Of a stretch of DNA of 64,000 nt, positions 1 to 64,000 are shown piece by piece. Under the pieces are notes generated by a model. The model was not told where the DNA came from, did no database searches, and saw only the letters and a list, made by a program, of their open reading frames with translations. A program made the position numbers and the translations under genes. Origin of the DNA: Paludibacter sp. (lineage in GTDB: Bacteria > Bacteroidota > Bacteroidia > Bacteroidales > Paludibacteraceae); NCBI GenBank assembly GCA_019163375.1, contig JAFLKK010000007.1, positions 407,813-471,812 of the forward strand, in the 5' to 3' direction. The stretch's first letter is position 1. Each line of letters opens with the position of its first letter.

Positions 1-405
1 AACTGTTTGTCCCATTTCCAATGATTTGGTGTATAGGTCGTAGCGACGTTTCGACTCTTCTTTTTTTGCTTTAGTGATTATATAAACGATTGTGGGTATG
101 AAAAGAAAAGGTAACACCACAATCAAAAAGAGTTGAAAACTTGTAAATGGCATATCTGAACGTCCTTCGTTTTCTACGCGCTGTTCTTGAATTTCCATCT
201 CTTTACGTTTAAGATCAATAAGCTGATCCGTTGAAAGCTTCGAAAACATGATGGAGTCTTTCTGCGACTGACGCAATTCTGCATCATTTTTCACAATTTC
301 TTGTCGCAACTCATTTTTCAGGCTGTCTACATTTATCCCTTTATCGGCAGCTTTCATCTCGACAAATAATGTCAAGGCCAATAAAAATAATCCAATTCGT
401 TTCAT
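1..405 (-). CDS. Small membrane protein, DUF6249-like (C-terminus cut by window edge)
   Basis: The frame is open from an ATG at 405 to the window edge (135 codons, no stop). Residues 1-19 form a signal-like hydrophobic stretch ending in MKA-A. A charged, coiled-coil-like stretch follows (about 25-80, rich in K, E, Q). One membrane helix lies near 89-108, and then a basic, charged tail ends in a ...YTKSLEMGQTV segment. This layout resembles the DUF6249 membrane proteins often encoded beside ECF sigma factors in Bacteroidales. That family name is from memory of the pattern, and no function is known to me. A 20-bp element upstream (441-460) is nearly identical to one in front of the FecR-N-like gene at 43608. 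The full length cannot be judged. Confidence 0.6.
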   Translation of the reverse strand, partial: MKRIGLFLLALTLFVEMKAADKGINVDSLKNELRQEIVKNDAELRQSQKDSIMFSKLSTDQLIDLKRKEMEIQEQRVENEGRSDMPFTSFQLFLIVVLPFLFIPTIVYIITKAKKEESKRRYDLYTKSLEMGQTV

Positions 406-440
406 AATAGTTTGTTTTAAATGTAAATTTAGTAATTGTT

Positions 441-460
441 TTTATAGTTAGACGCAACGA
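441..460 (-). promoter_or_regulatory. Promoter-like element shared with the site at 43623-43642
   Basis: The plus strand reads TTTATAGTTAGACGCAACGA. The site at 43623-43642 is identical at 18 of 20 positions. Both lie a short distance upstream of minus-strand genes (36 and 15 nt from the start codons) whose families are linked to ECF sigma factors. It could be a promoter element of an alternative sigma factor; that role is inference. Confidence 0.4.
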
Positions 461-919
461 AGATTAGATTTGGATTTAGAAATCCTGAAATAATGAAAAC
501 ATTAACTTATTACAAGTATTTTATCTGTAAAATGGAGTGAAGATATGATGACAACAAATTCTATTCATAACTACTGAACAAAATATAGTAGAGGTTGTTT
601 TGAAGTACTATTCGTTTGTCACGGGAGATGAACAAAAAATGAAAATTTTGACCGTTCAGTTCTTTTTCCAATATCATTTTCGGGAAATAAAATTGGTAGA
701 CCAGCTGAAAACTCTAAAAAATGTATTTCTATTGCTAAAATATAGAATAAAGGGGATGCACTTTTTCATGTTTTTGCCCCTTTTTCAGCACTGATAATCT
801 TTAAATAAAGAAATTTTTATCTAATTCAATTGTCAGTTATTCAACAATATATATAAATTAATTTCAAATTAAACTGCGGTTTTAGCCTTCTTGCGACTTC
901 AATTACGGAAATTTTTCTT

Positions 920-927
920 TAATTTTG
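920..927 (+). promoter_or_regulatory. Candidate -7 element of the nuo operon promoter
   Basis: TAATTTTG matches the Bacteroidota -7 consensus TAnnTTTG and lies 18 bp before the nuoA ATG. No well-spaced -33 TTG is visible; the nearest, at 891, is about 26 bp away. This is therefore a half-supported call. Confidence 0.4.
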
Positions 928-945
928 TACTCAAATTATTTATAG

Positions 946-1338
946 ATGGAAAGAGTTTATTTGGCCTCCGATTATCAGCCGGTATTGATACAATTTTTTG
1001 TGGCGATGGCTTTCGTTGTCATCGTTATGGTGGTGACGCACCTTATTATTAGTACACGTAAAAGAGTAAGAACATTAAAAAAAGAAGAAAATTTTGAATG
1101 TGGAATTGATATTCAGGGTAATGCCCGGTTTCCGTTCTCCATCAAGTATTTTCTTATCGCTATTCTTTTTGTTCTTTTCGACGTGGAGGTTATATTTTTC
1201 TATCCCTGGGCAGTCAATTTTAAAGATGCCGATTGGAGTGCGTTTTTAAATATGCTTCTCTTTATGGGAATTTTCATTTTTGGGTTCTTTTATATTTATA
1301 AAAAAGGAGCTTTTGATTGGAATAAGGAACAGGAGTGA
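946..1338 (+). CDS. nuoA: NADH-quinone oxidoreductase subunit A
   Basis: NuoA is a small membrane subunit of complex I at the junction of the hydrophilic and membrane arms. The 130-residue product has the usual length and three membrane helices (about 14-36, 65-87 and 95-115). The cytoplasmic loop carries the family signature ENFECGID (about residues 47-54), followed by FSIKYFLIAILFVLFDVEVIFFYPW with its conserved DxE. It is the first gene of a 14-gene plus-strand cluster in the standard A-to-N order. The start is the only ATG near the candidate promoter. Confidence 0.95.
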   Translation: MERVYLASDYQPVLIQFFVAMAFVVIVMVVTHLIISTRKRVRTLKKEENFECGIDIQGNARFPFSIKYFLIAILFVLFDVEVIFFYPWAVNFKDADWSAFLNMLLFMGIFIFGFFYIYKKGAFDWNKEQE

Positions 1339-1395
1339 GGCTAAGGTTAAGGCCAAGGCGGAGGTAATGTAAGAGGTAAGTAAAAAAAGACTATT

Positions 1396-1965
1396 ATGAG
1401 TGATAAAGATAAATATACAGTAGTAGAAGCACCGGAGGGCTATAGTGGTTCCGGTTTTTTTGCAACTACACTTGATAAGGCTGTGGGGTTGGCACGAAAA
1501 AATTCTATGTGGCCACTACCATTTGCCACTTCATGTTGTGGTATTGAGTTTATGGCCACCATGGGAGCCAATTATGATTTAGGCCGATTTGGCGCTGAAC
1601 GATTGAGTTTCTCTCCTCGTCAGGCCGATTTGCTGATGGTAATGGGCACCATTGCTAAAAAAATGGCACCTGTGGTTCAACAGATCTACGAACAAATGGC
1701 GGAACCTCGTTGGGTGATTGCTGTTGGTGCCTGCGCTTCGAGCGGTGGTATTTTTGATACGTACAGCGTTTTGCAGGGGATTGACAAAGTAGTGCCGGTG
1801 GATGTGTATGTGCCGGGTTGTCCACCTCGTCCGGAACAAATTATCGACGGATTTATGAAAATTCAGGAACTGGTGGGCAATGAGCCTTTGCGGAGACGTT
1901 ACAGCCCGGAATACAAAGCCATGCTGGAAAGCTACGGAATTAAAACAGATAGTTACGATAAGTAA
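1396..1965 (+). CDS. nuoB: NADH-quinone oxidoreductase subunit B
   Basis: NuoB carries the terminal [4Fe-4S] cluster N2, which passes electrons to the quinone. All four expected cysteines are visible: the adjacent pair C47-C48 in TSCCGIEF, C113 in GACASSGG and C142 in PGCPPRPE. The 189-residue length is normal. It lies 57 bp downstream of nuoA, across a purine-rich spacer. Confidence 0.97.
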   Translation: MSDKDKYTVVEAPEGYSGSGFFATTLDKAVGLARKNSMWPLPFATSCCGIEFMATMGANYDLGRFGAERLSFSPRQADLLMVMGTIAKKMAPVVQQIYEQMAEPRWVIAVGACASSGGIFDTYSVLQGIDKVVPVDVYVPGCPPRPEQIIDGFMKIQELVGNEPLRRRYSPEYKAMLESYGIKTDSYDK

Positions 1966-2006
1966 TTCACTGTAAATTACAAGATATGCATTTGTAAATA
2001 AAAGAA

Positions 2007-2495
2007 ATGGAATATACTATATTACTTCAGGAACTTAAAAACAAATTTGAAGATAAGATTTTATCGGTAGACGAATCGGCGGATATTTTTACCCTGACCG
2101 TTAGCTCAGAAGCGATAAAACCAATTATTTCTTACTTGAAAGAACAACAAAGTTTTATCTACCTCACCGATTTGTGTGGCATTCATTATCCTGAACAAGA
2201 AAAGGAATTGGGAGTTATTTACCATCTCCATAATCTGGTAGCTAACAAACGTATTCGCCTGAAAACATTTGTGAGTAAAGCACATCCGCAGATTGACAGT
2301 ATTGTTTCGCTTTTCTCCGGAGCCAACTGGATGGAACGCGAAACATTTGATTTCTATGGAGTTGATTTTGTGGGACATCCTAATTTGATTCGCATATTAA
2401 ACGTAGAATATATGGATTATCATCCGATGCGAAAAGAATATCCATTGGAAGATGCAACACGTTTGGATAAAGATGATCGTTTTTTTGGACGATAG
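2007..2495 (+). CDS. nuoC: NADH-quinone oxidoreductase subunit C
   Basis: NuoC is the 30-kDa-type subunit that packs against NuoD in the quinone module. It has 162 residues and ends with the family signature (METWERE-like) ERETFDFYGVDFVGHPNLIRIL, followed by MDYHPMRKEYPLED. NuoC and NuoD are separate genes here, not fused as in E. coli. An 85-bp spacer to nuoD contains copies of an AGTTGACA-type intergenic repeat. Confidence 0.95.
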   Translation: MEYTILLQELKNKFEDKILSVDESADIFTLTVSSEAIKPIISYLKEQQSFIYLTDLCGIHYPEQEKELGVIYHLHNLVANKRIRLKTFVSKAHPQIDSIVSLFSGANWMERETFDFYGVDFVGHPNLIRILNVEYMDYHPMRKEYPLEDATRLDKDDRFFGR

Positions 2496-2498
2496 ATT

Positions 2499-2534
2499 AT
2501 TAGTTCATAGTTGACAATTTATAGTTGACAGTAG
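2499..2534. repeat. Dispersed AGTTGACA-type intergenic repeat, nuoC-nuoD spacer
   Basis: The spacer contains TAGTTCATAGTTGACA, then TATAGTTGACAG. Related strings occur at 3799-3815, 9421-9491 and 34474-34500, always between genes. They look like members of one dispersed, slipped-repeat family. Confidence 0.55.
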
Positions 2535-2580
2535 AGACAAAACATACTTTGTCTGAAATCAAAAAATGAGATTATAGATA

Positions 2581-3795
2581 ATGAAAACCATAAATTCAGA
2601 ACACCATTTAGATTTAACCCAGGAGGACGAAAAGCATTATAGCACGTTGAACCTTGGGCCAACGCACCCTGCAACACACGGTATTTTTCAAAATGTCTTG
2701 ATGATGAATGGTGAAACAATCGTTGGTGCAGAGCAAACCATCGGTTATATTCACCGTGCTTTCGAGAAAATTGCCGAACGTCGACCATACTACCAAATCA
2801 CTACTCTGACCGACCGGTTGAACTATTGCTCATCGCCGATAAATAATATCGGATGGCATTTGGCCGTTGAGAAGTTACTCGGAGTAGAAACGAGCAAACG
2901 TGTTGACTATATGCGCATTATAGTTATGGAATTAGCACGTATTGCCGATCACCTGGTTTGCAATAGCGTTATCGGTGTGGATAGTGGTGCATTGACCGGC
3001 TTTGTGTATGTTTTTCAGGAACGGGAGAAAATATACGAGATATACGAAGAATTATGCGGCGCTCGCCTAACCACCAACCTCGGCAGAGTGGGAGGTTTCG
3101 ACAGAGATTTTTCGCCTGCTGCAATTCAGAAAATCAAAGCTTTGATGAAACGCTTGCCTAAAGTGCTACACGAATTTGAAAACCTGTTGATGCGTAACCG
3201 TATCTTTATGGACAGAACGATAAATGTAGGCGGCATTTCGGCTGAACGAGCTCTGAATTATAGCTTTTCCGGGCCCAATTTGCGGGCTGCAGGTGTTGAT
3301 TATGATGTACGCGTTCAGGAACCTTACTCGTCATACAACGATTTTGATTTTGTGGTGCCTGTAGGACAGAATGGCGATACTTACGACCGTTTTTGTGTTC
3401 GTGAAACAGAAATGTGGGAAAGTATAAAATTGATAAATAATGCATTGGACAATTTACCTGAGGGTAAATTCTATACCGATGTACCGGCTTTCAACTTACC
3501 TCCGAAACAAGATGTGTACAGTAAAATGGAACCATTAATCAGTCATTTTAAAATGGTGATGGGCGAAATTGATGTGCCGAAAAAAGAAATATACAGTGCA
3601 GTGGAAGGTGGAAATGGAGAACTTGGTTTCTACGTAGTGTCGGATGGTGGACGAACTCCATACCGTTTGCATTTCCGTCGTCCGGGATTTATTTACTATC
3701 AGGCTTTTCCGGAAATGATTACCGGTTCATCTTTGTCGGATGCTATCCTGACAATGAGTAGTATGAATGTGATTGCCGGTGAACTGGACGCTTAA
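2581..3795 (+). CDS. nuoD: NADH-quinone oxidoreductase subunit D
   Basis: NuoD is the 49-kDa-type subunit that forms the quinone pocket with NuoB. The 404-residue product has the expected length. Visible signatures are LGPTHPATHG near the N-terminus (quinone-pocket His), then GYIHRAFEKIAE, LTDRLNYCS, and the C-terminal EGGNGELGFYVVSDGG followed by PYRLHFRRPGF. It ends in GELDA, close to the usual GEVDR-type terminus. Confidence 0.97.
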   Translation: MKTINSEHHLDLTQEDEKHYSTLNLGPTHPATHGIFQNVLMMNGETIVGAEQTIGYIHRAFEKIAERRPYYQITTLTDRLNYCSSPINNIGWHLAVEKLLGVETSKRVDYMRIIVMELARIADHLVCNSVIGVDSGALTGFVYVFQEREKIYEIYEELCGARLTTNLGRVGGFDRDFSPAAIQKIKALMKRLPKVLHEFENLLMRNRIFMDRTINVGGISAERALNYSFSGPNLRAAGVDYDVRVQEPYSSYNDFDFVVPVGQNGDTYDRFCVRETEMWESIKLINNALDNLPEGKFYTDVPAFNLPPKQDVYSKMEPLISHFKMVMGEIDVPKKEIYSAVEGGNGELGFYVVSDGGRTPYRLHFRRPGFIYYQAFPEMITGSSLSDAILTMSSMNVIAGELDA

Positions 3796-3833
3796 TCAGT
3801 TTATAGTTGACAGTTGAAAAGAAAAATACAAAA

Positions 3834-4415
3834 ATGAGCGATAAACAATTTAAACATAAACTCTACGTAAAGAAAAACAATGATGTTGCTTTTACAGCGA
3901 GTACGTTAGAGAAAATACAGACGATAATTTCGCATTATCCGAATGGTCAGCAAAAATCGGCACTAATTCCTGTTTTGCACATTGCACAGGAGGAATTAGG
4001 AGGAAGTTTGAACGTGGACATAATGGATTATGTAGCCGGGTTGTTGGACATTACACCCATCGAAGTATACGAAGTAGCTACTTTTTACTCTCAATTTTAT
4101 ATCGATCCGGTTGGGAAATATGTAATTGAGGTTTGCCAAACCGGTCCGTGTGCCATTTGTGGAGGTGAAGATATGATTCAGTACCTGGAAGAAAAACTGC
4201 AAATAAAAGTGGGCGAAACGACAGATGATAAACTGTTTTCGCTCAAAGCGGTAGAATGCCTTGGTGCTTGTGGTTCGGCTCCGGTGATGCAGGTAAACAC
4301 TGAGTTTCACGAATTTTTGAACTTACAAAAGATAGATGAAATAATCGCCAAATTGAGAAGTGAAAGCGAATTAAAGAAACCCGAAGAGCTGACATGGAAA
4401 GAAAGATTATCTTAG
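3834..4415 (+). CDS. nuoE: NADH-quinone oxidoreductase subunit E
   Basis: NuoE is the thioredoxin-fold [2Fe-2S] (N1a) subunit of the NADH-dehydrogenase module. Ligands C101, C106, C142 and C146 sit in CQTGPCAICGG and CLGACGSAP. An in-frame TTG lies 27 bp upstream inside a dispersed repeat; I prefer the ATG at 3834, giving 193 residues. The 3' end overlaps nuoF by 22 bp, suggesting translational coupling. Confidence 0.95.
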   Translation: MSDKQFKHKLYVKKNNDVAFTASTLEKIQTIISHYPNGQQKSALIPVLHIAQEELGGSLNVDIMDYVAGLLDITPIEVYEVATFYSQFYIDPVGKYVIEVCQTGPCAICGGEDMIQYLEEKLQIKVGETTDDKLFSLKAVECLGACGSAPVMQVNTEFHEFLNLQKIDEIIAKLRSESELKKPEELTWKERLS

Positions 4416-5752
4416 AAAATATAGAGGTTGAAGGTATTCGTTCGCTGGAAGTATACCGCAAAAACGGTGGTTACACATCCATCGAGAAGGCTTTGAAAAC
4501 AATGACTCCCGATGATATAGTGGCCGAAGTGAAAACTTCCGGATTGCGTGGTCGTGGTGGTGCCGGTTTTCCTACTGGAATGAAGTGGAGCTTTATCGAC
4601 AAGAAAAGCGGCAATCCGCGTTATCTGGTTTGTAACGCCGACGAAAGCGAACCGGGTACATTCAAAGATCGCTACTTGTTGATGAACATTCCTCATCGCT
4701 TAATTGAAGGTATGATTTGTTCGGCGTACGCGTTGGGTTCAAATAAAGCCTACATCTACGTGCGTGGAGAATTCAAAACCATTATCGGCATTTTGAATGA
4801 GGCTATTAAAGAAAGCTACAAAGCCGGATTACTTGGTAAAAATATATTGGGAAGCGGTTACGATTTAGACCTTCATGTTCACTCAGGAGCAGGAGCTTAT
4901 ATCTGTGGAGAAGAAACTGCATTGATTGAATCACTCGAAGGAAAACGCGGAAATCCACGTCTAAAACCACCATTCCCTGCTATTAAAGGTTTGTATGGTT
5001 GCCCAACGGTGGTAAACAATGTGGAAACGCTTGCTAATATCGGTTGGATTGTAAATAATGGCGGCGAAGAATATGCTAAGATTGGCATTGGTCGCAGTAC
5101 CGGAACGAAACTCATCTCAGCCTGTGGTAATATTAATAACCCGGGCGTTTATGAGATAGAAATGGGCTTGCCTGTTGAGGAATTTATTTACAGCGATAAA
5201 TATTGTGGTGGAGTGAAAGGTGGAAAAGAATTGAAAGCAGTTATCCCCGGAGGTTCTTCAGTACCAATTTTACCAAAAAATCTGATTTTGAAAACAGCAG
5301 AAGGTCAACCCCGCCTAATGAGCTACGAATCATTATCCGAAGGTGGATTTATCACCGGGTCTATGCTTGGGTCGGGTGGATTTATTGTTTACGATGAAGA
5401 TGCTTGTATTGTGCGGAATACCTATAATTTTTCCCGTTTTTATCATCATGAATCGTGTGGACAATGTTCACCTTGTCGTGAAGGTACAAGTTGGATGGAA
5501 AGTGTGCTTCACCGCATAGAAAACGGCGAAGGCAAGATGAAAGATATTGATTTATTGGTAAGTATAGCTTCCAAAATTGAGGGAAACACCATTTGCCCGT
5601 TGGGTGATGCGGCTGCTTGGCCGGTAGGCGCTGCCATTCGTCATTTCCGTAGTGAATTTGAATTTCATGTGGAAAACCCTGAAATAGTGAAAAATGTAAA
5701 GCATGGTTCGCTTGAGAAATATAAAGAAGTTCCTGTAACTACCGGGGAATAA
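4394..5752 (+). CDS. nuoF: NADH-quinone oxidoreductase subunit F
   Basis: NuoF binds NADH and FMN and carries cluster N3. The 452-residue product has the FMN/NADH glycine-rich segment GLRGRGGAGFPTGMKW (about residues 50-65), NADESEPGTFKDR, and GAGAYICGEETALIESLEGKRG. The [4Fe-4S] ligands are ESCGQCSPCREG plus the later NTICPLGDAA. Bacteroides fragilis is known to lack NuoEFG, so their presence separates this organism from gut Bacteroides and argues for true NADH oxidation. Confidence 0.97.
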   Translation: MERKIILENIEVEGIRSLEVYRKNGGYTSIEKALKTMTPDDIVAEVKTSGLRGRGGAGFPTGMKWSFIDKKSGNPRYLVCNADESEPGTFKDRYLLMNIPHRLIEGMICSAYALGSNKAYIYVRGEFKTIIGILNEAIKESYKAGLLGKNILGSGYDLDLHVHSGAGAYICGEETALIESLEGKRGNPRLKPPFPAIKGLYGCPTVVNNVETLANIGWIVNNGGEEYAKIGIGRSTGTKLISACGNINNPGVYEIEMGLPVEEFIYSDKYCGGVKGGKELKAVIPGGSSVPILPKNLILKTAEGQPRLMSYESLSEGGFITGSMLGSGGFIVYDEDACIVRNTYNFSRFYHHESCGQCSPCREGTSWMESVLHRIENGEGKMKDIDLLVSIASKIEGNTICPLGDAAAWPVGAAIRHFRSEFEFHVENPEIVKNVKHGSLEKYKEVPVTTGE

Positions 5753-5815
5753 GTTGAGAAAATATTTCGTTCTCAATAGTAAATCGTAATTGAATAAATT
5801 GTAAATTCTTGATTG

Positions 5816-6775
5816 ATGTTTAAGGTAACAATAGATAATAAAAGCATTGAAGTAGAACCGGGGACCACCATTCTACAAGCTGCCCGCATGATAGGTGGCG
5901 ACGTGGTTCCGCCGGCAATGTGCTACCATTCCGAGCTAAAAAATAGTGGAGGAAAATGCCGTACCTGTATGGTGAAAGTTGCACAGGGTTCAGCTGCCGA
6001 TCCTCGTCCGATGCCGAAACTGGTGGCTTCTTGTCGTACTGAGGTAATGGATGGCATGGTGGTGGAAAATCTTACTTCGCCTCAGGTGGTGGATGCCCGC
6101 AAAGCAGTGGTGGAGTTTTTGCTCCTCAACCATCCGCTCGATTGTCCGGTTTGCGATCAGGCCGGTGAGTGTGATTTGCAGAATCTCAGCTACGAAAACG
6201 GTTCGAACGAAACCCGTTTTGAAGAAGAGAAACGCACTTACGAAAAAATAGATATTGGCGATTTGATTCAGTTTCATCCCAACCGTTGCATTTTGTGCTA
6301 TCGTTGTGTGTATGCTGCTGACCAGCTAACCGATAATCGTGTTCATGGAATTTTATACCGTGGTGAAAAATCGGAGATTTCTACTTTTATTCACCAGGCC
6401 ATTGAAAATGATTTCTCGGGAAATATGATAGATGTTTGTCCTGTTGGCGCACTGACCGATAAAACATTTCGTTTCAAAAACCGTGTTTGGTTTCTGAAAC
6501 CAATGGATGCGCATCGTTCTTGCACCAAATGTAAAGGCGAAGCTACTATCTGGTTCAGAGGAGACGAGGTATATCGCGTCACCGGACGAAAAGATACCTA
6601 CGGCGAAGTGCATGATTTTATTTGCAACGAATGCCGTTTTGAGAAGAAAAGTAGTGCCGACTGGGTGATTGAAGGACCACGCAAGATTGCGTCTTATTCC
6701 GTTATCAATCAAAATCACTATAAAAACGTGGTTATACCATCGGTTATCAATCCGATAAAAGAAACAATGGAGTAA
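5816..6775 (+). CDS. nuoG: NADH-quinone oxidoreductase subunit G, short form without molybdopterin-type domain
   Basis: The product has only 319 residues, against about 900 for E. coli NuoG. It keeps the N-terminal ferredoxin module: C36, C48, C51 and C73 for a [2Fe-2S] cluster. H106, C110, C113 and C119 fit N5, and C158, C161, C164 and C208 fit N4. A short zinc-ribbon-like tail holds C236, C239, C270 and C273, aligned with the start of the N7-bearing domain. The large molybdopterin-oxidoreductase-like domain is absent. nuoH starts 3 bp later, so no remnant was lost to a recent frameshift. Short NuoG forms are, as far as I recall, usual in many Bacteroidota. I chose the ATG at 5816 over the TTG 3 bp upstream. 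Confidence 0.93.
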   Translation: MFKVTIDNKSIEVEPGTTILQAARMIGGDVVPPAMCYHSELKNSGGKCRTCMVKVAQGSAADPRPMPKLVASCRTEVMDGMVVENLTSPQVVDARKAVVEFLLLNHPLDCPVCDQAGECDLQNLSYENGSNETRFEEEKRTYEKIDIGDLIQFHPNRCILCYRCVYAADQLTDNRVHGILYRGEKSEISTFIHQAIENDFSGNMIDVCPVGALTDKTFRFKNRVWFLKPMDAHRSCTKCKGEATIWFRGDEVYRVTGRKDTYGEVHDFICNECRFEKKSSADWVIEGPRKIASYSVINQNHYKNVVIPSVINPIKETME

Positions 6776-6777
6776 TT

Positions 6778-7812
6778 ATGAACATAGATTTCATTTTATA
6801 CAAATTACTGTTCGCAGTTATTATCTTGATGCTGAGTTTGGTGGTAGCGATGTATGCTACGCTTGCCGAACGTAAGGTAGCCGGTTTTTTTCAGGACAGA
6901 CTTGGTCCGAATCGCGCCGGTATTTTCGGTTTGCTGCAGCCGGTGGCCGATGGTGTGAAACTGTTCTTCAAAGAAGAGTTTATGCCTGCCAAAGCAGATA
7001 AAGTACTTTATATTCTCGGTCCGTGTCTTACTATGTTGGTGGCATTGCTAAGCAGTGCGGTAATTCCGTGGGGAGACACGCTGATTATTGGTGGTAAAGA
7101 GTTTGCACTGCAAATGGCCGATGTGAATATTGGTGTTTTGTACACCTTTGCGGTGGTGTCTATCGGTGTTTACGGTGTGATGATTGGTGGTTGGGCTTCC
7201 AACAATAAATATGCATTGATGGGTTCGGTGCGTGCTGCTTCGCAAATGATTAGTTACGAGTTGGCCATGAGTATGTCTATCGTAACCATTGTAATGACTT
7301 CGGGTAGTTTGAGTCTGAACGAAATCGTATCACAACAACACGGAATGAACTGGAATGTGTTCACTCAGCCCATTGGATTTGTAGTGTTTCTGATTTGTGC
7401 ATTTGCCGAGTGTAACCGTTCACCTTTTGACTTACCCGAGTGTGAAACAGAGTTGATTGGGGGTTACCACACCGAGTATAGTTCTATGAAACTTGGTTTT
7501 TACCTTTTCTCGGAATATATCAATATGTTTATTGCCTCAGCCATGATATCCACTTTGTACTTTGGAGGTTATAACTTTCCGTTTATGAATGAACTGGGTT
7601 TATCGCACAACTGGATATCAATTATAGGAACATTGGTATTGATGGCGAAAATATTCTTCTTTGTGTTTGTGTTTATGTGGGTGCGCTGGACTTTACCACG
7701 TTTCCGCTACGACCAATTGATGCGCTTCGGTTGGAAAGGATTGATGCCCTGGGCATTTATCAATATGATAGTAACCGGATTTTTCTATATGCTTATTAAA
7801 AGAGGATTCTGA
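6778..7812 (+). CDS. nuoH: NADH-quinone oxidoreductase subunit H
   Basis: NuoH is the membrane subunit lining the quinone entry path. It has 344 residues and eight or more hydrophobic helices. Signatures are LAERKVAGFFQDRLGPNRAG near residues 29-48 and AECNRSPFDLPECETELIGGYHTEYSS near 211-237, rich in the conserved acidic loop residues. It starts 2 bp after the nuoG stop, so the two are probably coupled. Confidence 0.97.
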   Translation: MNIDFILYKLLFAVIILMLSLVVAMYATLAERKVAGFFQDRLGPNRAGIFGLLQPVADGVKLFFKEEFMPAKADKVLYILGPCLTMLVALLSSAVIPWGDTLIIGGKEFALQMADVNIGVLYTFAVVSIGVYGVMIGGWASNNKYALMGSVRAASQMISYELAMSMSIVTIVMTSGSLSLNEIVSQQHGMNWNVFTQPIGFVVFLICAFAECNRSPFDLPECETELIGGYHTEYSSMKLGFYLFSEYINMFIASAMISTLYFGGYNFPFMNELGLSHNWISIIGTLVLMAKIFFFVFVFMWVRWTLPRFRYDQLMRFGWKGLMPWAFINMIVTGFFYMLIKRGF

Positions 7813-7825
7813 TTTTGAACGTGCT

Positions 7826-7867
7826 CGTCTGAGAATGAGCTCGTAACTAATTACTTGTAACTATATA
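7826..7867. repeat. Dispersed CGTAACTA/TTGTAACT-type intergenic repeat
   Basis: The nuoH-nuoI spacer contains GCTCGTAACTAATTACTT followed by GTAACTATAT. A closely similar string occurs in the nuoM-nuoN spacer at 12835-12862 (AACTCGTAACCAACTATC, then TTGTAACCATAT). Two copies in one operon suggest a mobile or slipped repeat family distinct from the AGTTGACA type. Confidence 0.55.
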
Positions 7868-7870
7868 ACA

Positions 7871-8458
7871 ATGAATCAAGATTCAACTAAAATATCGCTG
7901 ACCAACCGTTCGAAGGTGGTTTCCAACAAAAAGATGACGCTCATGGAGCGCTTCTACTTGCCGGCCATTTTCAAAGGAATGATCATCACCTTCAAGCACT
8001 TTTTCAAAAAAGATGTAACCTTTCAATATCCCGAAGAAAAACGTCCGTTTGCGGATATTTACCGTGGATTGCATGTATTGAAACTGGACGATGAAGGGCG
8101 CGAACGCTGCACCGCCTGCGGTTTGTGTGCACTGGCTTGTCCGGCCGAAGCCATCACGATGGTAGCTGCAGAACGAAAAGAGGATGAAAAAGACTTGTAT
8201 CGCGAAGAGAAATATGCCGCTACGTACGAAATAAATATGCTACGTTGTATTTTCTGTGGCGATTGCGAGTCGGCTTGTCCCAAAGAAGCCATCTTCCTTA
8301 CCAATAGAACTGTTCCGAGCGAATACAAACGTGATAGTTTTGTCTACGGCAAAGATGTGTTGGTAGAGAAAAAAAATGCACGTATCGATGTGTCGAAACG
8401 TCAAACGCCCGAAGTATTGGCATTTAAAAAAGACAAGTCAAAATCGCATAATAAATAA
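7871..8458 (+). CDS. nuoI: NADH-quinone oxidoreductase subunit I
   Basis: NuoI is the 8Fe ferredoxin-like subunit carrying clusters N6a and N6b between NuoG and NuoB. Two CxxCxxCxxxCP motifs are present: C80, C83, C86, C90 (CTACGLCALACP) and C126, C129, C132, C136 (CIFCGDCESACP). The 195-residue length is normal, with a basic lysine-rich C-terminal tail. Confidence 0.97.
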   Translation: MNQDSTKISLTNRSKVVSNKKMTLMERFYLPAIFKGMIITFKHFFKKDVTFQYPEEKRPFADIYRGLHVLKLDDEGRERCTACGLCALACPAEAITMVAAERKEDEKDLYREEKYAATYEINMLRCIFCGDCESACPKEAIFLTNRTVPSEYKRDSFVYGKDVLVEKKNARIDVSKRQTPEVLAFKKDKSKSHNK

Positions 8459-8464
8459 AAGACT

Positions 8465-8965
8465 ATGTTATCTCATTATCTCTTTTTCTTTTTAAGTGCT
8501 GTTGCACTCATTTCGGCCATGATGGTTCTTTTGTCCAAAAAGCCGATTCACAGTGTACTTTACCTGACACTTACATTTTTTACATTGGCAGGACACTACA
8601 TTCTGCTGAATGCTCAATTTCTGGCTGTAGTGCATATTATAGTGTATGCCGGTGCTATCATGGTGCTGTTTTTATTTACGGTAATGCTTCTCAATCTGAA
8701 TATAGAAGGTGAGTTCCCGAAATCCACGCTGATGAAATTTGTCTCGGCTATTGCCGGTGGTATGATTTTTCTGGTGCTGATCGGAACGCTGAAATCATTT
8801 GAAGTCACCACCATTGGAAATCCCGAATTGACACAGATTGGTTTGGTAAAGAACCTGGGTAAAATTCTCTACAGTGATTATATTTTGCCTTTTGAGCTCT
8901 CGTCTATTTTGTTTCTATCGGCCATGGTTGGAGCGGTGATGTTAGGTAAAAAAGATAAGAATTGA
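8465..8965 (+). CDS. nuoJ: NADH-quinone oxidoreductase subunit J
   Basis: NuoJ is an antiporter-adjacent membrane subunit containing the helix with a pi-bulge. The 166-residue product has five hydrophobic helices. It carries the signatures LTFFTLAGHYILLNAQFLA and VVHIIVYAGAIMVLFLFTVMLLNL (about residues 35-78). It follows nuoI by 6 bp and is followed by a 122-bp spacer with a strong palindrome. Confidence 0.95.
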   Translation: MLSHYLFFFLSAVALISAMMVLLSKKPIHSVLYLTLTFFTLAGHYILLNAQFLAVVHIIVYAGAIMVLFLFTVMLLNLNIEGEFPKSTLMKFVSAIAGGMIFLVLIGTLKSFEVTTIGNPELTQIGLVKNLGKILYSDYILPFELSSILFLSAMVGAVMLGKKDKN

Positions 8966-9087
8966 CCTCACCCCTAACCCCTCTCCTTGAGGAGAGGGGA
9001 ATAAGAGATGGTGTTTATAGATAATAAAAAATATACTGTCCGGCCTAAAGCAAAAGGTTTTACAGCAACGATTAAAAAAATACATTT
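8966..9087. repeat. Intergenic palindromic repeat between nuoJ and nuoK
   Basis: The spacer holds CCTCACCCCTAACC, then CCCCTCTCC-TTGA-GGAGAGGGG (8979-9000), a perfect 9-bp stem with a 4-base loop. No T-tract follows, so it is not a typical terminator. The string resembles a dispersed intergenic element known from many Bacteroidota genomes. It may stabilise or process the nuo message; that is inference. Confidence 0.6.
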
Positions 9088-9417
9088 ATGGGATCTGCAA
9101 TTACTCAATTTCAAATTATTCCACTTCAATATTATATCCTGTTTTGCTCCGCATTGTTTTCTATTGGCGTGATAGGTGTATTGGCCAAACGTAATGCGTT
9201 GGTCATTTTTATGTCGGTGGAGCTAATGCTTAACTCAGCGAATCTTTTGCTGGCAGCTTTTTCAGCCTATCGCAATGATCCTGCCGGACAGATATTTGTG
9301 TTTTTCATTATGGTGGTAGCAGCTGCTGAAGTAGCTATCGGATTGGCACTGCTGGTGGTGGTGTATCGTTCCACACATTCTATCGATATATACAAGCTGG
9401 ACAGATTAAAATGGTAA
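9088..9417 (+). CDS. nuoK: NADH-quinone oxidoreductase subunit K
   Basis: NuoK is a three-helix membrane subunit related to MnhC/MrpC. The 109-residue product has three hydrophobic helices and both functionally important glutamates: one in MSVELMLNSANL and one in AAAEVAIGLALLV. The start ATG follows an A-rich stretch without a Shine-Dalgarno sequence, as usual for this phylum. Confidence 0.96.
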   Translation: MGSAITQFQIIPLQYYILFCSALFSIGVIGVLAKRNALVIFMSVELMLNSANLLLAAFSAYRNDPAGQIFVFFIMVVAAAEVAIGLALLVVVYRSTHSIDIYKLDRLKW

Positions 9418-9420
9418 ATA

Positions 9421-9491
9421 ATCAATTGACAGTTTATAATTTACAGTTGACTATAATTAACTGCTAACTATCAACTATCAACTATCAACTA
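9421..9491. repeat. Slipped AACTATC repeat tract between nuoK and nuoL
   Basis: The spacer contains AGTTTATAATTTACAGTTGA, then four near-tandem copies of AACTATC (CTAACTATCAACTATCAACT and onward). It is the longest member of the AGTTGACA-type family seen here, in mixed orientations. No coding or terminator signal is visible. Confidence 0.6.
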
Positions 9492-9496
9492 CATAT

Positions 9497-11389
9497 ATGC
9501 AACTTATTTCAATATTATTACTCGTTTTTCCACTGCTCGGATTTCTGACAATTGGTTTGCTTCAAAAACAAATGAACCGTAATCTGTCGGGGATACTTGC
9601 TTCGGTAGCTATTTTTATCAACTTCTGTCTGTCAGCATTTCTTTTCGGATATGTCATATCATCCAATCAGGTGCTGGAAGTTCCGTTGTTCGACTGGATT
9701 AAATTTGCCGACATTTCCATTCCTTTTGCATTGACTATCGACCGTTTATCGGCATTGATGTTGATGATTGTAAATGGGGTTGGGCTACTCATTCATATTT
9801 ACTCCATAGGATATATGAAAGAAGATGAAAGTGTAAACAGATTCTTCGCTTACCTCAACTTGTTTATTTTCTTTATGCTCATTCTAGTGTTGGGCTCTGA
9901 TTATTTGATGCTATTTATTGGTTGGGAGGGCGTAGGTCTGTCTTCGTACTTGCTTATTGGTTTTTGGTTTAAAGACCATGCCAACAACAATGCCGCTAAG
10001 AAAGCCTTTATCATGAACCGTATTGGCGACTTGGGTTTTCTGTTGGGTATTTTCATTCTTTTCAGCACTTTCAAAACATTATCAATAATCGATATTGCAG
10101 ACAAAGCAAGTATGATGCATTCGGGTGACATGACACTTACAATTGTTACCCTCTGCTTGTTTGTAGGTGCTATGGGTAAAAGTGCGCAAATACCTTTGTT
10201 TACCTGGCTGCCCGACGCTATGGCCGGTCCGACTCCTGTTTCGGCGTTGATACACGCTGCCACCATGGTCACGGCAGGTATTTATCTGATTGCCCGTTCA
10301 AGCGTATTGTTTGTGCTTTCGCCTCTGACCATGAATGTAATTCTGGTTGTAGGTGCGGTTACTGCATTGGTAGGTGGTTTGATAGCTATTTATCAGAACG
10401 ATATTAAAAAGATTTTAGCCTATTCAACGGTTAGTCAACTTGGCTTTCTTTTTATGGCATTAGGTTTGGGTTCGTTCTCGGGAGCGATGTTCCACCTGAC
10501 CACACATGCTTTCTTCAAAGCTTTGTTGTTCCTTGCTGCCGGTAGTGTTATTCACGCTTTGAGTGGTGAGCAGGATATTCGCAAAATGGGTGGTCTACGC
10601 TCAAAAATACCTTTTACCTTCGCACTGTTTATCGTTGGTACGATAGCTATTTCGGGTATTCCACCCTTTGCCGGGTTCTTTTCAAAAGAAGTAATTCTGA
10701 CCGCTGCCTTCGAACATGGAACGGCAATGGGTGTTTTTGCAACATGTATTTCGCTGTTGACTACCATTTATATGTTCCGTCTCTTGTTTGTGGTGTTCTT
10801 TAAACCTGCTGGTAAAGATTTCAAACCTGCACATTCGGTGCACGAATCGCCTAAGGTGATGCTGTATCCTATGGCTGTATTGGCAATATTATCGACTCTA
10901 GCAGGGTTTGTGCAACTGCCGAAATTATTTTCCGAAACACAAGGATTTGATAACTACCTGGCTCCGATATTTGCAACTGCCAACGGATTGGTGGCAGCCC
11001 CGGAACACGGTTTATCGGTACAAACCGAGTGGTTGATCTTTATTCTTCCACTTTGTGTTATTGCGCTGTTGGTATTCTATAGTTATCAACGCTTTGTGAA
11101 TGCTAAAGAGCTTACTCCTGCTACCGGAATAGAAAAGGTATTGGCCGATAAATTTTATTTTGATGAAATATACGACTTCCTGTTTGTGAAACCGATTGGT
11201 TTCCTATCCGATTTCTTCCGTCAGGCAGTGGATCAAACCATTATCAATGGTTTTGTAAATGCTATTGGTAACGGAACTTTGTTTGCCGGTAAGCGACTAC
11301 GCCGTTTGCAAACCGGGAATGTGGGATTTTATTTAGTGATTATGGTGTTCAGTGTTATTGCCATTCTATTTTTTAATATAATACTATAA
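9497..11389 (+). CDS. nuoL: NADH-quinone oxidoreductase subunit L
   Basis: NuoL is the distal antiporter-like proton-pumping subunit with a long lateral helix. The 630-residue, highly hydrophobic product has the usual length. It carries LFIGWEGVGLSSYLLIGFW, MGKSAQIPLFTWLPDAMAGPTPVSALIHAATMV, and the KKILAYSTVSQLGFLF motif with conserved Lys. The C-terminal segment near DKFYFDEIYDFLFVKP matches the amphipathic-helix region of the family. Confidence 0.97.
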   Translation: MQLISILLLVFPLLGFLTIGLLQKQMNRNLSGILASVAIFINFCLSAFLFGYVISSNQVLEVPLFDWIKFADISIPFALTIDRLSALMLMIVNGVGLLIHIYSIGYMKEDESVNRFFAYLNLFIFFMLILVLGSDYLMLFIGWEGVGLSSYLLIGFWFKDHANNNAAKKAFIMNRIGDLGFLLGIFILFSTFKTLSIIDIADKASMMHSGDMTLTIVTLCLFVGAMGKSAQIPLFTWLPDAMAGPTPVSALIHAATMVTAGIYLIARSSVLFVLSPLTMNVILVVGAVTALVGGLIAIYQNDIKKILAYSTVSQLGFLFMALGLGSFSGAMFHLTTHAFFKALLFLAAGSVIHALSGEQDIRKMGGLRSKIPFTFALFIVGTIAISGIPPFAGFFSKEVILTAAFEHGTAMGVFATCISLLTTIYMFRLLFVVFFKPAGKDFKPAHSVHESPKVMLYPMAVLAILSTLAGFVQLPKLFSETQGFDNYLAPIFATANGLVAAPEHGLSVQTEWLIFILPLCVIALLVFYSYQRFVNAKELTPATGIEKVLADKFYFDEIYDFLFVKPIGFLSDFFRQAVDQTIINGFVNAIGNGTLFAGKRLRRLQTGNVGFYLVIMVFSVIAILFFNIIL

Positions 11390-11394
11390 AAGAG

Positions 11395-12816
11395 ATGATT
11401 ATTGTACTTTTACTTGTCCTGCCTTTACTTGCGTCATTGCTTTTATTCACAGGAAAACTCGGAAAACATAGTAGGGATTTTGCACTGATAGCTTCATTGG
11501 TAGAATTTGCCGTGGCGTTGGTGGCGGGCTATGCTTTTACTTTTGCCGACAATAAAATTCTTAACCTTAGTTTGAATTTAAAGCAGTTGTTAGATATTGA
11601 TATTATTATCTATATAGATTCAATATCGCTGATGATGGTCATGCTTACTTCTTTGCTAATTCCAATTATTATTGCTTCCAATAACAATAGGGAGGTGAGG
11701 AATCATAACTTCTATGCACTTATTCTTTTGATGCAAATGGCTCTGATTGGCGTTTTTACAGCCTCGGAAATGATACTTTTCTATATCTTCTGGGAGCTTG
11801 CCTTGATGCCTGTATTCCTGATTACCGCTATCTGGGGTGGTGAGGACAGAAAACGAATCAGTGTAAAGTTTCTTATCTACACTGTGGTGGGCAGTTTTGC
11901 CATGCTGATAGCCATTCTTTATTTATACACACTTACGTCACCACACTCGTTTAGCTTTGAAAGTTTCTATCAGCTAAAATTGCCTTATTCGGTTCAGGTG
12001 CCTGTTTTTTTGGCTTTCTTTTTGGCATTTGCCATTAAGATACCCTTGTTTCCGTTTCACTCATGGCAGGCCGAAACCTACAATGTGTCGCCTGTTCAGG
12101 GGTCCATGTTTATGGCAGGTATTATGCTAAAAATGGGATTGTACGGTATCATTCGGTTTATACTTCCTATTTGTCCGGATGTGGTAGCGGGTGGCTCATT
12201 GATTTTCTTGCCGCTTATTCTTTTTGGGGTGATATACGGAGCTATCATTGCTATCCGTCAGCCTAAACTGAAAAAGATGATTGCCTTTGTATCTCTTTCG
12301 CACGTTGGAATTATAGCTTTGGGATTACTTTCCAACAATCAATATGGTATTGAAGGTGCTATCCTGCAAATGTTCTCGCACGGGGTCAATGTAGTTGGAT
12401 TTTTCCTTTGCTATCAAATGATAGTGATCAGAACAGGAACCGATATTATCAGCGATTTGGGAGGTATAGCAAGTTCTGCACCACGCTTTGCCACTATATT
12501 TCTTATCATTGTACTGGCCAATGTAGCATTGCCGTTTACCAATAGTTTTGTGGGTGAGTTTCTTATTCTACTCGGTCTTTTCCAATCCAATGTTTATATT
12601 GGTGTGATAGCAGGTCTTACGATTATTTTAGGAGCTGTGTACATGCTGAAAATGTATCAACAGGTAATGTACGGACCACAAACTATCGCTACCCAAAAAT
12701 TTGCCGATTTAACTACCGGAGAGATTATGCTCTTCGTACCTATTATAATTTGTATTTTCTGGGTGGGTATTTCGCCATCGTTTGTTTTACAGTTGCTTCA
12801 GTCGGCAGTAAACTAA
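11395..12816 (+). CDS. nuoM: NADH-quinone oxidoreductase subunit M
   Basis: NuoM is the second antiporter-like pumping subunit. The 473-residue product carries FYIFWELALMPVFLITAIWGG with the conserved Glu, KIPLFPFHSWQAETYNVSPVQGS, and LKKMIAFVSLSHVGII with the pump Lys. It begins 5 bp after the nuoL stop. Confidence 0.97.
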   Translation: MIIVLLLVLPLLASLLLFTGKLGKHSRDFALIASLVEFAVALVAGYAFTFADNKILNLSLNLKQLLDIDIIIYIDSISLMMVMLTSLLIPIIIASNNNREVRNHNFYALILLMQMALIGVFTASEMILFYIFWELALMPVFLITAIWGGEDRKRISVKFLIYTVVGSFAMLIAILYLYTLTSPHSFSFESFYQLKLPYSVQVPVFLAFFLAFAIKIPLFPFHSWQAETYNVSPVQGSMFMAGIMLKMGLYGIIRFILPICPDVVAGGSLIFLPLILFGVIYGAIIAIRQPKLKKMIAFVSLSHVGIIALGLLSNNQYGIEGAILQMFSHGVNVVGFFLCYQMIVIRTGTDIISDLGGIASSAPRFATIFLIIVLANVALPFTNSFVGEFLILLGLFQSNVYIGVIAGLTIILGAVYMLKMYQQVMYGPQTIATQKFADLTTGEIMLFVPIIICIFWVGISPSFVLQLLQSAVN

Positions 12817-12834
12817 CTTTTAATTATTGGATTT

Positions 12835-12862
12835 ATAACTCGTAACCAACTATCTTGTAACC
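12835..12862. repeat. Second copy of the CGTAACTA/TTGTAACT-type repeat
   Basis: The string in the nuoM-nuoN spacer closely matches that at 7826-7867 between nuoH and nuoI. Confidence 0.5.
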
Positions 12863-12866
12863 ATAT

Positions 12867-14246
12867 ATGTACGCTATTATAACCATTTCCATTGTTGCCA
12901 TCATTGTTTTATTTTTTGGCGCAATTCAAAAGAAAGCTCCTCTTCTGCCGATTATCTACGTTGGGCTTCCACTCGCATTTTTGCTTCATCTGTTGGAGTG
13001 GAATAAAAATATACACTACTACAACGAGATGTATATTGCCGATAATTTCAGCATTGCTTTTAATGGCGTGTTGATATTCACCACGCTGTTGGTATTTATC
13101 TTTGCTCCCGTGTATTACAAACCTGTTAACCGTCCGCTCGAAGACATTTACGCGTTGATACTTTTTGCATTGGTGGGTGGACTTATCATGACCGGTTTTG
13201 GTAATCTGCTAATGCTTTTCGTAGGTATCGAGACGCTTTCGTTGTCGCTCTATATTCTAGCAGGTAGCAAGAAGTTTGACCCTAACTCCAACGAGGCGGC
13301 TATGAAGTACTTCCTTACTGGTTCGTTTGCTTCGGGTTTCCTGCTCTTCGGTATTGCCCTGCTCTACGGTGCCAGTGGTAGTATGAATCTGGAAGAGATT
13401 AAACAATATGTTATTCTGCATCAGGCAAATATGCCCGGCATGCTCACTATCGGCCTGATATTAGTGGCTATTGGGATGTCGTTTAAGATTGGGGCTGCAC
13501 CTTTTCATTTCTGGGCACCCGATGTGTACGAAGGTTCACCTACGCTGATTACTACTTTTATGGCTACAGTGGGTAAAGTAGCCGCTATTGCAGCTTTCTT
13601 TCGATTAATGCAATCCAGTTTCGGCGAGGTAGAATCCATCTGGAAAGTAACCCTTACCATATTTGCCATTGCCACTATCCTTATCGGTAACCTATCGGCT
13701 TTTTATCAGGACAATGTGAAGCGTATGTTTGCCTACTCGGGTATTGCCCATGCTGGATATATGCTTATTGCCATCATTGCTCTTAAGCAGGAAGCTTCGG
13801 GCGTGCTGCTGTTATATTCCATATCATACACCATAGCTACTATCACGGCTTTTGCGGTACTTATTCTGGTACGTGAGGAGACAGGTACTTTTTCTATCAA
13901 AGCCTTTAACGGACTTTCTAAACACAATCCTACCGAGGCCTTTGCGATGACCATTGCTATGCTTTCGCTTGCAGGTATACCGCCATTGGTTGGTTTTGCT
14001 GCCAAATATAACCTGTTCGTTTCGGCCATAGAGCAAGGTAACCTGCCGTTGGTTATCGTTGCTATTATCGGTTCTATGATTAGTGTGTACTATTATATTC
14101 GTCCGGTGATAGCCATGTATGCCAATGAACCATCAGCTACTTCGGCTATCGATTCAAGTAGTAACTACAAAAAACAGATTATTCTTGCCGCCTTCCTTAT
14201 GATCGTATTGGGTCTGATACCGGGGGTAATCGTGAATCTGATTTAA
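12867..14246 (+). CDS. nuoN: NADH-quinone oxidoreductase subunit N
   Basis: NuoN is the third antiporter-like subunit and the last gene of the operon. The 459-residue product has about 14 hydrophobic helices. It shows LLMLFVGIETLSLSLYILAG with the conserved Glu, KIGAAPFHFWAPDVYEGSPT, and DNVKRMFAYSGIAHAGYML with the pump Lys. A strong terminator follows 28 bp later. Confidence 0.97.
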   Translation: MYAIITISIVAIIVLFFGAIQKKAPLLPIIYVGLPLAFLLHLLEWNKNIHYYNEMYIADNFSIAFNGVLIFTTLLVFIFAPVYYKPVNRPLEDIYALILFALVGGLIMTGFGNLLMLFVGIETLSLSLYILAGSKKFDPNSNEAAMKYFLTGSFASGFLLFGIALLYGASGSMNLEEIKQYVILHQANMPGMLTIGLILVAIGMSFKIGAAPFHFWAPDVYEGSPTLITTFMATVGKVAAIAAFFRLMQSSFGEVESIWKVTLTIFAIATILIGNLSAFYQDNVKRMFAYSGIAHAGYMLIAIIALKQEASGVLLLYSISYTIATITAFAVLILVREETGTFSIKAFNGLSKHNPTEAFAMTIAMLSLAGIPPLVGFAAKYNLFVSAIEQGNLPLVIVAIIGSMISVYYYIRPVIAMYANEPSATSAIDSSSNYKKQIILAAFLMIVLGLIPGVIVNLI

Positions 14247-14274
14247 ACTCTCGAAGATTTTTATAAAAGCAGAA

Positions 14275-14301
14275 CAGACGCAAGTGATTGCGTCTGTTTT
14301 T
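14275..14301 (+). terminator. Intrinsic terminator of the nuo operon
   Basis: A perfect 9-bp stem CAGACGCAA / TTGCGTCTG with GTGA loop is followed directly by five T residues. Confidence 0.9.
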
Positions 14302-14420
14302 GGTTTAGCGAGAACGCAGAATTCGTTCGGATTATTTTGCCATTATTCAGTAATGCCGGCAGTAGCCAGAATAAGTTATTTGTGTAGAGATTCAAATTTC
14401 AACATACTACTGAGTACTAC

Positions 14421-14455
14421 AAAAAGCAGGAGGCTATACATGCATAGCCTCCTGC
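14421..14455 (-). terminator. Intrinsic terminator of the acyl-CoA ligase transcript
   Basis: On the minus strand a 12-bp stem GCAGGAGGCTAT / ATAGCCTCCTGC (14426-14455) is followed by TTTTT. It lies just past the ligase stop codon. Confidence 0.9.
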
Positions 14456-14461
14456 CTCAAT

Positions 14462-16117
14462 TTATTTATTGTCTCTTTCGCGAATTTCGGTTCTGCGTAT
14501 CTTACCACTGATTGTTTTGGGCAATTCATCCACAAATTCAATTATCCGCGGGTATTTATATGGAGCTGTAACAGTTTTTACATGCTCCTGAATCTCTCTT
14601 ACCAATGCCTCTCCAGCTTGATCTCTGTATTCCTTCGAAAGAATGACAGTTGCTTTTACTATTTGTCCACGAATTTCATCGGGCACACCGGTAATTGCAC
14701 ATTCCACCACGGCAGGATGCGTCATCAGTGCACTCTCCACTTCGAATGGTCCTATGCGATACCCCGAACTTTTGATAACATCATCAGCACGACCCACAAA
14801 CCAAAAGTACCCATCCTCATCTCGCCATGCCACATCGCCGGTGTAATAAATATTATCGCGCCAGGCTTCGTAAGTAAGTTGTGCATTGCGGTAATAGCCC
14901 TTAAAAAGTCCTACCGGATAAGATTTGTCAGTACGGATAACAATCTGTCCCTGCTCACCTACTTCGGCCGAGCGTCCTTCGGGAGTCAATAAATCTACAT
15001 CGTAATGCGGATTTATCAAACCCATCGAACCCGGTTTTGGTTCTACCCATGGTGAAGTAAAGAGGGAAAGAGTAGTTTCACTTTGTCCATAACCTTCGCG
15101 CAGTTTAATGCCTGTAAGTTTAAGGAATTGCTCATAAACAGCCGGGTTCAAAGCTTCACCGGCAATGGTACAATATTCCAGCGACGACAAATCATATTTT
15201 GTCAAATCTTCGCGAATAAGAAACCGAAAAATAGTGGGAGGAGCACAAAGTGAGGTAATGCGATGTTCCTGAATTTTTTCTAATATTGCAGCAGGCGTGA
15301 ATTTTTCATGATCGTATACAAAAACGCATGCACCCACTATCCATTGCCCGTACAGTTTTCCCCAAACAGCTTTCAACCAACCGGTATCGGCAATAGTAAG
15401 ATGAATGCTATCTTCGTGCAAATTGTGCCAATATTTGGCAGTAATAATATGTGCCAATGGATAAACGCAGTCGAGCAATACCATTTTGGGATTGCCGGTA
15501 GTACCTGACGTAAAGCTAATAATCAGCGCATCGTCATTCTTATTTACGTTGGCAATGGGAGTAAATGGAGCAGCATTTTCAATGCCTTCGTGAAAGTCCA
15601 GCCAGTTTGCGGGAACAACCGGGCCAACGGAAATAAGCATCTCTACACTAGGCGATTCGGGCATCGCATCATTTATGTGTTTGATAATTGTTTCGTCTCC
15701 AACAGCAATAATTGCTTTAATATCGGCAGCATTATTGCGATAAACCAAGTCTTTTTTTGTCAATAAATGAGTAGCAGGAATAATTACCGCACCAATTTTA
15801 TGCAGGGCAATAATAGTAAACCAAAATTCATAGCGACGTTTCAGAATGGCCATCACTATATCTCCTTTCTTAATACCAATACTTTGGAAATAAGATGCCG
15901 TTTGATCCGTATATTTTTTTATTTCACCAAAAGTAAATTCGCGACATTCGCCTTGATCATTTGTCCAAAGCAACGCTTTTTTGTTGGGTTCTTTCGCAGC
16001 CCACGCATCTACAATGTCGTAGCCAAAATTAAAATTCTCAGGAATCAGTAGTTTGTAATTGGCTTTGAAATCTTCAAAGTCGGTAAATTCTGTTTGTTGA
16101 AGGTACTTCTCTAACAT
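14462..16117 (-). CDS. AMP-forming acyl-CoA ligase (acetyl/medium-chain type)
   Basis: This enzyme activates a carboxylic acid to its acyl-AMP and then to acyl-CoA. The 551-residue product shows the adenylate-forming core motifs: SFTSGTTGNPKMV (ATP loop), GYGQSE, YYTGDVAWRDEDGYFWFVGRADD and SSGYRIGPFEVE. The catalytic Lys is in PKTISGKIRR near the C-terminus. The substrate cannot be read from sequence; acetate, propionate or another short acid is plausible. It lies directly downstream of an XRE-cupin regulator with three phased repeats between them, so regulation by that protein is likely. Confidence 0.88.
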   Translation of the reverse strand: MLEKYLQQTEFTDFEDFKANYKLLIPENFNFGYDIVDAWAAKEPNKKALLWTNDQGECREFTFGEIKKYTDQTASYFQSIGIKKGDIVMAILKRRYEFWFTIIALHKIGAVIIPATHLLTKKDLVYRNNAADIKAIIAVGDETIIKHINDAMPESPSVEMLISVGPVVPANWLDFHEGIENAAPFTPIANVNKNDDALIISFTSGTTGNPKMVLLDCVYPLAHIITAKYWHNLHEDSIHLTIADTGWLKAVWGKLYGQWIVGACVFVYDHEKFTPAAILEKIQEHRITSLCAPPTIFRFLIREDLTKYDLSSLEYCTIAGEALNPAVYEQFLKLTGIKLREGYGQSETTLSLFTSPWVEPKPGSMGLINPHYDVDLLTPEGRSAEVGEQGQIVIRTDKSYPVGLFKGYYRNAQLTYEAWRDNIYYTGDVAWRDEDGYFWFVGRADDVIKSSGYRIGPFEVESALMTHPAVVECAITGVPDEIRGQIVKATVILSKEYRDQAGEALVREIQEHVKTVTAPYKYPRIIEFVDELPKTISGKIRRTEIRERDNK

Positions 16118-16157
16118 AAGCGTAATTATTGTTTAAAGCATTCTGATTATTGCACTG

Positions 16158-16190
16158 CAAAGTAACATCAGAAGATCCTGTTCGACAAAA
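16158..16190 (-). promoter_or_regulatory. Candidate promoter of the acyl-CoA ligase
   Basis: On the minus strand TTTTG (16186-16190) and TACTTTG (16158-16164) lie 21 bp apart. The -7 lacks one base of TAnnTTTG. Three repeats at 16195-16242 sit just upstream, in an activator-like position. Confidence 0.45.
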
Positions 16191-16194
16191 AAGA

Positions 16195-16243
16195 GGGATA
16201 AAACGGAGCTATATGGGATAAAAATTCAAATTATGGGATAAAT
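16195..16243 (-). repeat. Three 20-bp-phased TTTATCCC direct repeats (candidate operator)
   Basis: GGGATAAA occurs on the plus strand at 16195, 16215 and 16235, exactly 20 bp apart. The sites fill the gap between the regulator stop and the ligase promoter. Spacing near two helical turns would place bound proteins on one face of the DNA. Confidence 0.65.
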
Positions 16244-16245
16244 AT

Positions 16246-16794
16246 CTATATAATAACCGCCAAAAATCGTGCATTTCTCCCATTCAGAGCTGTCATACCA
16301 TGCGGCTTGGTGGCATCAAAATAAATACTATCACCTTCGTTGAGCACAATATCATTGTCGGCAATACGCAGCTGAAGAACTCCTTCGAGTACCAAATTGA
16401 ACTCCTGACCTGAATGTGTATTTAAGTGGATCGTTTTTTGACAAGGCTCCACTGTAACTTCAAAAGGTTCCACTTTCGCATTTCGAAACCCGTGTGCCAG
16501 GGATTGATATTTGTAGCATTTTGTACGTTCAACGCTTGTTCCCGTTCCTTTGCGGGTAACAAAGTAGGCCAATGAATGTGCGTCATCACCCGAAAAAAGA
16601 GCTGAGGTTTCCACCCCAAAAGTTTGGGCTACTTCGCAGATAAAACTCATCGGAATGTCCGAAGTCCCCGATTCATAAAGAGCGTAGTTATCTTCGGAAA
16701 CACCGCATTTTTCGGCGGCTTGTACAACTGTGAGATTTAGCGCATCGCGAAGTCCGCGTAAACGTTCGGCAATTTGTGTGATTTGTGCGTTCAT
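16246..16794 (-). CDS. XRE-family HTH regulator with C-terminal cupin domain
   Basis: Residues about 7-65 form an XRE helix-turn-helix (LRGLRDALNLTVVQAAEKCG, then VSEDNYALYESG). Residues about 110-180 form a cupin sensor domain (HSGQEFNLVLEG, LNEGDSIYFDATKPHG). The 182-residue layout is typical of small-molecule-responsive regulators of neighbouring metabolic genes. The downstream acyl-CoA ligase is the likely target. A perfect 8-bp inverted repeat lies 22-40 bp upstream of its ATG and could mediate autoregulation. Confidence 0.88.
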   Translation of the reverse strand: MNAQITQIAERLRGLRDALNLTVVQAAEKCGVSEDNYALYESGTSDIPMSFICEVAQTFGVETSALFSGDDAHSLAYFVTRKGTGTSVERTKCYKYQSLAHGFRNAKVEPFEVTVEPCQKTIHLNTHSGQEFNLVLEGVLQLRIADNDIVLNEGDSIYFDATKPHGMTALNGRNARFLAVII

Positions 16795-16815
16795 AGTAGT
16801 ATTTTTTTTGCCGGA

Positions 16816-16834
16816 CAGCGGATATAATCCGCTG
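16816..16834. promoter_or_regulatory. Perfect inverted repeat upstream of the XRE-cupin gene
   Basis: CAGCGGAT-ATA-ATCCGCTG is a perfect 8-bp inverted repeat with a 3-bp spacer. It lies between proC and the regulator gene. No T-tract follows on the minus strand, so an operator is more likely than a terminator. Confidence 0.5.
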
Positions 16835-16920
16835 CACAGATAGATTAGATAAGTTCAATTATAAACGCGTCAAGCAGACTGAAGCCGCTGAACGCTGGAG
16901 AACACCAGGCAAAAGAGTAT

Positions 16921-17721
16921 CTATTTCAGGTGAGAAGCTTTCAACCCTTTAATCACAGCATTTGTGAATCCATGGGCTTCCATCTCGTTGAGGCCTTTTA
17001 TCGTAATACCACCGGGGGTGGTTACTTTGTCAATCTCCATTTCAGGATGCGATGCGTTCGCTTCCAACAAATCTATTGCTCCACGCAAGGTCTGAATAAC
17101 CACGTCTTTTGCCACACCAGGATAAATACCCATTTCTACACCGCCTTCCATAGCTGCACGAATGTAACGAAACGCATACGCTATTCCGCAAGACGACAAT
17201 GACATGAAGGCATTTAGCTGTGTTTCAGGGACGAGAAATGCCTTCCCTAATTCAGCAAACATAGCAACTACCAGTTCTTCCTGCTCTTTTTTGGCATTGA
17301 ACGACGAGATGGTAGACACGCTTTGCAATACATCGATAGCTGTATTGGGGATTACACGGAAAATGCTAGCTTGTTTATCAAACAATTCAACCATCTTGCC
17401 AAAATCTACTCCAGCCGCAATCGAAACTATAATTTGCTTTTCGTAGTTAATCTTATTCTCAATCTCTTCAGCAATAACTTCAACCAACCATGGTTTTACT
17501 GCCAACATGATAATGTCTGCCCCTTCAATCATATCACGATTAGAGGTACCTACCATTATTTCAGCATCAAAGGCTTTAATTGCATCTAAATTAACTTGCG
17601 AAACATCACTTACCCGTATGTTTTTCGACTGAATAAGTTTTCCTTTGGCAAGTCCGCGAGCAATAGCACCACCCATGTTTCCGGCACCTATAATGGCAAT
17701 TTGCAAATTAGCAGTTTCCAT
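16921..17721 (-). CDS. proC: Pyrroline-5-carboxylate reductase
   Basis: ProC reduces 1-pyrroline-5-carboxylate to proline with NAD(P)H. The 266-residue product has the N-terminal Rossmann motif IIGAGNMGGAIARGL. The C-terminal family signature is SSCGIAYAFRYIRAAMEGGVEMG, followed by TTPGGITIKGLNEME. Length is normal. A TATCTTTG -7 element lies about 50 bp upstream. Confidence 0.95.
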   Translation of the reverse strand: METANLQIAIIGAGNMGGAIARGLAKGKLIQSKNIRVSDVSQVNLDAIKAFDAEIMVGTSNRDMIEGADIIMLAVKPWLVEVIAEEIENKINYEKQIIVSIAAGVDFGKMVELFDKQASIFRVIPNTAIDVLQSVSTISSFNAKKEQEELVVAMFAELGKAFLVPETQLNAFMSLSSCGIAYAFRYIRAAMEGGVEMGIYPGVAKDVVIQTLRGAIDLLEANASHPEMEIDKVTTPGGITIKGLNEMEAHGFTNAVIKGLKASHLK

Positions 17722-17769
17722 ATGTATTGTTTAAATTAGTATGTATTGTAAAAAATTGGTTTTGAAACA

Positions 17770-17777
17770 CAAAGATA
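17770..17777 (-). promoter_or_regulatory. Candidate -7 element of proC
   Basis: The minus strand reads TATCTTTG, a perfect TAnnTTTG match, 49 bp before the proC ATG. No clear -33 TTG at the usual distance is visible. Confidence 0.45.
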
Positions 17778-17839
17778 GAATTTTTTGTTATTTCCGGCTC
17801 ATTTTAAAAAGAGTTATTTCCAAAAACAACAAGAAATAT

Positions 17840-20281
17840 TTAAAAATTCAAGGTCAAACAGCCACGAAGTCCCCAACCGTCCACCTCCCGATGCAAACCG
17901 GATATACGCCAAACCGACTGAAGGGTAAGCACCCGAAAGATATTGGTTACACCAACGCCAAGCTCCTGATAGGGCTTTGCCAACGGATTCATAAAGCCGG
18001 GAAAATCAATTACGGTTTGATGTCCTTGATTTAAACTACCATACGCCGTATTGAATGAAAAAAATTCACGCAAGTTGAGATATTTCACAAGTGGTATTTG
18101 GTTCAAAATCAAACCATTCAATATCAGTTCTGTATGTATATTCAGATACCTGTCGGCTGCATACTCCATGAAATTCATTTTATTAAACTGATAAAAACCA
18201 TAGCCTCCCGATTCACATCCGGGTGGAAACTGTAACAACGGATAAGGTACATTTCCAAAGACCACTCCTGCATCGGCAATGTAATTAAATGTGCCTATAT
18301 CCAACCGCACCGATTGTTTTATCGAGCCAGATATTTTTCCGTAAGTACCTGAGACGGCACCCATCTTATATTTCCCAAATTCAATAAAACTATACAAAAC
18401 AGGTAATTTATTGGCAATATAAATTCGTTGCATATTGTCTTCGTAGGTCTTCTCGCCAAACGACAAACGCGAGGAAAGTGTAACGGATTGCTGCAACAAA
18501 GAATTATAATTAGCTGTACCGCTTTGCATTGGTAATGCCGAACTGGCAAAAATACGATTGGAACGTATAAATAAGCTACTTTCAAAGTCCGAATTCCAAT
18601 CGTTGGACAAGGAAGCGGAGAATTCTTTACGTTCGCTCAACTTAAATGTTGATTTGAACGAGAAAATGGAACTCGAAATATCCTCATCGCCGGTTACAAG
18701 AGGGTTTTCGCGATACATAAAATCGTTGTAATTGTAATCAATTCTTCTAAAATCGTCAGTATAATTCAGACTAAAAATACGACGCATCCTACCCGGAAGT
18801 TTAAATTGAGCAAAACCGGAATACTTTACCAGTTCATTTTTAAAACCATATCCTACATATCCTCCAACAGACACATTCTTCCACAACCTTTCGTTAGTTC
18901 TGAACGGCAATGTCATCCGAAAACCTTCCACATCGGTAACACGCATTATTTGTTGAATTTTGCCAATATCAATTTTGCCAAAAGGGATATAACCTGTAAG
19001 TGCAGTAGTCACCACAAATTTGGCAGTGCGCAATACAGGCGTATTGTTCAAATCCCTAAGCTTATCGTTCAACGTCTCCTGATTGTAAATGCTCTTCGCA
19101 AAATTATGACTACGAAAAGCGATAGTATCTACCGATTGGTAAACAGCACTACGTTTCACAAACAACTCCGGTTTTGGATGAAGACTATCGGCCAATAATT
19201 CATAGTTCATATTCAGAGCCATTTCTTCCGATTGACGGTTCCACAGCCCCGACTGAAGCTGTCCAAAATTTTGAGAGATACGAAGATTATGTATAAAATT
19301 GATGTTGGCTTGCTTAGGCAGTTCAGCCTCAATGCGAGTAAGTGCCAGGGTTGCCGAATCAATCCAAAGACTACCGTCAAAGGCCAGATTTTTAGTATTC
19401 TTTGTCCTGAAGTGTATTTCATACTGCTTACCATTCGTTGAGCGCAGGCTATCCGCCAGGTAATAATCGTAATACGCATTTCCCACGTTTGAGAGCGGGC
19501 TGATCATGCTTTTTCCAAAAACGGTGATTACACTTTCATAAAAATTGATGTTTACATCCATCTCACCCACCAATTGGGCAACGAGTCTTTCTCCCACTTC
19601 GGGCGAAGAGTAGATATTTTTGGACAGCTGCTTCTTTTCCGATTTGAGAATTTGATAGTTACTCTCAGCCATGTATAATGGAAGTACCAGTAATGAATCA
19701 GAATGCGAAAGATTACCCGTCCGAAGCTGATCATAAATTCGCTTACCCACTGATCGTTGCCCAACCTTATTCAACAATACAAGGTTTTGCTCCGTACTCT
19801 GCGTACTATAATTGTCATGCCGGCTAAGGTCATTCACAGACCTCAACAAACGAACCCTCTTCATCAAGTCAATGGCCGGATTAGTTCCGGGCAGTATCAG
19901 CACATCTTGCAGCAAAGTATTATCTTCTTCAAGCACCACTTCCATTCCAACACTTTGTCCAGGTTTGATCCTCCTCTCCTGTTTTTTATAGCCTACCGAG
20001 CTAAACACCAGCGTAGTTTCAATTCCCTGATTGCGCAAAAGAAAATAACCCTCCTCGTTACATCGAACACCTTTTTGAGTATATTTAAAAAATACATTTG
20101 CAAATGGTACCGGACTTTTATCGGTAGCACTCAACACCTGCCCCACTACCACAGTTTCTTGTGCCATCGCCCACGAAACTGTAATAAACAGCATTCCAAT
20201 CAGCAAACCAAATTTCCAAATAAACCCTTTTTTCAATGTTCCTTTTATTATATGTGTAATCGTTCTATACCTAATCTTCAA
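17840..20281 (-). CDS. DUF5686 family outer-membrane protein with N-terminal carboxypeptidase-regulatory-like domain
   Basis: The exported protein has up to 813 residues. A signal peptide (KKGFIWKFGLLIGMLFITVSWAMA) is followed by a CarboxypepD_reg-like fold (about 42-130, VVGQVLSATDKSPVPFANVFFK). A long C-terminal region is rich in beta strands ending in a typical outer-membrane-like NF terminus. This layout matches the Bacteroidota DUF5686 family, which has no settled function that I know. No ATG precedes the signal peptide. The frame can start at a TTG at 20281, overlapping xerD by 11 bp, or at a TTG at 20236. The latter gives a cleaner signal peptide. Confidence 0.8.
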   Translation of the reverse strand: MKIRYRTITHIIKGTLKKGFIWKFGLLIGMLFITVSWAMAQETVVVGQVLSATDKSPVPFANVFFKYTQKGVRCNEEGYFLLRNQGIETTLVFSSVGYKKQERRIKPGQSVGMEVVLEEDNTLLQDVLILPGTNPAIDLMKRVRLLRSVNDLSRHDNYSTQSTEQNLVLLNKVGQRSVGKRIYDQLRTGNLSHSDSLLVLPLYMAESNYQILKSEKKQLSKNIYSSPEVGERLVAQLVGEMDVNINFYESVITVFGKSMISPLSNVGNAYYDYYLADSLRSTNGKQYEIHFRTKNTKNLAFDGSLWIDSATLALTRIEAELPKQANINFIHNLRISQNFGQLQSGLWNRQSEEMALNMNYELLADSLHPKPELFVKRSAVYQSVDTIAFRSHNFAKSIYNQETLNDKLRDLNNTPVLRTAKFVVTTALTGYIPFGKIDIGKIQQIMRVTDVEGFRMTLPFRTNERLWKNVSVGGYVGYGFKNELVKYSGFAQFKLPGRMRRIFSLNYTDDFRRIDYNYNDFMYRENPLVTGDEDISSSIFSFKSTFKLSERKEFSASLSNDWNSDFESSLFIRSNRIFASSALPMQSGTANYNSLLQQSVTLSSRLSFGEKTYEDNMQRIYIANKLPVLYSFIEFGKYKMGAVSGTYGKISGSIKQSVRLDIGTFNYIADAGVVFGNVPYPLLQFPPGCESGGYGFYQFNKMNFMEYAADRYLNIHTELILNGLILNQIPLVKYLNLREFFSFNTAYGSLNQGHQTVIDFPGFMNPLAKPYQELGVGVTNIFRVLTLQSVWRISGLHREVDGWGLRGCLTLNF

Positions 20282-21176
20282 CCGTTTTTGGTTTATTCAT
20301 TGGGTGGCATTCCAGTATTGTTTTTCGCAAAAAATGCACATCAATATGCGTATAAAGTTCTGTAGTAGTGATAGATTCGTGTCCCAACAATTGCTGAATA
20401 GCGCGTAAATTAGCACCATTTTCGAGCAAATGAGTGGCAAATGAATGTCTGAACGTATGTGGACTAACATTTTTACGAATTCCTGCCAGAGCTGTCAAAT
20501 CTTTCACAATCGTGAAAATCATAGCGCGTGTCAATGTTGCACCCCGCCTGTTCAGAAACAAAATATCTTCGTGGCCTTTTTGAATCTGCAAAGCGTTTCT
20601 ATCTATTTTCCAAAACCCGATTTGCGTAATCGACTGTGGAGAAAGGGGCACCAGGCGCTGTTTACTTCCCTTTCCTTCAACCAACATATATCCCTCGTCA
20701 ATGTACAGCTTTGACATTTGCAGCCCTATCAATTCCGACACACGCAGCCCCGAACCATAAAGCACTTCGATAATGGCTTTGTTGCGCGGTCCTTCTGCTT
20801 TGGATAAATCAATGGCTTGCACTATGCTGTCAATTTCAGCCACCGAAAGCACTTCCGGCAGTCGCAATCCAATCTTTGGGCTTTCAAGTAATTCTGTAGG
20901 GTCATTATCGCGGAGATTCCGGTAAATCAGAAAATGGTAAAACGACTTTACGCTCGACAAAATGCGTGCTTGCGACCGAGGGTGAATTCCCAGGCTACTG
21001 ATTTCAATGATAAAATCGCGCAAGTGTACTGTTTCAGCTTCTTCCAACGAAATATGTGCATCCATCAAATAAGCCGACAATTTCAGCAAATCACTTTCAT
21101 AAGCCTCTATCGTATTGTTAGACAAAGCTTTTTCCAGTTTCAGATACAAGTGATATTCGTCGAGAATCGGGAGCAT
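20271..21176 (-). CDS. xerD: Site-specific tyrosine recombinase XerD
   Basis: This recombinase resolves chromosome dimers together with XerC at dif. The product from the ATG at 21176 has 301 residues, normal for the family; a TTG 15 bp upstream is the alternative start. It has an N-terminal SAM-like DNA-binding domain and a C-terminal catalytic domain. Catalytic residues are visible: Arg in GSGLRVSEL, HxxR in HTFRHSFATHLLENGA, the second His in LLGHES, and the nucleophile Tyr in ELYTHID. Confidence 0.92.
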   Translation of the reverse strand: MLPILDEYHLYLKLEKALSNNTIEAYESDLLKLSAYLMDAHISLEEAETVHLRDFIIEISSLGIHPRSQARILSSVKSFYHFLIYRNLRDNDPTELLESPKIGLRLPEVLSVAEIDSIVQAIDLSKAEGPRNKAIIEVLYGSGLRVSELIGLQMSKLYIDEGYMLVEGKGSKQRLVPLSPQSITQIGFWKIDRNALQIQKGHEDILFLNRRGATLTRAMIFTIVKDLTALAGIRKNVSPHTFRHSFATHLLENGANLRAIQQLLGHESITTTELYTHIDVHFLRKTILECHPMNKPKTVED

Positions 21177-21403
21177 TTCTTCAGTTATCAATATATGATT
21201 ATCATCTATTTATCAAGTGAATAAATATACAATAAATGAACTTGCAAAGATACAAAAAATTACAGAGAGAAAGTGATGCATTAAAGTGCTAATACTAAAG
21301 TGTGTGAAAAAAATACACAATTCATCAACAATATAATTTCAAATACTCTTTCCTACTAAAATAAATGATAAATTAGCAGTCATTTTTGCTATTTTGTCAC
21401 AAA

Positions 21404-21442
21404 ACTGCAATAAACTGCAATCTCTACATTGCAATTTTGCAA
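21404..21442. promoter_or_regulatory. TGCAAT repeat cluster upstream of pta (candidate operator)
   Basis: ACTGCAAT occurs at 21404-21411 and 21414-21421, 10 bp apart. The inverted form ATTGCAAT is at 21428-21435 and a partial ATTTTGCAA follows. The cluster overlaps and precedes the -33 element, a position suited to regulator binding. Confidence 0.45.
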
Positions 21443-21458
21443 ATAAACAGTATCTTTG
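21429..21458 (+). promoter_or_regulatory. Promoter of pta
   Basis: TTG at 21429-21431 and TATCTTTG at 21451-21458 are 19 bp apart, matching the Bacteroidota primary-sigma consensus. The pta ATG lies 67 bp downstream of the -7. Confidence 0.75.
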
Positions 21459-21525
21459 TATCGATTTTCAGTTTAAGAAATTTCTCCTCTCGCATTAGAC
21501 TTCAACACTATATATCTTTACAAAG

Positions 21526-22527
21526 ATGGAATTATTAGAAAAAATTATGGCCCGCGCCAAGGCAAATTTACAACGTATTGTTTTGCCCGAAGGAACTGAA
21601 ATTCGCACGCTAAAAGCTGCCGATATTATTTTACACGAAAAAGCTGCCAAGCTTATCTTAATTGGAAATGAATCGGAAATCAACAAACTGGCTGTAGACA
21701 ATAACCTGACTCACATTGCAGAAGCTACAATCGTAGATCCAGAAACAAATTCTAAAATGAGTGAATATGCCAATTTACTTTTCGATCTTCGCAAAAGCAA
21801 GGGCATGACCATCGAACAAGCCACTCAATTATCGAAAGATCCTTTGTACTTGGGTTGCCTGATGATTAAAAATGGTGACGCTGATGGCGAATTAGCCGGG
21901 GCTCAAAACACCACTGGAAACGTACTTCGCCCGGCTTTCCAAATCGTAAAAACTTTGCCGGGAATTAATGTTGTTTCTGGGGCTATTTTAATGTTTACTC
22001 CCACTCCTCAATACGGTGAAAATGGCTTGTTGGTTTTTGCCGACTGTGCCGTAAATCCGAATCCAAGCGCAGCCGAACTGGCACAAATTGCTATTTGTAC
22101 AGCCGAAACAGCTCGTATTCTTTGCGGTTACGAACCTCGCGTAGCTATGCTCAGCTTCTCAACAAAAGGAAGTGCTAAACATGAATTGGTTGACAAAGTA
22201 GTAGAAGCAACCCGAATTGCAAAAGAACAAGCACCCGAATTACAGATAGAAGGCGAATTGCAAGCGGATGCAGCACTGGTTCCGGCTATCGGACAAAGCA
22301 AAGCACCGGGAAGCAAAATTGCCGGACATGCTAACGTATTGGTATTCCCTGATTTACAAGCCGGTAATATTGGTTACAAAATGGTAGAGCGTTTTTCGGG
22401 AGCTCAAGCCGTTGGACCAATCTTGCAAGGAATGGCTGCACCTATCAACGACCTTTCACGCGGTTGCTCGGTAGATGATATTGTACGAATGATTACCATT
22501 ACGGCCAATCAGGCAATGAAAATTTAA
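21526..22527 (+). CDS. pta: Phosphate acetyltransferase
   Basis: Pta converts acetyl-CoA and phosphate to acetyl phosphate, feeding acetate kinase. The 333-residue product is the short, single-domain form, without the N-terminal DRTGG/P-loop part of E. coli Pta. It carries [16 protein letters not shown] at the start, [14 protein letters not shown] in the middle, and [28 protein letters not shown] with [17 protein letters not shown] near the end. It heads a locus with three acetate kinases. Confidence 0.95.
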
Positions 22528-22612
22528 TTGATAATTCATAATGCACAATTCGTAATTGAATAGTGCATTTCGATTTTTCAATTCTCCATTATTAATTATG
22601 CATTAAAAAAAT
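22526..22612. repeat. AATTCATAAT-type intergenic inverted repeat
   Basis: The pta-downstream spacer contains TTGATAATTCATAATGCACA and AATTCGTAATTGAATAGTGCA. A reverse-complementary arm near AATTATGCATT follows. Such AATTCATAATT strings recur between genes in Bacteroidota genomes. A long imperfect hairpin is possible, but no T-tract terminator is seen. Confidence 0.5.
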
Positions 22613-22618
22613 ATATTT

Positions 22619-23575
22619 ATGTCAGAACCAATTATCGAAGCAATTGAACGCTACGGATTAAGCAAACGCAACCGTAAGCGAACGCTATTTTCGCGAATAG
22701 GCGTAGTGGGCTGCGGCAAAGAAGGTAGTGTTATTGCAACTACTGCTGCTCTCAATGGTATGGAAGTAGTCTTCTTAGAACTAAGCGACGAGGCAATTGC
22801 GAATGCATATGCCAGAATCGGAGACAAACTTGACAAGAAAATTGGAAACTGGGGTTTGACCGAAAATGAGAAAAAAGCAATTTTATCTCGCATCAGTGGC
22901 ACAACAAAATACGAAGACTTTAGCGGCTGCGATTTTGTAATTGAAGCAATTCGTTATGACGACAATACAGGCGAAAGACGTATTTTGCAACGCAAAGATG
23001 TGTTCAAACAATTGGAAAAAGTGCTTTCGACAAATGCTATCATCGCCTCGAATGTTTCGACTGTAATTGTAACCGATTTGGCTGCCGAACTGGAACACAC
23101 CGAACGTTGTATCGGACTTCATTTCCTATCAAACATCCCCGACTCAAATATTATCGAAATTGTTCCCGGATTAAACACATCGGTTGAAACCTACAACAAA
23201 GTTTGCCAGTTTGCCAAACTGATCAACCATGAGTATGTACAGGTAATGGAATCAGCCGGATTAATCAGTATTCGCTTGTTCCTTATTTTGTTGAATGAAG
23301 CCTGTGGTATTCTGATGGAAGGCATCTCTACCGTCGAAGATATCGACCGTGTTCTGACTGTTGGGTTTGGTCACCGCCAAGGCGTTTTCCGCACTGCAGA
23401 TCAAATGGGCATTGAGAAAATAGTAAAATTGCTTGATAATCTTTGGGACGAATATGGAAGCATAAAATATAAACCATCTCCTGTATTGCTACGTCTTTCA
23501 CGAGCAAAACATTATGGTGTAAGTCGCGGCATAGGTTTTTATACTTATGACCAAGCAGGAAACATCATCAAATAA
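22619..23575 (+). CDS. 3-hydroxyacyl-CoA dehydrogenase-like NAD-binding protein (divergent active site)
   Basis: The 318-residue product has the Rossmann motif VVGCGKEG (about 29-36) and the overall layout of 3-hydroxybutyryl-CoA dehydrogenase. A Ser near 144-147, H168 and E180 (HFLSNIPDSNIIEIV) align with catalytic residues. The usual VNR segment carrying the catalytic Asn reads SIR here, placing Ile at 218. The unusual GCGKEG loop also differs from the common GxGxMG. It ends 15 bp before ackA copy 1, across an AGGAGG sequence, so the two are probably coupled. The activity is uncertain: it may oxidise 3-hydroxyacyl-CoA, or act on another substrate. Confidence 0.75.
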   Translation: MSEPIIEAIERYGLSKRNRKRTLFSRIGVVGCGKEGSVIATTAALNGMEVVFLELSDEAIANAYARIGDKLDKKIGNWGLTENEKKAILSRISGTTKYEDFSGCDFVIEAIRYDDNTGERRILQRKDVFKQLEKVLSTNAIIASNVSTVIVTDLAAELEHTERCIGLHFLSNIPDSNIIEIVPGLNTSVETYNKVCQFAKLINHEYVQVMESAGLISIRLFLILLNEACGILMEGISTVEDIDRVLTVGFGHRQGVFRTADQMGIEKIVKLLDNLWDEYGSIKYKPSPVLLRLSRAKHYGVSRGIGFYTYDQAGNIIK

Positions 23576-23590
23576 AAGGAGGAAAAAGGT

Positions 23591-24796
23591 ATGAAGGTAT
23601 TAGTTTTAAATTGTGGTAGCTCGTCGATAAAATATAAATTGCTCGATATGGAGAGCAACGTGGAACTTGGATCGGGGGCAGTTGAGAAGATTGGGATGAA
23701 AGGTTCCTTCCTTAAACACACTCGCCAGGATGGAGTAAAGGTGATGTTAAAAGGCGAAATTCTGGAGCATCAGGTTGGAATTGAATATATTCTAGGTATT
23801 CTTACCAGTGAAAAACATGGTTGCATTAAATCATTAGAAGAAATAAACGGCGTAGGTCATCGCGTGGTACATGGTGGCGAAAAATTCAATTCCAGCGTAT
23901 TGATTACCGAAGAGGTTATTCAGAAGTTGATCGAATGTATAGACATTGCACCACTTCATAATCCACCCAACTTAGCAGGTATTCGCGCTATCTCCGAACT
24001 GCTTCCAGCTGTTCCTCAGGTTGGCGTTTTCGATACGGCTTTTCACCAAACCATGCCCGATTATGCTTACATGTATGGTATTCCGTACTCGCTTTACACC
24101 AAATATGGCATTCGCCGATATGGCTTCCACGGAACAAGTCACCGGTACGTATCAAAGGCTGCTGCAGAGTTTCTTGGACTCGACTACAATAATTCAAAAA
24201 TCATCACTGCACACATTGGCAACGGTGTATCAGTAACAGCTATCGAAAACGGAAAATCTATTGATACTTCCATGGGATTCACACCCATTGAAGGGTTAAT
24301 GATGGGAACGCGTTCGGGCGATGTGGATTTAGGTGTGGTTACCTTCCTGATGGAAAAAGAAATGATTGGCGCAGCAGGCGTTTCTACCTTATTCAACAAA
24401 CACAGCGGAATGCTTGGAATTTCGGGCATCACTTCCGATATGCGCGACATTGACATCGCTATAAAAGAAGGCAACGATAGGGCACGTCTGGCTCGCGAAA
24501 TGTATGTGTATCGTCTGCGTAAATACATCGGTGCGTTTGCAGCTGCTATGGGCGGAGTTGATGCCATTGTATTCACGGGCGGAATTGGCGAAAATCATGT
24601 ATTTACCCGTCGCTACATCTGCGAAGGTCTGGGCTTTATGGGTGTAAAAATTGATTATGATGTAAATGCTGTTTCGCAGGGGATAGCAGTAAAACTCAGC
24701 ACCGAAGATTCGATTGTAAATGTCGCAGTCATTCCTACGGACGAAGAATTTATGATTGCTTCCGACACACTTGAAATACTCCAAAATAGGATTTAA
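23591..24796 (+). CDS. ackA: Acetate kinase, copy 1 of 3
   Basis: Acetate kinase makes acetate and ATP from acetyl phosphate and ADP. The 401-residue product shows all main family motifs: LNCGSSSIKYKLL, VGHRVVHGGEKF, GFHGTSHRYVS, MGFTPIEGLMMGTRSGDVD, FTGGIGEN and PTDEEFMIA. Its nucleotide-site segment reads AHIGNGVSVTAIENG, differing from copies 2 and 3 (AHLGNGGSICAIKNG, AHLGNGASICAIKNG). It is the most divergent of the three. A strong Shine-Dalgarno sequence (AGGAGG at 23577-23582) precedes it, rare in this window. It is probably co-transcribed with the dehydrogenase upstream. Confidence 0.95.
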   Translation: MKVLVLNCGSSSIKYKLLDMESNVELGSGAVEKIGMKGSFLKHTRQDGVKVMLKGEILEHQVGIEYILGILTSEKHGCIKSLEEINGVGHRVVHGGEKFNSSVLITEEVIQKLIECIDIAPLHNPPNLAGIRAISELLPAVPQVGVFDTAFHQTMPDYAYMYGIPYSLYTKYGIRRYGFHGTSHRYVSKAAAEFLGLDYNNSKIITAHIGNGVSVTAIENGKSIDTSMGFTPIEGLMMGTRSGDVDLGVVTFLMEKEMIGAAGVSTLFNKHSGMLGISGITSDMRDIDIAIKEGNDRARLAREMYVYRLRKYIGAFAAAMGGVDAIVFTGGIGENHVFTRRYICEGLGFMGVKIDYDVNAVSQGIAVKLSTEDSIVNVAVIPTDEEFMIASDTLEILQNRI

Positions 24797-24814
24797 TCGG
24801 TCAGCCGATAACTG

Positions 24815-24854
24815 AAAGACATCTGATCCCTTATAGTTTCAGATGTCTTTTTTT
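24815..24854 (+). terminator. Terminator after acetate kinase copy 1
   Basis: A 12-bp stem AAAGACATCTGA / TCAGATGTCTTT is followed by a run of T residues. Confidence 0.88.
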
Positions 24855-24915
24855 GCTTTAAACAAACATGGGAATTTTACTTTAGAGTTCTCCCCTTTAC
24901 AAACATAAACCTATT

Positions 24916-24936
24916 TTGTTATCATATTGATAACAA
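24916..24936. promoter_or_regulatory. Perfect palindrome upstream of acetate kinase copy 2
   Basis: TTGTTATCA and TGATAACAA form a perfect 9-bp inverted repeat with a TAT spacer, 23 bp before the copy-2 ATG. Copies 1 and 3 lack it. It is a candidate operator specific to this copy. Confidence 0.55.
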
Positions 24937-24959
24937 TAACAAACTAAGAATCGCAACAC

Positions 24960-26165
24960 ATGAAAATACTTGTTTTGAACTGCGGAAGTTCATCCATTAA
25001 GTACAAACTGCTCGACATGACCAACAACGAAGAACTCAGCTCGGGAGCAGTGGAAAAAATCGGGATGAAAGGTTCGTTTCTTAAACACACACGCCGCGAT
25101 GGTCAGAAAGTAGTCCTGAAAGGCGAGATACTGGAACATCAAATTGGAATTGAATATATTCTCGGCATCTTATCCAGCGAAAAACACGGGGCAATAAGTT
25201 CATTTGAAGAAATAGACGGCGTGGGACATCGCGTTGTACATGGAGGAGAAAAATTCAACTCAAGCATGCTCATTACCGACGAAGTGATTCAAAAAATAAC
25301 TGAGTGTATTGACATTGCTCCTCTTCACAATCCACCAAATTTAGCGGGGATTAAAGCCATCGCCGAACTTTTACCCGCAGTACCTCAGGTGGCCGTTTTC
25401 GATACGGCTTTTCATCAAACAATCCCTGATTATGCATACATGTACGGCATTCCGTATTCGCTTTACGCAAAATATGGCATCCGCCGTTATGGTTTTCATG
25501 GTACCAGCCACCGATATGTTTCGCGTCGAGCTGCCGATTTTCTTGGACTTGACTATCAAAACTCGCGCATAATCACAGCCCACCTTGGCAACGGAGGATC
25601 AATTTGCGCTATAAAAAATGGCGAGTCTGTGGATATTTCTATGGGATTCACACCTATTGAAGGGCTAATGATGGGAACTCGATCCGGCGACGTGGATCTG
25701 GGCGTAGTGACATTTTTAATGGAAAAAGAAACCATTGGTTCATCGTCAGTCTCCACCTTGTTCAACAAACACAGTGGCGTACTAGGTGTATCGGGCGTTT
25801 CGTCGGACATGCGCGATATATTAAATGCAAAAAACGAAGGAAATGATCGTGCCCGACTGGCCTGGGAAATGTACCAATATAAAATTCTGAAGTATATTTC
25901 GTCCTATGTGGGTGTTCTAAATGGCGTAGATGCCATTGTGTTTACCGGCGGGGTTGGAGAAAACAGAACTGAAATTAGGGAATATGTGTGTAAACAACTG
26001 GATTATATTGGTTTAAAAGTAGATTATGATCTCAACAGAGATGCCCGCGCTAAAGAGGTTTTACTAAGCACTCCCGATTCAAAGGTAAAAGTGTGCGTTA
26101 TTCCTACCGACGAAGAATTTATGATTGCATCAGACACAATTGAGATACTTCAGTCTCATAATTGA
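24960..26165 (+). CDS. ackA: Acetate kinase, copy 2 of 3
   Basis: The 401-residue product has every acetate-kinase motif, including HRVVHGGEKF, GFHGTSHRYVSRRAADF, AHLGNGGSICAIKNG, GTRSGDVDLG and FTGGVGENRTE. It is much closer to copy 3 than to copy 1, judged by eye. It stands between two terminators, so it must have its own promoter. Its leader shares the segment AAGAATC(G/A)CAAC(A/G)C before the ATG with copy 3, showing that the duplication included upstream DNA. A perfect palindrome at 24916-24936 distinguishes its control region. Confidence 0.95.
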   Translation: MKILVLNCGSSSIKYKLLDMTNNEELSSGAVEKIGMKGSFLKHTRRDGQKVVLKGEILEHQIGIEYILGILSSEKHGAISSFEEIDGVGHRVVHGGEKFNSSMLITDEVIQKITECIDIAPLHNPPNLAGIKAIAELLPAVPQVAVFDTAFHQTIPDYAYMYGIPYSLYAKYGIRRYGFHGTSHRYVSRRAADFLGLDYQNSRIITAHLGNGGSICAIKNGESVDISMGFTPIEGLMMGTRSGDVDLGVVTFLMEKETIGSSSVSTLFNKHSGVLGVSGVSSDMRDILNAKNEGNDRARLAWEMYQYKILKYISSYVGVLNGVDAIVFTGGVGENRTEIREYVCKQLDYIGLKVDYDLNRDARAKEVLLSTPDSKVKVCVIPTDEEFMIASDTIEILQSHN

Positions 26166-26183
26166 CTCCTTTAAATAACAATG

Positions 26184-26224
26184 AAAGGTCTCTGAAACAA
26201 TATGGTTTCAGGGACCTTTTTTTT
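26184..26224 (+). terminator. Terminator after acetate kinase copy 2
   Basis: A 15-bp stem AAAGGTCTCTGAAAC / GTTTCAGGGACCTTT with one T-G wobble is followed by Ts. Confidence 0.9.
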
Positions 26225-26285
26225 GTGACATAAGATAAATTTTGGTCAGTTTTACAAAAGAGTAAAAATATTCAAATCAAACACT

Positions 26286-26293
26286 TATATTTG
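26286..26293 (+). promoter_or_regulatory. Candidate -7 element of acetate kinase copy 3
   Basis: TATATTTG matches TAnnTTTG and lies 57 bp before the ATG. No well-spaced -33 TTG is visible. Confidence 0.4.
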
Positions 26294-26350
26294 TAAGCGT
26301 AAATCTATTCTGCTATCACTAAAAAATCTAATATACAAGAATCACAACGC

Positions 26351-27553
26351 ATGAAAATACTTGTTTTAAACTGCGGCAGTTCGTCAATAAAATACAAATT
26401 GCTGGATATGAATACCAACGAGGAGCTCGGAACAGGAGCTGTTGAAAAAATCGGCATGAAAGGTTCGTTTCTGAAACATACACGCCGTGATGGTCAGAAA
26501 GTTCTGCTTAAAGGCGAGATATTGGAACACCAACTCGGTATTGAATATATTCTGGGTATCTTATCCAGCGCCAAGCACGGCGCCATTAGCTCATTCGACG
26601 AAATTAACGGTGTGGGACACCGCATCGTTCATGGTGGTGAAAAGTTCAACTCCAGTATGTTGATTACAGATGAGGTTATTCAAAAAATCACTGAATGCAT
26701 CGAAATTGCCCCGCTGCACAACCCACCCAATTTGGCTGGTATAAAGGCCATTACAGAACTTTTACCATCTGTTCCACAGGTAGCAGTATTTGATACCGCT
26801 TTTCACCAAACAATGCCCGACCACGCTTACATGTACGGAATTCCTTATTCTTTGTACAAAAAATATGGCATCCGGCGCTATGGTTTCCATGGAACAAGCC
26901 ATCGGTATGTATCACGCCGTGCTGCCGAATTTTTGGGACTCGACTACAACAATTCGCGTATTATTGTAGCCCACCTGGGCAACGGAGCATCTATTTGCGC
27001 TATCAAAAATGGTAAATCTATTGACACTTCGATGGGCTTCACGCCAATAGAAGGATTAATGATGGGAACTCGCTCGGGAGATGTAGATCTGGGCGTAGTT
27101 ACTTTCCTTATGGAAAAAGAAATGATCGGCTCGTCTTCTGTTTCGACGCTGTTCAACAAGCATAGCGGGGTGCTGGGCATTTCCGGAATATCGTCGGACA
27201 TGCGAGATGTGGAAAAAGCGAAGGGTGAAGGAAACGAACGTGCCCGACTAGCATGGGATATGTACGAATACAAAGTGATGAAATACATTTCGGCATATAT
27301 CGGCGTTCTTAATGGCGTGGATGCCATTGTATTTACCGGTGGAATTGGCGAAAATCAGTCAGAAACACGCGAGTATGTAGGCAAGCATCTGATCTATCTT
27401 GGTGCAAAAATGGACTTCGAATTAAACAAAGCTACACGAAGTAAAGAAATGCTGCTGAGCACTCCGGAGTCCACCGTAAACATTTGTGTAATTCCTACAG
27501 ATGAGGAATTTATGATTGCTGCAGACACGCAGGAAATCGTTCAATACTTATAG
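26351..27553 (+). CDS. ackA: Acetate kinase, copy 3 of 3
   Basis: The 400-residue product is a full acetate kinase with motifs HRIVHGGEKF, GFHGTSHRYVSRRAAEF, AHLGNGASICAIKNG, GTRSGDVDLG and FTGGIGENQSE. It is close to copy 2 over its whole length and differs mainly near the C-terminus. It is flanked by terminators on both sides and so is independently transcribed. One copy may prefer a different short acyl phosphate such as propionyl phosphate; sequence alone cannot say. Confidence 0.95.
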   Translation: MKILVLNCGSSSIKYKLLDMNTNEELGTGAVEKIGMKGSFLKHTRRDGQKVLLKGEILEHQLGIEYILGILSSAKHGAISSFDEINGVGHRIVHGGEKFNSSMLITDEVIQKITECIEIAPLHNPPNLAGIKAITELLPSVPQVAVFDTAFHQTMPDHAYMYGIPYSLYKKYGIRRYGFHGTSHRYVSRRAAEFLGLDYNNSRIIVAHLGNGASICAIKNGKSIDTSMGFTPIEGLMMGTRSGDVDLGVVTFLMEKEMIGSSSVSTLFNKHSGVLGISGISSDMRDVEKAKGEGNERARLAWDMYEYKVMKYISAYIGVLNGVDAIVFTGGIGENQSETREYVGKHLIYLGAKMDFELNKATRSKEMLLSTPESTVNICVIPTDEEFMIAADTQEIVQYL

Positions 27554-27568
27554 TCAACCAACTTTCAT

Positions 27569-27611
27569 AAAAAATGCTCAACACCAAAAATCGTGTTGAG
27601 CATTTTTTTTA
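27569..27611. terminator. Bidirectional terminator between ackA copy 3 and the lolE-type gene
   Basis: An 11-bp stem ATGCTCAACAC / GTGTTGAGCAT has eight Ts on the plus side and six Ts on the minus side. It can stop both convergent transcripts. Confidence 0.88.
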
Positions 27612-27634
27612 TCTCTATAAATTTATCAAGTCTC

Positions 27635-28900
27635 CTATTCAGATAACTTCTCCTTCGTTTGAATATATCTAACCGGATAATAGGCAGCAAGAAATCCCAT
27701 AGCAAGAACAGTTACAAATACAAGTAGCATGTCCGTAAAATTAGCTACCACAGGGTAAGCATCCACCACATAACCCGCTCCCAGTTTCAGAAAACCAAAA
27801 TGCTCCTGAAGCAAACACAACACACCCCCCAGACCTATACCCACCAACGCACCAACAGCGGAGATCAGCCAACCCTCGAACAGAAAAATTCGTTTTATCA
27901 GTTGGTTATTTGCACCTAAACTTCGAAGTGTCTCAATATCAGCTTTTTTATCAATGATAAGCATCGAAAGCGAACCTATAATATTAAAACTGGCTATCAA
28001 CAAAATAAAACACAAAATAAGATAGGTTATCCATTTCTCTATAATCATTATTTTGAAAAAACTCTCTTGCTGTTCATACCGGTTTTTGACCTGATACTTT
28101 TCACCAAGAATGTTTTTAATCTGACTCTGCACAACTTCATTATCCGCACCGGCAGCCAGCTTTAACTCTATCGCCGTAACTTTTGCCTTCTCGTATTCAA
28201 ACAAGTCGCGCGCTAAATCTATTGATACCAACACATAATGGTCATCGTACTGCAATTGTTGCACTGCAAAAATTCCCGAAACAAACGTTCCCACCTGATT
28301 AAAACTATTCTCGGGGCGAAGCAGATTGATTTTGGAACTTCTACGAGGCGCATAAATGAGCAACGGATCGATAAATTGTGCTCCCAAGCCCAAAATACTG
28401 GCCACGCCTAAACCCGGAACAGCACGCTGAAAAGCGCCGTCGTAAAGTAGAAATTTACCATCGTACATGATGCTGTCAATTCGTGTCATTTTCTGAAAAT
28501 CAGAACTAACTCCTTTCACAGTGGCCGGCATTACCTTATCTTTAAACCGCAGCAACGCATTTTCCTCAATCACTTCGGTAAAATAAACCACCGATTTCAG
28601 TTTACGAACCTGACCCAGTTCCGACGAGTTCACATCGAAAGTCTTACCTTGAGACAGGGTAATTTTCAAGTCGGGATCAAAAGCCGAAAACATGTCACTA
28701 ATCAGCGATTCGAAGCCATTAAACACCGATAATACACACACCAAGGCCATGGTGCCAATAGCCACACCCGATGCTGAAATACCCGATATGATATTTATTG
28801 CATTGTGCGACTTTTTGGAAAACAAGTACCGACGAGCTATCCTAAACGAAAAGGACAGTCCGCTAAACGGGTGTTGAGATGGTGAATCGTGTGTAGACAT
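27635..28900 (-). CDS. FtsX-like ABC transporter permease (LolC/LolE family)
   Basis: The 421-residue product has the LolC/E layout. An N-terminal helix (IISGISASGVAIGTMALVCVLSVFNGFE) is followed by a large periplasmic domain (about 70-270). Three C-terminal helices follow, with SLSMLIIDKKADIETLRSLGANNQLIKRIFLFEGWLIS. This segment is typical of lipoprotein-releasing permeases, which move lipoproteins from the inner membrane to LolA. It follows rbfA by 18 bp in a probable cysS-rbfA-permease operon. Confidence 0.88.
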   Translation of the reverse strand: MSTHDSPSQHPFSGLSFSFRIARRYLFSKKSHNAINIISGISASGVAIGTMALVCVLSVFNGFESLISDMFSAFDPDLKITLSQGKTFDVNSSELGQVRKLKSVVYFTEVIEENALLRFKDKVMPATVKGVSSDFQKMTRIDSIMYDGKFLLYDGAFQRAVPGLGVASILGLGAQFIDPLLIYAPRRSSKINLLRPENSFNQVGTFVSGIFAVQQLQYDDHYVLVSIDLARDLFEYEKAKVTAIELKLAAGADNEVVQSQIKNILGEKYQVKNRYEQQESFFKIMIIEKWITYLILCFILLIASFNIIGSLSMLIIDKKADIETLRSLGANNQLIKRIFLFEGWLISAVGALVGIGLGGVLCLLQEHFGFLKLGAGYVVDAYPVVANFTDMLLVFVTVLAMGFLAAYYPVRYIQTKEKLSE

Positions 28901-28918
28901 CTAAAATTGAATTCGGGG

Positions 28919-29299
28919 CTAGTCCAGTTCGATTACTTCGCCTTCTTTCAATGGTGATGGCGGATCGCTTTTCAACAAATTATCAATATTTTCGAGATAA
29001 TCCAATGAATCATCCACATGGAAATATAAAGCCGGTACAATTCGCAATTGATGACGAACCCGTTTGCCTAAGTCGAAACGAATTGCGCGCGTATCTTCCT
29101 GAACACGTGCCAATACCCCAGCCGATTTATCACTTGGAAAAATACTCAAATGCGTGTGAGCCACTCCTAAATCGGGACTAATGCGCACTGTTGTCACTGT
29201 GATTAACGTTCCTTGCAATTCGCGAGCATACAACAAAAAGATTTCTCCTAACTCTTTCTGCAACATCCTCGATATTTTTTGTTGTCTTGTTGTTTCCAT
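28919..29299 (-). CDS. rbfA: Ribosome-binding factor A
   Basis: RbfA assists maturation of the 30S subunit. The 126-residue product begins TTRQQKISRMLQKELGEIF and has a KH-like core (ITVTTVRISPDLGVAHTHLSIFP). It includes RKVRHQLRI-like FDLGKRVRHQLRIVPALYFHVDDSLDYLENIDNLL. Length and order (after cysS, before a lolE-type gene) are as expected. Confidence 0.93.
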   Translation of the reverse strand: METTRQQKISRMLQKELGEIFLLYARELQGTLITVTTVRISPDLGVAHTHLSIFPSDKSAGVLARVQEDTRAIRFDLGKRVRHQLRIVPALYFHVDDSLDYLENIDNLLKSDPPSPLKEGEVIELD

Positions 29300-29343
29300 A
29301 TTTATAGTCTTATTATTTTTTAAAATTAAGAATTGATATCACA

Positions 29344-30810
29344 TCAAATCTTCCACTCAAATCCGTCCTTTGTGTCTTTTATCTCAAAGCCCAAAGCAGT
29401 TAATTCATTGCGAATTTTATCGCTGGTTGCCCAGTCTTTATTTTGTTTGGCCTCAAGACGCATATTAAGTAACAAATCTATCGCCTTTTTGTAAGCTTCA
29501 TTGCCCGAACCGGCCTCATTTTCGGCTTTTAACCCGAGCAAGTCTTCGATAAACAAGCTAAAAACAGCTTTCAACTCACCCAAATCGGCGCTAGAAATAG
29601 TTTCCTTGCCATCGTGTACCAAATTGATAGCTTTCAGGGCATCAAATAAATAGGATATCACTATCGGGGTATTCAAATCATCACTCATAGCCTCTTCACA
29701 TTTATCGCGAAGCCCGGCAGTTTCGACAGATGAAGTGGCTGAAGCAGCTAATTTCTGTAAGCGTGCATAACCCTCCATCAAGCGACTCAACCCTTTTTCG
29801 GAAGCCTCCAGCGCAGCACTGCTAAAATCTACCGTGCTACGATAGTGTGCTTGTAAAATAAAGAACCGCACCGTCATTGGGCTGAATGCCTGTGTCAATA
29901 ACGGATGATTACCTGTAAAGAACTCTTCTAAAGTGATAAAATTACCCAACGATTTTCCCATCTTTTGTCCGTTGATGGTAATCATATTGTTGTGCATCCA
30001 GTATTTCACCGTTTCCTTACCAAGTGCAGCAGTCGATTGAGCTATTTCGCATTCGTGGTGCGGGAACATTAAATCCATACCACCACCATGAATATCAAAC
30101 TGTTCGCCGAGATATTTTGTTCCCATAGCCGAACATTCCAGATGCCAACCCGGGAAACCCAAACTCCAGGGCGCTTTCCAACGCATGATGTGCTCCGGTG
30201 ATGCTTTTTTCCAAAGTGCAAAATCCACACTGCGACGCTTTTCGGATTGTCCGTCGAGTTCGCGGGTGGTTTCGAGCATATCTTCCACATTTCGACCGGA
30301 AAGTTTACCATAATTGTGCTTTAAGTTGTATTTCTCAACGTCAAAATACACCGAACCTTCACTCACGTAGGCAAAACCGGCGTCAAGTATTTTTTGCACA
30401 AAATCAATTTGCTCCATGATATGTCCCGACGCATGCGGCTCAATGCTTGGTGGCAAAATATTGAGCATTTCCATGGCTTTGTGATAACGATTCACGTAAT
30501 ACTGAACCACTTCCATTGGTTCCACTTCATCCAGCCTTGCTTTTTTGGCTACTTTATCCTCACCACTGTCAGCATCATTTTCCAAATGCCCAACATCGGT
30601 AATATTACGTACATACCGCACTTTGTAGCCAATGTGCGTAAGGTAACGAAACAAAATGTCGAACGTAATGGCAGGACGTGCATGCCCCAAGTGACCATCG
30701 CCGTATACTGTTGGTCCGCAAACGTACATCCCCACTTTATTTGCGTGAAGCGGTACAAATTCTTCTTTTTTGCGACTTAATGTGTTGTAAATAGATAATT
30801 TATGTTCCAT
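29344..30810 (-). CDS. cysS: Cysteine--tRNA ligase
   Basis: This class I synthetase charges tRNA-Cys. The 488-residue product has the zinc-ligand Cys in MYVCGPTVY, the HIGH-like [13 protein letters not shown], the zinc site residues in WHLECSAMG and HHECEIAQS, and the KMSKS-like [10 protein letters not shown]. Length is normal. It begins the minus-strand cysS-rbfA-permease set. Confidence 0.97.
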
Positions 30811-30909
30811 AAACTCCTAATCCCCAAAGGGAACGTTAAATTAGTATCGTTTATAAATTTCAGTTAGTGCTAAGACCAATTACTTGCCCTTTTGCTCTTA
30901 CTCCTTCTT

Positions 30910-31641
30910 TTAAGCAATTCCCCTTTGTTTTTTCAATTCTTCATAGGCCTCATTCACAGAGCGAAATTTCTCTGTAGCCGATTTTTTTACATCATCCCCC
31001 AGCTCATTTACTAAATCAGGGTGATACTTCTTGGCCATGCGACGGTAAGCTTTTTTAATCTCATCGTTGGTTGCAGATGGTTCAATTTCCAGCGATTTGT
31101 ATGCCCAATCACGGTCGACCGTTTTCATATACGGTGCTTTTATGGACTCAAAATCGAGACGGTCGATTCGGAAAATACTTGAAATTCGCTGAATGGTAGC
31201 CAACTCGGAAGCAACCACTTCTCCATCAGCATAAGCAATATTGAACAACAAGTGAAGCAATTCAAGTTTAGACGAATAGTTCATGTGTTGCCCTATTTGA
31301 GCCGCCACTTCAGTTTCATTTATATTCTGATCCAGCAGACCTTTCAGTATTTGTAATGCTTCGAGTGCACCTTGTTCGCCAAAATTTGCCACTAAAAACT
31401 TCTTTACAACAGCCAATTCGGATTTATGAACTTTCCCATCAGCCTTCATAATACAAGCGACAAGCACCAATAAACTCATTTTAAAATCGCCTTCGGCAGT
31501 ATTTCCGGTGCTTACATTTCTTGAGGTTGTAGCTGATCCATCGAACATTGAGCCAACAGCAAAACCAATTAATGCTCCCACTGGGCCACCTAAAGCCCAA
31601 AAACCGACACCTGCTCCTATCCATTTTGCAAAATTTCCCAT
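30910..31641 (-). CDS. TerB-like and J-domain co-chaperone (DjlA-like)
   Basis: The N-terminal segment [34 protein letters not shown] is glycine-rich and hydrophobic, suggesting membrane association. Residues about 50-165 resemble a TerB domain ([20 protein letters not shown], then [23 protein letters not shown]). The C-terminus is a J domain with [13 protein letters not shown], including the HPD triad that stimulates DnaK. The ATG at 31641 is preferred over an upstream in-frame ATG at 31704, because only this choice starts at the DjlA-like membrane segment. Confidence 0.87.
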
Positions 31642-31778
31642 AAAGACTTTAAATTGAAATGATTTTTGGACGACAAAGATACTAAAATTGTGGCAATTTG
31701 GCAATTAGAAATTTGTGTAACACGAACTTAAACAATGACAATAAAAACATGATTTCGGTTTGTCGGGGGCAAAATTAC

Positions 31779-31818
31779 AAAAGCGATTGAAGTTCATTGC
31801 TGAAGATCAATCGCTTTT
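31779..31818 (-). terminator. Terminator after tRNA-Gln(CUG)
   Basis: A 12-bp inverted repeat AAAAGCGATTGA / TCAATCGCTTTT lies directly downstream of the tRNA on the minus strand and ends in Ts. Confidence 0.75.
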
Positions 31819-31827
31819 TAGTCATTG

Positions 31828-31898
31828 TTGTCTCACCAGGGTTCGAACCTGGACAGGCAGATTCAGAAACTGCAGTGCTACCATTACACCATGAGACA
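31828..31898 (-). tRNA. tRNA-Gln, anticodon CUG
   Basis: The minus strand folds as a 71-nt tRNA without encoded CCA. It has acceptor stem TGTCTCA / TGAGACA with discriminator A, D-arm GTGTAATGGTAGCAC, anticodon loop TTCTGAA (anticodon CTG) and T-arm CCAGG TTCGAAC CTGG. It closely matches the neighbour at 32003-32073. Confidence 0.93.
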
Positions 31899-31953
31899 AT
31901 TATTATTGCAAAATTACAAAAAATATTTATAAAATCCAAGCATCAGCACACAT

Positions 31954-31994
31954 AAAAAAAGCGGTTGAAACTCATTTCTGAATTTCAACCGCTT
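31954..31994 (-). terminator. Terminator after tRNA-Gln(UUG)
   Basis: A 12-bp stem AAGCGGTTGAAA / TTTCAACCGCTT is followed on the minus strand by a seven-T run. It lies between the two tRNA genes, so the downstream tRNA would be transcribed only by read-through or its own promoter. Confidence 0.85.
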
Positions 31995-32002
31995 TTGGTT
32001 GG

Positions 32003-32073
32003 TTGTCTCACCAAGATTCGAACTTGGACAGGCAGAACCAAAAACTGCAGTGCTACCATTACACCATGAGACA
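32003..32073 (-). tRNA. tRNA-Gln, anticodon UUG
   Basis: This 71-nt minus-strand tRNA has the same acceptor stem, D-arm and variable region as the CUG gene. Its anticodon loop is TTTTGGT (anticodon TTG) and its T-arm CCAAG TTCGAAT CTTGG. The pair looks like a tandem duplication followed by anticodon divergence. A canonical promoter lies upstream at 32102-32133. Confidence 0.93.
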
Positions 32074-32101
32074 ATCATTGGGCTTTATTTCTAAAGCGGT
32101 G

Positions 32102-32133
32102 CAAAGATACAATTGTTTTTCTTTTTGGCAAAA
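32102..32133 (-). promoter_or_regulatory. Promoter of the tRNA-Gln pair
   Basis: On the minus strand TTTTG (32129-32133), a 19-bp spacer and TATCTTTG (32102-32109) form a near-perfect Bacteroidota promoter 28 bp before the tRNA. Confidence 0.85.
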
Positions 32134-32171
32134 CAATTTTGGAAATTAATTCCTTAATTCTTCGATTCGTA

Positions 32172-33464
32172 CTACTCTGCAGTCAACAAATAATAGTTCT
32201 TTTTTCCTTTTTGAACCAATAAATATTTGCTATTGAGGAGCTTTGAGCCATCAAGCACTTCGTCCTGATTTTCTAATTTTTCTTTGTTTATACTTACTCC
32301 ACCCGACTGAACCAGCTTGCGCATCTCCCCTTTTGAAGGAAAAACTGCCGCTGCATCGGTCAACAAGTCGATTGCCTTAACACCTTTTTCCAATTCTTCC
32401 TTCGAAATCTTGAATTGTGGAACGCCATCGAACACAGCAAGAAGCGTTTCTTCGTCTAATTTCTTCAATGCATCCGATGTAGAATTACCAAATAATATGT
32501 TCGAAGCATCCACCGCAGCATGATAATCTTCTTCGGAGTGAACCATAACGGTTACTTCCTGCGCCAATCTTTTTTGGAGCAAACGCAAATGTGGAGCTTG
32601 CGCGTGTTCGGCTATCAAAGCATCAATTTCTTCTTTATCGATAGCTGTAAAAATTTTTATATATTTTTCGGCATCGGCATCACTCACATTTAACCAAAAC
32701 TGGAAAAATTTATACGGCGACGTATAACGACGATCCAACCATACGTTTCCGCTTTCCGTTTTTCCAAATTTACCGCCATCGGCTTTGGTAATTAACGGGC
32801 AAACCAAAGCAAACGCTTCACCACCTGTTTTACGACGAATAAGTTCGGTACCGGTAGTGATATTTCCCCATTGATCAGAACCACCCATTTGCAACTTGCA
32901 ATTTTTGGCCTGATTCAAATGCAAAAAGTCATAACCCTGCAATAATTGGTAGGAAAACTCAGTAAAAGACAAACCTACATTCGAATCGTTGGCCAGCCTC
33001 TTTTTAACCGACTCCTTCGCCATCATATAATTCACAGTAATGTGCTTACCAATGTCGCGGATGAAATCCAGAAAAGAGTAATCCTTCATCCAATCGTAAT
33101 TATTTACCAGCTCGGCCGCATTGGGCGCATCGCTTGTAAAATCGAGGAATTTCTCCAATTGTGCTTTTAAACAATTTTGATTATGACGCAAAGCAGCTTC
33201 GTCCAACAAATTACGCTCAGCCGATTTGCCCGAAGGATCGCCAATCATACCAGTAGCACCGCCCACCAAAGCAATAGGTTTGTGACCGGCACGCTGAAAA
33301 TGCTTAAGCATCATCACACCTACTAAGTGCCCGATATGTAGCGAATCGGCCGTTGGGTCAATGCCTACATAAGCCGTAGTCATTTCTTTTTTAAGTTGTT
33401 CTTCGGTACCGGGCATCATGGTATGTATCATGCCGCGCCATTGCAATTCTTCAATAAAATTCAT
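32172..33464 (-). CDS. tyrS: Tyrosine--tRNA ligase
   Basis: This class I synthetase charges tRNA-Tyr. The product from the ATG at 33464 has 430 residues. It shows [16 protein letters not shown] (HIGH at 43-46), [18 protein letters not shown], and [13 protein letters not shown] (KMSKS-like). A C-terminal S4-type RNA-binding segment contains [17 protein letters not shown]. The longer open frame to 33521 adds a non-conserved stretch overlapping the promoter, so I reject it. Confidence 0.95.
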
Positions 33465-33518
33465 CTGGAAATATATTTTGATTATACGTTTGTTTTCGGT
33501 GTTTTGGATATGAACGCA

Positions 33519-33551
33519 CAAAGATACAACATTTTGAGTTTACGAACAAAA
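33519..33551 (-). promoter_or_regulatory. Promoter of tyrS
   Basis: Minus-strand TTTTG (33547-33551), a 20-bp spacer and TATCTTTG (33519-33526) fit the consensus. The position also supports the downstream ATG at 33464. Confidence 0.8.
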
Positions 33552-33728
33552 CACATTTCAAGGGAACAATTAGACCTAAATAGAAGAAGAATTCACAAAT
33601 AATTTAGTGTATATTTATCCAATACCATCCATTTTGTTTTTATATTGTAATATCTAAAACGAAGTGTATTGATAATTTTTTAGTAATTTCGCTTTTCAAA
33701 AAAAACATTCATCCATCATTTATTTCAA

Positions 33729-34481
33729 ATGAAAAAAACTCTACTGACACTCCTTATCGCGCTTTCGGTCACATCGTGCAGCCATAAAACGTGGTCGATC
33801 CTACAAAGCAGTTCGGTGAAAATTGCCATCGATAGCACGGCGAATGCATTGGCAGATAAAAGCTACAATGCTTACTTGCAGCCATTCAAACAAAAAGTGG
33901 ATGGGCAAATGAATGAAGTAATTGGACAAGCCGCTGAAACCATGAAAGGTCACGCACCCGAAAGTCTGCTGTCTAACATTAGTGCCGATATATACCTGCA
34001 AACTGCTACAGATTTTCAGGGTGAGAACGTAGATATTGCCATCGTAAATCTGGGGGGATTACGCACAGTAGTTCCTGCAGGAGACATTACTGTTCGAAAA
34101 GTTTTCGAACTTATGCCTTTCGAAAACGAATTAGTATTGCTTTGGCTCAAAGGCGATAAGCTGAACGAACTGTTGCAATATTTTGCCGGCATGGGCGGCG
34201 AAGGTGTATCGGGTTTACGCATGGAAATAAAAGATGGTAAGGCCGTAAACATCACCATCAACGACAAACCGCTTGACCCAACCAAGGTTTACAGCATAGT
34301 CACCAATGACTATCTGGCCGGGGGAAATGATAAAATGGTACAGTTGGCACAGGCGGAGAAACGAGTAAATACCGGCATTAAAGTACGAACTATGTTGCTC
34401 AACTACATTAAGAATGAGACAAAAAAAGGAAATAAAATTCAATCGAAACTGGACGGAAGAATAAAAATAATTGACAATTGA
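33729..34481 (+). CDS. Lipoprotein with 5'-nucleotidase C-terminal domain
   Basis: The 250-residue product has a lipoprotein signal (MKKTLLTLLIALSVTSC, predicted acylated Cys 17). The rest matches the substrate-binding C-terminal domain of 5'-nucleotidase/UshA-like enzymes: DIAIVNLGGLRTVVPAGDITVRKVFELMPFENELV, then YSIVTNDYLAGGNDKM. The catalytic metallophosphatase half is the next gene. The two halves probably work together in the periplasm on nucleotides or sugar nucleotides. Confidence 0.87.
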   Translation: MKKTLLTLLIALSVTSCSHKTWSILQSSSVKIAIDSTANALADKSYNAYLQPFKQKVDGQMNEVIGQAAETMKGHAPESLLSNISADIYLQTATDFQGENVDIAIVNLGGLRTVVPAGDITVRKVFELMPFENELVLLWLKGDKLNELLQYFAGMGGEGVSGLRMEIKDGKAVNITINDKPLDPTKVYSIVTNDYLAGGNDKMVQLAQAEKRVNTGIKVRTMLLNYIKNETKKGNKIQSKLDGRIKIIDN

Positions 34482-34500
34482 TAGTTGACAGTTGACAACG
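34474..34500. repeat. AGTTGACA-type intergenic repeat
   Basis: The stretch holds GACAATTGATAGTTGACAGT and then TTGACAAC, in the spacer between the two 5'-nucleotidase halves. It belongs to the family also seen in the nuo operon. Confidence 0.5.
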
Positions 34501-34550
34501 AAAATCAATTTACTAACAGATTCAATCAGAATGAAAATATAACTCAAGAA

Positions 34551-35378
34551 ATGAAAACTAAATATAGATTAATCGCCTTCGCACTCATTATTTCAACGTT
34601 TTCAACGTTGGCACAACAAAAAATAAAACTGGTAATTTTGCATACCAACGACACGCACAGCCAGATTGAGCCAACCGAAAAGTCAACCCTAAAAACGTCA
34701 GACATGGGCGGTTATGCTCGCAGGATGGGTGTAATAAGCAAAATTAGAAGCGAGGAGAAAAACGTGCTTTTGTTTGATGCAGGAGATTACTCGCAAGGAA
34801 CACCTTATTTCAACTTTTACAATGGACGCATCGAAGTTGACGCCATGAACCGCATGAAATACGATGCCATAACGATAGGGAACCATGAGTTCGATAATGG
34901 CGTGGACACATTGGCAAAAGTACTGCGCGATGCACAATTTCCTGTATTAAGCTCCAATTATGGATTAGACAAAACTGCACTTTCAGAGGTGGTTAAACCC
35001 TATCTTATTTTGGAACGTTTTGGGTTACGCATTGGGATTCTAACCACCAATATTGAACCAAAAGGATTGATTATTGAAAACAATTACAAAGGGGTTGAAT
35101 ACAATGACCCGTTTAAAACAGCCAATAAACTATCTAAATTTTTGAAGAAAAAGAAACATTGCGATGTAATTATTTGCCTGTCGCATTTGGGAATAGAAAA
35201 GGATTACCAATTGGCGGAACAATCGCGCAATATAGATGTGATTATAGGCGGCCATTCGCACAGCTTAGTTGAGAATGTCACACGCAAAAATGCGAAAGGA
35301 AAAGCGGTGGTGATTGCTCAAATGGGGAAAAGCGGTTTATATCTGGGAAGGGTAGAATTGGAATTGGAAAAGAAGTAG
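34551..35378 (+). CDS. Metallophosphatase, 5'-nucleotidase catalytic half
   Basis: From the ATG at 34551 the 275-residue product has a signal peptide (KYRLIAFALIISTFSTLAQ). A calcineurin-like metallophosphatase domain follows, with VILHTNDTHSQIEP, LFDAGDYSQGTPYF, AITIGNHEFDNG (GNHE) and VIIGGHSHSLVE (GHSH). These supply the dinuclear metal ligands. It lacks the C-terminal binding domain, which is encoded by the gene upstream. The longer frame from 34485 begins inside an intergenic repeat and is rejected. Confidence 0.9.
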   Translation: MKTKYRLIAFALIISTFSTLAQQKIKLVILHTNDTHSQIEPTEKSTLKTSDMGGYARRMGVISKIRSEEKNVLLFDAGDYSQGTPYFNFYNGRIEVDAMNRMKYDAITIGNHEFDNGVDTLAKVLRDAQFPVLSSNYGLDKTALSEVVKPYLILERFGLRIGILTTNIEPKGLIIENNYKGVEYNDPFKTANKLSKFLKKKKHCDVIICLSHLGIEKDYQLAEQSRNIDVIIGGHSHSLVENVTRKNAKGKAVVIAQMGKSGLYLGRVELELEKK

Positions 35379-35451
35379 CTAAATTTTCACACTTAGGCAC
35401 GATTTTTGTTAATAATAAGATTCTTGAGAACAACAATCAAGATGAGCCATT

Positions 35452-36192
35452 ATGAAAAATTTCCTACCCACATTGTTTATTTTATGCACATCATTCACTT
35501 TTGCGCAAAACACTACTGAGAACACCAGCAAAGATTCAACATTTATCAAACAAGGTTCTTTCGATAACTACGAGATTCTTCCAAATCCGTTTCAAGAGTC
35601 GACCAGCTACCAAACAAGCAGACTTGGCGGAACGGTTTCCCTCGGAATGCTGTCGCCCAACTACGAGCTAAAAGTTCCAACCATCAACCTCCCTCCACTC
35701 ACCTATATTCACTTTCCACATCTGAGCCTCAATGATCATTTGTATAATCAATACTCCATCAACCGTCGAAGCTGGATAAACACAAGCATGTCGTCGACCA
35801 ACTATTATGGTCTGGGAGGAGTTTACACAATTGGCGCAAATCTAAATAGAAAGTTTGGTGAGTTTGGCATTCTAACCGGGGGAGTTTATGCTTCGAAATA
35901 CAATGCCTATAACAACTTTTCAAACAGCACCGGCATTAACGGAAACTTCAAAATCATTCTTACCGACCGAATCAGCCTAAACACCTTTGGGCAATATTCC
36001 ATTGGCGGAAATACAATGGGAATAGCACCGTATTTATCTACACTTTACCCGACGTCTTATTATGGCGGATCACTTGAATTTAAAGTCACCGACAAATGGG
36101 GAATCGTAACCGGCGCTTCGAGCGAATTTGATGTTTTTTCCCGGAAATGGGTGACACGCCCATTTATTATGCCGATATTTTATGGACATTGA
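35452..36192 (+). CDS. Exported protein of unknown function
   Basis: I do not recognise this 246-residue protein. It has a clear signal peptide (KNFLPTLFILCTSFTFAQ). The mature part is rich in aromatic, Gly and Ser residues with alternating beta-like strands (GVYTIGANLNRKFGEFGILTGGVYASKY, SLNTFGQYSIGG), which suggests an outer-membrane or surface beta-sheet protein. It ends only 6 bp from a convergent gene. Confidence 0.7.
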   Translation: MKNFLPTLFILCTSFTFAQNTTENTSKDSTFIKQGSFDNYEILPNPFQESTSYQTSRLGGTVSLGMLSPNYELKVPTINLPPLTYIHFPHLSLNDHLYNQYSINRRSWINTSMSSTNYYGLGGVYTIGANLNRKFGEFGILTGGVYASKYNAYNNFSNSTGINGNFKIILTDRISLNTFGQYSIGGNTMGIAPYLSTLYPTSYYGGSLEFKVTDKWGIVTGASSEFDVFSRKWVTRPFIMPIFYGH

Positions 36193-36198
36193 GCGAGC

Positions 36199-37137
36199 CT
36201 AACATTTTGATTTCACCATCACCACTGACCCCACCAACATGGGAATAACGAAATTAATGAGCCAAATGCAAAGTCCCGCCAATGCTACGCTGACCACCTG
36301 ACCCGAAAAAGCTCCAATAACAAGTACGGCATACGAGCTACGCACAGCAGCTTCGGAAAACGCAAAGGATGGCGTAAAAGTAACGAACAAATAAGTGGTG
36401 GGAATGGATATAAGTGCTTGCCAGGGCGCCAGATGAACACCAAAAAACCGCAACATAAAAAAGAACTGCACGCAAAATACCAGATAACGAACGAGCGAAA
36501 TAAGCATAATGCCTGTCAACTGACGAAAGCTATAACCTGTCAAGCAATCAGTGAACGGAAGGATAATCTGTGCGAACCGATTGCTTTTGAAGTGCCTGCT
36601 CAGTCGCGGAAGTGCAAAATAAAACAGTCCGAAAAGAATGACAAATGCAACAACAAACCAGAGGTAGTGAGTGATATTCGGTTCAATTGTTCCCACCGTT
36701 TGTGTAAAGAACAACAAACAAGCAGGTAGGCCACACAGCGCCATAATCAGGTTTTGCGTCAGACTATTGACCAGGCTCAATGTAACACCCGATTTTCGGT
36801 TATCCTCGCTCAGAAACATCACACGTCCTACCAACTCGCCAACCCTGTTGGGCGTAAAAAAACCGGTAGAAATACCCGCCAACACAGCTTTGATAGATGT
36901 GAAAAGTGATAGAGACTGAACATTATCAGTTAGTCGCTGCCATTTAACGGCCTCGAGCAACCAATTAAGCGGCAAAAGCGCAACAATGCCCACCATCCAC
37001 CAAAGTCGGGACAATGGAACATTACCACATTGCTCCACCAAATCGGGATACTGGCTGAAAGTGAGAAGTTTGTAAGCCAGGTATACATAAGCAGCTACAA
37101 CTATCAACCATTTGGTCAGGTTGTAGGTTTTACCCAT
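36199..37137 (-). CDS. Lysylphosphatidylglycerol synthase/flippase-like membrane protein
   Basis: The 312-residue product has about eight hydrophobic helices. It shows the family pattern LNWLLEAVKWQRL, then SIKAVLAGISTGFFTPNRVGELVGRVMFL, and PTTYLFVTFTPSFAFSEAAVRSSYAVLV. This is the polytopic domain found in MprF-type flippases and related UPF0104 proteins, without a synthase domain. It may move a lipid or glycolipid. It overlaps the GtrA gene upstream by 8 bp. Confidence 0.8.
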   Translation of the reverse strand: MGKTYNLTKWLIVVAAYVYLAYKLLTFSQYPDLVEQCGNVPLSRLWWMVGIVALLPLNWLLEAVKWQRLTDNVQSLSLFTSIKAVLAGISTGFFTPNRVGELVGRVMFLSEDNRKSGVTLSLVNSLTQNLIMALCGLPACLLFFTQTVGTIEPNITHYLWFVVAFVILFGLFYFALPRLSRHFKSNRFAQIILPFTDCLTGYSFRQLTGIMLISLVRYLVFCVQFFFMLRFFGVHLAPWQALISIPTTYLFVTFTPSFAFSEAAVRSSYAVLVIGAFSGQVVSVALAGLCIWLINFVIPMLVGSVVMVKSKC

Positions 37138-37621
37138 GCTTGAAAGTGAATTTTTTTTGCGAAAAATAGCTGATCAGAACACAAAAGAAGGTAGCTAGTA
37201 AATTGGATGGAGTTGTCCAGAAGTGAAAAACCTCAACAAATAATTTAAGTAAGATGGCATTAACCCCTAGATTTATAAATACTATTATAAAATATCGGTA
37301 CAGCTGCACATGTCCGCGCAACTCCGACTCGGTAAACGTAACGTATTTTTGCAACAAAAAGCCAAAGAAATTGGCAAATGGAAACGAAATAACCAAAGTA
37401 GCAATGTGAGAACTTAGCGTGAAAAAACCTAAAGGCAACATTTTTTGCCCTAGTACAAAATTGTATACCACAAAGAACAATACCTGCGAGAATACGATAT
37501 TGGCTGCACCCGTAAAACCATAACGAAAAAACTGAATGGTCATGTGTTTCCGAAATGGCGGATAAAAAAAATCGATGATGGACATAATCCAACCGCCGAC
37601 GGTTTCAAATTTCTTTCTCAT
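37130..37621 (-). CDS. GtrA family membrane protein
   Basis: The 163-residue product has four membrane helices and the GtrA pattern FFRYGFTGAANIVFSQVLFFVVYNFVL with a C-terminal LLATFFCVLISYFSQKKFTF. GtrA-like proteins are thought to flip polyprenyl-linked sugars for cell-surface glycosylation. The overlap with the flippase-like gene suggests a joint envelope role. Confidence 0.88.
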   Translation of the reverse strand: MRKKFETVGGWIMSIIDFFYPPFRKHMTIQFFRYGFTGAANIVFSQVLFFVVYNFVLGQKMLPLGFFTLSSHIATLVISFPFANFFGFLLQKYVTFTESELRGHVQLYRYFIIVFINLGVNAILLKLFVEVFHFWTTPSNLLATFFCVLISYFSQKKFTFKHG

Positions 37622-37734
37622 TTGTAGTTATAAATCTGATTCATTTACTGTAATACAACCGAAAATGTAGGTTAATCGAACAATTATAGTTACTTTTGTG
37701 CGCTTTTGAAAAAGGGTAATTTTTTGTTGCAGTG

Positions 37735-37742
37735 CAAAGATA
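37735..37742 (-). promoter_or_regulatory. Candidate -7 element for the gtrA-flippase pair
   Basis: The minus strand reads TATCTTTG, 113 bp upstream of the GtrA ATG. A TTG lies 22 bp further up within the TTGACAATTGACA-type repeat. Confidence 0.4.
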
Positions 37743-37753
37743 GTATTATTGCT

Positions 37754-37788
37754 TTGACAATTGACAAGTGTCAATTGACAATTTTAGG
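37754..37788. repeat. GACAATTG inverted repeat upstream of rsmA
   Basis: TTGACAATTGACA and TGTCAATTGACAA form an almost perfect inverted repeat around a short AG centre. It resembles the other GTTGACA-type intergenic elements in the window. Confidence 0.5.
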
Positions 37789-37867
37789 ACTTATAGATAT
37801 TTAATACTATTTTCCAACTACCACATTTTCCAATTCAATCGTTTTTATTCCAATAACCAACCGAATC

Positions 37868-38644
37868 ATGCATCAAGTAAAAGCAAAGAAATACCTGGGA
37901 CAGCATTTCCTTAAAGACATGGGAGTAGCTCGTCATATTGCCGAAAGCTTAACGCTCGATGGTCCTACTGCTGTACTTGAAATCGGTCCGGGAATGGGTG
38001 TGCTCACGCAATTTTTACTTCAGAATCCACTTATCGACCTCACGGCCGTGGAACTCGACAGTGAATCGGTTATTTATTTGCACGAACATTATCCTGATTT
38101 GAAAGTGATTGAAGCCGATTTCCTTAAAATGGATTTGAAAAGCCATTTTTCTGATAAATTCTGTATCATCGGTAATTTTCCCTATAATATTTCGAGCCAA
38201 ATTTTCTTTAAAATGCTTGACAACAAAGATTCAATTCCTTGTTTGGCCGGTATGATTCAAAAAGAAGTGGCCGAACGCATCGCCGCTCCTGCCGGCAGCA
38301 AAACGTATGGTATTTTGAGCGTGTTGATGCAAGCTTATTATAAAATAGAATATCTTTTCACTGTAGGTGCACATGTTTTTGATCCGCCACCAAAGGTTCA
38401 ATCGGCTGTAATTCGTTTTACCCGCAACGAAGTTTCGCAGATTGATTGCAACGAGCAACTTTTCAAAACGGTGGTAAAAACTGCTTTCAACCAACGACGC
38501 AAGACATTGCGTAACTCATTGAAACCAATTGTTGAATCGGGGCATCCTATGTACGCCGATCCACTTTTCGACTTACGACCGGAGCGACTGGATGTCGCAG
38601 CATTTATCGACCTCACCAAACGAGTAGAGAAAGCGTTAAAATAA
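37868..38644 (+). CDS. rsmA: 16S rRNA (adenine(1518)-N(6)/adenine(1519)-N(6))-dimethyltransferase
   Basis: RsmA (KsgA) dimethylates two adjacent adenines near the 3' end of 16S rRNA. The 258-residue product starts with the typical KAKKYLGQHFLKD. It has the SAM motif VLEIGPGMGVLT, the acidic loop ADFL, and the catalytic NFPYNISSQI (NxPY type). The C-terminal PPPKVQSAVIRF is also present. Length is normal. Confidence 0.96.
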   Translation: MHQVKAKKYLGQHFLKDMGVARHIAESLTLDGPTAVLEIGPGMGVLTQFLLQNPLIDLTAVELDSESVIYLHEHYPDLKVIEADFLKMDLKSHFSDKFCIIGNFPYNISSQIFFKMLDNKDSIPCLAGMIQKEVAERIAAPAGSKTYGILSVLMQAYYKIEYLFTVGAHVFDPPPKVQSAVIRFTRNEVSQIDCNEQLFKTVVKTAFNQRRKTLRNSLKPIVESGHPMYADPLFDLRPERLDVAAFIDLTKRVEKALK

Positions 38645-38741
38645 TTACTTTCAGACAATTTTACTATTGACAAACAATTTCCTTTATCCTTTTGTTAGGT
38701 GTTTTTAATCATTCAGATTAAACTCATTCCATAAAAAAGAG

Positions 38742-38749
38742 TACCTTTG
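38742..38749 (+). promoter_or_regulatory. Candidate -7 element of the magnesium operon
   Basis: TACCTTTG matches TAnnTTTG and lies 26 bp before the leader ORF and 140 bp before the MgtE-like ATG. It gives a long transcribed leader of about 130 nt. No clear -33 was found. Confidence 0.5.
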
Positions 38750-38775
38750 CGCAAAATTAAAAAAAACCAATCCCA

Positions 38776-38826
38776 ATGGACGACGACCCTGCGATAAAAA
38801 ATTTAGTAAGAATCACCCTGATTTAA
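38776..38826 (+). CDS. Candidate regulatory leader peptide, MDDDPAIKNLVRITLI
   Basis: A 16-codon ORF lies alone in the transcribed leader of the MgtE-like gene. It begins Met-Asp-Asp-Asp-Pro. Runs of acidic residues followed by proline right after the start are known in E. coli (MgtL, which starts MEPDP) to destabilise the translating ribosome at low Mg2+ and switch on mgtA. The start codon region (GACGACC, 38782-38788) can pair with GGTCGTC at 38829-38835 just past the stop codon, so ribosome position would decide whether this stem forms. The ORF is visible; its function is inference by analogy. Confidence 0.5.
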   Translation: MDDDPAIKNLVRITLI

Positions 38827-38854
38827 AAGGTCGTCTGTTAGCATCTATCTCTCA

Positions 38855-38888
38855 GCCACCCTTTTGAGTCTACAAAAAAGGAGGTGGC
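38855..38888 (+). promoter_or_regulatory. Hairpin sequestering the MgtE-like gene's Shine-Dalgarno
   Basis: GCCACC (38855-38860) pairs with GGTGGC (38883-38888). The stem extends inward by pairing of CTTTT with AAAAGG around one bulged A, burying AGGAGGT. This is one of the few strong Shine-Dalgarno sequences in the window and lies 4 nt before the ATG at 38890. It suggests translation-level control of the operon. Confidence 0.6.
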
Positions 38889-38889
38889 A

Positions 38890-40185
38890 ATGACATCACA
38901 AATTACATTTTATGTAAGCCAAATTATTGGCTGCAAAATCTGTGGCGTAAACGGAAAACGTTTAGGAAGCGTCATGGATATTATGGTAAATACAGCTCAG
39001 CCTATCGCATCAAATGAAGATACGATCAGACCTGTAATTATAGGACTTAAAACCAAAATAAACGGAACAGTCCGCTACTTGAGTTTTGATTACATTAGAA
39101 TTGTAAACAAAAACCAGCGTTTTTCTTTCGTCTGCGACAGAACGGAAGATCTCACAGAAACATCATTAGAAAACAGTTTACCGTTGGGAAAAAATATCCT
39201 CGATCGCCAGATTGTGGACATCAACGGACGTAAATTAGTGAGGGTGAACGACATTAGATTAGTTTCTATTGCCTCGGGCACATACGCCATCGCTGTAGAC
39301 ATTGGTACCGAAGGTTTGCTCCGCAGGCTAGGCATTGCCAATCTGGTAAACAATTCACTGACCCTTTTCAATGCCACTTTGCCCACCCAATTTATTTTGT
39401 GGGACGATGTAGAAGCACTCGACACTACCAATTTCAACATTAAACTATCTCAGTCTTCAAGTAAACTTCAACGGCTGCATCCTTCCGATTTAGCAGATAT
39501 TATTGAAGAAATGGGTGCACATTCGCGTACCAAGATTTTCGAATCGCTTGATGAAGAACGTGCTGCCGATGTATTGGAAGAAATGGAACCATATGCTCAG
39601 GCACAAATCATTGAGAGTTTATCAATTGGTAAAGCTGCCGATCTACTTGAAAAAATGCCTGCAGATGAGGTAGCTGACCTGCTCGACGAACTTGAAGATG
39701 ACACCGTGGAATTGTTGTTGAACGAAATGGAGAAAGAGTCATCGGAAGAGGTTCGTGAATTACTCGAATACGAGGATAAAGAGGTAGGAAGTTTGATGAC
39801 GACCGATTTTCTATCTTTCCGTGAAGGCATGACAGTTGACCAAACGCTAAACGAATTGCGCAAGCAAAAACCGGAAGCGGATATGATTTATTCCTTATTT
39901 ATTACCGATGAAGAAGAAAAACTGGTAGCCACCGTTTCGTTAAGAGACCTTGTGATTTCGTTGCCAACTATGACACTAGCAGAAATAATGAACAAACAAA
40001 TTATCAGGGTATCGGACGAAGATAAAATTGATACTCTGGCCGAAATTATTTCAAAATACGACTTATTGGCTATTCCGGTAATCGATGCCGAAAATACCTT
40101 GGTAGGCATGGTGGTAATCGATGATATTGTGGAAGACCTTATGTACAAAGGCAAAACCAAGAAAGGGGGACGCTCATGGAGATGA
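38890..40185 (+). CDS. Soluble MgtE-like Mg2+ sensor: PRC-barrel-like, MgtE N and CBS domains, no membrane channel
   Basis: The 431-residue product has two PRC-barrel-like segments (about 1-170; VNDIRLVSIASGTYAIAVDIG, then LLRRLG). An MgtE intracellular N domain follows (about 195-295; RLHPSDLADIIEEMG, MPADEVADLLDELEDD), then a pair of CBS domains (about 300-425; VGSLMTTDFLSF, LVGMVVIDDIVEDL). True MgtE channels continue into a five-helix pore; here the protein stops after the second CBS domain. In MgtE these domains bind Mg2+ and gate the pore. The gene overlaps the NRAMP-type gene by 10 bp, so the sensor probably gates or tunes that transporter. A GTG 6 bp upstream lies inside the Shine-Dalgarno sequence and is rejected. 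Confidence 0.88.
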   Translation: MTSQITFYVSQIIGCKICGVNGKRLGSVMDIMVNTAQPIASNEDTIRPVIIGLKTKINGTVRYLSFDYIRIVNKNQRFSFVCDRTEDLTETSLENSLPLGKNILDRQIVDINGRKLVRVNDIRLVSIASGTYAIAVDIGTEGLLRRLGIANLVNNSLTLFNATLPTQFILWDDVEALDTTNFNIKLSQSSSKLQRLHPSDLADIIEEMGAHSRTKIFESLDEERAADVLEEMEPYAQAQIIESLSIGKAADLLEKMPADEVADLLDELEDDTVELLLNEMEKESSEEVRELLEYEDKEVGSLMTTDFLSFREGMTVDQTLNELRKQKPEADMIYSLFITDEEEKLVATVSLRDLVISLPTMTLAEIMNKQIIRVSDEDKIDTLAEIISKYDLLAIPVIDAENTLVGMVVIDDIVEDLMYKGKTKKGGRSWR

Positions 40186-41438
40186 CAAGAATGAACGAAT
40201 TTACCAAGAGAAGAAAAAACATCTGGCGCAGCCTGCTTGTTTTTATGGCTGTGCTTGGTCCGGGAATTATTACGGGAAGTGTGGATAATGATGCAGGTGG
40301 CATTACTACCTACTCTATTGCAGGGGCTCTCTATGGTTACAATTTGCTTTGGACTATGATTCCTGCTCTTATTGTATTGATTGTAGTGCAAGAAATGAAT
40401 GCACGTATGGGAATTGTATCGGGCAAAGGGCTGGCCGATTTGATTCGTGAAAATGCCGGAGTAAAAATCACCTTCTTTATCTTCGTAGGTTTACTAATTG
40501 CCGATATAGGCAATACCACTACCGAATTTGCCGGAGTAGCAGGCAGTATGCAGGTTTTCAATATCAGTAAATACATAAGCGTGCCTATTGCAGCCGCACT
40601 GGTTTGGTGGTTAGTGGTAAAAGGAACGTACAAATTCAGCGAACGCGTATTTCTCATTTTCAGTGCTTTCTTACTTGTATACGTAGTGTCGGCCATTATG
40701 GGCAAACCACATTGGCATGACATTGGACAGGCAATGATTAAACCCGACATTCAATACACAAAACAGTATCTGGCTATCGTTATCGGAATAATTGGAACCA
40801 CCATTGCACCATGGATGCAGTTTTACATGCAGTCGGCGGTAATCGAGAAAGGACTCACCATCTCCGATTACAAATACACGCTTTGGGATGTAGTTATTGG
40901 AAGTATTATCACTGTGGTGGTGGCATTTTTCATCATCATTGCTTGTGCTTCTACACTTCATGTCAATGGCATCAAAATAGAGGAAGCCAAAGATGCAGCC
41001 ATGGCATTAAAACCAATCGCAGGTGATTTGGCATCCATTACATTCTCATTCGGGTTATTTATAGCATCTATCTTCTCGGCTACTATTCTGCCTGTAGCCA
41101 CCGCCTTTTATGTATGCGAAGCCTTTGGTTGGGAAGCCGGAATAGACAAAAAATGGAAAGAAGCCCCACAATTTTACTGGTTATTTACCATTATTATTAT
41201 TCTTGGTGCTGCTATTATTTTAATACCGAATGCGCCATTGATCGTTATTACACTCTGGTCGCAAGTGGCAAATGGGCTATTGCTACCTATAGTATTGGTG
41301 TGCATGATGTTAATTGTAAACAATAAAGAGGTGATGGGAGCCTATGTAAATAAACCCTGGCAGAACATAATTGGTTGGGTCACCATCACTATTTTGATTG
41401 GACTTACTATAACACTGTTTGTATCTTCATTTTTTTAA
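40176..41438 (+). CDS. NRAMP-type divalent metal transporter with altered metal-site motifs (Mg2+ candidate)
   Basis: The 420-residue product has 11 or so hydrophobic helices and the NRAMP layout. The helix-1 motif, DPGN in Mn2+/Fe2+ transporters, reads DAGG at residues 39-42. The helix-6 methionine motif (MPH) reads APW at 211-213. Loss of the soft-metal methionine is a trait described for NRAMP-related magnesium transporters. Its position between a Mg2+-sensor gene and corA fits Mg2+ transport. A GGGGG-rich Shine-Dalgarno sequence lies within the upstream gene. The ion specificity is inference. Confidence 0.85.
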   Translation: MEMTRMNEFTKRRKNIWRSLLVFMAVLGPGIITGSVDNDAGGITTYSIAGALYGYNLLWTMIPALIVLIVVQEMNARMGIVSGKGLADLIRENAGVKITFFIFVGLLIADIGNTTTEFAGVAGSMQVFNISKYISVPIAAALVWWLVVKGTYKFSERVFLIFSAFLLVYVVSAIMGKPHWHDIGQAMIKPDIQYTKQYLAIVIGIIGTTIAPWMQFYMQSAVIEKGLTISDYKYTLWDVVIGSIITVVVAFFIIIACASTLHVNGIKIEEAKDAAMALKPIAGDLASITFSFGLFIASIFSATILPVATAFYVCEAFGWEAGIDKKWKEAPQFYWLFTIIIILGAAIILIPNAPLIVITLWSQVANGLLLPIVLVCMMLIVNNKEVMGAYVNKPWQNIIGWVTITILIGLTITLFVSSFF

Positions 41439-41448
41439 ATAACTTTAC

Positions 41449-41474
41449 AGAGGCTTATTACAAAAATAGTCTCT
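41449..41474 (+). promoter_or_regulatory. Hairpin in the NRAMP-corA spacer
   Basis: AGAGGCTTATT pairs with AATAGTCTCT (ten pairs, one wobble, one bulge). An AAAGGAG Shine-Dalgarno sequence follows 14 nt later, before the corA ATG. No T-tract is present, so it is more likely an RNA stability or processing element than a terminator. Confidence 0.4.
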
Positions 41475-41502
41475 ACTTATAAAAACAGAAAGGAGTCAAT
41501 AT

Positions 41503-42450
41503 ATGTCGGAACTAAGAATTTTTTACCACGAGGATAATAAAATCAAGATATCAAAAAGTCTTGACATACTGAAGAAAGTAGACCTAAAAGAGTTAGTTTG
41601 GATTGATCTGAACGATGTTTCGGAAGAAATAGAGGACAAATTGGAAGAGTTCCTGAAGATCTACATTCAGGAGGATGAAGAGATTGAGGAAATTGAGATG
41701 AGTTCGCGCTACATGCAAACGGACGATAGCATTGTGGCCAACTCCAATTTTTTACAGGAGAATTACACAGTAGAACCTGTTTCATTTATTCTGAAAAATG
41801 GGATTCTTATTTCGGTGCGTCATGCAGAACTTAAATCGTTTAGTGAGACAGTAAAGAAAATATTTGCCAATACGCGTAATTTCATGACCGGCTATCATGT
41901 ATTGGTTACACTACTCGAAACACGGGTAGAGTACGATGCCGACATGATAGAGGATGCAACCGATCTGATTACCAGTTTAAGTAAAACGCTGAACACAGAG
42001 GATGATCTGGATCAGGATATTCTGATACGGATCAAAGATTTGCAGGAAAAGGTAATGATTATTCGTCAGAATATTATGGATAAGCAACGGGTAGTATCCA
42101 ACATGCTTAAATGTAATTTCTTTCCCGAAGAATTACTTCCTCGTCTTACAATGATTATCAAAGATATCAATTCGCTTTTCGAATATACTCGCTTTGGATT
42201 TGACCGACTGGACTACCTTCAGGATACGTTCCTCGGTTTGGTAAACCTGCAACAGAATAAGATTATAAAAATATTTACAGTGGTTTCGGTCATCTTTATG
42301 CCACCAACCCTTATCGCAAGTATTTATGGCATGAACTTTAAACATCTGCCCGAACTGGACTGGAAGTTGGGCTACCCTATTTCTATTTTGATGATGGTCG
42401 GATTTTCGGGCGCAGTAATGCTTTATTTCAGAAGAAAAAAATGGTTGTAA
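41503..42450 (+). CDS. corA: CorA family magnesium/divalent cation channel
   Basis: CorA forms a pentameric Mg2+ channel. The 315-residue product has the acidic N-terminal funnel domain (LEEFLKIYIQEDEEIEEIEM). A long helix of about 150-260 includes ITSLSKTLNTEDDLDQDIL. Two C-terminal membrane helices flank the signature YGMNFKHLPEL (usual GMN motif), and a basic RRKKWL tail ends the protein. A strong Shine-Dalgarno sequence (AAAGGAG) precedes it. It completes a three-gene cation transport operon. Confidence 0.93.
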   Translation: MSELRIFYHEDNKIKISKSLDILKKVDLKELVWIDLNDVSEEIEDKLEEFLKIYIQEDEEIEEIEMSSRYMQTDDSIVANSNFLQENYTVEPVSFILKNGILISVRHAELKSFSETVKKIFANTRNFMTGYHVLVTLLETRVEYDADMIEDATDLITSLSKTLNTEDDLDQDILIRIKDLQEKVMIIRQNIMDKQRVVSNMLKCNFFPEELLPRLTMIIKDINSLFEYTRFGFDRLDYLQDTFLGLVNLQQNKIIKIFTVVSVIFMPPTLIASIYGMNFKHLPELDWKLGYPISILMMVGFSGAVMLYFRRKKWL

Positions 42451-42479
42451 ATTTAGAACCTGATTGCATAGTAAAAACG

Positions 42480-42513
42480 AAGAGCCGGTTGAAATCATTC
42501 AATCGGCTCTTTA
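42480..42513. terminator. Terminator hairpin between corA and the HAD gene
   Basis: A 13-bp stem AAGAGCCGGTTGA / TCAATCGGCTCTT with one wobble lies between convergent genes. The T-run is short on either side, so termination strength is uncertain. Confidence 0.65.
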
Positions 42514-42532
42514 TGTATGTAATAATTCTCTA

Positions 42533-43186
42533 TTATTTCCTGAATAGCTCTCTATCCACCTGACAAAAATCAGTGATGATTTCATGCAAAAAGCGACTGT
42601 AATTCTCACCGTAAGAGTTGACGATATATATTTTACCGGTTTCGGCGGCTTCAGCTGAGAGAATTCCCGCAACCGAGTCTTCAAACACAACCGTTTCCTG
42701 TGGTTTAAGGTTTAATTTCCGTGCCGCTACCTGAAACACATCGGGATGCGGTTTACCACGAAAGGTTCCATCGTTATATGCCAACTTCTCCATATCAAAC
42801 CATCTTCCCAAATGCATGTGTTCAAAATAGAAATCGACATTTTCGATACCTGAAGAAGTGGCTATAGTCATTGGGATTCCTTCTGTTTTCAAGAAGTTGA
42901 ACAAAGCTTCAGCTCCAGAGGCAAATGGCATATCGTTGACACAAAGCTGACGGTAAATAAGCTCCTTCTCCTGTGCCATTTCGTCCACCTCGGCATCTGT
43001 AAGCCCAGCCCCAAGAATGCTCCGCATAATATCAGGATTGCCCTTGCCGTGTATCTTTACACGCTTCTCCTCATTAGTGAGCCGAATGCCGTATTTTTCC
43101 AGAAAAATATCGAAGGCCTTATCGTGAAAGGCGGTATCCCAAAAAAGAGTTCCGTTGAAATCGAAAATAGCAGCTTTGTATGTCAT
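42533..43186 (-). CDS. HAD superfamily hydrolase, beta-phosphoglucomutase-like
   Basis: The 217-residue product has the HAD core with an alpha-helical cap: FDFNGTLFWD (motif 1), IATSSGIE (motif 2), GKPHPDVF (motif 3 Lys) and FEDSVAGILSAEAA (motif 4). The second Asp of the usual DxD is Asn (D9, N11), which removes the standard acid/base residue. Such DFNGT variants exist among annotated HAD proteins, but the substrate is unknown. Phosphosugar hydrolysis or isomerisation is possible. Confidence 0.82.
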   Translation of the reverse strand: MTYKAAIFDFNGTLFWDTAFHDKAFDIFLEKYGIRLTNEEKRVKIHGKGNPDIMRSILGAGLTDAEVDEMAQEKELIYRQLCVNDMPFASGAEALFNFLKTEGIPMTIATSSGIENVDFYFEHMHLGRWFDMEKLAYNDGTFRGKPHPDVFQVAARKLNLKPQETVVFEDSVAGILSAEAAETGKIYIVNSYGENYSRFLHEIITDFCQVDRELFRK

Positions 43187-43356
43187 GTTTCGTATTATTT
43201 AAATGCAATGGACTAACCGGCACAAAAATAATACAATCCTACCGGCTATTATGCCAATAGACTTTAAAATGACAGAGAAAGAGTAGAAATACGGGAAAGG
43301 AAAAAGAGGGATGAAATGGGAGGTTTTATTGAGACAGAATGAAAGCAAATCAGAAA

Positions 43357-43608
43357 TTAGAAAGACAATCCACATTTTTCGAGAATACTGGTCTCCAAAT
43401 TGGAAGCCTCATCAGCGCTAAGTTCTGTTGGATTTAGCTCGCCAAGCAAAATCTTTTTTGCTTCGTCGCCCAATGGGATATCTTCGGGGTGTGTGCTGAA
43501 ATAATCTTCCCACATCTCGGTTAGAATGAGATTAGGATTTAGTACGTAGTTAATGAAATCATCATTTACCAAAATACTTAATACACGTTTGTCAGTAGTT
43601 GAACTCAC
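43357..43608 (-). CDS. Stand-alone FecR-N-like small protein, probable anti-sigma
   Basis: The 83-residue protein starts at GTG. Residues about 13-55 (VNDDFINYVLNPNLILTEMW, then EDYFSTHPEDIPLGDEAKKILLG) resemble the cytoplasmic N-terminal region of Bacteroidota FecR-type anti-sigma factors. No membrane helix or periplasmic FecR domain follows, and the downstream DNA shows no remnant of one. It lies 73 nt downstream of an ECF sigma gene, so it may be a soluble anti-sigma or co-factor. The match is by eye and moderate. Confidence 0.6.
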   Translation of the reverse strand: MSSTTDKRVLSILVNDDFINYVLNPNLILTEMWEDYFSTHPEDIPLGDEAKKILLGELNPTELSADEASNLETSILEKCGLSF

Positions 43609-43611
43609 CTG

Positions 43612-43642
43612 GTTGCGTTTAATTTATAATAAGACGCAACGA
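43612..43642 (-). promoter_or_regulatory. Shared 20-bp element with GTTGCGT/ACGCAAC inverted repeat
   Basis: The plus strand at 43623-43642 reads TTTATAATAAGACGCAACGA, nearly identical to 441-460. ACGCAAC at 43634-43640 is also the inverse of GTTGCGT at 43612-43618. It sits just upstream of the FecR-N-like start codon. Confidence 0.45.
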
Positions 43643-43681
43643 TATATTATTTCGTACTCAAAAATGAAATAGAATCTGAAA

Positions 43682-44260
43682 TTATGCTGCGCAAGTACGC
43701 AACTTTGATATTCCGCGGTGAATCAGGTTACGAACCGACTGGTAATTCATGTTCATAATGGCGCAAATATCTTCGTATTTCTTTTCCTCAATATAATACA
43801 GGATAATAGCTTTGCGTTGGCGTGGTGAGAGTTGATCCAACATTTTGCTGACAAAAACACCGTCGAGCATTTCTTTCTCGTTAGCGATATAATCCTTTTC
43901 AATATTATCACTTGAAACTACATCCAGGTCTTCGACAGCTACGTCCGACAGGTTGACGCGTTTACGGCTTTCGTCGCAAAGTTTATTTTTCAATGAAATG
44001 ATAATGTACGATTTGAAATTTGCAACCGTATCCAATTCAAGTCTTTTATTGTATATCTTGATAAATACTTCCTGAATACAATCCTTCAGAAGTTCAACAT
44101 CTGTAGTCAATTTACAACCATAGTTATAAAGCATATTGACGTGCAAGTTATACAATTTCGAAAAAGCAGCTGTGTCACCGTTTATAAAGTCAGCAAGATA
44201 TTCAGCAGTCTGAACATCGCTGTTTACATAAGGTGATTTTTTCAAGTAATTGTTTTCCAT
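43682..44260 (-). CDS. ECF-type RNA polymerase sigma factor
   Basis: The 192-residue product has sigma region 2 (AAFSKLYNLHVNMLYNYGCKL, ELLKDCIQEVFIKIYNKR) and region 4 (LSPRQRKAIILYYIEEKKYE, then DICAIMNMNYQSVRNLIHRGISKLR). This is the Bacteroidota ECF type usually paired with FecR-like anti-sigma factors and SusC/SusD-type genes. No such transporter genes are adjacent. A TATTTTTG -7 element lies at 44302-44309. Confidence 0.92.
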   Translation of the reverse strand: MENNYLKKSPYVNSDVQTAEYLADFINGDTAAFSKLYNLHVNMLYNYGCKLTTDVELLKDCIQEVFIKIYNKRLELDTVANFKSYIIISLKNKLCDESRKRVNLSDVAVEDLDVVSSDNIEKDYIANEKEMLDGVFVSKMLDQLSPRQRKAIILYYIEEKKYEDICAIMNMNYQSVRNLIHRGISKLRTCAA

Positions 44261-44410
44261 CGTGGTAGTACTATAGAATGTTGTTACAAATTATTATGCA
44301 ACAAAAATACTGTGTGCGTACATCAATTGATTGGAAAATCTGATTTGGATGTGGTAAATTTAGGTAACATGCTTTACAACATATTTTTGTGTTAAACCTA
44401 GAGTGTGCAT

Positions 44411-44452
44411 AAAAAGAGCCAAATCATCGGATAGAATGATTCGGCTCTTTTT
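44411..44452. terminator. Terminator downstream of the large beta-helix gene
   Basis: AAAAAGAGCC pairs with GGCTCTTTTT, extended by AATCAT / ATGATT with one mismatch. T-runs occur on both strands. It terminates the minus-strand PUL transcript. Confidence 0.8.
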
Positions 44453-44482
44453 GAATTTCTGAGGATAATTTACCGAAAAGAC

Positions 44483-47400
44483 CTATAGTTTTTTGAACCA
44501 GTAAGCACCATTCTTAGCTGCATCCACCTTTAAACCATAGAGCTGATTGCCGTTTATCGATTTATTCAGCACTGTTATTTCACCGGTTTTGCCATCAACA
44601 AATTTCAACTGATACTTACCGGCTTCTAATTGAACAGGAATATCTGACACCGACTGAGGGTATATGATACTACCTGTACCAGATTTTACCAACATGCAAT
44701 ATTTATCAGAATTTACATGTTTCACCTCCATTTGCGCAGCAGCACGTAAGAACTCATCGTCTTTAACCGGCAACACCGGACAAGATCCGCCTGCCATCAA
44801 CACAGCCCAGGCCATGTCAGGGTAATTTTCGGTATAATAAGTTACCACCTTATCGGGATACTTGGTGCGATATTCATTCACGGCTTTGTAAGCTTCGTTA
44901 AAGGTCACCTTACCCACTTTCATCAAGCGGGCGTGCTGGCGGGGAGCCAAGTTTAATCCACCCTGAGGTGCGTAAACCGTTCCATCGTTTTTGTAATGCC
45001 AGTAGCGAATATCGATAATATCAACAATCGCTGCACGCTTGGGGTCGGCCAGGATTGAGTCCTGCACATCTTTCGTTGTGCTTAAAGCAACTAACGCGTT
45101 TCGACCGGTTTCTTTCTGCCATTCATCAATAACATCCAACCAAAATTGTACAAAATGTAACGGACCGGTATACTCGGCACTGATAAGTTGCACCACATTT
45201 TGATTATCCGCAAAATTATTCAGGCACTGACGAATATACGTGCGGTAATACTGACGACGAACCGGATTGGTTATATCGTAAAACATTTCGGCACGAAAAA
45301 TTCGTTTGTCCCCGGCAAAATTTACCGGTTCAGGGAAACCTAGATCATTGATATTATTGGCCGAACGCCACGGGCAATCCACCCAATGTGCTCCGGCTTC
45401 GATAATATTATGTTGGAAAAAGTTCTCCTGAAACAAAAGTATTCCTGCTTTTTGTCCTTTGTCAGCAAACTCTTTCAGACGCATCCAGTACCATGCATTC
45501 GGGCGGTTCAAATCGTATTTAGACAAACCATCCCAGGCTAACCCTTCGCCACTACGGGCAAAAGGCTGTTCGTAGCCAGGACCCCACACATCACCATCGC
45601 GACGGCGGATACGTTCGTGGTCATCACGACGACGGTCGGTCCACAAGCTATAATTATGATCTAAAACCATGATATTTTTAGCTTCCAGATAAGAAATCAC
45701 CGAATCAACACGGTCGGTTAGTCCATAGCCTTCGCGTCCCGGTACAAAACGTGTAACATGAGGCTTGGTCAGATAAGACGCGATATAATTCGGTTTCAAT
45801 TTGCCATTCCACCATTGCACTTCTAGTTTAGCTCCCGACATCAAAGCTCCATCACGCACCAAACAACCATTCTCTATAGAGATAGTTGGTGTATATGCTT
45901 TAACGCGCATTGGCTTACTTTTCAATTCGTTTGTTGTCATCAGTTTTGCATGATCAACAGAAGGAGCAAAAACGGCTTGTTCAATCCACATTTCGGTGGT
46001 AAGCAGCGGTTCGTAAGCCTCCTTCATCATTCGCAGCGCATCAACCACAGGCGGGCTGCTGGAAGCGTCGGTTCTTTTAGGGAGTATTCGTCCACGAGCT
46101 GAAACATCCTGGTTTAGACGTGCTGCCAGCTGAGCGTAATAAATGCTGCGTGGCTGAACATGGTTGTTTGATTCATCCCATTCGCCATCGCCGGAGAATT
46201 GCGCCCAACAGCCATACGCTCTGTTTTTAGCATCCGCAGAAGGAGAATAGCATTCTATCTCGGCAGCTGTACATTGCCAGAAAAGGCTGTTAGCTGTATT
46301 CCAACCGGCTCCGTTTTTACTTTGACCCAGATTTTTGAACGTCAGGTTATGACCGTCTACATTTACCACATCAAACAATAATCCACACGCCCAGGCATCG
46401 ATGGAGCCACTGAATCCTAAGGCATTTTTGGCTTCACATTGCACAAAAGCATTTGGACCCGGAGCGCAATACCCCGCTGCAAAATCGTTTATTCCATTTT
46501 CGGAATAACAGCGTTGGAATAAACTCTGCTGCCCCATGGTGTAAAAGGTTATCCGACGGAAACCACCGATTTCAGAGACCGGATCTTTGGAAATACAATC
46601 TTCAACAGTGATTTGCGAAGTGCTCGGTTGTAGAAAAACAGCATTTCCTGCAAAATGGGAAAAATTGATTTGGCACACCCAGCAATTTTCTGCATTTTCT
46701 ATCGAAACACCCGTCCAACAGTGATCTTCGTCTTTGGGATATTTTTTATTAAAATCTGAATTCATGGTCAGGTTTTCAACTCCCGATTCAGAAATTCGTC
46801 CTGTCCATAGATATTTTCGTACAATAGTAGTCCCAAATTGTGCATCAAGAGCGGCTGTAAGCGGTGCGTTGAGGGTAACTTTATTTCCGGAGATGGAGAC
46901 AATCGTTCTGTCCCAGCTAACATCAATATCGCCGGCTTTCCAACCAAGAGCGCTGATACCGCCACCATAAATATCACAACCCATGGATTTAATCCACTCC
47001 TTCGTTGAAGGGCGGGTAATATTCACCCGGTCACCCACTTTTAAGCCAGTAACGGAATTAAGTTCCAACGTTTTTTCATTCACCGGAACATAAGCAGAAG
47101 CTAGTTTGAAAGAATCTTTTTGAACCTTATTATTAACTCCTTCGATATGAAGTAATGCAGAGCGATCGACGCCATGTTTGAACAAAACAGTTTCGTGTTT
47201 ATCAGAGCCACGTAATACAACACCGGAAGTTGTGATCCATAGATTTTTATTGAGATTATAAACAGCTTTGTCCAACAATACAGCACCGCGAAAACCACGA
47301 ACATCCGGTTTTAATGCGGAAACATAATTAATGGCACGCTGAATAATTTCGGATGCGTCACCGTCTTGTTTTGGTACAAAAATTACATTATTCAGGGTTG

Positions 47401-47587
47401 GGATATCTTGTTCAGAGCTTTTGTACCCGCAAAAGGAAAAATCGAGAATACTGTTTCCTTTTGCATCTTTTGTATAGGTAATTCTATTATCCTTTACCTG
47501 CAAACCGAACGACTGAGCATTTACAGCCTGCGAAAAGCCCAGCAGAAAGACACAAAATATTTTAATAGTACATCTAAAATTATTCAT
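44483..47587 (-). CDS. Large exported protein: pectate-lyase-fold beta helix plus C-terminal catalytic-like domain (DUF6298-like)
   Basis: The 1034-residue product has a signal peptide (CTIKIFCVFLLGFSQAVNAQ). Residues about 60-450 look like a right-handed parallel beta helix (repeated V-x-N / C-x-N turns such as GVSIENAENCWVCQINFSHF, then AVFLQPSTSQITVEDC). Residues about 590-950 contain W-rich, TIM-barrel-like segments (IMVLDHNYSLWTDRRRDDHE, VVQLISAEYTGPLHFVQFW). I associate this layout with DUF6298 proteins in pectin-degradation loci, but the activity is unknown to me. It is downstream of a PL1 pectate lyase in the same orientation, pointing to a pectic or rhamnogalacturonan substrate. Confidence 0.7.
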   Translation of the reverse strand: MNNFRCTIKIFCVFLLGFSQAVNAQSFGLQVKDNRITYTKDAKGNSILDFSFCGYKSSEQDIPTLNNVIFVPKQDGDASEIIQRAINYVSALKPDVRGFRGAVLLDKAVYNLNKNLWITTSGVVLRGSDKHETVLFKHGVDRSALLHIEGVNNKVQKDSFKLASAYVPVNEKTLELNSVTGLKVGDRVNITRPSTKEWIKSMGCDIYGGGISALGWKAGDIDVSWDRTIVSISGNKVTLNAPLTAALDAQFGTTIVRKYLWTGRISESGVENLTMNSDFNKKYPKDEDHCWTGVSIENAENCWVCQINFSHFAGNAVFLQPSTSQITVEDCISKDPVSEIGGFRRITFYTMGQQSLFQRCYSENGINDFAAGYCAPGPNAFVQCEAKNALGFSGSIDAWACGLLFDVVNVDGHNLTFKNLGQSKNGAGWNTANSLFWQCTAAEIECYSPSADAKNRAYGCWAQFSGDGEWDESNNHVQPRSIYYAQLAARLNQDVSARGRILPKRTDASSSPPVVDALRMMKEAYEPLLTTEMWIEQAVFAPSVDHAKLMTTNELKSKPMRVKAYTPTISIENGCLVRDGALMSGAKLEVQWWNGKLKPNYIASYLTKPHVTRFVPGREGYGLTDRVDSVISYLEAKNIMVLDHNYSLWTDRRRDDHERIRRRDGDVWGPGYEQPFARSGEGLAWDGLSKYDLNRPNAWYWMRLKEFADKGQKAGILLFQENFFQHNIIEAGAHWVDCPWRSANNINDLGFPEPVNFAGDKRIFRAEMFYDITNPVRRQYYRTYIRQCLNNFADNQNVVQLISAEYTGPLHFVQFWLDVIDEWQKETGRNALVALSTTKDVQDSILADPKRAAIVDIIDIRYWHYKNDGTVYAPQGGLNLAPRQHARLMKVGKVTFNEAYKAVNEYRTKYPDKVVTYYTENYPDMAWAVLMAGGSCPVLPVKDDEFLRAAAQMEVKHVNSDKYCMLVKSGTGSIIYPQSVSDIPVQLEAGKYQLKFVDGKTGEITVLNKSINGNQLYGLKVDAAKNGAYWFKKL

Positions 47588-47650
47588 TGTATAGTATTTA
47601 GCGTAGCGTCCAGCCGTTTCTTTTACGACTTGACGCTTAGTGAATAATTA

Positions 47651-47690
47651 AATCCGACAATCCCGAATTTATCGGGATGCTCAGATTTTT
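47651..47690. terminator. Hairpin in the PL1 / beta-helix gene spacer
   Basis: ATCCCGA / TCGGGAT (47660-47678) with an outer AAATC / GATTT pairing forms a hairpin ending in TTTTT on the plus strand. On the minus strand only TTTAATTATT follows. It may reduce read-through between the two genes or act as an RNA end. Confidence 0.5.
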
Positions 47691-47738
47691 ATAACCATAT
47701 CCTCTCCTTAGCTTGGAGCTTTGGGGAAGTCTTATCAA

Positions 47739-49421
47739 TTACATCAAACTCTTACGACCGGCAAGCGTATCGTGGTTATTTTTTGGATTTTTCCAGTCAA
47801 TCTTCTTTTTGGTATCAATTCCGTTGATATATTTTTCGATATTGGTATATCCATCACCGTTGCAATCTTTCACCGCATCAGTTGGATCATTTGGATTCAA
47901 GCCATTTGCTTTTTCCCATGCATCGGGCATTCCATCCATGTCTGTGTCTATTACCGGTTGACCTTTATACTCCGGAAGTCCGCCAACCTGACGAATATCG
48001 GTGATAATGCCTTTTTTGAACGAATCGGCCGGTAAGCGACGCTTCACGTATTTCGACACAAACAACGGCGCATCTTCAACATAAATGGCTTTTCCTGTTA
48101 CCGCCGTTTTTACAACGCGGGTATCTACGGCATCACGTTTTGGGAAATTAGCTCCGGCATTTTGAAGTACAAAGTTATATACATTTTTGGTACTCATGAT
48201 ATTTCCAGAACTCATTGGCATTTCGAATGCTTTGTCAACACGAATATCCTTTACGTAATCTTCCAGTTTGAATTCTTCGGCTAATTGTACGCCACCGTCC
48301 CAGTTGTTCTTTGTCACTTTTGCATTTCCTTCAACAATATTTCCACTCACAAAAGCTTTACCAAATGAAACGGGATGACTTTTATCACGACCGGCTTCCG
48401 GTTTCAGTAAACGGTAGGAGATTGGTTTATCAAGCGGAGTAATAGGTCCCGGTTTGAAGTAGTTATTGATAATATTGAAGAAGCTTTTGTTATCGCCACC
48501 ATCTACCGAGCGATTCCACCAGTTGTAAACAACATTGTTCACAAAATTGAAACCTCCATCCATACCCACCGAGCAATTGCGACTGATATTCGATGCCCAA
48601 AGGTTACGGGCGAATAAAGAATTATGTCCACCAATGGTAGAACCAAAAGCATGGTTGTATGTGTCCATTGCTTCAGAGAAAATAGAATTTTGAATCGTAA
48701 CGTTTACAGTAGGAAGTTTTTCGCCTTTGTGAGTTATAGAGTCACGTTCGTAAACATGACGGTAAATGGACATATTTTCATCCAACCCCCAGCTGGCCGA
48801 CACGTGGTCAATCATGATATTCCCTACGGGATTTCCACCCACTGCATCGTCGCGAAATGCAACATCCTGTGCACCACGGCGGAAACGGATGTGGCGTAAA
48901 ACAACATCGTGTGTATCAATTAAAAACGAAGAACCGGTTACACAAATTCCATCTCCCGGAGCAGTTTGTCCGGCAATGGTAATATAAGGAGCACGAAGAT
49001 GAATAGGAGTTGATAAGCGAATGATACCCGCAACATTAAAAACTACAATGTGCGCACCGCCGATTTCGCAGGCTTCACGGAGTGTTCCGGGACCAGCATC
49101 AGCAAGTGAAGTTACAACAACCACTTTTCCACCACGACCCCCGGGAGTAAATGCTCCACCACCTTCGGCACCTGGGAAAACAGGGATGGAAGCTTTCAAT
49201 AAATCTTCAGATTTCGATGCCCAGGGTTTATAAGGGCGACCTGACTTTTCTTCTTTTTGAACAACAGGGAAGGCTTTTTTCCATGCCATGTCCGACTTAC
49301 GGTTTATTTCCGCTTCCTGACGAGCAGCACGTTGTTTTACTGAATCGGGAATAATTGGGTATTGTGCCAAAAGTGGTAATGCACAAATACTTAACACCAA
49401 TACTGATACTACTTTCTTCAT
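47739..49421 (-). CDS. Pectate lyase, PL1 family, with C-terminal calcium-loop repeat
   Basis: The 560-residue product has a signal peptide (KKVVSVLVLSICALPLLAQ). A PL1-type beta helix follows, with FPGAEGGGAFTPGGRGGKVVVVT, GPGTLREACEIGGAHIVVFNVAGII, TIAGQTAPGDGICV, IDHVSASWGLDENM and NNVVYNWWNRS. It cleaves polygalacturonate by beta-elimination with Ca2+. The C-terminus has a TSP3-like calcium loop (DTDMDGMPDAWEKANGLNPN, then DCNGDGYTNIEKYING). The ATG at 49421 is chosen because it starts the signal peptide; the open frame extends 43 codons further without a signal. Confidence 0.9.
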   Translation of the reverse strand: MKKVVSVLVLSICALPLLAQYPIIPDSVKQRAARQEAEINRKSDMAWKKAFPVVQKEEKSGRPYKPWASKSEDLLKASIPVFPGAEGGGAFTPGGRGGKVVVVTSLADAGPGTLREACEIGGAHIVVFNVAGIIRLSTPIHLRAPYITIAGQTAPGDGICVTGSSFLIDTHDVVLRHIRFRRGAQDVAFRDDAVGGNPVGNIMIDHVSASWGLDENMSIYRHVYERDSITHKGEKLPTVNVTIQNSIFSEAMDTYNHAFGSTIGGHNSLFARNLWASNISRNCSVGMDGGFNFVNNVVYNWWNRSVDGGDNKSFFNIINNYFKPGPITPLDKPISYRLLKPEAGRDKSHPVSFGKAFVSGNIVEGNAKVTKNNWDGGVQLAEEFKLEDYVKDIRVDKAFEMPMSSGNIMSTKNVYNFVLQNAGANFPKRDAVDTRVVKTAVTGKAIYVEDAPLFVSKYVKRRLPADSFKKGIITDIRQVGGLPEYKGQPVIDTDMDGMPDAWEKANGLNPNDPTDAVKDCNGDGYTNIEKYINGIDTKKKIDWKNPKNNHDTLAGRKSLM

Positions 49422-49486
49422 TCGATTTTTTTGTTTACATTCTATGTCTATAAAACGAATCAGAAGCTCTTTTGTAATCAGCAAAA

Positions 49487-52400
49487 TCACTTTTTCCGGT
49501 ACTTGCTCATATATTCGGTTGGTGTTTGCCCATATTTTTTGCGGAAGCACTTGCCATAGTATCCTGATTCTTTAAATCCAACCGCAAATGCAATCTCTGA
49601 AACCGTCATATCGGTACTTTGAAGCAATTCGATTGATTTAGTAAGTCGAACTTCTTTGATTGTATCCACCGGTGCCAATCCCGTCAAACTCTTTAGCTTT
49701 TTGAAAAAAGCAGAACGGCTTATGCCAATATTATCGGCAATAGTGTCAATATTAAAATCGCTGTTGTCAATATTTTCTTCAATAACATGATGTATTTTAT
49801 CGAGAAACTCAATATCTTTTTTCTGTAAATAATTTTCGTAGGTATCGTTATCATGAGGAAGCACGTGAGCAGCCTCCTGCTTCCATATTTTCTCACGGAA
49901 AACCTTCCGATCGCTCAGCAATTGTTCGATGCGGGCAACCAGATATTCTTTATTAAACGGCTTGGTAATATAGGCATTTGCACCCATGCTAATGGCCTTA
50001 ATCTTTGCTTCATCATCATTTTTAGCCGTCAGAATAATAACCGGAATGTGACTAATCTGAAAATCATTGCGCATTGCCTGCAACATTTCCGTACCTGTCA
50101 TTTCGGGCATCATCTGATCCGTCACTACAATGTCAGGATGATAAAGATTCACCTTTTTCAGGCCTTCAACGCCGTTTCCGGCAACATATACTTTGTACCT
50201 ATCTTCCAACTGCAATCGGAGCAGGTTACATAAATCAACATTATCTTCGACCACCAACAGAGTTGGCAAATCATTTTTAGTATCCGTAACGTGTGCTTCC
50301 AATGCTTCGGTTTCGACAACCTCGCCCTGAATTTCAGTAACCGTATCACCCACATAGAAATTAACTTCCGAAGGATTATAATGATCTTTATTCAGCAATA
50401 ATTCTACCGTGAAAACAGAGCCCTGATCGGGTTTACTTTCCACATTAATTACGCCGTGGTGAAGGGTCACAATTTCTTTCGAAAGTGCTAAGCCGATACC
50501 AGTTCCGGGGTATTGTGCATTCTTTGAGTTTTCGCCCTGGAAGAAACGCTCGAAGATTTCCGACACTTTGTTTTGCGGAATTCCCACACCGGTATCCTCA
50601 ACCCGGATGAAACATTTTTCGCGGTCGTCGGTCAACCCGGTGGTCACAAAAATGCTTCCGCCCGACTGGGTAAACTTAAAGGCATTAGAAAGTAGGTTTC
50701 GAATAACGATTTCCAACTTATCTTTATCGGCCCACAATGAAATATCTTCATCGGAAAGATGAAAAGTAAAGCTTATTTCATTTTCTTCGGACAAAACGCT
50801 AAACTCTTTGTGGAAAGAATCAATCAAACTATTCAACTCTAATTGAGACACATGCAAAATCATTTTCCCATTTTGGATTTTACGAAAATCCAAAATCTGA
50901 TTTACCAATTGAAGCATTTGGTTGGCATTTTTTTCAATCATCGAAACGTATTTCTCACCCTTTTCAGTCAACTGTTGTTTTTGTTTCAGTTCCTGAATTG
51001 GCCCCATAATGAGCGTCAGAGGCGTTCTCAGTTCGTGCGAGATATTGGTAAAGAACTTAATTTTCAATTCGGAAACTCGTTGTTCTACATAAATATCATT
51101 CCGCACTTTAATATAAAACAGCACAGCACGTATGGCTATATAAACAAGAAATATGATAATAATTGAATAAATAAAATACGCCCACCGTGTTTGCCACCAG
51201 GGAGGTAAAATGATAATTTCCAGCACTTTTTCGGCCTTTAGCGACGGATTAGCTTCATCGATGGTTTGAACTTTGAAATGGTATTTTCCCGGTGGAATAT
51301 TAGGATAAGACGCAATGCGGTTTTTGCCATTAAAGTGCCATTCTTCCTCAAAACCTTCAAGAATATACTTGTACGATACCCGGTTTTGGTTGTAGAAGTT
51401 CAAAGCTGCAAACTCAATAACAAAAGTAGATTGTGTATGATCAAGCGTAATCGAATTAGCATAACGAATTGACTCCCTGAGAATAGGCTTATCCCTGAAA
51501 CTGCGCAAATCACGATTAGAAACCAGAAAATCGACAATAAATATCTTATAATCACAATTATATGTTTCAATTTTCTGAGGGTTGAAGGCAAGAATACCCA
51601 TTCGGTTACCAAACCACAAATCGCCCGATTGGCACTTCAAGGCACTCTCCTGCTCCATTTGCACATTCAAAAAACCATCATAGCGGTCGAAGTTCCTACA
51701 GATTTCCTTTGCCTTGTCGAAACGTGCCAATCCATTTTCGGTCACCAACCAAAGGGCATTGTCATCATCCTCCACTATGGCCAGAATAACATCAGTATTC
51801 AAACCTTCTTTCAGGCTATACGTTTTGAAAACCGGACGTTTTGTTGCTTTATCGTATCTTTCGAGTTTACTCAAACCACCACCAAAAACGCTGATCCAAA
51901 TTTGCGAAGCAGCATCTTTGTACAATACATAAATATCGTTGTCGGCAATATTAGAACTCAGTGCATCAGATCTGTATATTTCAAAATTAATTTTATTGGG
52001 GTCTTTAAAACGACTGTCAAACGATAAAAGTCCATCGCTGGTACCCACCCAAACTCGCCCTTCTTTATCCTCGGTAATATTACGAACTTCCATGTACAAT
52101 CCGTACTTCGGATATTGTCCAAAACTATTAAACTTATTTTTAAAGGAAATCTTGCCGCCTTCCTGTGTCACAAGATTCAGTCCACCACCAAACAGCCCAA
52201 CCCAAATGCGGTTACTGCTATCTTCGTAGGTATAATACACTTCGTTGCCACTGATGGACGTTGGATTCCGCTCATCGTAGACATAGCGTGAAAGAATATA
52301 GCCTGATGCCGAAGCACTGTTTAACTCAGCACGCACCAATCCGTTGCCTTTGGTAGAGAACCACATATTTCCTTTTCGATCCTCCATGATGTGATACACG

Positions 52401-53875
52401 TTACCGATAAAACTATTTTTGGCAGAAAACACCTGTTTTATCTTCCCGTTTTTATCCAATTGAAACACTTCCGCTTGTCGGGTAGCTACCCAAATATCGC
52501 CATTTTTGGCCTGATACATTGTTTTTACGGTATAATCAGTAGAGAGAGAATAGGGAGAAGTGAGATGGAACAAATTAAATTGCTGCTTGGGGAAGCTAAC
52601 CCGAAATACACCATTTGCGGTAGAGCTAAGCCACAGGATATTATCCTTGTCGAAAAGTATATCAAAAAACACTTTCTTAACTCCATTTTGCTTCAATTCT
52701 GACTGTTCGTTCAGGTAGGAGATGGAAAGTTGTGACCGATCGAACCAGGCCAAATCGCCGGAAGTACTGAGAAAAAACATGCCCTGCTCTTTTCCATCCT
52801 GAAATTTCATCGTTTTATTCACATTGCCTGAAGGCAAGTCAAACCTTTTTTGGGATTTATTGAATGGATCGTAGTAAACCAATGATGTTTGATTCATCTC
52901 AAACCACAGTTTATCATAACTATCCACATATGCATTGGTAACAAGATCTTTAGCCGTGGTAGAAATCACTTTCATTAACCCGGAAGTGCGGTCATCGTAC
53001 TCAAAGATTCCTTTGCTTCCAAATGAAATAAAGAATGTTTTACCATTTCCGCTAACAATGTTTTGAACCGTTCCACCACCTGGGATAAGGGCTTTTTTGG
53101 TTACATTTCCATTGCCACAGTCTATTTTGTAAACGTTACCACGGTTATCGCCCAACCACAGCATCTTACCATATACAAATGCGCAGGTAAACTCCTGCCC
53201 ATCAATCAAAGCAATTTTACGAAGCACAAAATCAGAGGGTTTCGATTTTAAGGCACTTCCTTTCTGGCATGAGATGATTTTAAAATCGAGCCCAATCCAG
53301 TTGATATACTGCTCATTTTCCACCAACAAATTATTCATCAACTTGTGCTCGCGCTTGCTCTTTGAATCGTGCAATAACGAAATTTCAATACCGCCACCGC
53401 CTTTGGAAACGGCTTTCAATAAATCCTTATTTTTGGTCAGCAATAATAAATCACCCGTTTCGGTCTTTTGAATTTTAATGATTTTGGGACTTACCGAATA
53501 TTTTTTCTTGATTTCATTGAATACATCGTAGAAAAGTTCCTTCCGTTTTTCGAAAAGATATAATTTGTGGTCGATGGTCTTTACCCATAAATTACCATCT
53601 TTGGCCGCAATAATATTTTGCAGTTTGTGAGGGCGGATATCCGTATTGTAGTCATCGCGACTATTGTAACTTTTGAATTTTACTCCATCAAAACTGCACA
53701 ACCCGTACCACGTGCCAAACCACATAAATCCATCGGCATCTTTGATAGCGCTAAAAACAGTGTTGTGCGGCAGACCATTCTCAATGGAATAGTCTTTCAC
53801 AATCATGTTTTTATCTGCAAAAACCGATTGAAAAATGAAGAGAATGAACAACGCGAAAAATATAGTTTTTTTCAT
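49487..53875 (-). CDS. Hybrid two-component system sensor/regulator (HTCS) of the PUL
   Basis: One 1462-residue protein combines sensor and regulator. In order: a signal peptide; about 14 periplasmic propeller-type repeats (roughly 22-760; DADGFMWFGTWYGLCSFDG, EGRVWVGTSDGLLSFDS); a Y_Y_Y domain (about 790-870); a membrane helix (about 893-917); and HisKA with H near 947 (ISHELRTPLTLIMGP). HATPase (GTGIGLALSKEIV) and a receiver follow, with phospho-Asp near 1250 (DIVVTDQMMPEMTG). A C-terminal AraC-type HTH lies at about 1368-1462. HTCS proteins sense a sugar fragment and switch on the PUL. Its position points to pectic oligosaccharides. Confidence 0.96.
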   Translation of the reverse strand: MKKTIFFALFILFIFQSVFADKNMIVKDYSIENGLPHNTVFSAIKDADGFMWFGTWYGLCSFDGVKFKSYNSRDDYNTDIRPHKLQNIIAAKDGNLWVKTIDHKLYLFEKRKELFYDVFNEIKKKYSVSPKIIKIQKTETGDLLLLTKNKDLLKAVSKGGGGIEISLLHDSKSKREHKLMNNLLVENEQYINWIGLDFKIISCQKGSALKSKPSDFVLRKIALIDGQEFTCAFVYGKMLWLGDNRGNVYKIDCGNGNVTKKALIPGGGTVQNIVSGNGKTFFISFGSKGIFEYDDRTSGLMKVISTTAKDLVTNAYVDSYDKLWFEMNQTSLVYYDPFNKSQKRFDLPSGNVNKTMKFQDGKEQGMFFLSTSGDLAWFDRSQLSISYLNEQSELKQNGVKKVFFDILFDKDNILWLSSTANGVFRVSFPKQQFNLFHLTSPYSLSTDYTVKTMYQAKNGDIWVATRQAEVFQLDKNGKIKQVFSAKNSFIGNVYHIMEDRKGNMWFSTKGNGLVRAELNSASASGYILSRYVYDERNPTSISGNEVYYTYEDSSNRIWVGLFGGGLNLVTQEGGKISFKNKFNSFGQYPKYGLYMEVRNITEDKEGRVWVGTSDGLLSFDSRFKDPNKINFEIYRSDALSSNIADNDIYVLYKDAASQIWISVFGGGLSKLERYDKATKRPVFKTYSLKEGLNTDVILAIVEDDDNALWLVTENGLARFDKAKEICRNFDRYDGFLNVQMEQESALKCQSGDLWFGNRMGILAFNPQKIETYNCDYKIFIVDFLVSNRDLRSFRDKPILRESIRYANSITLDHTQSTFVIEFAALNFYNQNRVSYKYILEGFEEEWHFNGKNRIASYPNIPPGKYHFKVQTIDEANPSLKAEKVLEIIILPPWWQTRWAYFIYSIIIIFLVYIAIRAVLFYIKVRNDIYVEQRVSELKIKFFTNISHELRTPLTLIMGPIQELKQKQQLTEKGEKYVSMIEKNANQMLQLVNQILDFRKIQNGKMILHVSQLELNSLIDSFHKEFSVLSEENEISFTFHLSDEDISLWADKDKLEIVIRNLLSNAFKFTQSGGSIFVTTGLTDDREKCFIRVEDTGVGIPQNKVSEIFERFFQGENSKNAQYPGTGIGLALSKEIVTLHHGVINVESKPDQGSVFTVELLLNKDHYNPSEVNFYVGDTVTEIQGEVVETEALEAHVTDTKNDLPTLLVVEDNVDLCNLLRLQLEDRYKVYVAGNGVEGLKKVNLYHPDIVVTDQMMPEMTGTEMLQAMRNDFQISHIPVIILTAKNDDEAKIKAISMGANAYITKPFNKEYLVARIEQLLSDRKVFREKIWKQEAAHVLPHDNDTYENYLQKKDIEFLDKIHHVIEENIDNSDFNIDTIADNIGISRSAFFKKLKSLTGLAPVDTIKEVRLTKSIELLQSTDMTVSEIAFAVGFKESGYYGKCFRKKYGQTPTEYMSKYRKK

Positions 53876-53916
53876 AAACTAACCGATAGTGAAACTTTGA
53901 TGTTACGATACAAGTA

Positions 53917-53946
53917 CAAAGATAGAAGACAATAAATGGTTTACAA
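53917..53946 (-). promoter_or_regulatory. Promoter of the HTCS gene
   Basis: Minus-strand TTG (53944-53946), a 19-bp spacer and TATCTTTG (53917-53924) match the consensus, 41 bp before the ATG. Confidence 0.75.
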
Positions 53947-54014
53947 TAAATAAAATAGGATTAATATACATTTAACCTCGCAGACTATGAATAATTATAC
54001 CCAAATTCGTATTA

Positions 54015-55472
54015 CTAGAAAATCTTTATCCAGGGATTATCACTTCTGAATGGAACTGCAGGTAAACCCTCTTTGTTTATAAAATTAGACTGTGCTGCTT
54101 CGTGCCACGCAAAACGAACGGCTACCGGATGTGGAACCGCGGATGAAGAGACGATGACTTTATTACCTTTCATCTCAGCAACAGCCGAAACAAATTTTCC
54201 ATCCGCTCCCGCAATGGTGAACCATGTCAGGGCTTTGTCATCGCGACTTATCAAGCCACTACCCGTATTGCTGAAAGTGACTTCAATTTTATTGTTCACG
54301 ACTTTCATTTTCTGATACGTAGGCCCGGAACAAACAATATCCTTGAAACCATAAGTTTTGTTCAACGCCACCAAACTCAATCTTCGACCGACTTCCCATT
54401 TGTACCCCGGGTGCAAATCCACAATGCTATCGACCAAATCGGTAATCGTAATCATACCGGTTTGAGGGAGTTGGAGTGCAAGTGCCTGCGATTCCCAAAA
54501 CTCAGGCAAATTATCGGTGGAGTGTGGACGTACATCTTTGGCTTGGGAATAATTATAAGGTGCTATTTGCACAAAATAAAACGGCATCTTAGCATCTTTC
54601 CAATCCGAACGCCAGTTTTCAATCAAGGCTTTCTGTTTGTATGCATAACGAATCGTTTCATTCAGAAAACAACCCGACTCGCCCTGGTACCAAAGAAATC
54701 CACGGATAGAGAATGGAATGAGCGGTTGAATCATCGATGTGTAAAACTTACCCGGATCGCCACCATCGGCAGTAAGAGGTTCCAGTACTTTACCATCCTT
54801 CATTTTGGGTGCAATTTCTAATTTAGAGGCTTCGATCCAGGGTTCAATACGGCTTCCCGGCACTGCCGACGAAATCATGCCGATAGGGATATGTAGTTTA
54901 GCATACAGTTCTTTGGCATAAAAATAACCAACAGCCGAAAAGTCAACCAATGGCCGCCCCATGGCGACATCCCAACCTGTGTGAGTAGAATCGGGCGACA
55001 TGTATTTACGACGTACCAGAAAAATACGAATATTGGAATTAGATGCATTTTTCAAATCATCTTCGGGTGGTCTGTATCCCTTTACATTCGACTGGTAATT
55101 ACTGTATTTGCGCATAGCATATTCCATGTTCGACTGACCGGAACACAGCCACACTTCACCTACCAGAATATTTTTCAGTTCAATCGTATTGGTACCTGTA
55201 ATAGTCATTTGACGTGGCAATTCCGAGGCTTGCATGGGGTTCAGATTCACCACCCATTTACCCGAATCATTGGCAACAGTTTCTTTTCGCTGTCCGCCAA
55301 AAGTCACTGTCACTTTTTCGCCTTTTGAAGCCGTGCCCCAGATTGGAACAGACTTGTAACGCTGCAGCACCATGTTGTGACCGATAACTTTTGGGAGTAT
55401 CACTTCCGCAAAAAGGCAGGAAGTGAATGTCAGCGCAAGGACGAGGAGAATGGAAAGCTTTTTTGAGTTCAT
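54015..55472 (-). CDS. SASA-type carbohydrate O-acetylesterase (paralogue 1)
   Basis: The 485-residue product has a signal peptide (KKLSILLVLALTFTSCLF), with a Cys at 19 that might instead be lipidated. A beta-sandwich-like N-terminal domain precedes an SGNH-hydrolase core with the GDSL-like block WLCSGQSNMEYAM. The motif FLWYQGESGCF and the C-terminal His block (VDLHPGYKW) complete the catalytic set. In pectin loci such enzymes remove acetyl groups from rhamnogalacturonan. A second family member lies at 61130-62554. Confidence 0.87.
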   Translation of the reverse strand: MNSKKLSILLVLALTFTSCLFAEVILPKVIGHNMVLQRYKSVPIWGTASKGEKVTVTFGGQRKETVANDSGKWVVNLNPMQASELPRQMTITGTNTIELKNILVGEVWLCSGQSNMEYAMRKYSNYQSNVKGYRPPEDDLKNASNSNIRIFLVRRKYMSPDSTHTGWDVAMGRPLVDFSAVGYFYAKELYAKLHIPIGMISSAVPGSRIEPWIEASKLEIAPKMKDGKVLEPLTADGGDPGKFYTSMIQPLIPFSIRGFLWYQGESGCFLNETIRYAYKQKALIENWRSDWKDAKMPFYFVQIAPYNYSQAKDVRPHSTDNLPEFWESQALALQLPQTGMITITDLVDSIVDLHPGYKWEVGRRLSLVALNKTYGFKDIVCSGPTYQKMKVVNNKIEVTFSNTGSGLISRDDKALTWFTIAGADGKFVSAVAEMKGNKVIVSSSAVPHPVAVRFAWHEAAQSNFINKEGLPAVPFRSDNPWIKIF

Positions 55473-55479
55473 TTGTTTA

Positions 55480-55668
55480 TTATTTCAAACCCCTCCGCTA
55501 CGCTCGTCCCCTTAAAAAGGGGACAACTCGAAACACGAGAATTTGCTAGTTTTAAAGAACTGGTTTATTTTAGGAATTTTATTAACTATAAAAACTTTGG
55601 ATCCCGAGTTCTTCCCTTTTTAAGGGAAGTGCCCGAAGTCTCAGTCGAACGGGCGAAGGGTTCAAGAT
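55480..55668. repeat. Intergenic region with GGGG palindromic repeat elements
   Basis: The spacer contains GTCCCCTTAAAAAGGGGAC (55508-55526), a near-perfect hairpin, and TTCCCTTTTTAAGGGAA (55613-55629). Both are G-rich elements of a type dispersed in Bacteroidota genomes. A short CGAACGGGCG string follows. No coding signal is supported. Confidence 0.55.
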
Positions 55669-58257
55669 TTATTTTTTCTCTCCAAATTCCGTTTGTTGCT
55701 TTTCAACTTCGTCCAACAGTTTTTGCTTTTCAGCATCGGTGAGTTGTTTGATGTTTTTTTGCGAAGCTACTTTTTGACCTTTTACCTTCTGAATATCCAT
55801 GGCACAAAATGGCAAGTCAGCCGAAACGCTTTCGAGTTCAATTTCTGCGGCAGTAGGTGCTTGCGTACCTTCGAACTGCACATGTGCTTTCACCTTAATC
55901 TTTCCGGCTTTGGTGGTAGAACGAATCAGTATCGGAGCACTTCCCCACTCCACAGCTCGTGGATTGGCACCAATGCTTTGATCGCCGATAATTTCGCCTT
56001 CGCCTTCCACGCCAAACTGGATATTGTCTTTTGCCAGGCGGCGAACATTGCCATTATCATCAGTAATCTCGGCAATCACTACCACAAAGTCCGAACCATC
56101 AGCAACCAAATCCTTTCCTTGTTTATCAATAGTCAGTCGAATTTTAGTTGACCGGCGCGAAGGCATTTTCTTCTCACTGCAAACTACCTTTCCATTGATA
56201 ATTCCTTCTGCTAAAAAGCTAACTAAATCAGGTTTTTTACGTTTATAGGTGTAGTCGCGCATTTGCCAGAAATCGTACGCATTCTCGAAGGTAACAGGCG
56301 CATAAGGCATGTGACCTTTAGCATGAACCACCGGCTTTGTTATTGATTTTCCTTCGTACACAGTCAGACGTACCGAATCACAATTGCTAAAAACAGTTAC
56401 GTTTGCATCCGAGAATGGAGTCATTTCATTGGCTACAAAAACCATCGGGCCTGCATCTGCTCCACCATGTTTTTCATTCGGTGAAACCTGGCTTTTGAAC
56501 AAGTAGTAAGCATATTTTGGCTGACGGAACGCATCGAAAATACCGCCCCAATATGGATCAGGATGATAACCGCGTTGATGGTCGAAAGGATGCCACTGCG
56601 CACCCCCAACGAATTGCCCTGTCGTGTGGAACATAGCATCATATGAATCGGCCAACGATAAAGCAGCTACCAACATTGGTTTTTCTCCCCAACTCCGGCT
56701 GGCGCGATTATTGGCATTATGTGCATACCAATCGTCAACATTCTCGCCAAACTCGCGGGTGAAGAGCGATTGTTTCACTTTGCCTTCGTCGGTCGGCCAG
56801 CCGTACACCACATCGTAATTTTCGGCTACACCTTCCGAATTCAAATCGGCAGCAGCACCCGGAGCTCCCGGATATGGAAATTCATCCTTCGTTATTTTCA
56901 GTGAATTCAATGAAAAATCTTTTGGAAAACGGGTTTCATTCAAAATTGGTTCCCACAGTATCACCGAAGTATGATTACGATCACGACGAATAAGGTTGCG
57001 CGTGTTTTCGTACACCAGCTGTTCAAATTTCGGATCTTTATTCCAATACTGCCAACCCGGGGTGGCCACAATGATAAATAATCCCAGTTCATCACAAGCA
57101 TCCATAAATGCAGGATCCTGCGGGTAATGCGCCGTGCGGATAATAGTACAGCCGGCATCACGCAACCGTTTCGCATCACGCCATTGTTGAGAATTTGGTA
57201 CTGCATTGCCCACGTAAGCAAAATCCTGATGGCGATTTCCACCCATCAGTTGCCCGTAAGGTTTATCGTTCAAATAAAATCCATCTTTGCCACGAAATTC
57301 GGCTTTGCGGATTCCTACACGTACCATCCCACCGTCGATGGATGTTTTTCCGTCCTTCAACAGTAAATTTACGCAATATAAATTTGGCGTTTCGGGTGAC
57401 CAAAGCAATGGATTAGCAACTGAGGTTTTTTGGTAGATTGTTTTTGACTCACCGGCTTGTAACGTAATCTTTGAACTGATTTTTTTTACTGTTTTGCCAG
57501 AAATATCTGTCAGCGAAGTTACCAAAGTAACTGTTTTTGAATTCCTAGTATTATTCTTCAATTCTGTATTTACAAATACATCAGCACTTTTGGCACTTAT
57601 ATTATCGTAATGCACAAACACACCGCCTCCGGCCGTTTTATTTGCCTCAATAGCATCAGTTATAGCCACTTTGTTTTTGCAGATCATCCATACATCACGG
57701 TACATGCCGCCGTGGTAGGCAAAATCCAACGTAATTTGCGGTTTGCCCGGAGGATAATTTTTATCATCGCTATTATCGGCCACGACTGCTAATTGGCAAG
57801 TATCACCGGCTTGCGTTCCAAGTGCAGCCAGATCGACAGTTATGGGTAAATAACCACCCACGTGCTCTTTCACCAGTTTGCCGTTGAGATAAATTTTTTG
57901 CTTGCCCATGATGGCTTCAAAATGTATCAGTACGTCTTTGCCTTTTGCATCAGTAGGTACTACGAAACGTTTACGGTACCACGCCACGCCTTGGTAATTG
58001 CGGCATCCACTGGCTTCGGCAGGCATCAGTTCCACGGTGTGAGGAGCTGCCACCACTTCCCAACGAGAATCATTGAAAGCAGTTGCTTCGGCGCCTTTTA
58101 TGTCGCCACGAAAGAATCGCCAACCGTTGTTGAAGTTATACACTTGTCGTCCACTGCCTTCTAGTTGGTAAAAGCCGGCTACGGAAGTTTCGGCGGCTGA
58201 TAGCGCAAAGCAAGCACTTTGAATACATGCGAGAATAAAAATGTGTTTTAGTTTCAT
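55669..58257 (-). CDS. Glycoside hydrolase family 2 protein (beta-galactosidase-like)
   Basis: The 862-residue product has a signal peptide (KLKHIFILACIQSACFALSAA). A jelly-roll sugar-binding domain follows (about 55-215; FRGDIKGAEATAFNDSRWEV), then an immunoglobulin-like domain. The TIM barrel contains GVRKAEFRGKDGFYLNDKP-type VRVGIRKAEF and the acid/base block VILWEPILNE. A nucleophile candidate lies in FTREFGENVDDW. C-terminal Ig-like domains follow. The acid/base block is unusual (WEPILNE instead of WSLGNE-type). It probably removes beta-galactose or a related residue from pectic side chains. Confidence 0.85.
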   Translation of the reverse strand: MKLKHIFILACIQSACFALSAAETSVAGFYQLEGSGRQVYNFNNGWRFFRGDIKGAEATAFNDSRWEVVAAPHTVELMPAEASGCRNYQGVAWYRKRFVVPTDAKGKDVLIHFEAIMGKQKIYLNGKLVKEHVGGYLPITVDLAALGTQAGDTCQLAVVADNSDDKNYPPGKPQITLDFAYHGGMYRDVWMICKNKVAITDAIEANKTAGGGVFVHYDNISAKSADVFVNTELKNNTRNSKTVTLVTSLTDISGKTVKKISSKITLQAGESKTIYQKTSVANPLLWSPETPNLYCVNLLLKDGKTSIDGGMVRVGIRKAEFRGKDGFYLNDKPYGQLMGGNRHQDFAYVGNAVPNSQQWRDAKRLRDAGCTIIRTAHYPQDPAFMDACDELGLFIIVATPGWQYWNKDPKFEQLVYENTRNLIRRDRNHTSVILWEPILNETRFPKDFSLNSLKITKDEFPYPGAPGAAADLNSEGVAENYDVVYGWPTDEGKVKQSLFTREFGENVDDWYAHNANNRASRSWGEKPMLVAALSLADSYDAMFHTTGQFVGGAQWHPFDHQRGYHPDPYWGGIFDAFRQPKYAYYLFKSQVSPNEKHGGADAGPMVFVANEMTPFSDANVTVFSNCDSVRLTVYEGKSITKPVVHAKGHMPYAPVTFENAYDFWQMRDYTYKRKKPDLVSFLAEGIINGKVVCSEKKMPSRRSTKIRLTIDKQGKDLVADGSDFVVVIAEITDDNGNVRRLAKDNIQFGVEGEGEIIGDQSIGANPRAVEWGSAPILIRSTTKAGKIKVKAHVQFEGTQAPTAAEIELESVSADLPFCAMDIQKVKGQKVASQKNIKQLTDAEKQKLLDEVEKQQTEFGEKK

Positions 58258-58834
58258 GATATATTGGGTTCTATTATTTATACTACTCTCACTTAAATGC
58301 CGATTGAATAAAATTTACTCAGCATTGAGAGAAAATTACTCGACTTCGAGTAAATTTTTCTCAATGGCGAGGTAAAATCACTCAATGCTGAGTAATTTTC
58401 TCTCAATACCGAGTGATTTTTTCTCAAATTTGAGTAAATACTTCTCGGCATCGAGTAAATTTTTCTCAATACTAAGACAAAATTACTCAGCATCGAGTCT
58501 TTTTATCTCAAAATCGGATTTTATTACTCATTGAGAAGCATGATTTGCTCGTCGGGAGTAAAGTTTTGCTCTTTAATAGCAAAGTTTCACTCATTCGGAG
58601 CAAACGATTGCTCATCGGGAGCAAAACTTTGCTCCATCGGAGGCGACGACTGCTCTTTAAGAGGCGATGTCCACTCTTTCGTAGCGGACGACTACTCGAT
58701 TGGAGGCGATGACGGCTCGGTTGGAGGCGATCACTCCCGAAATGCCCTTGCTTTATTTACAAAATACTCAAAGTATCAAACAAAACAGACGCCGACAGAA
58801 ACTAAATGTAACTGCAACGTCCGCTAAGTTTATA
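58258..58834. other. 577-bp intergenic region dominated by a 21-bp repeat array
   Basis: This is the longest gene-free stretch in the PUL. Most of it (58318-58736) is a strict 21-bp array. No ordinary gene is supported. Confidence 0.7.
58318..58736. repeat. Array of about 20 degenerate 21-bp units with alternating CTC/GAG palindromes
   Basis: CTC anchors recur at 58318, 58339, 58360, 58381, 58402, 58423, 58444, 58465, 58486, 58507, 58527, 58548, 58569, 58590, 58611, 58632, 58653, 58674, 58695, 58716 and 58734. Spacing is 21 bp except one of 20 and a final 18. Most units read CTC, six variable bases, GAG, then an AT-rich tail; GAG and the next CTC also form inverted pairs, for example GAGCAAA-AC-TTTGCTC. 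The first half is AT-rich; the second is richer in GGAG and GGCGA. Units differ too much for CRISPR repeats. One minus-strand frame is open over about eight units and encodes heptads like LRKIYSM, but no gene is called. Confidence 0.9.
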
Positions 58835-61060
58835 TTATTTTATCATAATTACAATATCCTTTCTTCTGTTTTCAGGAATTATTGAAATCACTCGCACTTT
58901 TCCATCTTTTAGTTCCGCCTCCACCGTTGTGTTTTTTGGAGCATGAAGTTTAAAATGCACGTTCCACTCATGCGGCCAGGCAGGAAAAAGCAGTATCCCA
59001 CCATCATCAGTAGTTTGCAATAGCATTTCCTGTAAGCCAATCATGCCGCTTCCACCCCAGTTGTGATCGGGACTCCAATCGAAGCCGGGGCCCCAAAAAG
59101 CCGGGAAGCGATGCGAACCATTGGCTAGTTTGAGTGTATTGAGTCGTTTGGCTTCGTCGGTCAAACCCAGACAAGCTGCAAAAATATTATCCTGCTTCCA
59201 CCCCACATGACTGCGGAATTTCAATGCATCCTGATCATAAAAGTAGGTATTTCTGGCAATTTCCAGACTGTCGTTTCCAACACCAAACATCCGCCACGGG
59301 AAAACAGGATAGAGTTGTGGAGACTCCACATTATTTACACGTTCCCATGTTTTGGCCGGCGAAATCATTGTTGTGCCATTCACATCTCTCAATGGAATGG
59401 GTGGAATAGTTTGCAGCAAAGAATCATTCCCAAGCGATTTTAAAACTGTTCGCAGGGCAGCAATAGTACTGGCAGGGTTATTCGCCATTTTGTAGGTTTC
59501 GCAGCCAGAAGCGGGAAACAAAATCAGTTTACCGTCTCCATCAAGCACTTTTCGTCCGCGATGTTCAGCTAAATAGCGATAATGTTCATCGAAAAAACGT
59601 ACACAACTTTCAACCAGCGGTTTGTATTTCGAAATATTCGCATTGGCATACTCCTTGGTTTCCAGTATCATTTGACAAAATTCCAACACCGTATCCCATT
59701 CATATTCGAGCCATGCGTTATATTCCACACCTTTGTCGGAATAATCGGGGCGTTTCCAACCATATTCGCTTGGATTGGGCAGCCCAAAATTTTCAAGTTG
59801 TTCGGTAAAACAAGCACCACCATGTCCCCAATACGTTTTAGAGCGAAGTTCCGCATTTTTAAGTATGCGATTGTAAAAATCGAACTGCGGAATCATCAGT
59901 TCAAAATCGCCGCTTTTCAGCATAGGCCAATACACTAGTCGTTGGTTTTGTGCAGTAAAAGTGCCACCACCCCATTTGCGATAATCGGGGGTAAACGCCA
60001 AAGTTGAATCCACCAAAACAGGATCAAAGGTAAACAGTCCACCATTGAAACGAGTCGGCCATTGGCTATGTGCATTGCAACCCAGCATATAGCGAAATAA
60101 GGTGTAATTGCGAGACAGTTCGGCAGCTTCACCACCGGCATGAATAAAACTGCGATTCCAGAAAGCATTCCACCACCCTATGGTTTGTCTTCGGTCGGAT
60201 TTCGGATTGATTGAAGCAATTGTTTTGTCCAAAGCTGAATTCCATGCAGCCGTATTTTCAGCCTGAGAAATGTCTAAAGCAATCATCAAGCTCTGTTTCT
60301 GAAATGCCTTTTTACTTTTGAAAATCCATGCCCGATAATCTGTTCCGGAATACATCCCTTTTTCCGTTCCTGCAAATAAGAGATTATCGCCCCACATTTT
60401 ACCACCCGAAGTGAGATTGGAAATAGGATTGTAGAGCTGCGTCTTTACGCTTTCCAATCCCTGTTGAGCTACAGTCACATCAAAAATTGTTTTTGGAAGA
60501 TTTCGATGAAAAAAAGTAACAGCATTTCCTGTTGCCACGATGGAATCTTTCATGGTGACTAAACCCTTTGGTACAGCCCATTTGTAGGAGTTTTGCTGAC
60601 CTTCATTTTTACGAATCAATCGGTCGGTATATCGCCAGTTTTCGTAACGGATTTCAGATGAAATATTTCTTCCACTTTTAATTTCCAAATGAATTACCGG
60701 TTTAAAAACATCCGCCCAAAGTTGAATAGTCGTGCCATTGGCAGAAATTTGTACGTAACCATCGTTGACTTTCAGTTCCTGCCTAAAATCGGTTGCATTG
60801 AGGAACGGGTTGGGCGAAAGTCGTACCCGAAAACGACCTTGTTTAAGCATCGTATTGTTCTCGTCGAAAGCTCCACTTCTACTTACATAAAACAGTACAT
60901 CTCCATTCTCCACCCATACATTCATACCAATATCACCGCCTCCGCAAGGCATGGATTCAGAGGAATTATGCGAGGGAGAAGTCCAGACGTAATCCGATTC
61001 TACTCCTTTTACAACAAAAGAAATAGACAAGAAAAAGAATATATATTTTAGCTTATTCAT
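58835..61060 (-). CDS. Exported (alpha/alpha)6-barrel glycosidase-like protein (GH95-like, DUF5703-type)
   Basis: The 741-residue product has a signal peptide (KYIFFFLSISFVVKGVES). The N-terminal beta-sandwich starts VWTSPSHNSSESMPCGGGDIGMNVW. A helical barrel runs from about 290 with TIGWWNAFWNRSFI, RYMLGCNAHSQWPTRFNGGLFT, YWGHGGACFTEQLENFGLPN, and a C-terminal HNWGGSGMIGLQEMLLQTTDDG block. This matches GH95-type enzymes (alpha-fucosidase or alpha-galactosidase relatives). The substrate is unknown; L-galactose- or fucose-containing pectic side chains are plausible. Confidence 0.78.
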   Translation of the reverse strand: MNKLKYIFFFLSISFVVKGVESDYVWTSPSHNSSESMPCGGGDIGMNVWVENGDVLFYVSRSGAFDENNTMLKQGRFRVRLSPNPFLNATDFRQELKVNDGYVQISANGTTIQLWADVFKPVIHLEIKSGRNISSEIRYENWRYTDRLIRKNEGQQNSYKWAVPKGLVTMKDSIVATGNAVTFFHRNLPKTIFDVTVAQQGLESVKTQLYNPISNLTSGGKMWGDNLLFAGTEKGMYSGTDYRAWIFKSKKAFQKQSLMIALDISQAENTAAWNSALDKTIASINPKSDRRQTIGWWNAFWNRSFIHAGGEAAELSRNYTLFRYMLGCNAHSQWPTRFNGGLFTFDPVLVDSTLAFTPDYRKWGGGTFTAQNQRLVYWPMLKSGDFELMIPQFDFYNRILKNAELRSKTYWGHGGACFTEQLENFGLPNPSEYGWKRPDYSDKGVEYNAWLEYEWDTVLEFCQMILETKEYANANISKYKPLVESCVRFFDEHYRYLAEHRGRKVLDGDGKLILFPASGCETYKMANNPASTIAALRTVLKSLGNDSLLQTIPPIPLRDVNGTTMISPAKTWERVNNVESPQLYPVFPWRMFGVGNDSLEIARNTYFYDQDALKFRSHVGWKQDNIFAACLGLTDEAKRLNTLKLANGSHRFPAFWGPGFDWSPDHNWGGSGMIGLQEMLLQTTDDGGILLFPAWPHEWNVHFKLHAPKNTTVEAELKDGKVRVISIIPENRRKDIVIMIK

Positions 61061-61072
61061 TTGTTTATTTTA

Positions 61073-61122
61073 AACCACATAGTTCACGATAGTTTCTATG
61101 ATTTCTATGTGCCTATGTGGTT
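61073..61122. repeat. AACCACATAG inverted repeat between PUL genes
   Basis: AACCACATAG (61073-61082) and CTATGTGGTT (61113-61122) form a perfect 10-bp inverted repeat. Internal TTTCTATGATTTCTATG repeats lie between the arms. This resembles CACATAG-type intergenic elements common in Bacteroidota. No T-tract is present. Confidence 0.55.
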
Positions 61123-61129
61123 CATCAGA

Positions 61130-62554
61130 CTACCAGTTATCACTTCTGAAACTTGAAACAGGCAAACCTTCTGTACTGAACAGGTCACCGTCAGCATAGT
61201 TATCGAATGCATACCGCACCGCTACAGGTTGCTTTACAACTTCACTTTTCACGTACATCTTACTCCGAACTATCCACGCCTTCGCCGGATGAAAAACCTT
61301 ATCGGCACCTGCAACCGAAAACAATTTCGATTCAAAATTATTAGCCGAAATCCACATAGGCGCACGCTCAAAATTGACGATCACCGTATCACCCTGAATT
61401 TCTATATTTTTATACACCGGACTTTCAGAAGCAACTCCTTTCAGTCCGTAGGTTTTAGTCAAAGCCAGCAAAGCCAGTCGTTCGCCCGGGATTTGTTTTT
61501 TCGGAGGATGAATGCCCCCTTTATAGCCTGCATCCATCAATACCGCCATACCCGATTTAGGTATCATTGCTTCGGCTTTCATTTGTGCCTCACGAAGATA
61601 GGCCGAATTAATGACTTCTTTGCCTTTTTCGGTAATAATTGAATAATCGTAAGGGGCAATCTGGCAATAATAGAAGGAAATAGTATCCGTTTGCGCCCAG
61701 TTTTTCCTCCAACCGGCCACCATAGTGCTGAACATAGCAGCATACGAATCGGCACGATCGTAATTAGTTTCGCCCTGATACCAGATAACGCCTTTGATAG
61801 TCAGTCCGGCAAGCGGGTTAACCATAGCCTGATAAAGCGTAGTTGGGGTGCGGTTTTTCTCCTTGATGTCTGCCTCCATTTTAGGAATTTTCACCGACGG
61901 AAAAGCACGCAACATATCTTCGGTCATCCACGCTTCCACACTCGATCCACCCCATGCACTAAGCACCAATCCTACGGGAACATTGAGTGTCTGATGTAGC
62001 AATCGTCCGAAATAATACCCCGTTGCGCTAAATTCTTTTACCGTTTCCGGTGAAGCTTCCTGCCATTGTCCTGTCACATCGGTTTGCGCTTGAATAGTAG
62101 AATTACGTTTTACGGTGAACAATCGCAAGTTAGCATTCGTACTTTTCAGAATATCCATGTTGGCTCCCTCCACACCTTGATTTTTGAAGCCCTTCATGGG
62201 CATTTCCATATTGCTCTGACCGGAGCAAAGCCACAATTCACCCAAAATAAGATTATTTAGCGTCAATGATTTTCCATCATTCAAAGTCAATGTGTATTTC
62301 TTGCCATCGGCTTTTGGCGTGCTTATAGATACTTTCCAGTTTCCATTGGCATCAGCTGTAGTTTTGATACCAGTTTTGCTCCACGAGGCTTTAATGGTAA
62401 CAGTTTTATTGGCCTCAGCTTTTCCCCATAGATTCACCTTCGTATTTTGCTGCAAGAGCATATTGTCGGAGAAAATAGCAGGAAGTTTGACTTCGGCATG
62501 AACGACTGAAATCGAAAATAGGAATATGAATAGTACCTTTGAAATGCGTTTCAT
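61130..62554 (-). CDS. SASA-type carbohydrate O-acetylesterase (paralogue 2)
   Basis: The 474-residue product has a signal peptide (KRISKVLFIFLFSISVVHAE) and the same layout as the esterase at 54015. It has a beta-sandwich-like start with AIFSDNMLLQQNTKVNLWG, then ELWLCSGQSNMEMPM (SGNH block), VIWYQGETNYDRADSY and a C-terminal GIHPPKKQIPGERL His block. The two are clearly divergent paralogues. It lies 12 bp downstream of the GH106 gene. Two deacetylases in one locus imply a heavily acetylated substrate. Confidence 0.87.
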   Translation of the reverse strand: MKRISKVLFIFLFSISVVHAEVKLPAIFSDNMLLQQNTKVNLWGKAEANKTVTIKASWSKTGIKTTADANGNWKVSISTPKADGKKYTLTLNDGKSLTLNNLILGELWLCSGQSNMEMPMKGFKNQGVEGANMDILKSTNANLRLFTVKRNSTIQAQTDVTGQWQEASPETVKEFSATGYYFGRLLHQTLNVPVGLVLSAWGGSSVEAWMTEDMLRAFPSVKIPKMEADIKEKNRTPTTLYQAMVNPLAGLTIKGVIWYQGETNYDRADSYAAMFSTMVAGWRKNWAQTDTISFYYCQIAPYDYSIITEKGKEVINSAYLREAQMKAEAMIPKSGMAVLMDAGYKGGIHPPKKQIPGERLALLALTKTYGLKGVASESPVYKNIEIQGDTVIVNFERAPMWISANNFESKLFSVAGADKVFHPAKAWIVRSKMYVKSEVVKQPVAVRYAFDNYADGDLFSTEGLPVSSFRSDNW

Positions 62555-62566
62555 ATAATATTGTTT

Positions 62567-64000
62567 TTATTTTTGAAAAATCGTTACCGGACCTATCAAG
62601 CCAGACTCCATAAGCTTATCTTCACTCATGCGATATTTGCCGTTCGTCCATATTCCCGGGAATGGCGGTGTACCTTTATCGGAACCGTTTATGGCATTTG
62701 CCCAGGTATTGCAGACTTCTATCTCGAGCGTATTAAAGCCTTTTTTCAATGCTTTTGTAATATCCACTTCGTAAGGTGCAGTCCAAGCTGTTCCGCAATC
62801 AATGCCGTTTACACGAACGGTGGCAAGACTTGATAGCTTTCCAAGATTCAAACAAGCCGATTTACTCTTGCTGACATTGTTGAAATTGGTTTTGTAAATA
62901 GCTGTTCCCGAATAATACTTTATCAATAAATTTTCGCCTTTGCTCCAGTCGAAAAGTTTGTCGGTAACAACCGATTGATGGTTACTTACAAAAGTAATAT
63001 TCCAGCTGGCTTTTAATTCAGCTGCTGTTGGAGCTTCAGAAGTCAGCTCTGTTTTTGCAGTGCTATTCCCATTCTCAATCACCACGAAAACCGATTCGAA
63101 TGCCGATAAATTCAGTTTCATCTGCGTTCTTCCTTTCTCTGATTTCCATTCTGTCGGAGTACTTATCTGTCCGGTCACAGCATTCCAAAGTTGAGGATTT
63201 TTCCCCTCGACGCGGAATGAAGCAACAATATTTTTATCAGTATTTTCCTGATTAGATATAAAATAAACATCAGCGTTTTCTCCTCTTCGGTGCGTCCAAG
63301 CTATATTTTTCGGTACAATTACGTCCGGTTCAATGGCTAAATTTGTTTGAACTGGCAATACCGGGATAGCTACACCTGCTTGTCTCAACTGATCCACTTT
63401 AGCAAGAGTTTCTTCGGAGTATTTATCTCCATTTGGGAAAATAACAACTTTATACTCTGCCCCATCCGACAATTTCATTTGTCCGTTCTCCCCTTTTGCC
63501 AACCGCAGCAAAGCATCTTTGTTGAACGAATCGTAAGCATACCCATTCAATGGATTGATCCAGTCTTCGGCTTTCAAGATATTGGCAGAATGGTTCACTC
63601 CGGCTGGCATTTCACGCATCGGTTGACCGATATTAGCCAAGCGTTTTTGTTCGCTTTCCACACGTTCTTTACCTACAATTCCGGGTAAAAGCGGGACTAA
63701 TTTATCGGGCGTCAATGCACGTCGGGGAAATTCTTCGCCTGTAAACACAGCAATATCTGTAACGGGATGACCGTATTGCAACAATGTCTGGCAGCGTGCA
63801 ACATAATCGACGAAAGCTTTGCCCTGTTTCCACCAGGTCTGGTCGCGCTGAAAGTACAGTCCGATACCGTCGAGGGTCATTCCGGGAGCTTTATCCAGAT
63901 ATGGATTATGCACAAAAATATGAAAGAAAACTTTGTTGATGCCGAGGGCAAAATTACGGTCAAGAACCGGTTTCAACATTGCCGGATCTTCGTTCCAGTT
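62567..64000 (-). CDS. GH106 alpha-L-rhamnosidase, C-terminal part (5' end beyond window)
   Basis: The open frame runs from the stop at 62567 through the window edge; codons upstream of the apparent ATG at 63979 stay open (NWNEDPA). The segment MTLDGIGLYFQRDQTWWKQG, followed by KAFVDYVARCQTLLQYGHPV and TDIAVFTGEEFP, is typical of GH106 enzymes of Bacteroidota pectin loci. A jelly-roll-like C-terminal domain follows (about 350-470; TVRVNGIDCGTAWTAPYEVDITKAL). It releases rhamnose from pectic chains and pairs with the adjacent esterase. The missing N-terminus lies outside. Confidence 0.9.
   Translation of the reverse strand, partial: NWNEDPAMLKPVLDRNFALGINKVFFHIFVHNPYLDKAPGMTLDGIGLYFQRDQTWWKQGKAFVDYVARCQTLLQYGHPVTDIAVFTGEEFPRRALTPDKLVPLLPGIVGKERVESEQKRLANIGQPMREMPAGVNHSANILKAEDWINPLNGYAYDSFNKDALLRLAKGENGQMKLSDGAEYKVVIFPNGDKYSEETLAKVDQLRQAGVAIPVLPVQTNLAIEPDVIVPKNIAWTHRRGENADVYFISNQENTDKNIVASFRVEGKNPQLWNAVTGQISTPTEWKSEKGRTQMKLNLSAFESVFVVIENGNSTAKTELTSEAPTAAELKASWNITFVSNHQSVVTDKLFDWSKGENLLIKYYSGTAIYKTNFNNVSKSKSACLNLGKLSSLATVRVNGIDCGTAWTAPYEVDITKALKKGFNTLEIEVCNTWANAINGSDKGTPPFPGIWTNGKYRMSEDKLMESGLIGPVTIFQK

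Follow-up and report, generated by a model that had tools for sequence, protein, structure and literature searches.

Mg2+ sensing through the stability of the translating ribosome has been described for a few enterobacterial leaders. The EPDP motif of MgtL destabilises ribosomes at low Mg2+ and causes their drop-off (PMC11282234), and translation of the leaders of mgtA and corA in Salmonella governs the access of Rho (PMC11552253, PMC11282234). The 8-codon mgtQ carries two acidic residues, Asp2 and Glu5, which free the ribosome-binding site (RBS) of mgtB from an inhibitory stem-loop (PMC8092293). For the Bacteroidota, a transcriptome of B. thetaiotaomicron records short ORFs in long 5'UTRs, and its main text never mentions CorA (PMC7366714). 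The first-pass annotation of the locus discussed here knew of no account of a leader of this kind from the phylum, and the literature searched likewise yielded none for Bacteroidota; most subscription papers lay outside that search, so that a description elsewhere is possible.

The locus lies in a stretch of 64,000 nucleotides from Paludibacter sp. (assembly GCA_019163375.1, contig JAFLKK010000007.1), which is referred to as the window. Its features are the following.

38742..38749, + strand: promoter element TACCTTTG; the same element is found 15-45 nt before the leader ATG in relatives
38776..38826, + strand: leader ORF MDDDPAIKNLVRITLI and stop codon, with an acidic-proline start; from sequence, conservation, codon-position rates and peptide counts
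38779..38788, + strand: strand 1, codons 2-5; in the window it is able to pair with 38829-38839, which did not emerge as a general feature
38820..38830, + strand: strand 2, the last leader codons, the stop codon and four bases beyond; 11 bp with strand 3, and co-adaptation in the family
38855..38870, + strand: strand 3 (anti-SD); strand 2 pairs with its part 38860-38870, and strand 4 with its part 38855-38865
38877..38888, + strand: strand 4, Shine-Dalgarno (SD) stretch AAAAAGGAGGTGGC (part); pairs with strand 3
38890..40185, + strand: PRC-barrel/MgtE_N/CBS protein (Pfam), with no MgtE membrane domain reported
40176..41438, + strand: NRAMP-family transporter, closest solved relative the Mg2+ transporter EleNRMT (domain and structure-chain matches)
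41503..42450, + strand: CorA-family Mg2+ transporter (domain search)

A gene for an rRNA adenine dimethylase (37868-38644) lies upstream of the leader. The first gene downstream of it had been called MgtE-like, a name that holds for its MgtE_N and CBS domains but not for the protein as a whole, since Pfam reported no MgtE transport domain and the product is therefore not a complete MgtE. The best match of the NRAMP protein is EleNRMT (7QIA, E 5e-113), compared with about 1e-26 for the best MntH chain. Because EleNRMT is an uncoupled Mg2+ transporter (PMC8806188), the PRC/NRAMP/CorA operon very probably serves Mg2+ uptake. The interval that separates the NRAMP gene from CorA (window 41439-41502) contains AGAGG, GTCTCT and AAGGAG stretches, which might form another small hairpin that hides an SD sequence.

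The 16-codon ORF reported ahead of the operon was confirmed on the + strand, where 38776-38826 reads ATG GAC GAC GAC CCT GCG ATA AAA AAT TTA GTA AGA ATC ACC CTG ATT TAA. The element TACCTTTG, which we take to be the -7 type promoter element of Bacteroidota (TAnnTTTG), starts 34 nt before this ATG. Homologues of the first gene (PRC genes hereafter) were collected from 119 relatives and from named genome contigs (13 loci assigned to Paludibacter, Bacteroidales or Bacteroidetes), and a match was present in 37 of 393 genomes of the order and 9 of 395 genomes of the phylum. Homologues of at least 42% identity gave 53 distinct upstream regions, identical regions and two loci with too little upstream sequence (L063, L073) having been dropped before counting. 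In 50 of the 53 there is a leader ORF whose first residues are M-D-[D/E] or nearly so; 47 of these leaders begin M-D-x-x-P and three MDDYHSELL. The search rule required ATG-Asp and Pro at codon 5 within 130 nt, so the constancy of Asp2 and Pro5 in the 47 is by construction. Codon 3 of these 47 is GAC in 20, GAA in 13, GAT in 7, Pro in 3 and something else in 4, and codon 4 encodes Gly in 26, Asp in 17 and other residues in 4. The three MDDYHSELL leaders (L006, L011, L014, all from one genus) are followed by a small ORF and then the PRC gene, and by eye they adjoin the end of the dimethylase gene as in the window.

The PRC upstream regions of L055, L081 and L082 have no leader. None was seen either at L083-L086, which were left out of the set as their homologues fall under 42% identity, and none with the promoter element was found at L020-L031, 12 loci that are partial matches to the query and presumably MgtE genes. 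At L078 (G019:C27) two PRC/MgtE_N/CBS genes lie in opposite orientation within 6 kb, and the second copy has a leader of its own, MDDDPAIRNLVRIIPVQ.

The leader is not confined to PRC genes. When 393 genomes of the order were searched with a gene-blind pattern consisting of the promoter element, a spacer and ATGGAYGANGRNCCKG, 52 rows were returned, which represent 49 distinct sites in 46 genomes; the reversed control pattern gave 6 matches. Among the 49 sites, 26 precede PRC genes, six precede CorA genes (L097, L098, L105, L107, L112, L131) and one a gene for an OprB-type porin (L110); no Mg2+ transporter was recognised downstream at 16 of the 49. In the phylum draw outside the order the pattern matched 8 of 296 genomes, where the window's own site and that of G619 are real and the other six (L118-L120, L122-L124) appear to be chance matches.

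With one of the CorA proteins found by the pattern as query, a CorA homologue was present in 46 of 218 genomes, and inspection placed a leader of the same kind ahead of 38 of the 46 CorA genes across the order. The rule for these leaders included an ATGGA start, the constancy of which is thus partly by construction, and the 38 include weaker calls at L154 (MDGVP..) and at L176 and L178 (27 and 30 codons). The upstream regions of the remaining eight have no leader (L139, L150, L153, L170, L175, L177, L179, L180). Many CorA leaders begin MDEGPYH.., MDDYHSEY, MDDYHPER, MDDSNPR.. or MDDSLPP.., so that the acidic pair is kept and the proline is shifted or absent. A second pattern, TTTG..ATGGAYGAYTAYCA, gave 20 rows in 178 genomes (19 distinct sites; reversed control, 6), namely eight CorA sites, all among the 38, one before a CNNM/CorC gene (L198) and 10 that are chance-like. 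The leader class is more general than the first-pass annotation had proposed.

Some individual loci show further arrangements. The leader at L198 (G144:C50:137953-137997) is of the MDDYH type, has 41 codons and precedes the CNNM/CorC gene of a genome whose CorA gene has no leader. A leader of the same kind, MDEGPATRLLTVSMER, stands before an OprB-type porin gene at L110 (G134:C2:112202-112247) and L136, and no Mg2+ transporter was recognised nearby. A short ORF of about 25-50 codons separates the leader hairpin from the transporter gene at L098, L107, L112, L137, L138, L006, L011 and L014; some of these ORFs apparently encode one membrane helix (L112), and they could specify a small protein under the same control.

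The promoter element is located 15-45 nt ahead of the leader ATG in 43/47 PRC-type and 32/45 CorA-type leaders. The 1.41 Mb of sequence retrieved, with both strands counted, contain 25 other MD[DE] ORFs with lengths of 7-30 codons, which amounts to about 0.006 per 330 nt. An accidental ORF was rejected on this background, as leaders occupy 50/53 and 38/46 of the upstream regions.

For the analysis of the peptide, 92 leaders were pooled, comprising the 47 PRC-type leaders and 45 others (the 38 CorA leaders, four more CorA leaders from the pattern and the three MDDYHSELL leaders); they encode 89 distinct peptides. Asp2 is present in all 92, being part of the rule, an acidic residue (D/E) occupies codon 3 in 84, and a proline falls within codons 3-6 in 79. 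Of the acidic-proline start noted in the window, the acidic pair is what stays nearly constant among the leaders collected, while proline is frequent but not universal.

To assess codon-level selection, minimal changes were counted along a tree built from the 47 proteins encoded downstream. For positions 1/2/3 the counts are 0/0/3 for codon 2, 4/7/16 for codon 3, 3/9/14 for codon 4 and 0/0/9 for codon 5. At codons 3 and 4, which the rule does not fix, this corresponds to 5.75 changes per first- or second-position site and 15 per third-position site, the latter close to the mean of 15.75 per site for the 20 nt of 5'UTR before the leader ATG on the same tree. Ahead of nt 30, frame 0 is free of stops in every one of the PRC leaders (47/47), and a stop interrupts frame 1 in 26 of them and frame 2 in 19. 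The codon-position rates and the openness of frame 0 point to, and the evidence favours, selection on the leader as a translated peptide. Codon 2 is GAC in 84 of the 92 leaders, compared with 31 of 87 Asp codons in four window genes, and this preference suggests that some constraint at the RNA level also acts on the start of the leader. Conservation among relatives had been named at the outset as one of the matters on which the leader would stand or fall, and the comparison did not refute it: across Bacteroidales the leader is kept over many families, at codon level, and before CorA genes as well.

Between the leader and the first gene, the computed 2:3 and 3:4 helices share 38860-38865 in the window and are mutually exclusive. 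Folding of the whole window leader is mildly unusual (z -2.0, with 6/200 shuffles as good), and the alternative hairpin formed by strands 2 and 3 (38819-38873) has an energy of -14 kcal/mol (z -3.4, 0/200 shuffles as good). The arrangement recurs with other letters in L053 (CTATAGGAG, CCTCCTATAG, AGGAGGAT) and in L161 (GAACAAAGG, CCTTTGTTC, GAATGGAGG), where it was recognised by eye and missed by the automatic parse. In the PRC set strand 2 starts at a median of 38.5 nt from the leader ATG.

Co-adaptation was assessed by pairing the strand 2 region of each locus with its own strand 3 and with strand 3 of the other loci. This comparison is not circular for the 2:3 helix, since strand 3 had been selected for its match with strand 4 and not with strand 2; for the same reason swap tests of 3:4 are partly circular and were not used. 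The PRC test comprised 36 of the 47 leaders, since one of 11 same-genus rows was kept and L050 was left out as a near duplicate. Own pairs averaged -15.2 kcal/mol and swapped pairs -9.9 (sd 0.49), a z of -10.9 from permutations that ignore relatedness; none of 20000 permutations was as good, the own pair beat at least 90% of swaps in 24/36 loci, and with strand 2 reversed z was -1.0. The CorA-type set, 37 of the 45 loci, gave -13.5 for own and -8.0 for swapped pairs (sd 0.46; z -11.9, with permutations that again ignore relatedness), own pairs beating at least 90% of swaps in 26/37 and the reversed control reaching z -1.9. Like these 37, a CorA-type set of 40 loci was unselected; this set, which was without L163, L167, L178 and L182 (not parsed) and L014 (near duplicate), gave -12.1 and -7.5 (sd 0.42); L140, L157 and L181 were additionally left out of the 37. 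A 27-locus CorA test was set aside, its loci having been selected for good own pairing. Strands 2 and 3 of the individual loci are co-adapted in both gene sets, and their pairing overlaps the SD hairpin. The 1:2 helix, visible in the window, is unsupported among the PRC loci (z -0.2). For the CorA-type loci its z is -5.9, of which composition explains most since the reversed control reaches -4.5.

The reading preferred here, with a probability of roughly 0.7, is that the leader acts as a translational attenuator that responds to Mg2+ and resembles that of Salmonella mgtQ. Ribosomes would begin translation at the mini-ORF, close behind the promoter. Given enough Mg2+, they would pass the acidic M-D-D-D-P start, reach the stop codon and cover strand 2, whereupon strand 3 would fold on the SD (strand 4) and the transporter operon would be off. 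At low Mg2+, ribosomes may be lost from the acidic start or linger on it, leaving strand 2 uncovered to capture strand 3, which would free the SD and allow translation of the Mg2+ uptake operon. Judging from the length of its footprint, a ribosome at codon 5 presumably leaves strand 2 open and one at the stop codon covers it. Complete translation would thus favour 3:4, which hides the SD, and early loss or pausing 2:3, which leaves it free. The conserved ORF with its acidic start, the codon selection, the attachment to Mg2+ transport genes and the 2:3 co-adaptation overlapping the SD hairpin are computational results; the signal (Mg2+), the way it is sensed (ribosome destabilisation) and the direction of the response (on at low Mg2+) are inferred. 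The mgtL-like logic put forward in the first-pass annotation gains support from the order-wide conservation at codon level, but the output looks like a translational switch at the SD and is nearer to mgtQ than to mgtL.

Alternatively, the RNA could bind Mg2+ or another ligand directly as a riboswitch, in which case its core happens to contain ATGGACGA..CC and the ORF is incidental or secondary. The first 18 nt are indeed strongly conserved in the PRC set and GAC is preferred at codon 2, as such an RNA might require, but at codons 3-5 it is the third positions that vary, the first and second being kept, and the CorA leaders change widely after codon 3 while the acidic start stays. No conserved aptamer-like core is apparent by eye beside simple helices. 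A known riboswitch was rejected, as no Rfam family of this kind matches either the window, where only two tRNAs and, below threshold, three matches to snoRNAs (E up to 10) were returned, or the 20 related loci, with 0 matches. Direct ligand binding is thus considered unlikely. It is also conceivable that the sensing step is the same and that the output is Rho-dependent transcription termination, as in mgtL and corL, for which the Salmonella mgtA and corA leaders described above provide the precedent. The co-adapted helices in Bacteroidales end on the SD sequence itself, and the search of 38600-39000 for an intrinsic terminator found 0, so that a terminator of that type was rejected too; an output through Rho is regarded as very unlikely.

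The most improbable of the alternatives is amino-acid attenuation, with pausing on scarce Asp or Pro codons and transporters linked to that state. Asp and Pro codons do stand at the start of the leader, and one strand pair is arranged as in an attenuator. Amino-acid leaders carry runs of codons, unlike the acidic-proline leader here, which usually has one proline and two acidic codons, and Asp and Glu exchange freely at codon 3; moreover, the leader stands before Mg2+ transporters of two gene families. Mg2+-dependent attenuation at the SD, the preferred explanation, has its own discrepancies. Proline within codons 3-6 is lacking in 13/92 leaders and an acid at codon 3 in 8/92, the GAC bias at codon 2 is a sign of an additional RNA-level constraint, and the 2:3 energies from the automatic parse are weak in L019, L048 and L067. 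The porin gene (L110) and the CNNM/CorC gene (L198), each behind one leader, have no clear tie to Mg2+ uptake, and 3/53 PRC and 8/46 CorA upstream regions are without a leader.

A broader proposition, which on balance is held to be somewhat probable, is that Bacteroidales possess an order-wide and independently evolved class of Mg2+ sensors in which an acidic mini-ORF is combined with an anti-SD switch and placed on unrelated Mg2+ transport genes (the NRMT/CorA operon, stand-alone CorA and once CNNM/CorC) and once on a porin gene. Ribosome instability on acidic nascent chains would then be a general bacterial gauge of Mg2+ and not an enterobacterial peculiarity. If true, the same acidic chemistry would operate in a distant phylum with other transporters and an SD switch, as expected of convergence on a general principle. 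The 89 distinct natural peptides (MDDGP.., MDPEP.., MDDYH.., MDDSLPP.. and others) would offer material for asking which nascent sequences destabilise ribosomes, and the proposal would be the first testable account of the control of Mg2+ uptake in Bacteroidales.

Among the known systems, corL of E. coli and Salmonella resembles the CorA-type leaders in being an ORF ahead of corA associated with Mg2+-dependent repression (PMC11552253). It differs in its UUG start, its link to Rho and its single proline, and an acidic pair is not mentioned in the accessible part of that source (PMC11552253). The leader of mgtA in E. coli and Salmonella, mgtL, shares the position at the 5' end and the acidic-proline start, EPDP after Met (PMC11282234, PMC11552253), and one of the Bacteroidales leaders (L069) starts M-D-P-E-P. 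As described in those sources, mgtL has several prolines and a Rho-dependent output, whereas here acidic pairs, as in MDDGP or MDDYH, are the rule and the switch covers the SD. The likeness to mgtQ, located between mgtC and mgtB in Salmonella, extends further, since it too is an ORF of very few codons in which acidic residues come early (Asp2, Glu5) and a single proline occurs, and alternative stem-loops mask or expose the RBS of a gene for a Mg2+ transporter in a form of translational control (PMC8092293), which in Bacteroidales is predicted by computation. The mgtQ ORF lies inside its operon behind its own strong SD (PMC8092293), whereas the Bacteroidales leader is found at the 5' end by the promoter and the window leader has no evident SD of its own. 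The helices differ as well, the 1:2 helix of mgtQ (PMC8092293) being visible in the window and unsupported across the family, and the phylum and the transporters are others. Of the systems compared, mgtQ nevertheless appears to be the closest, and the Bacteroidales leader may be likened to an mgtQ that has been moved to the 5' end of the transcript.
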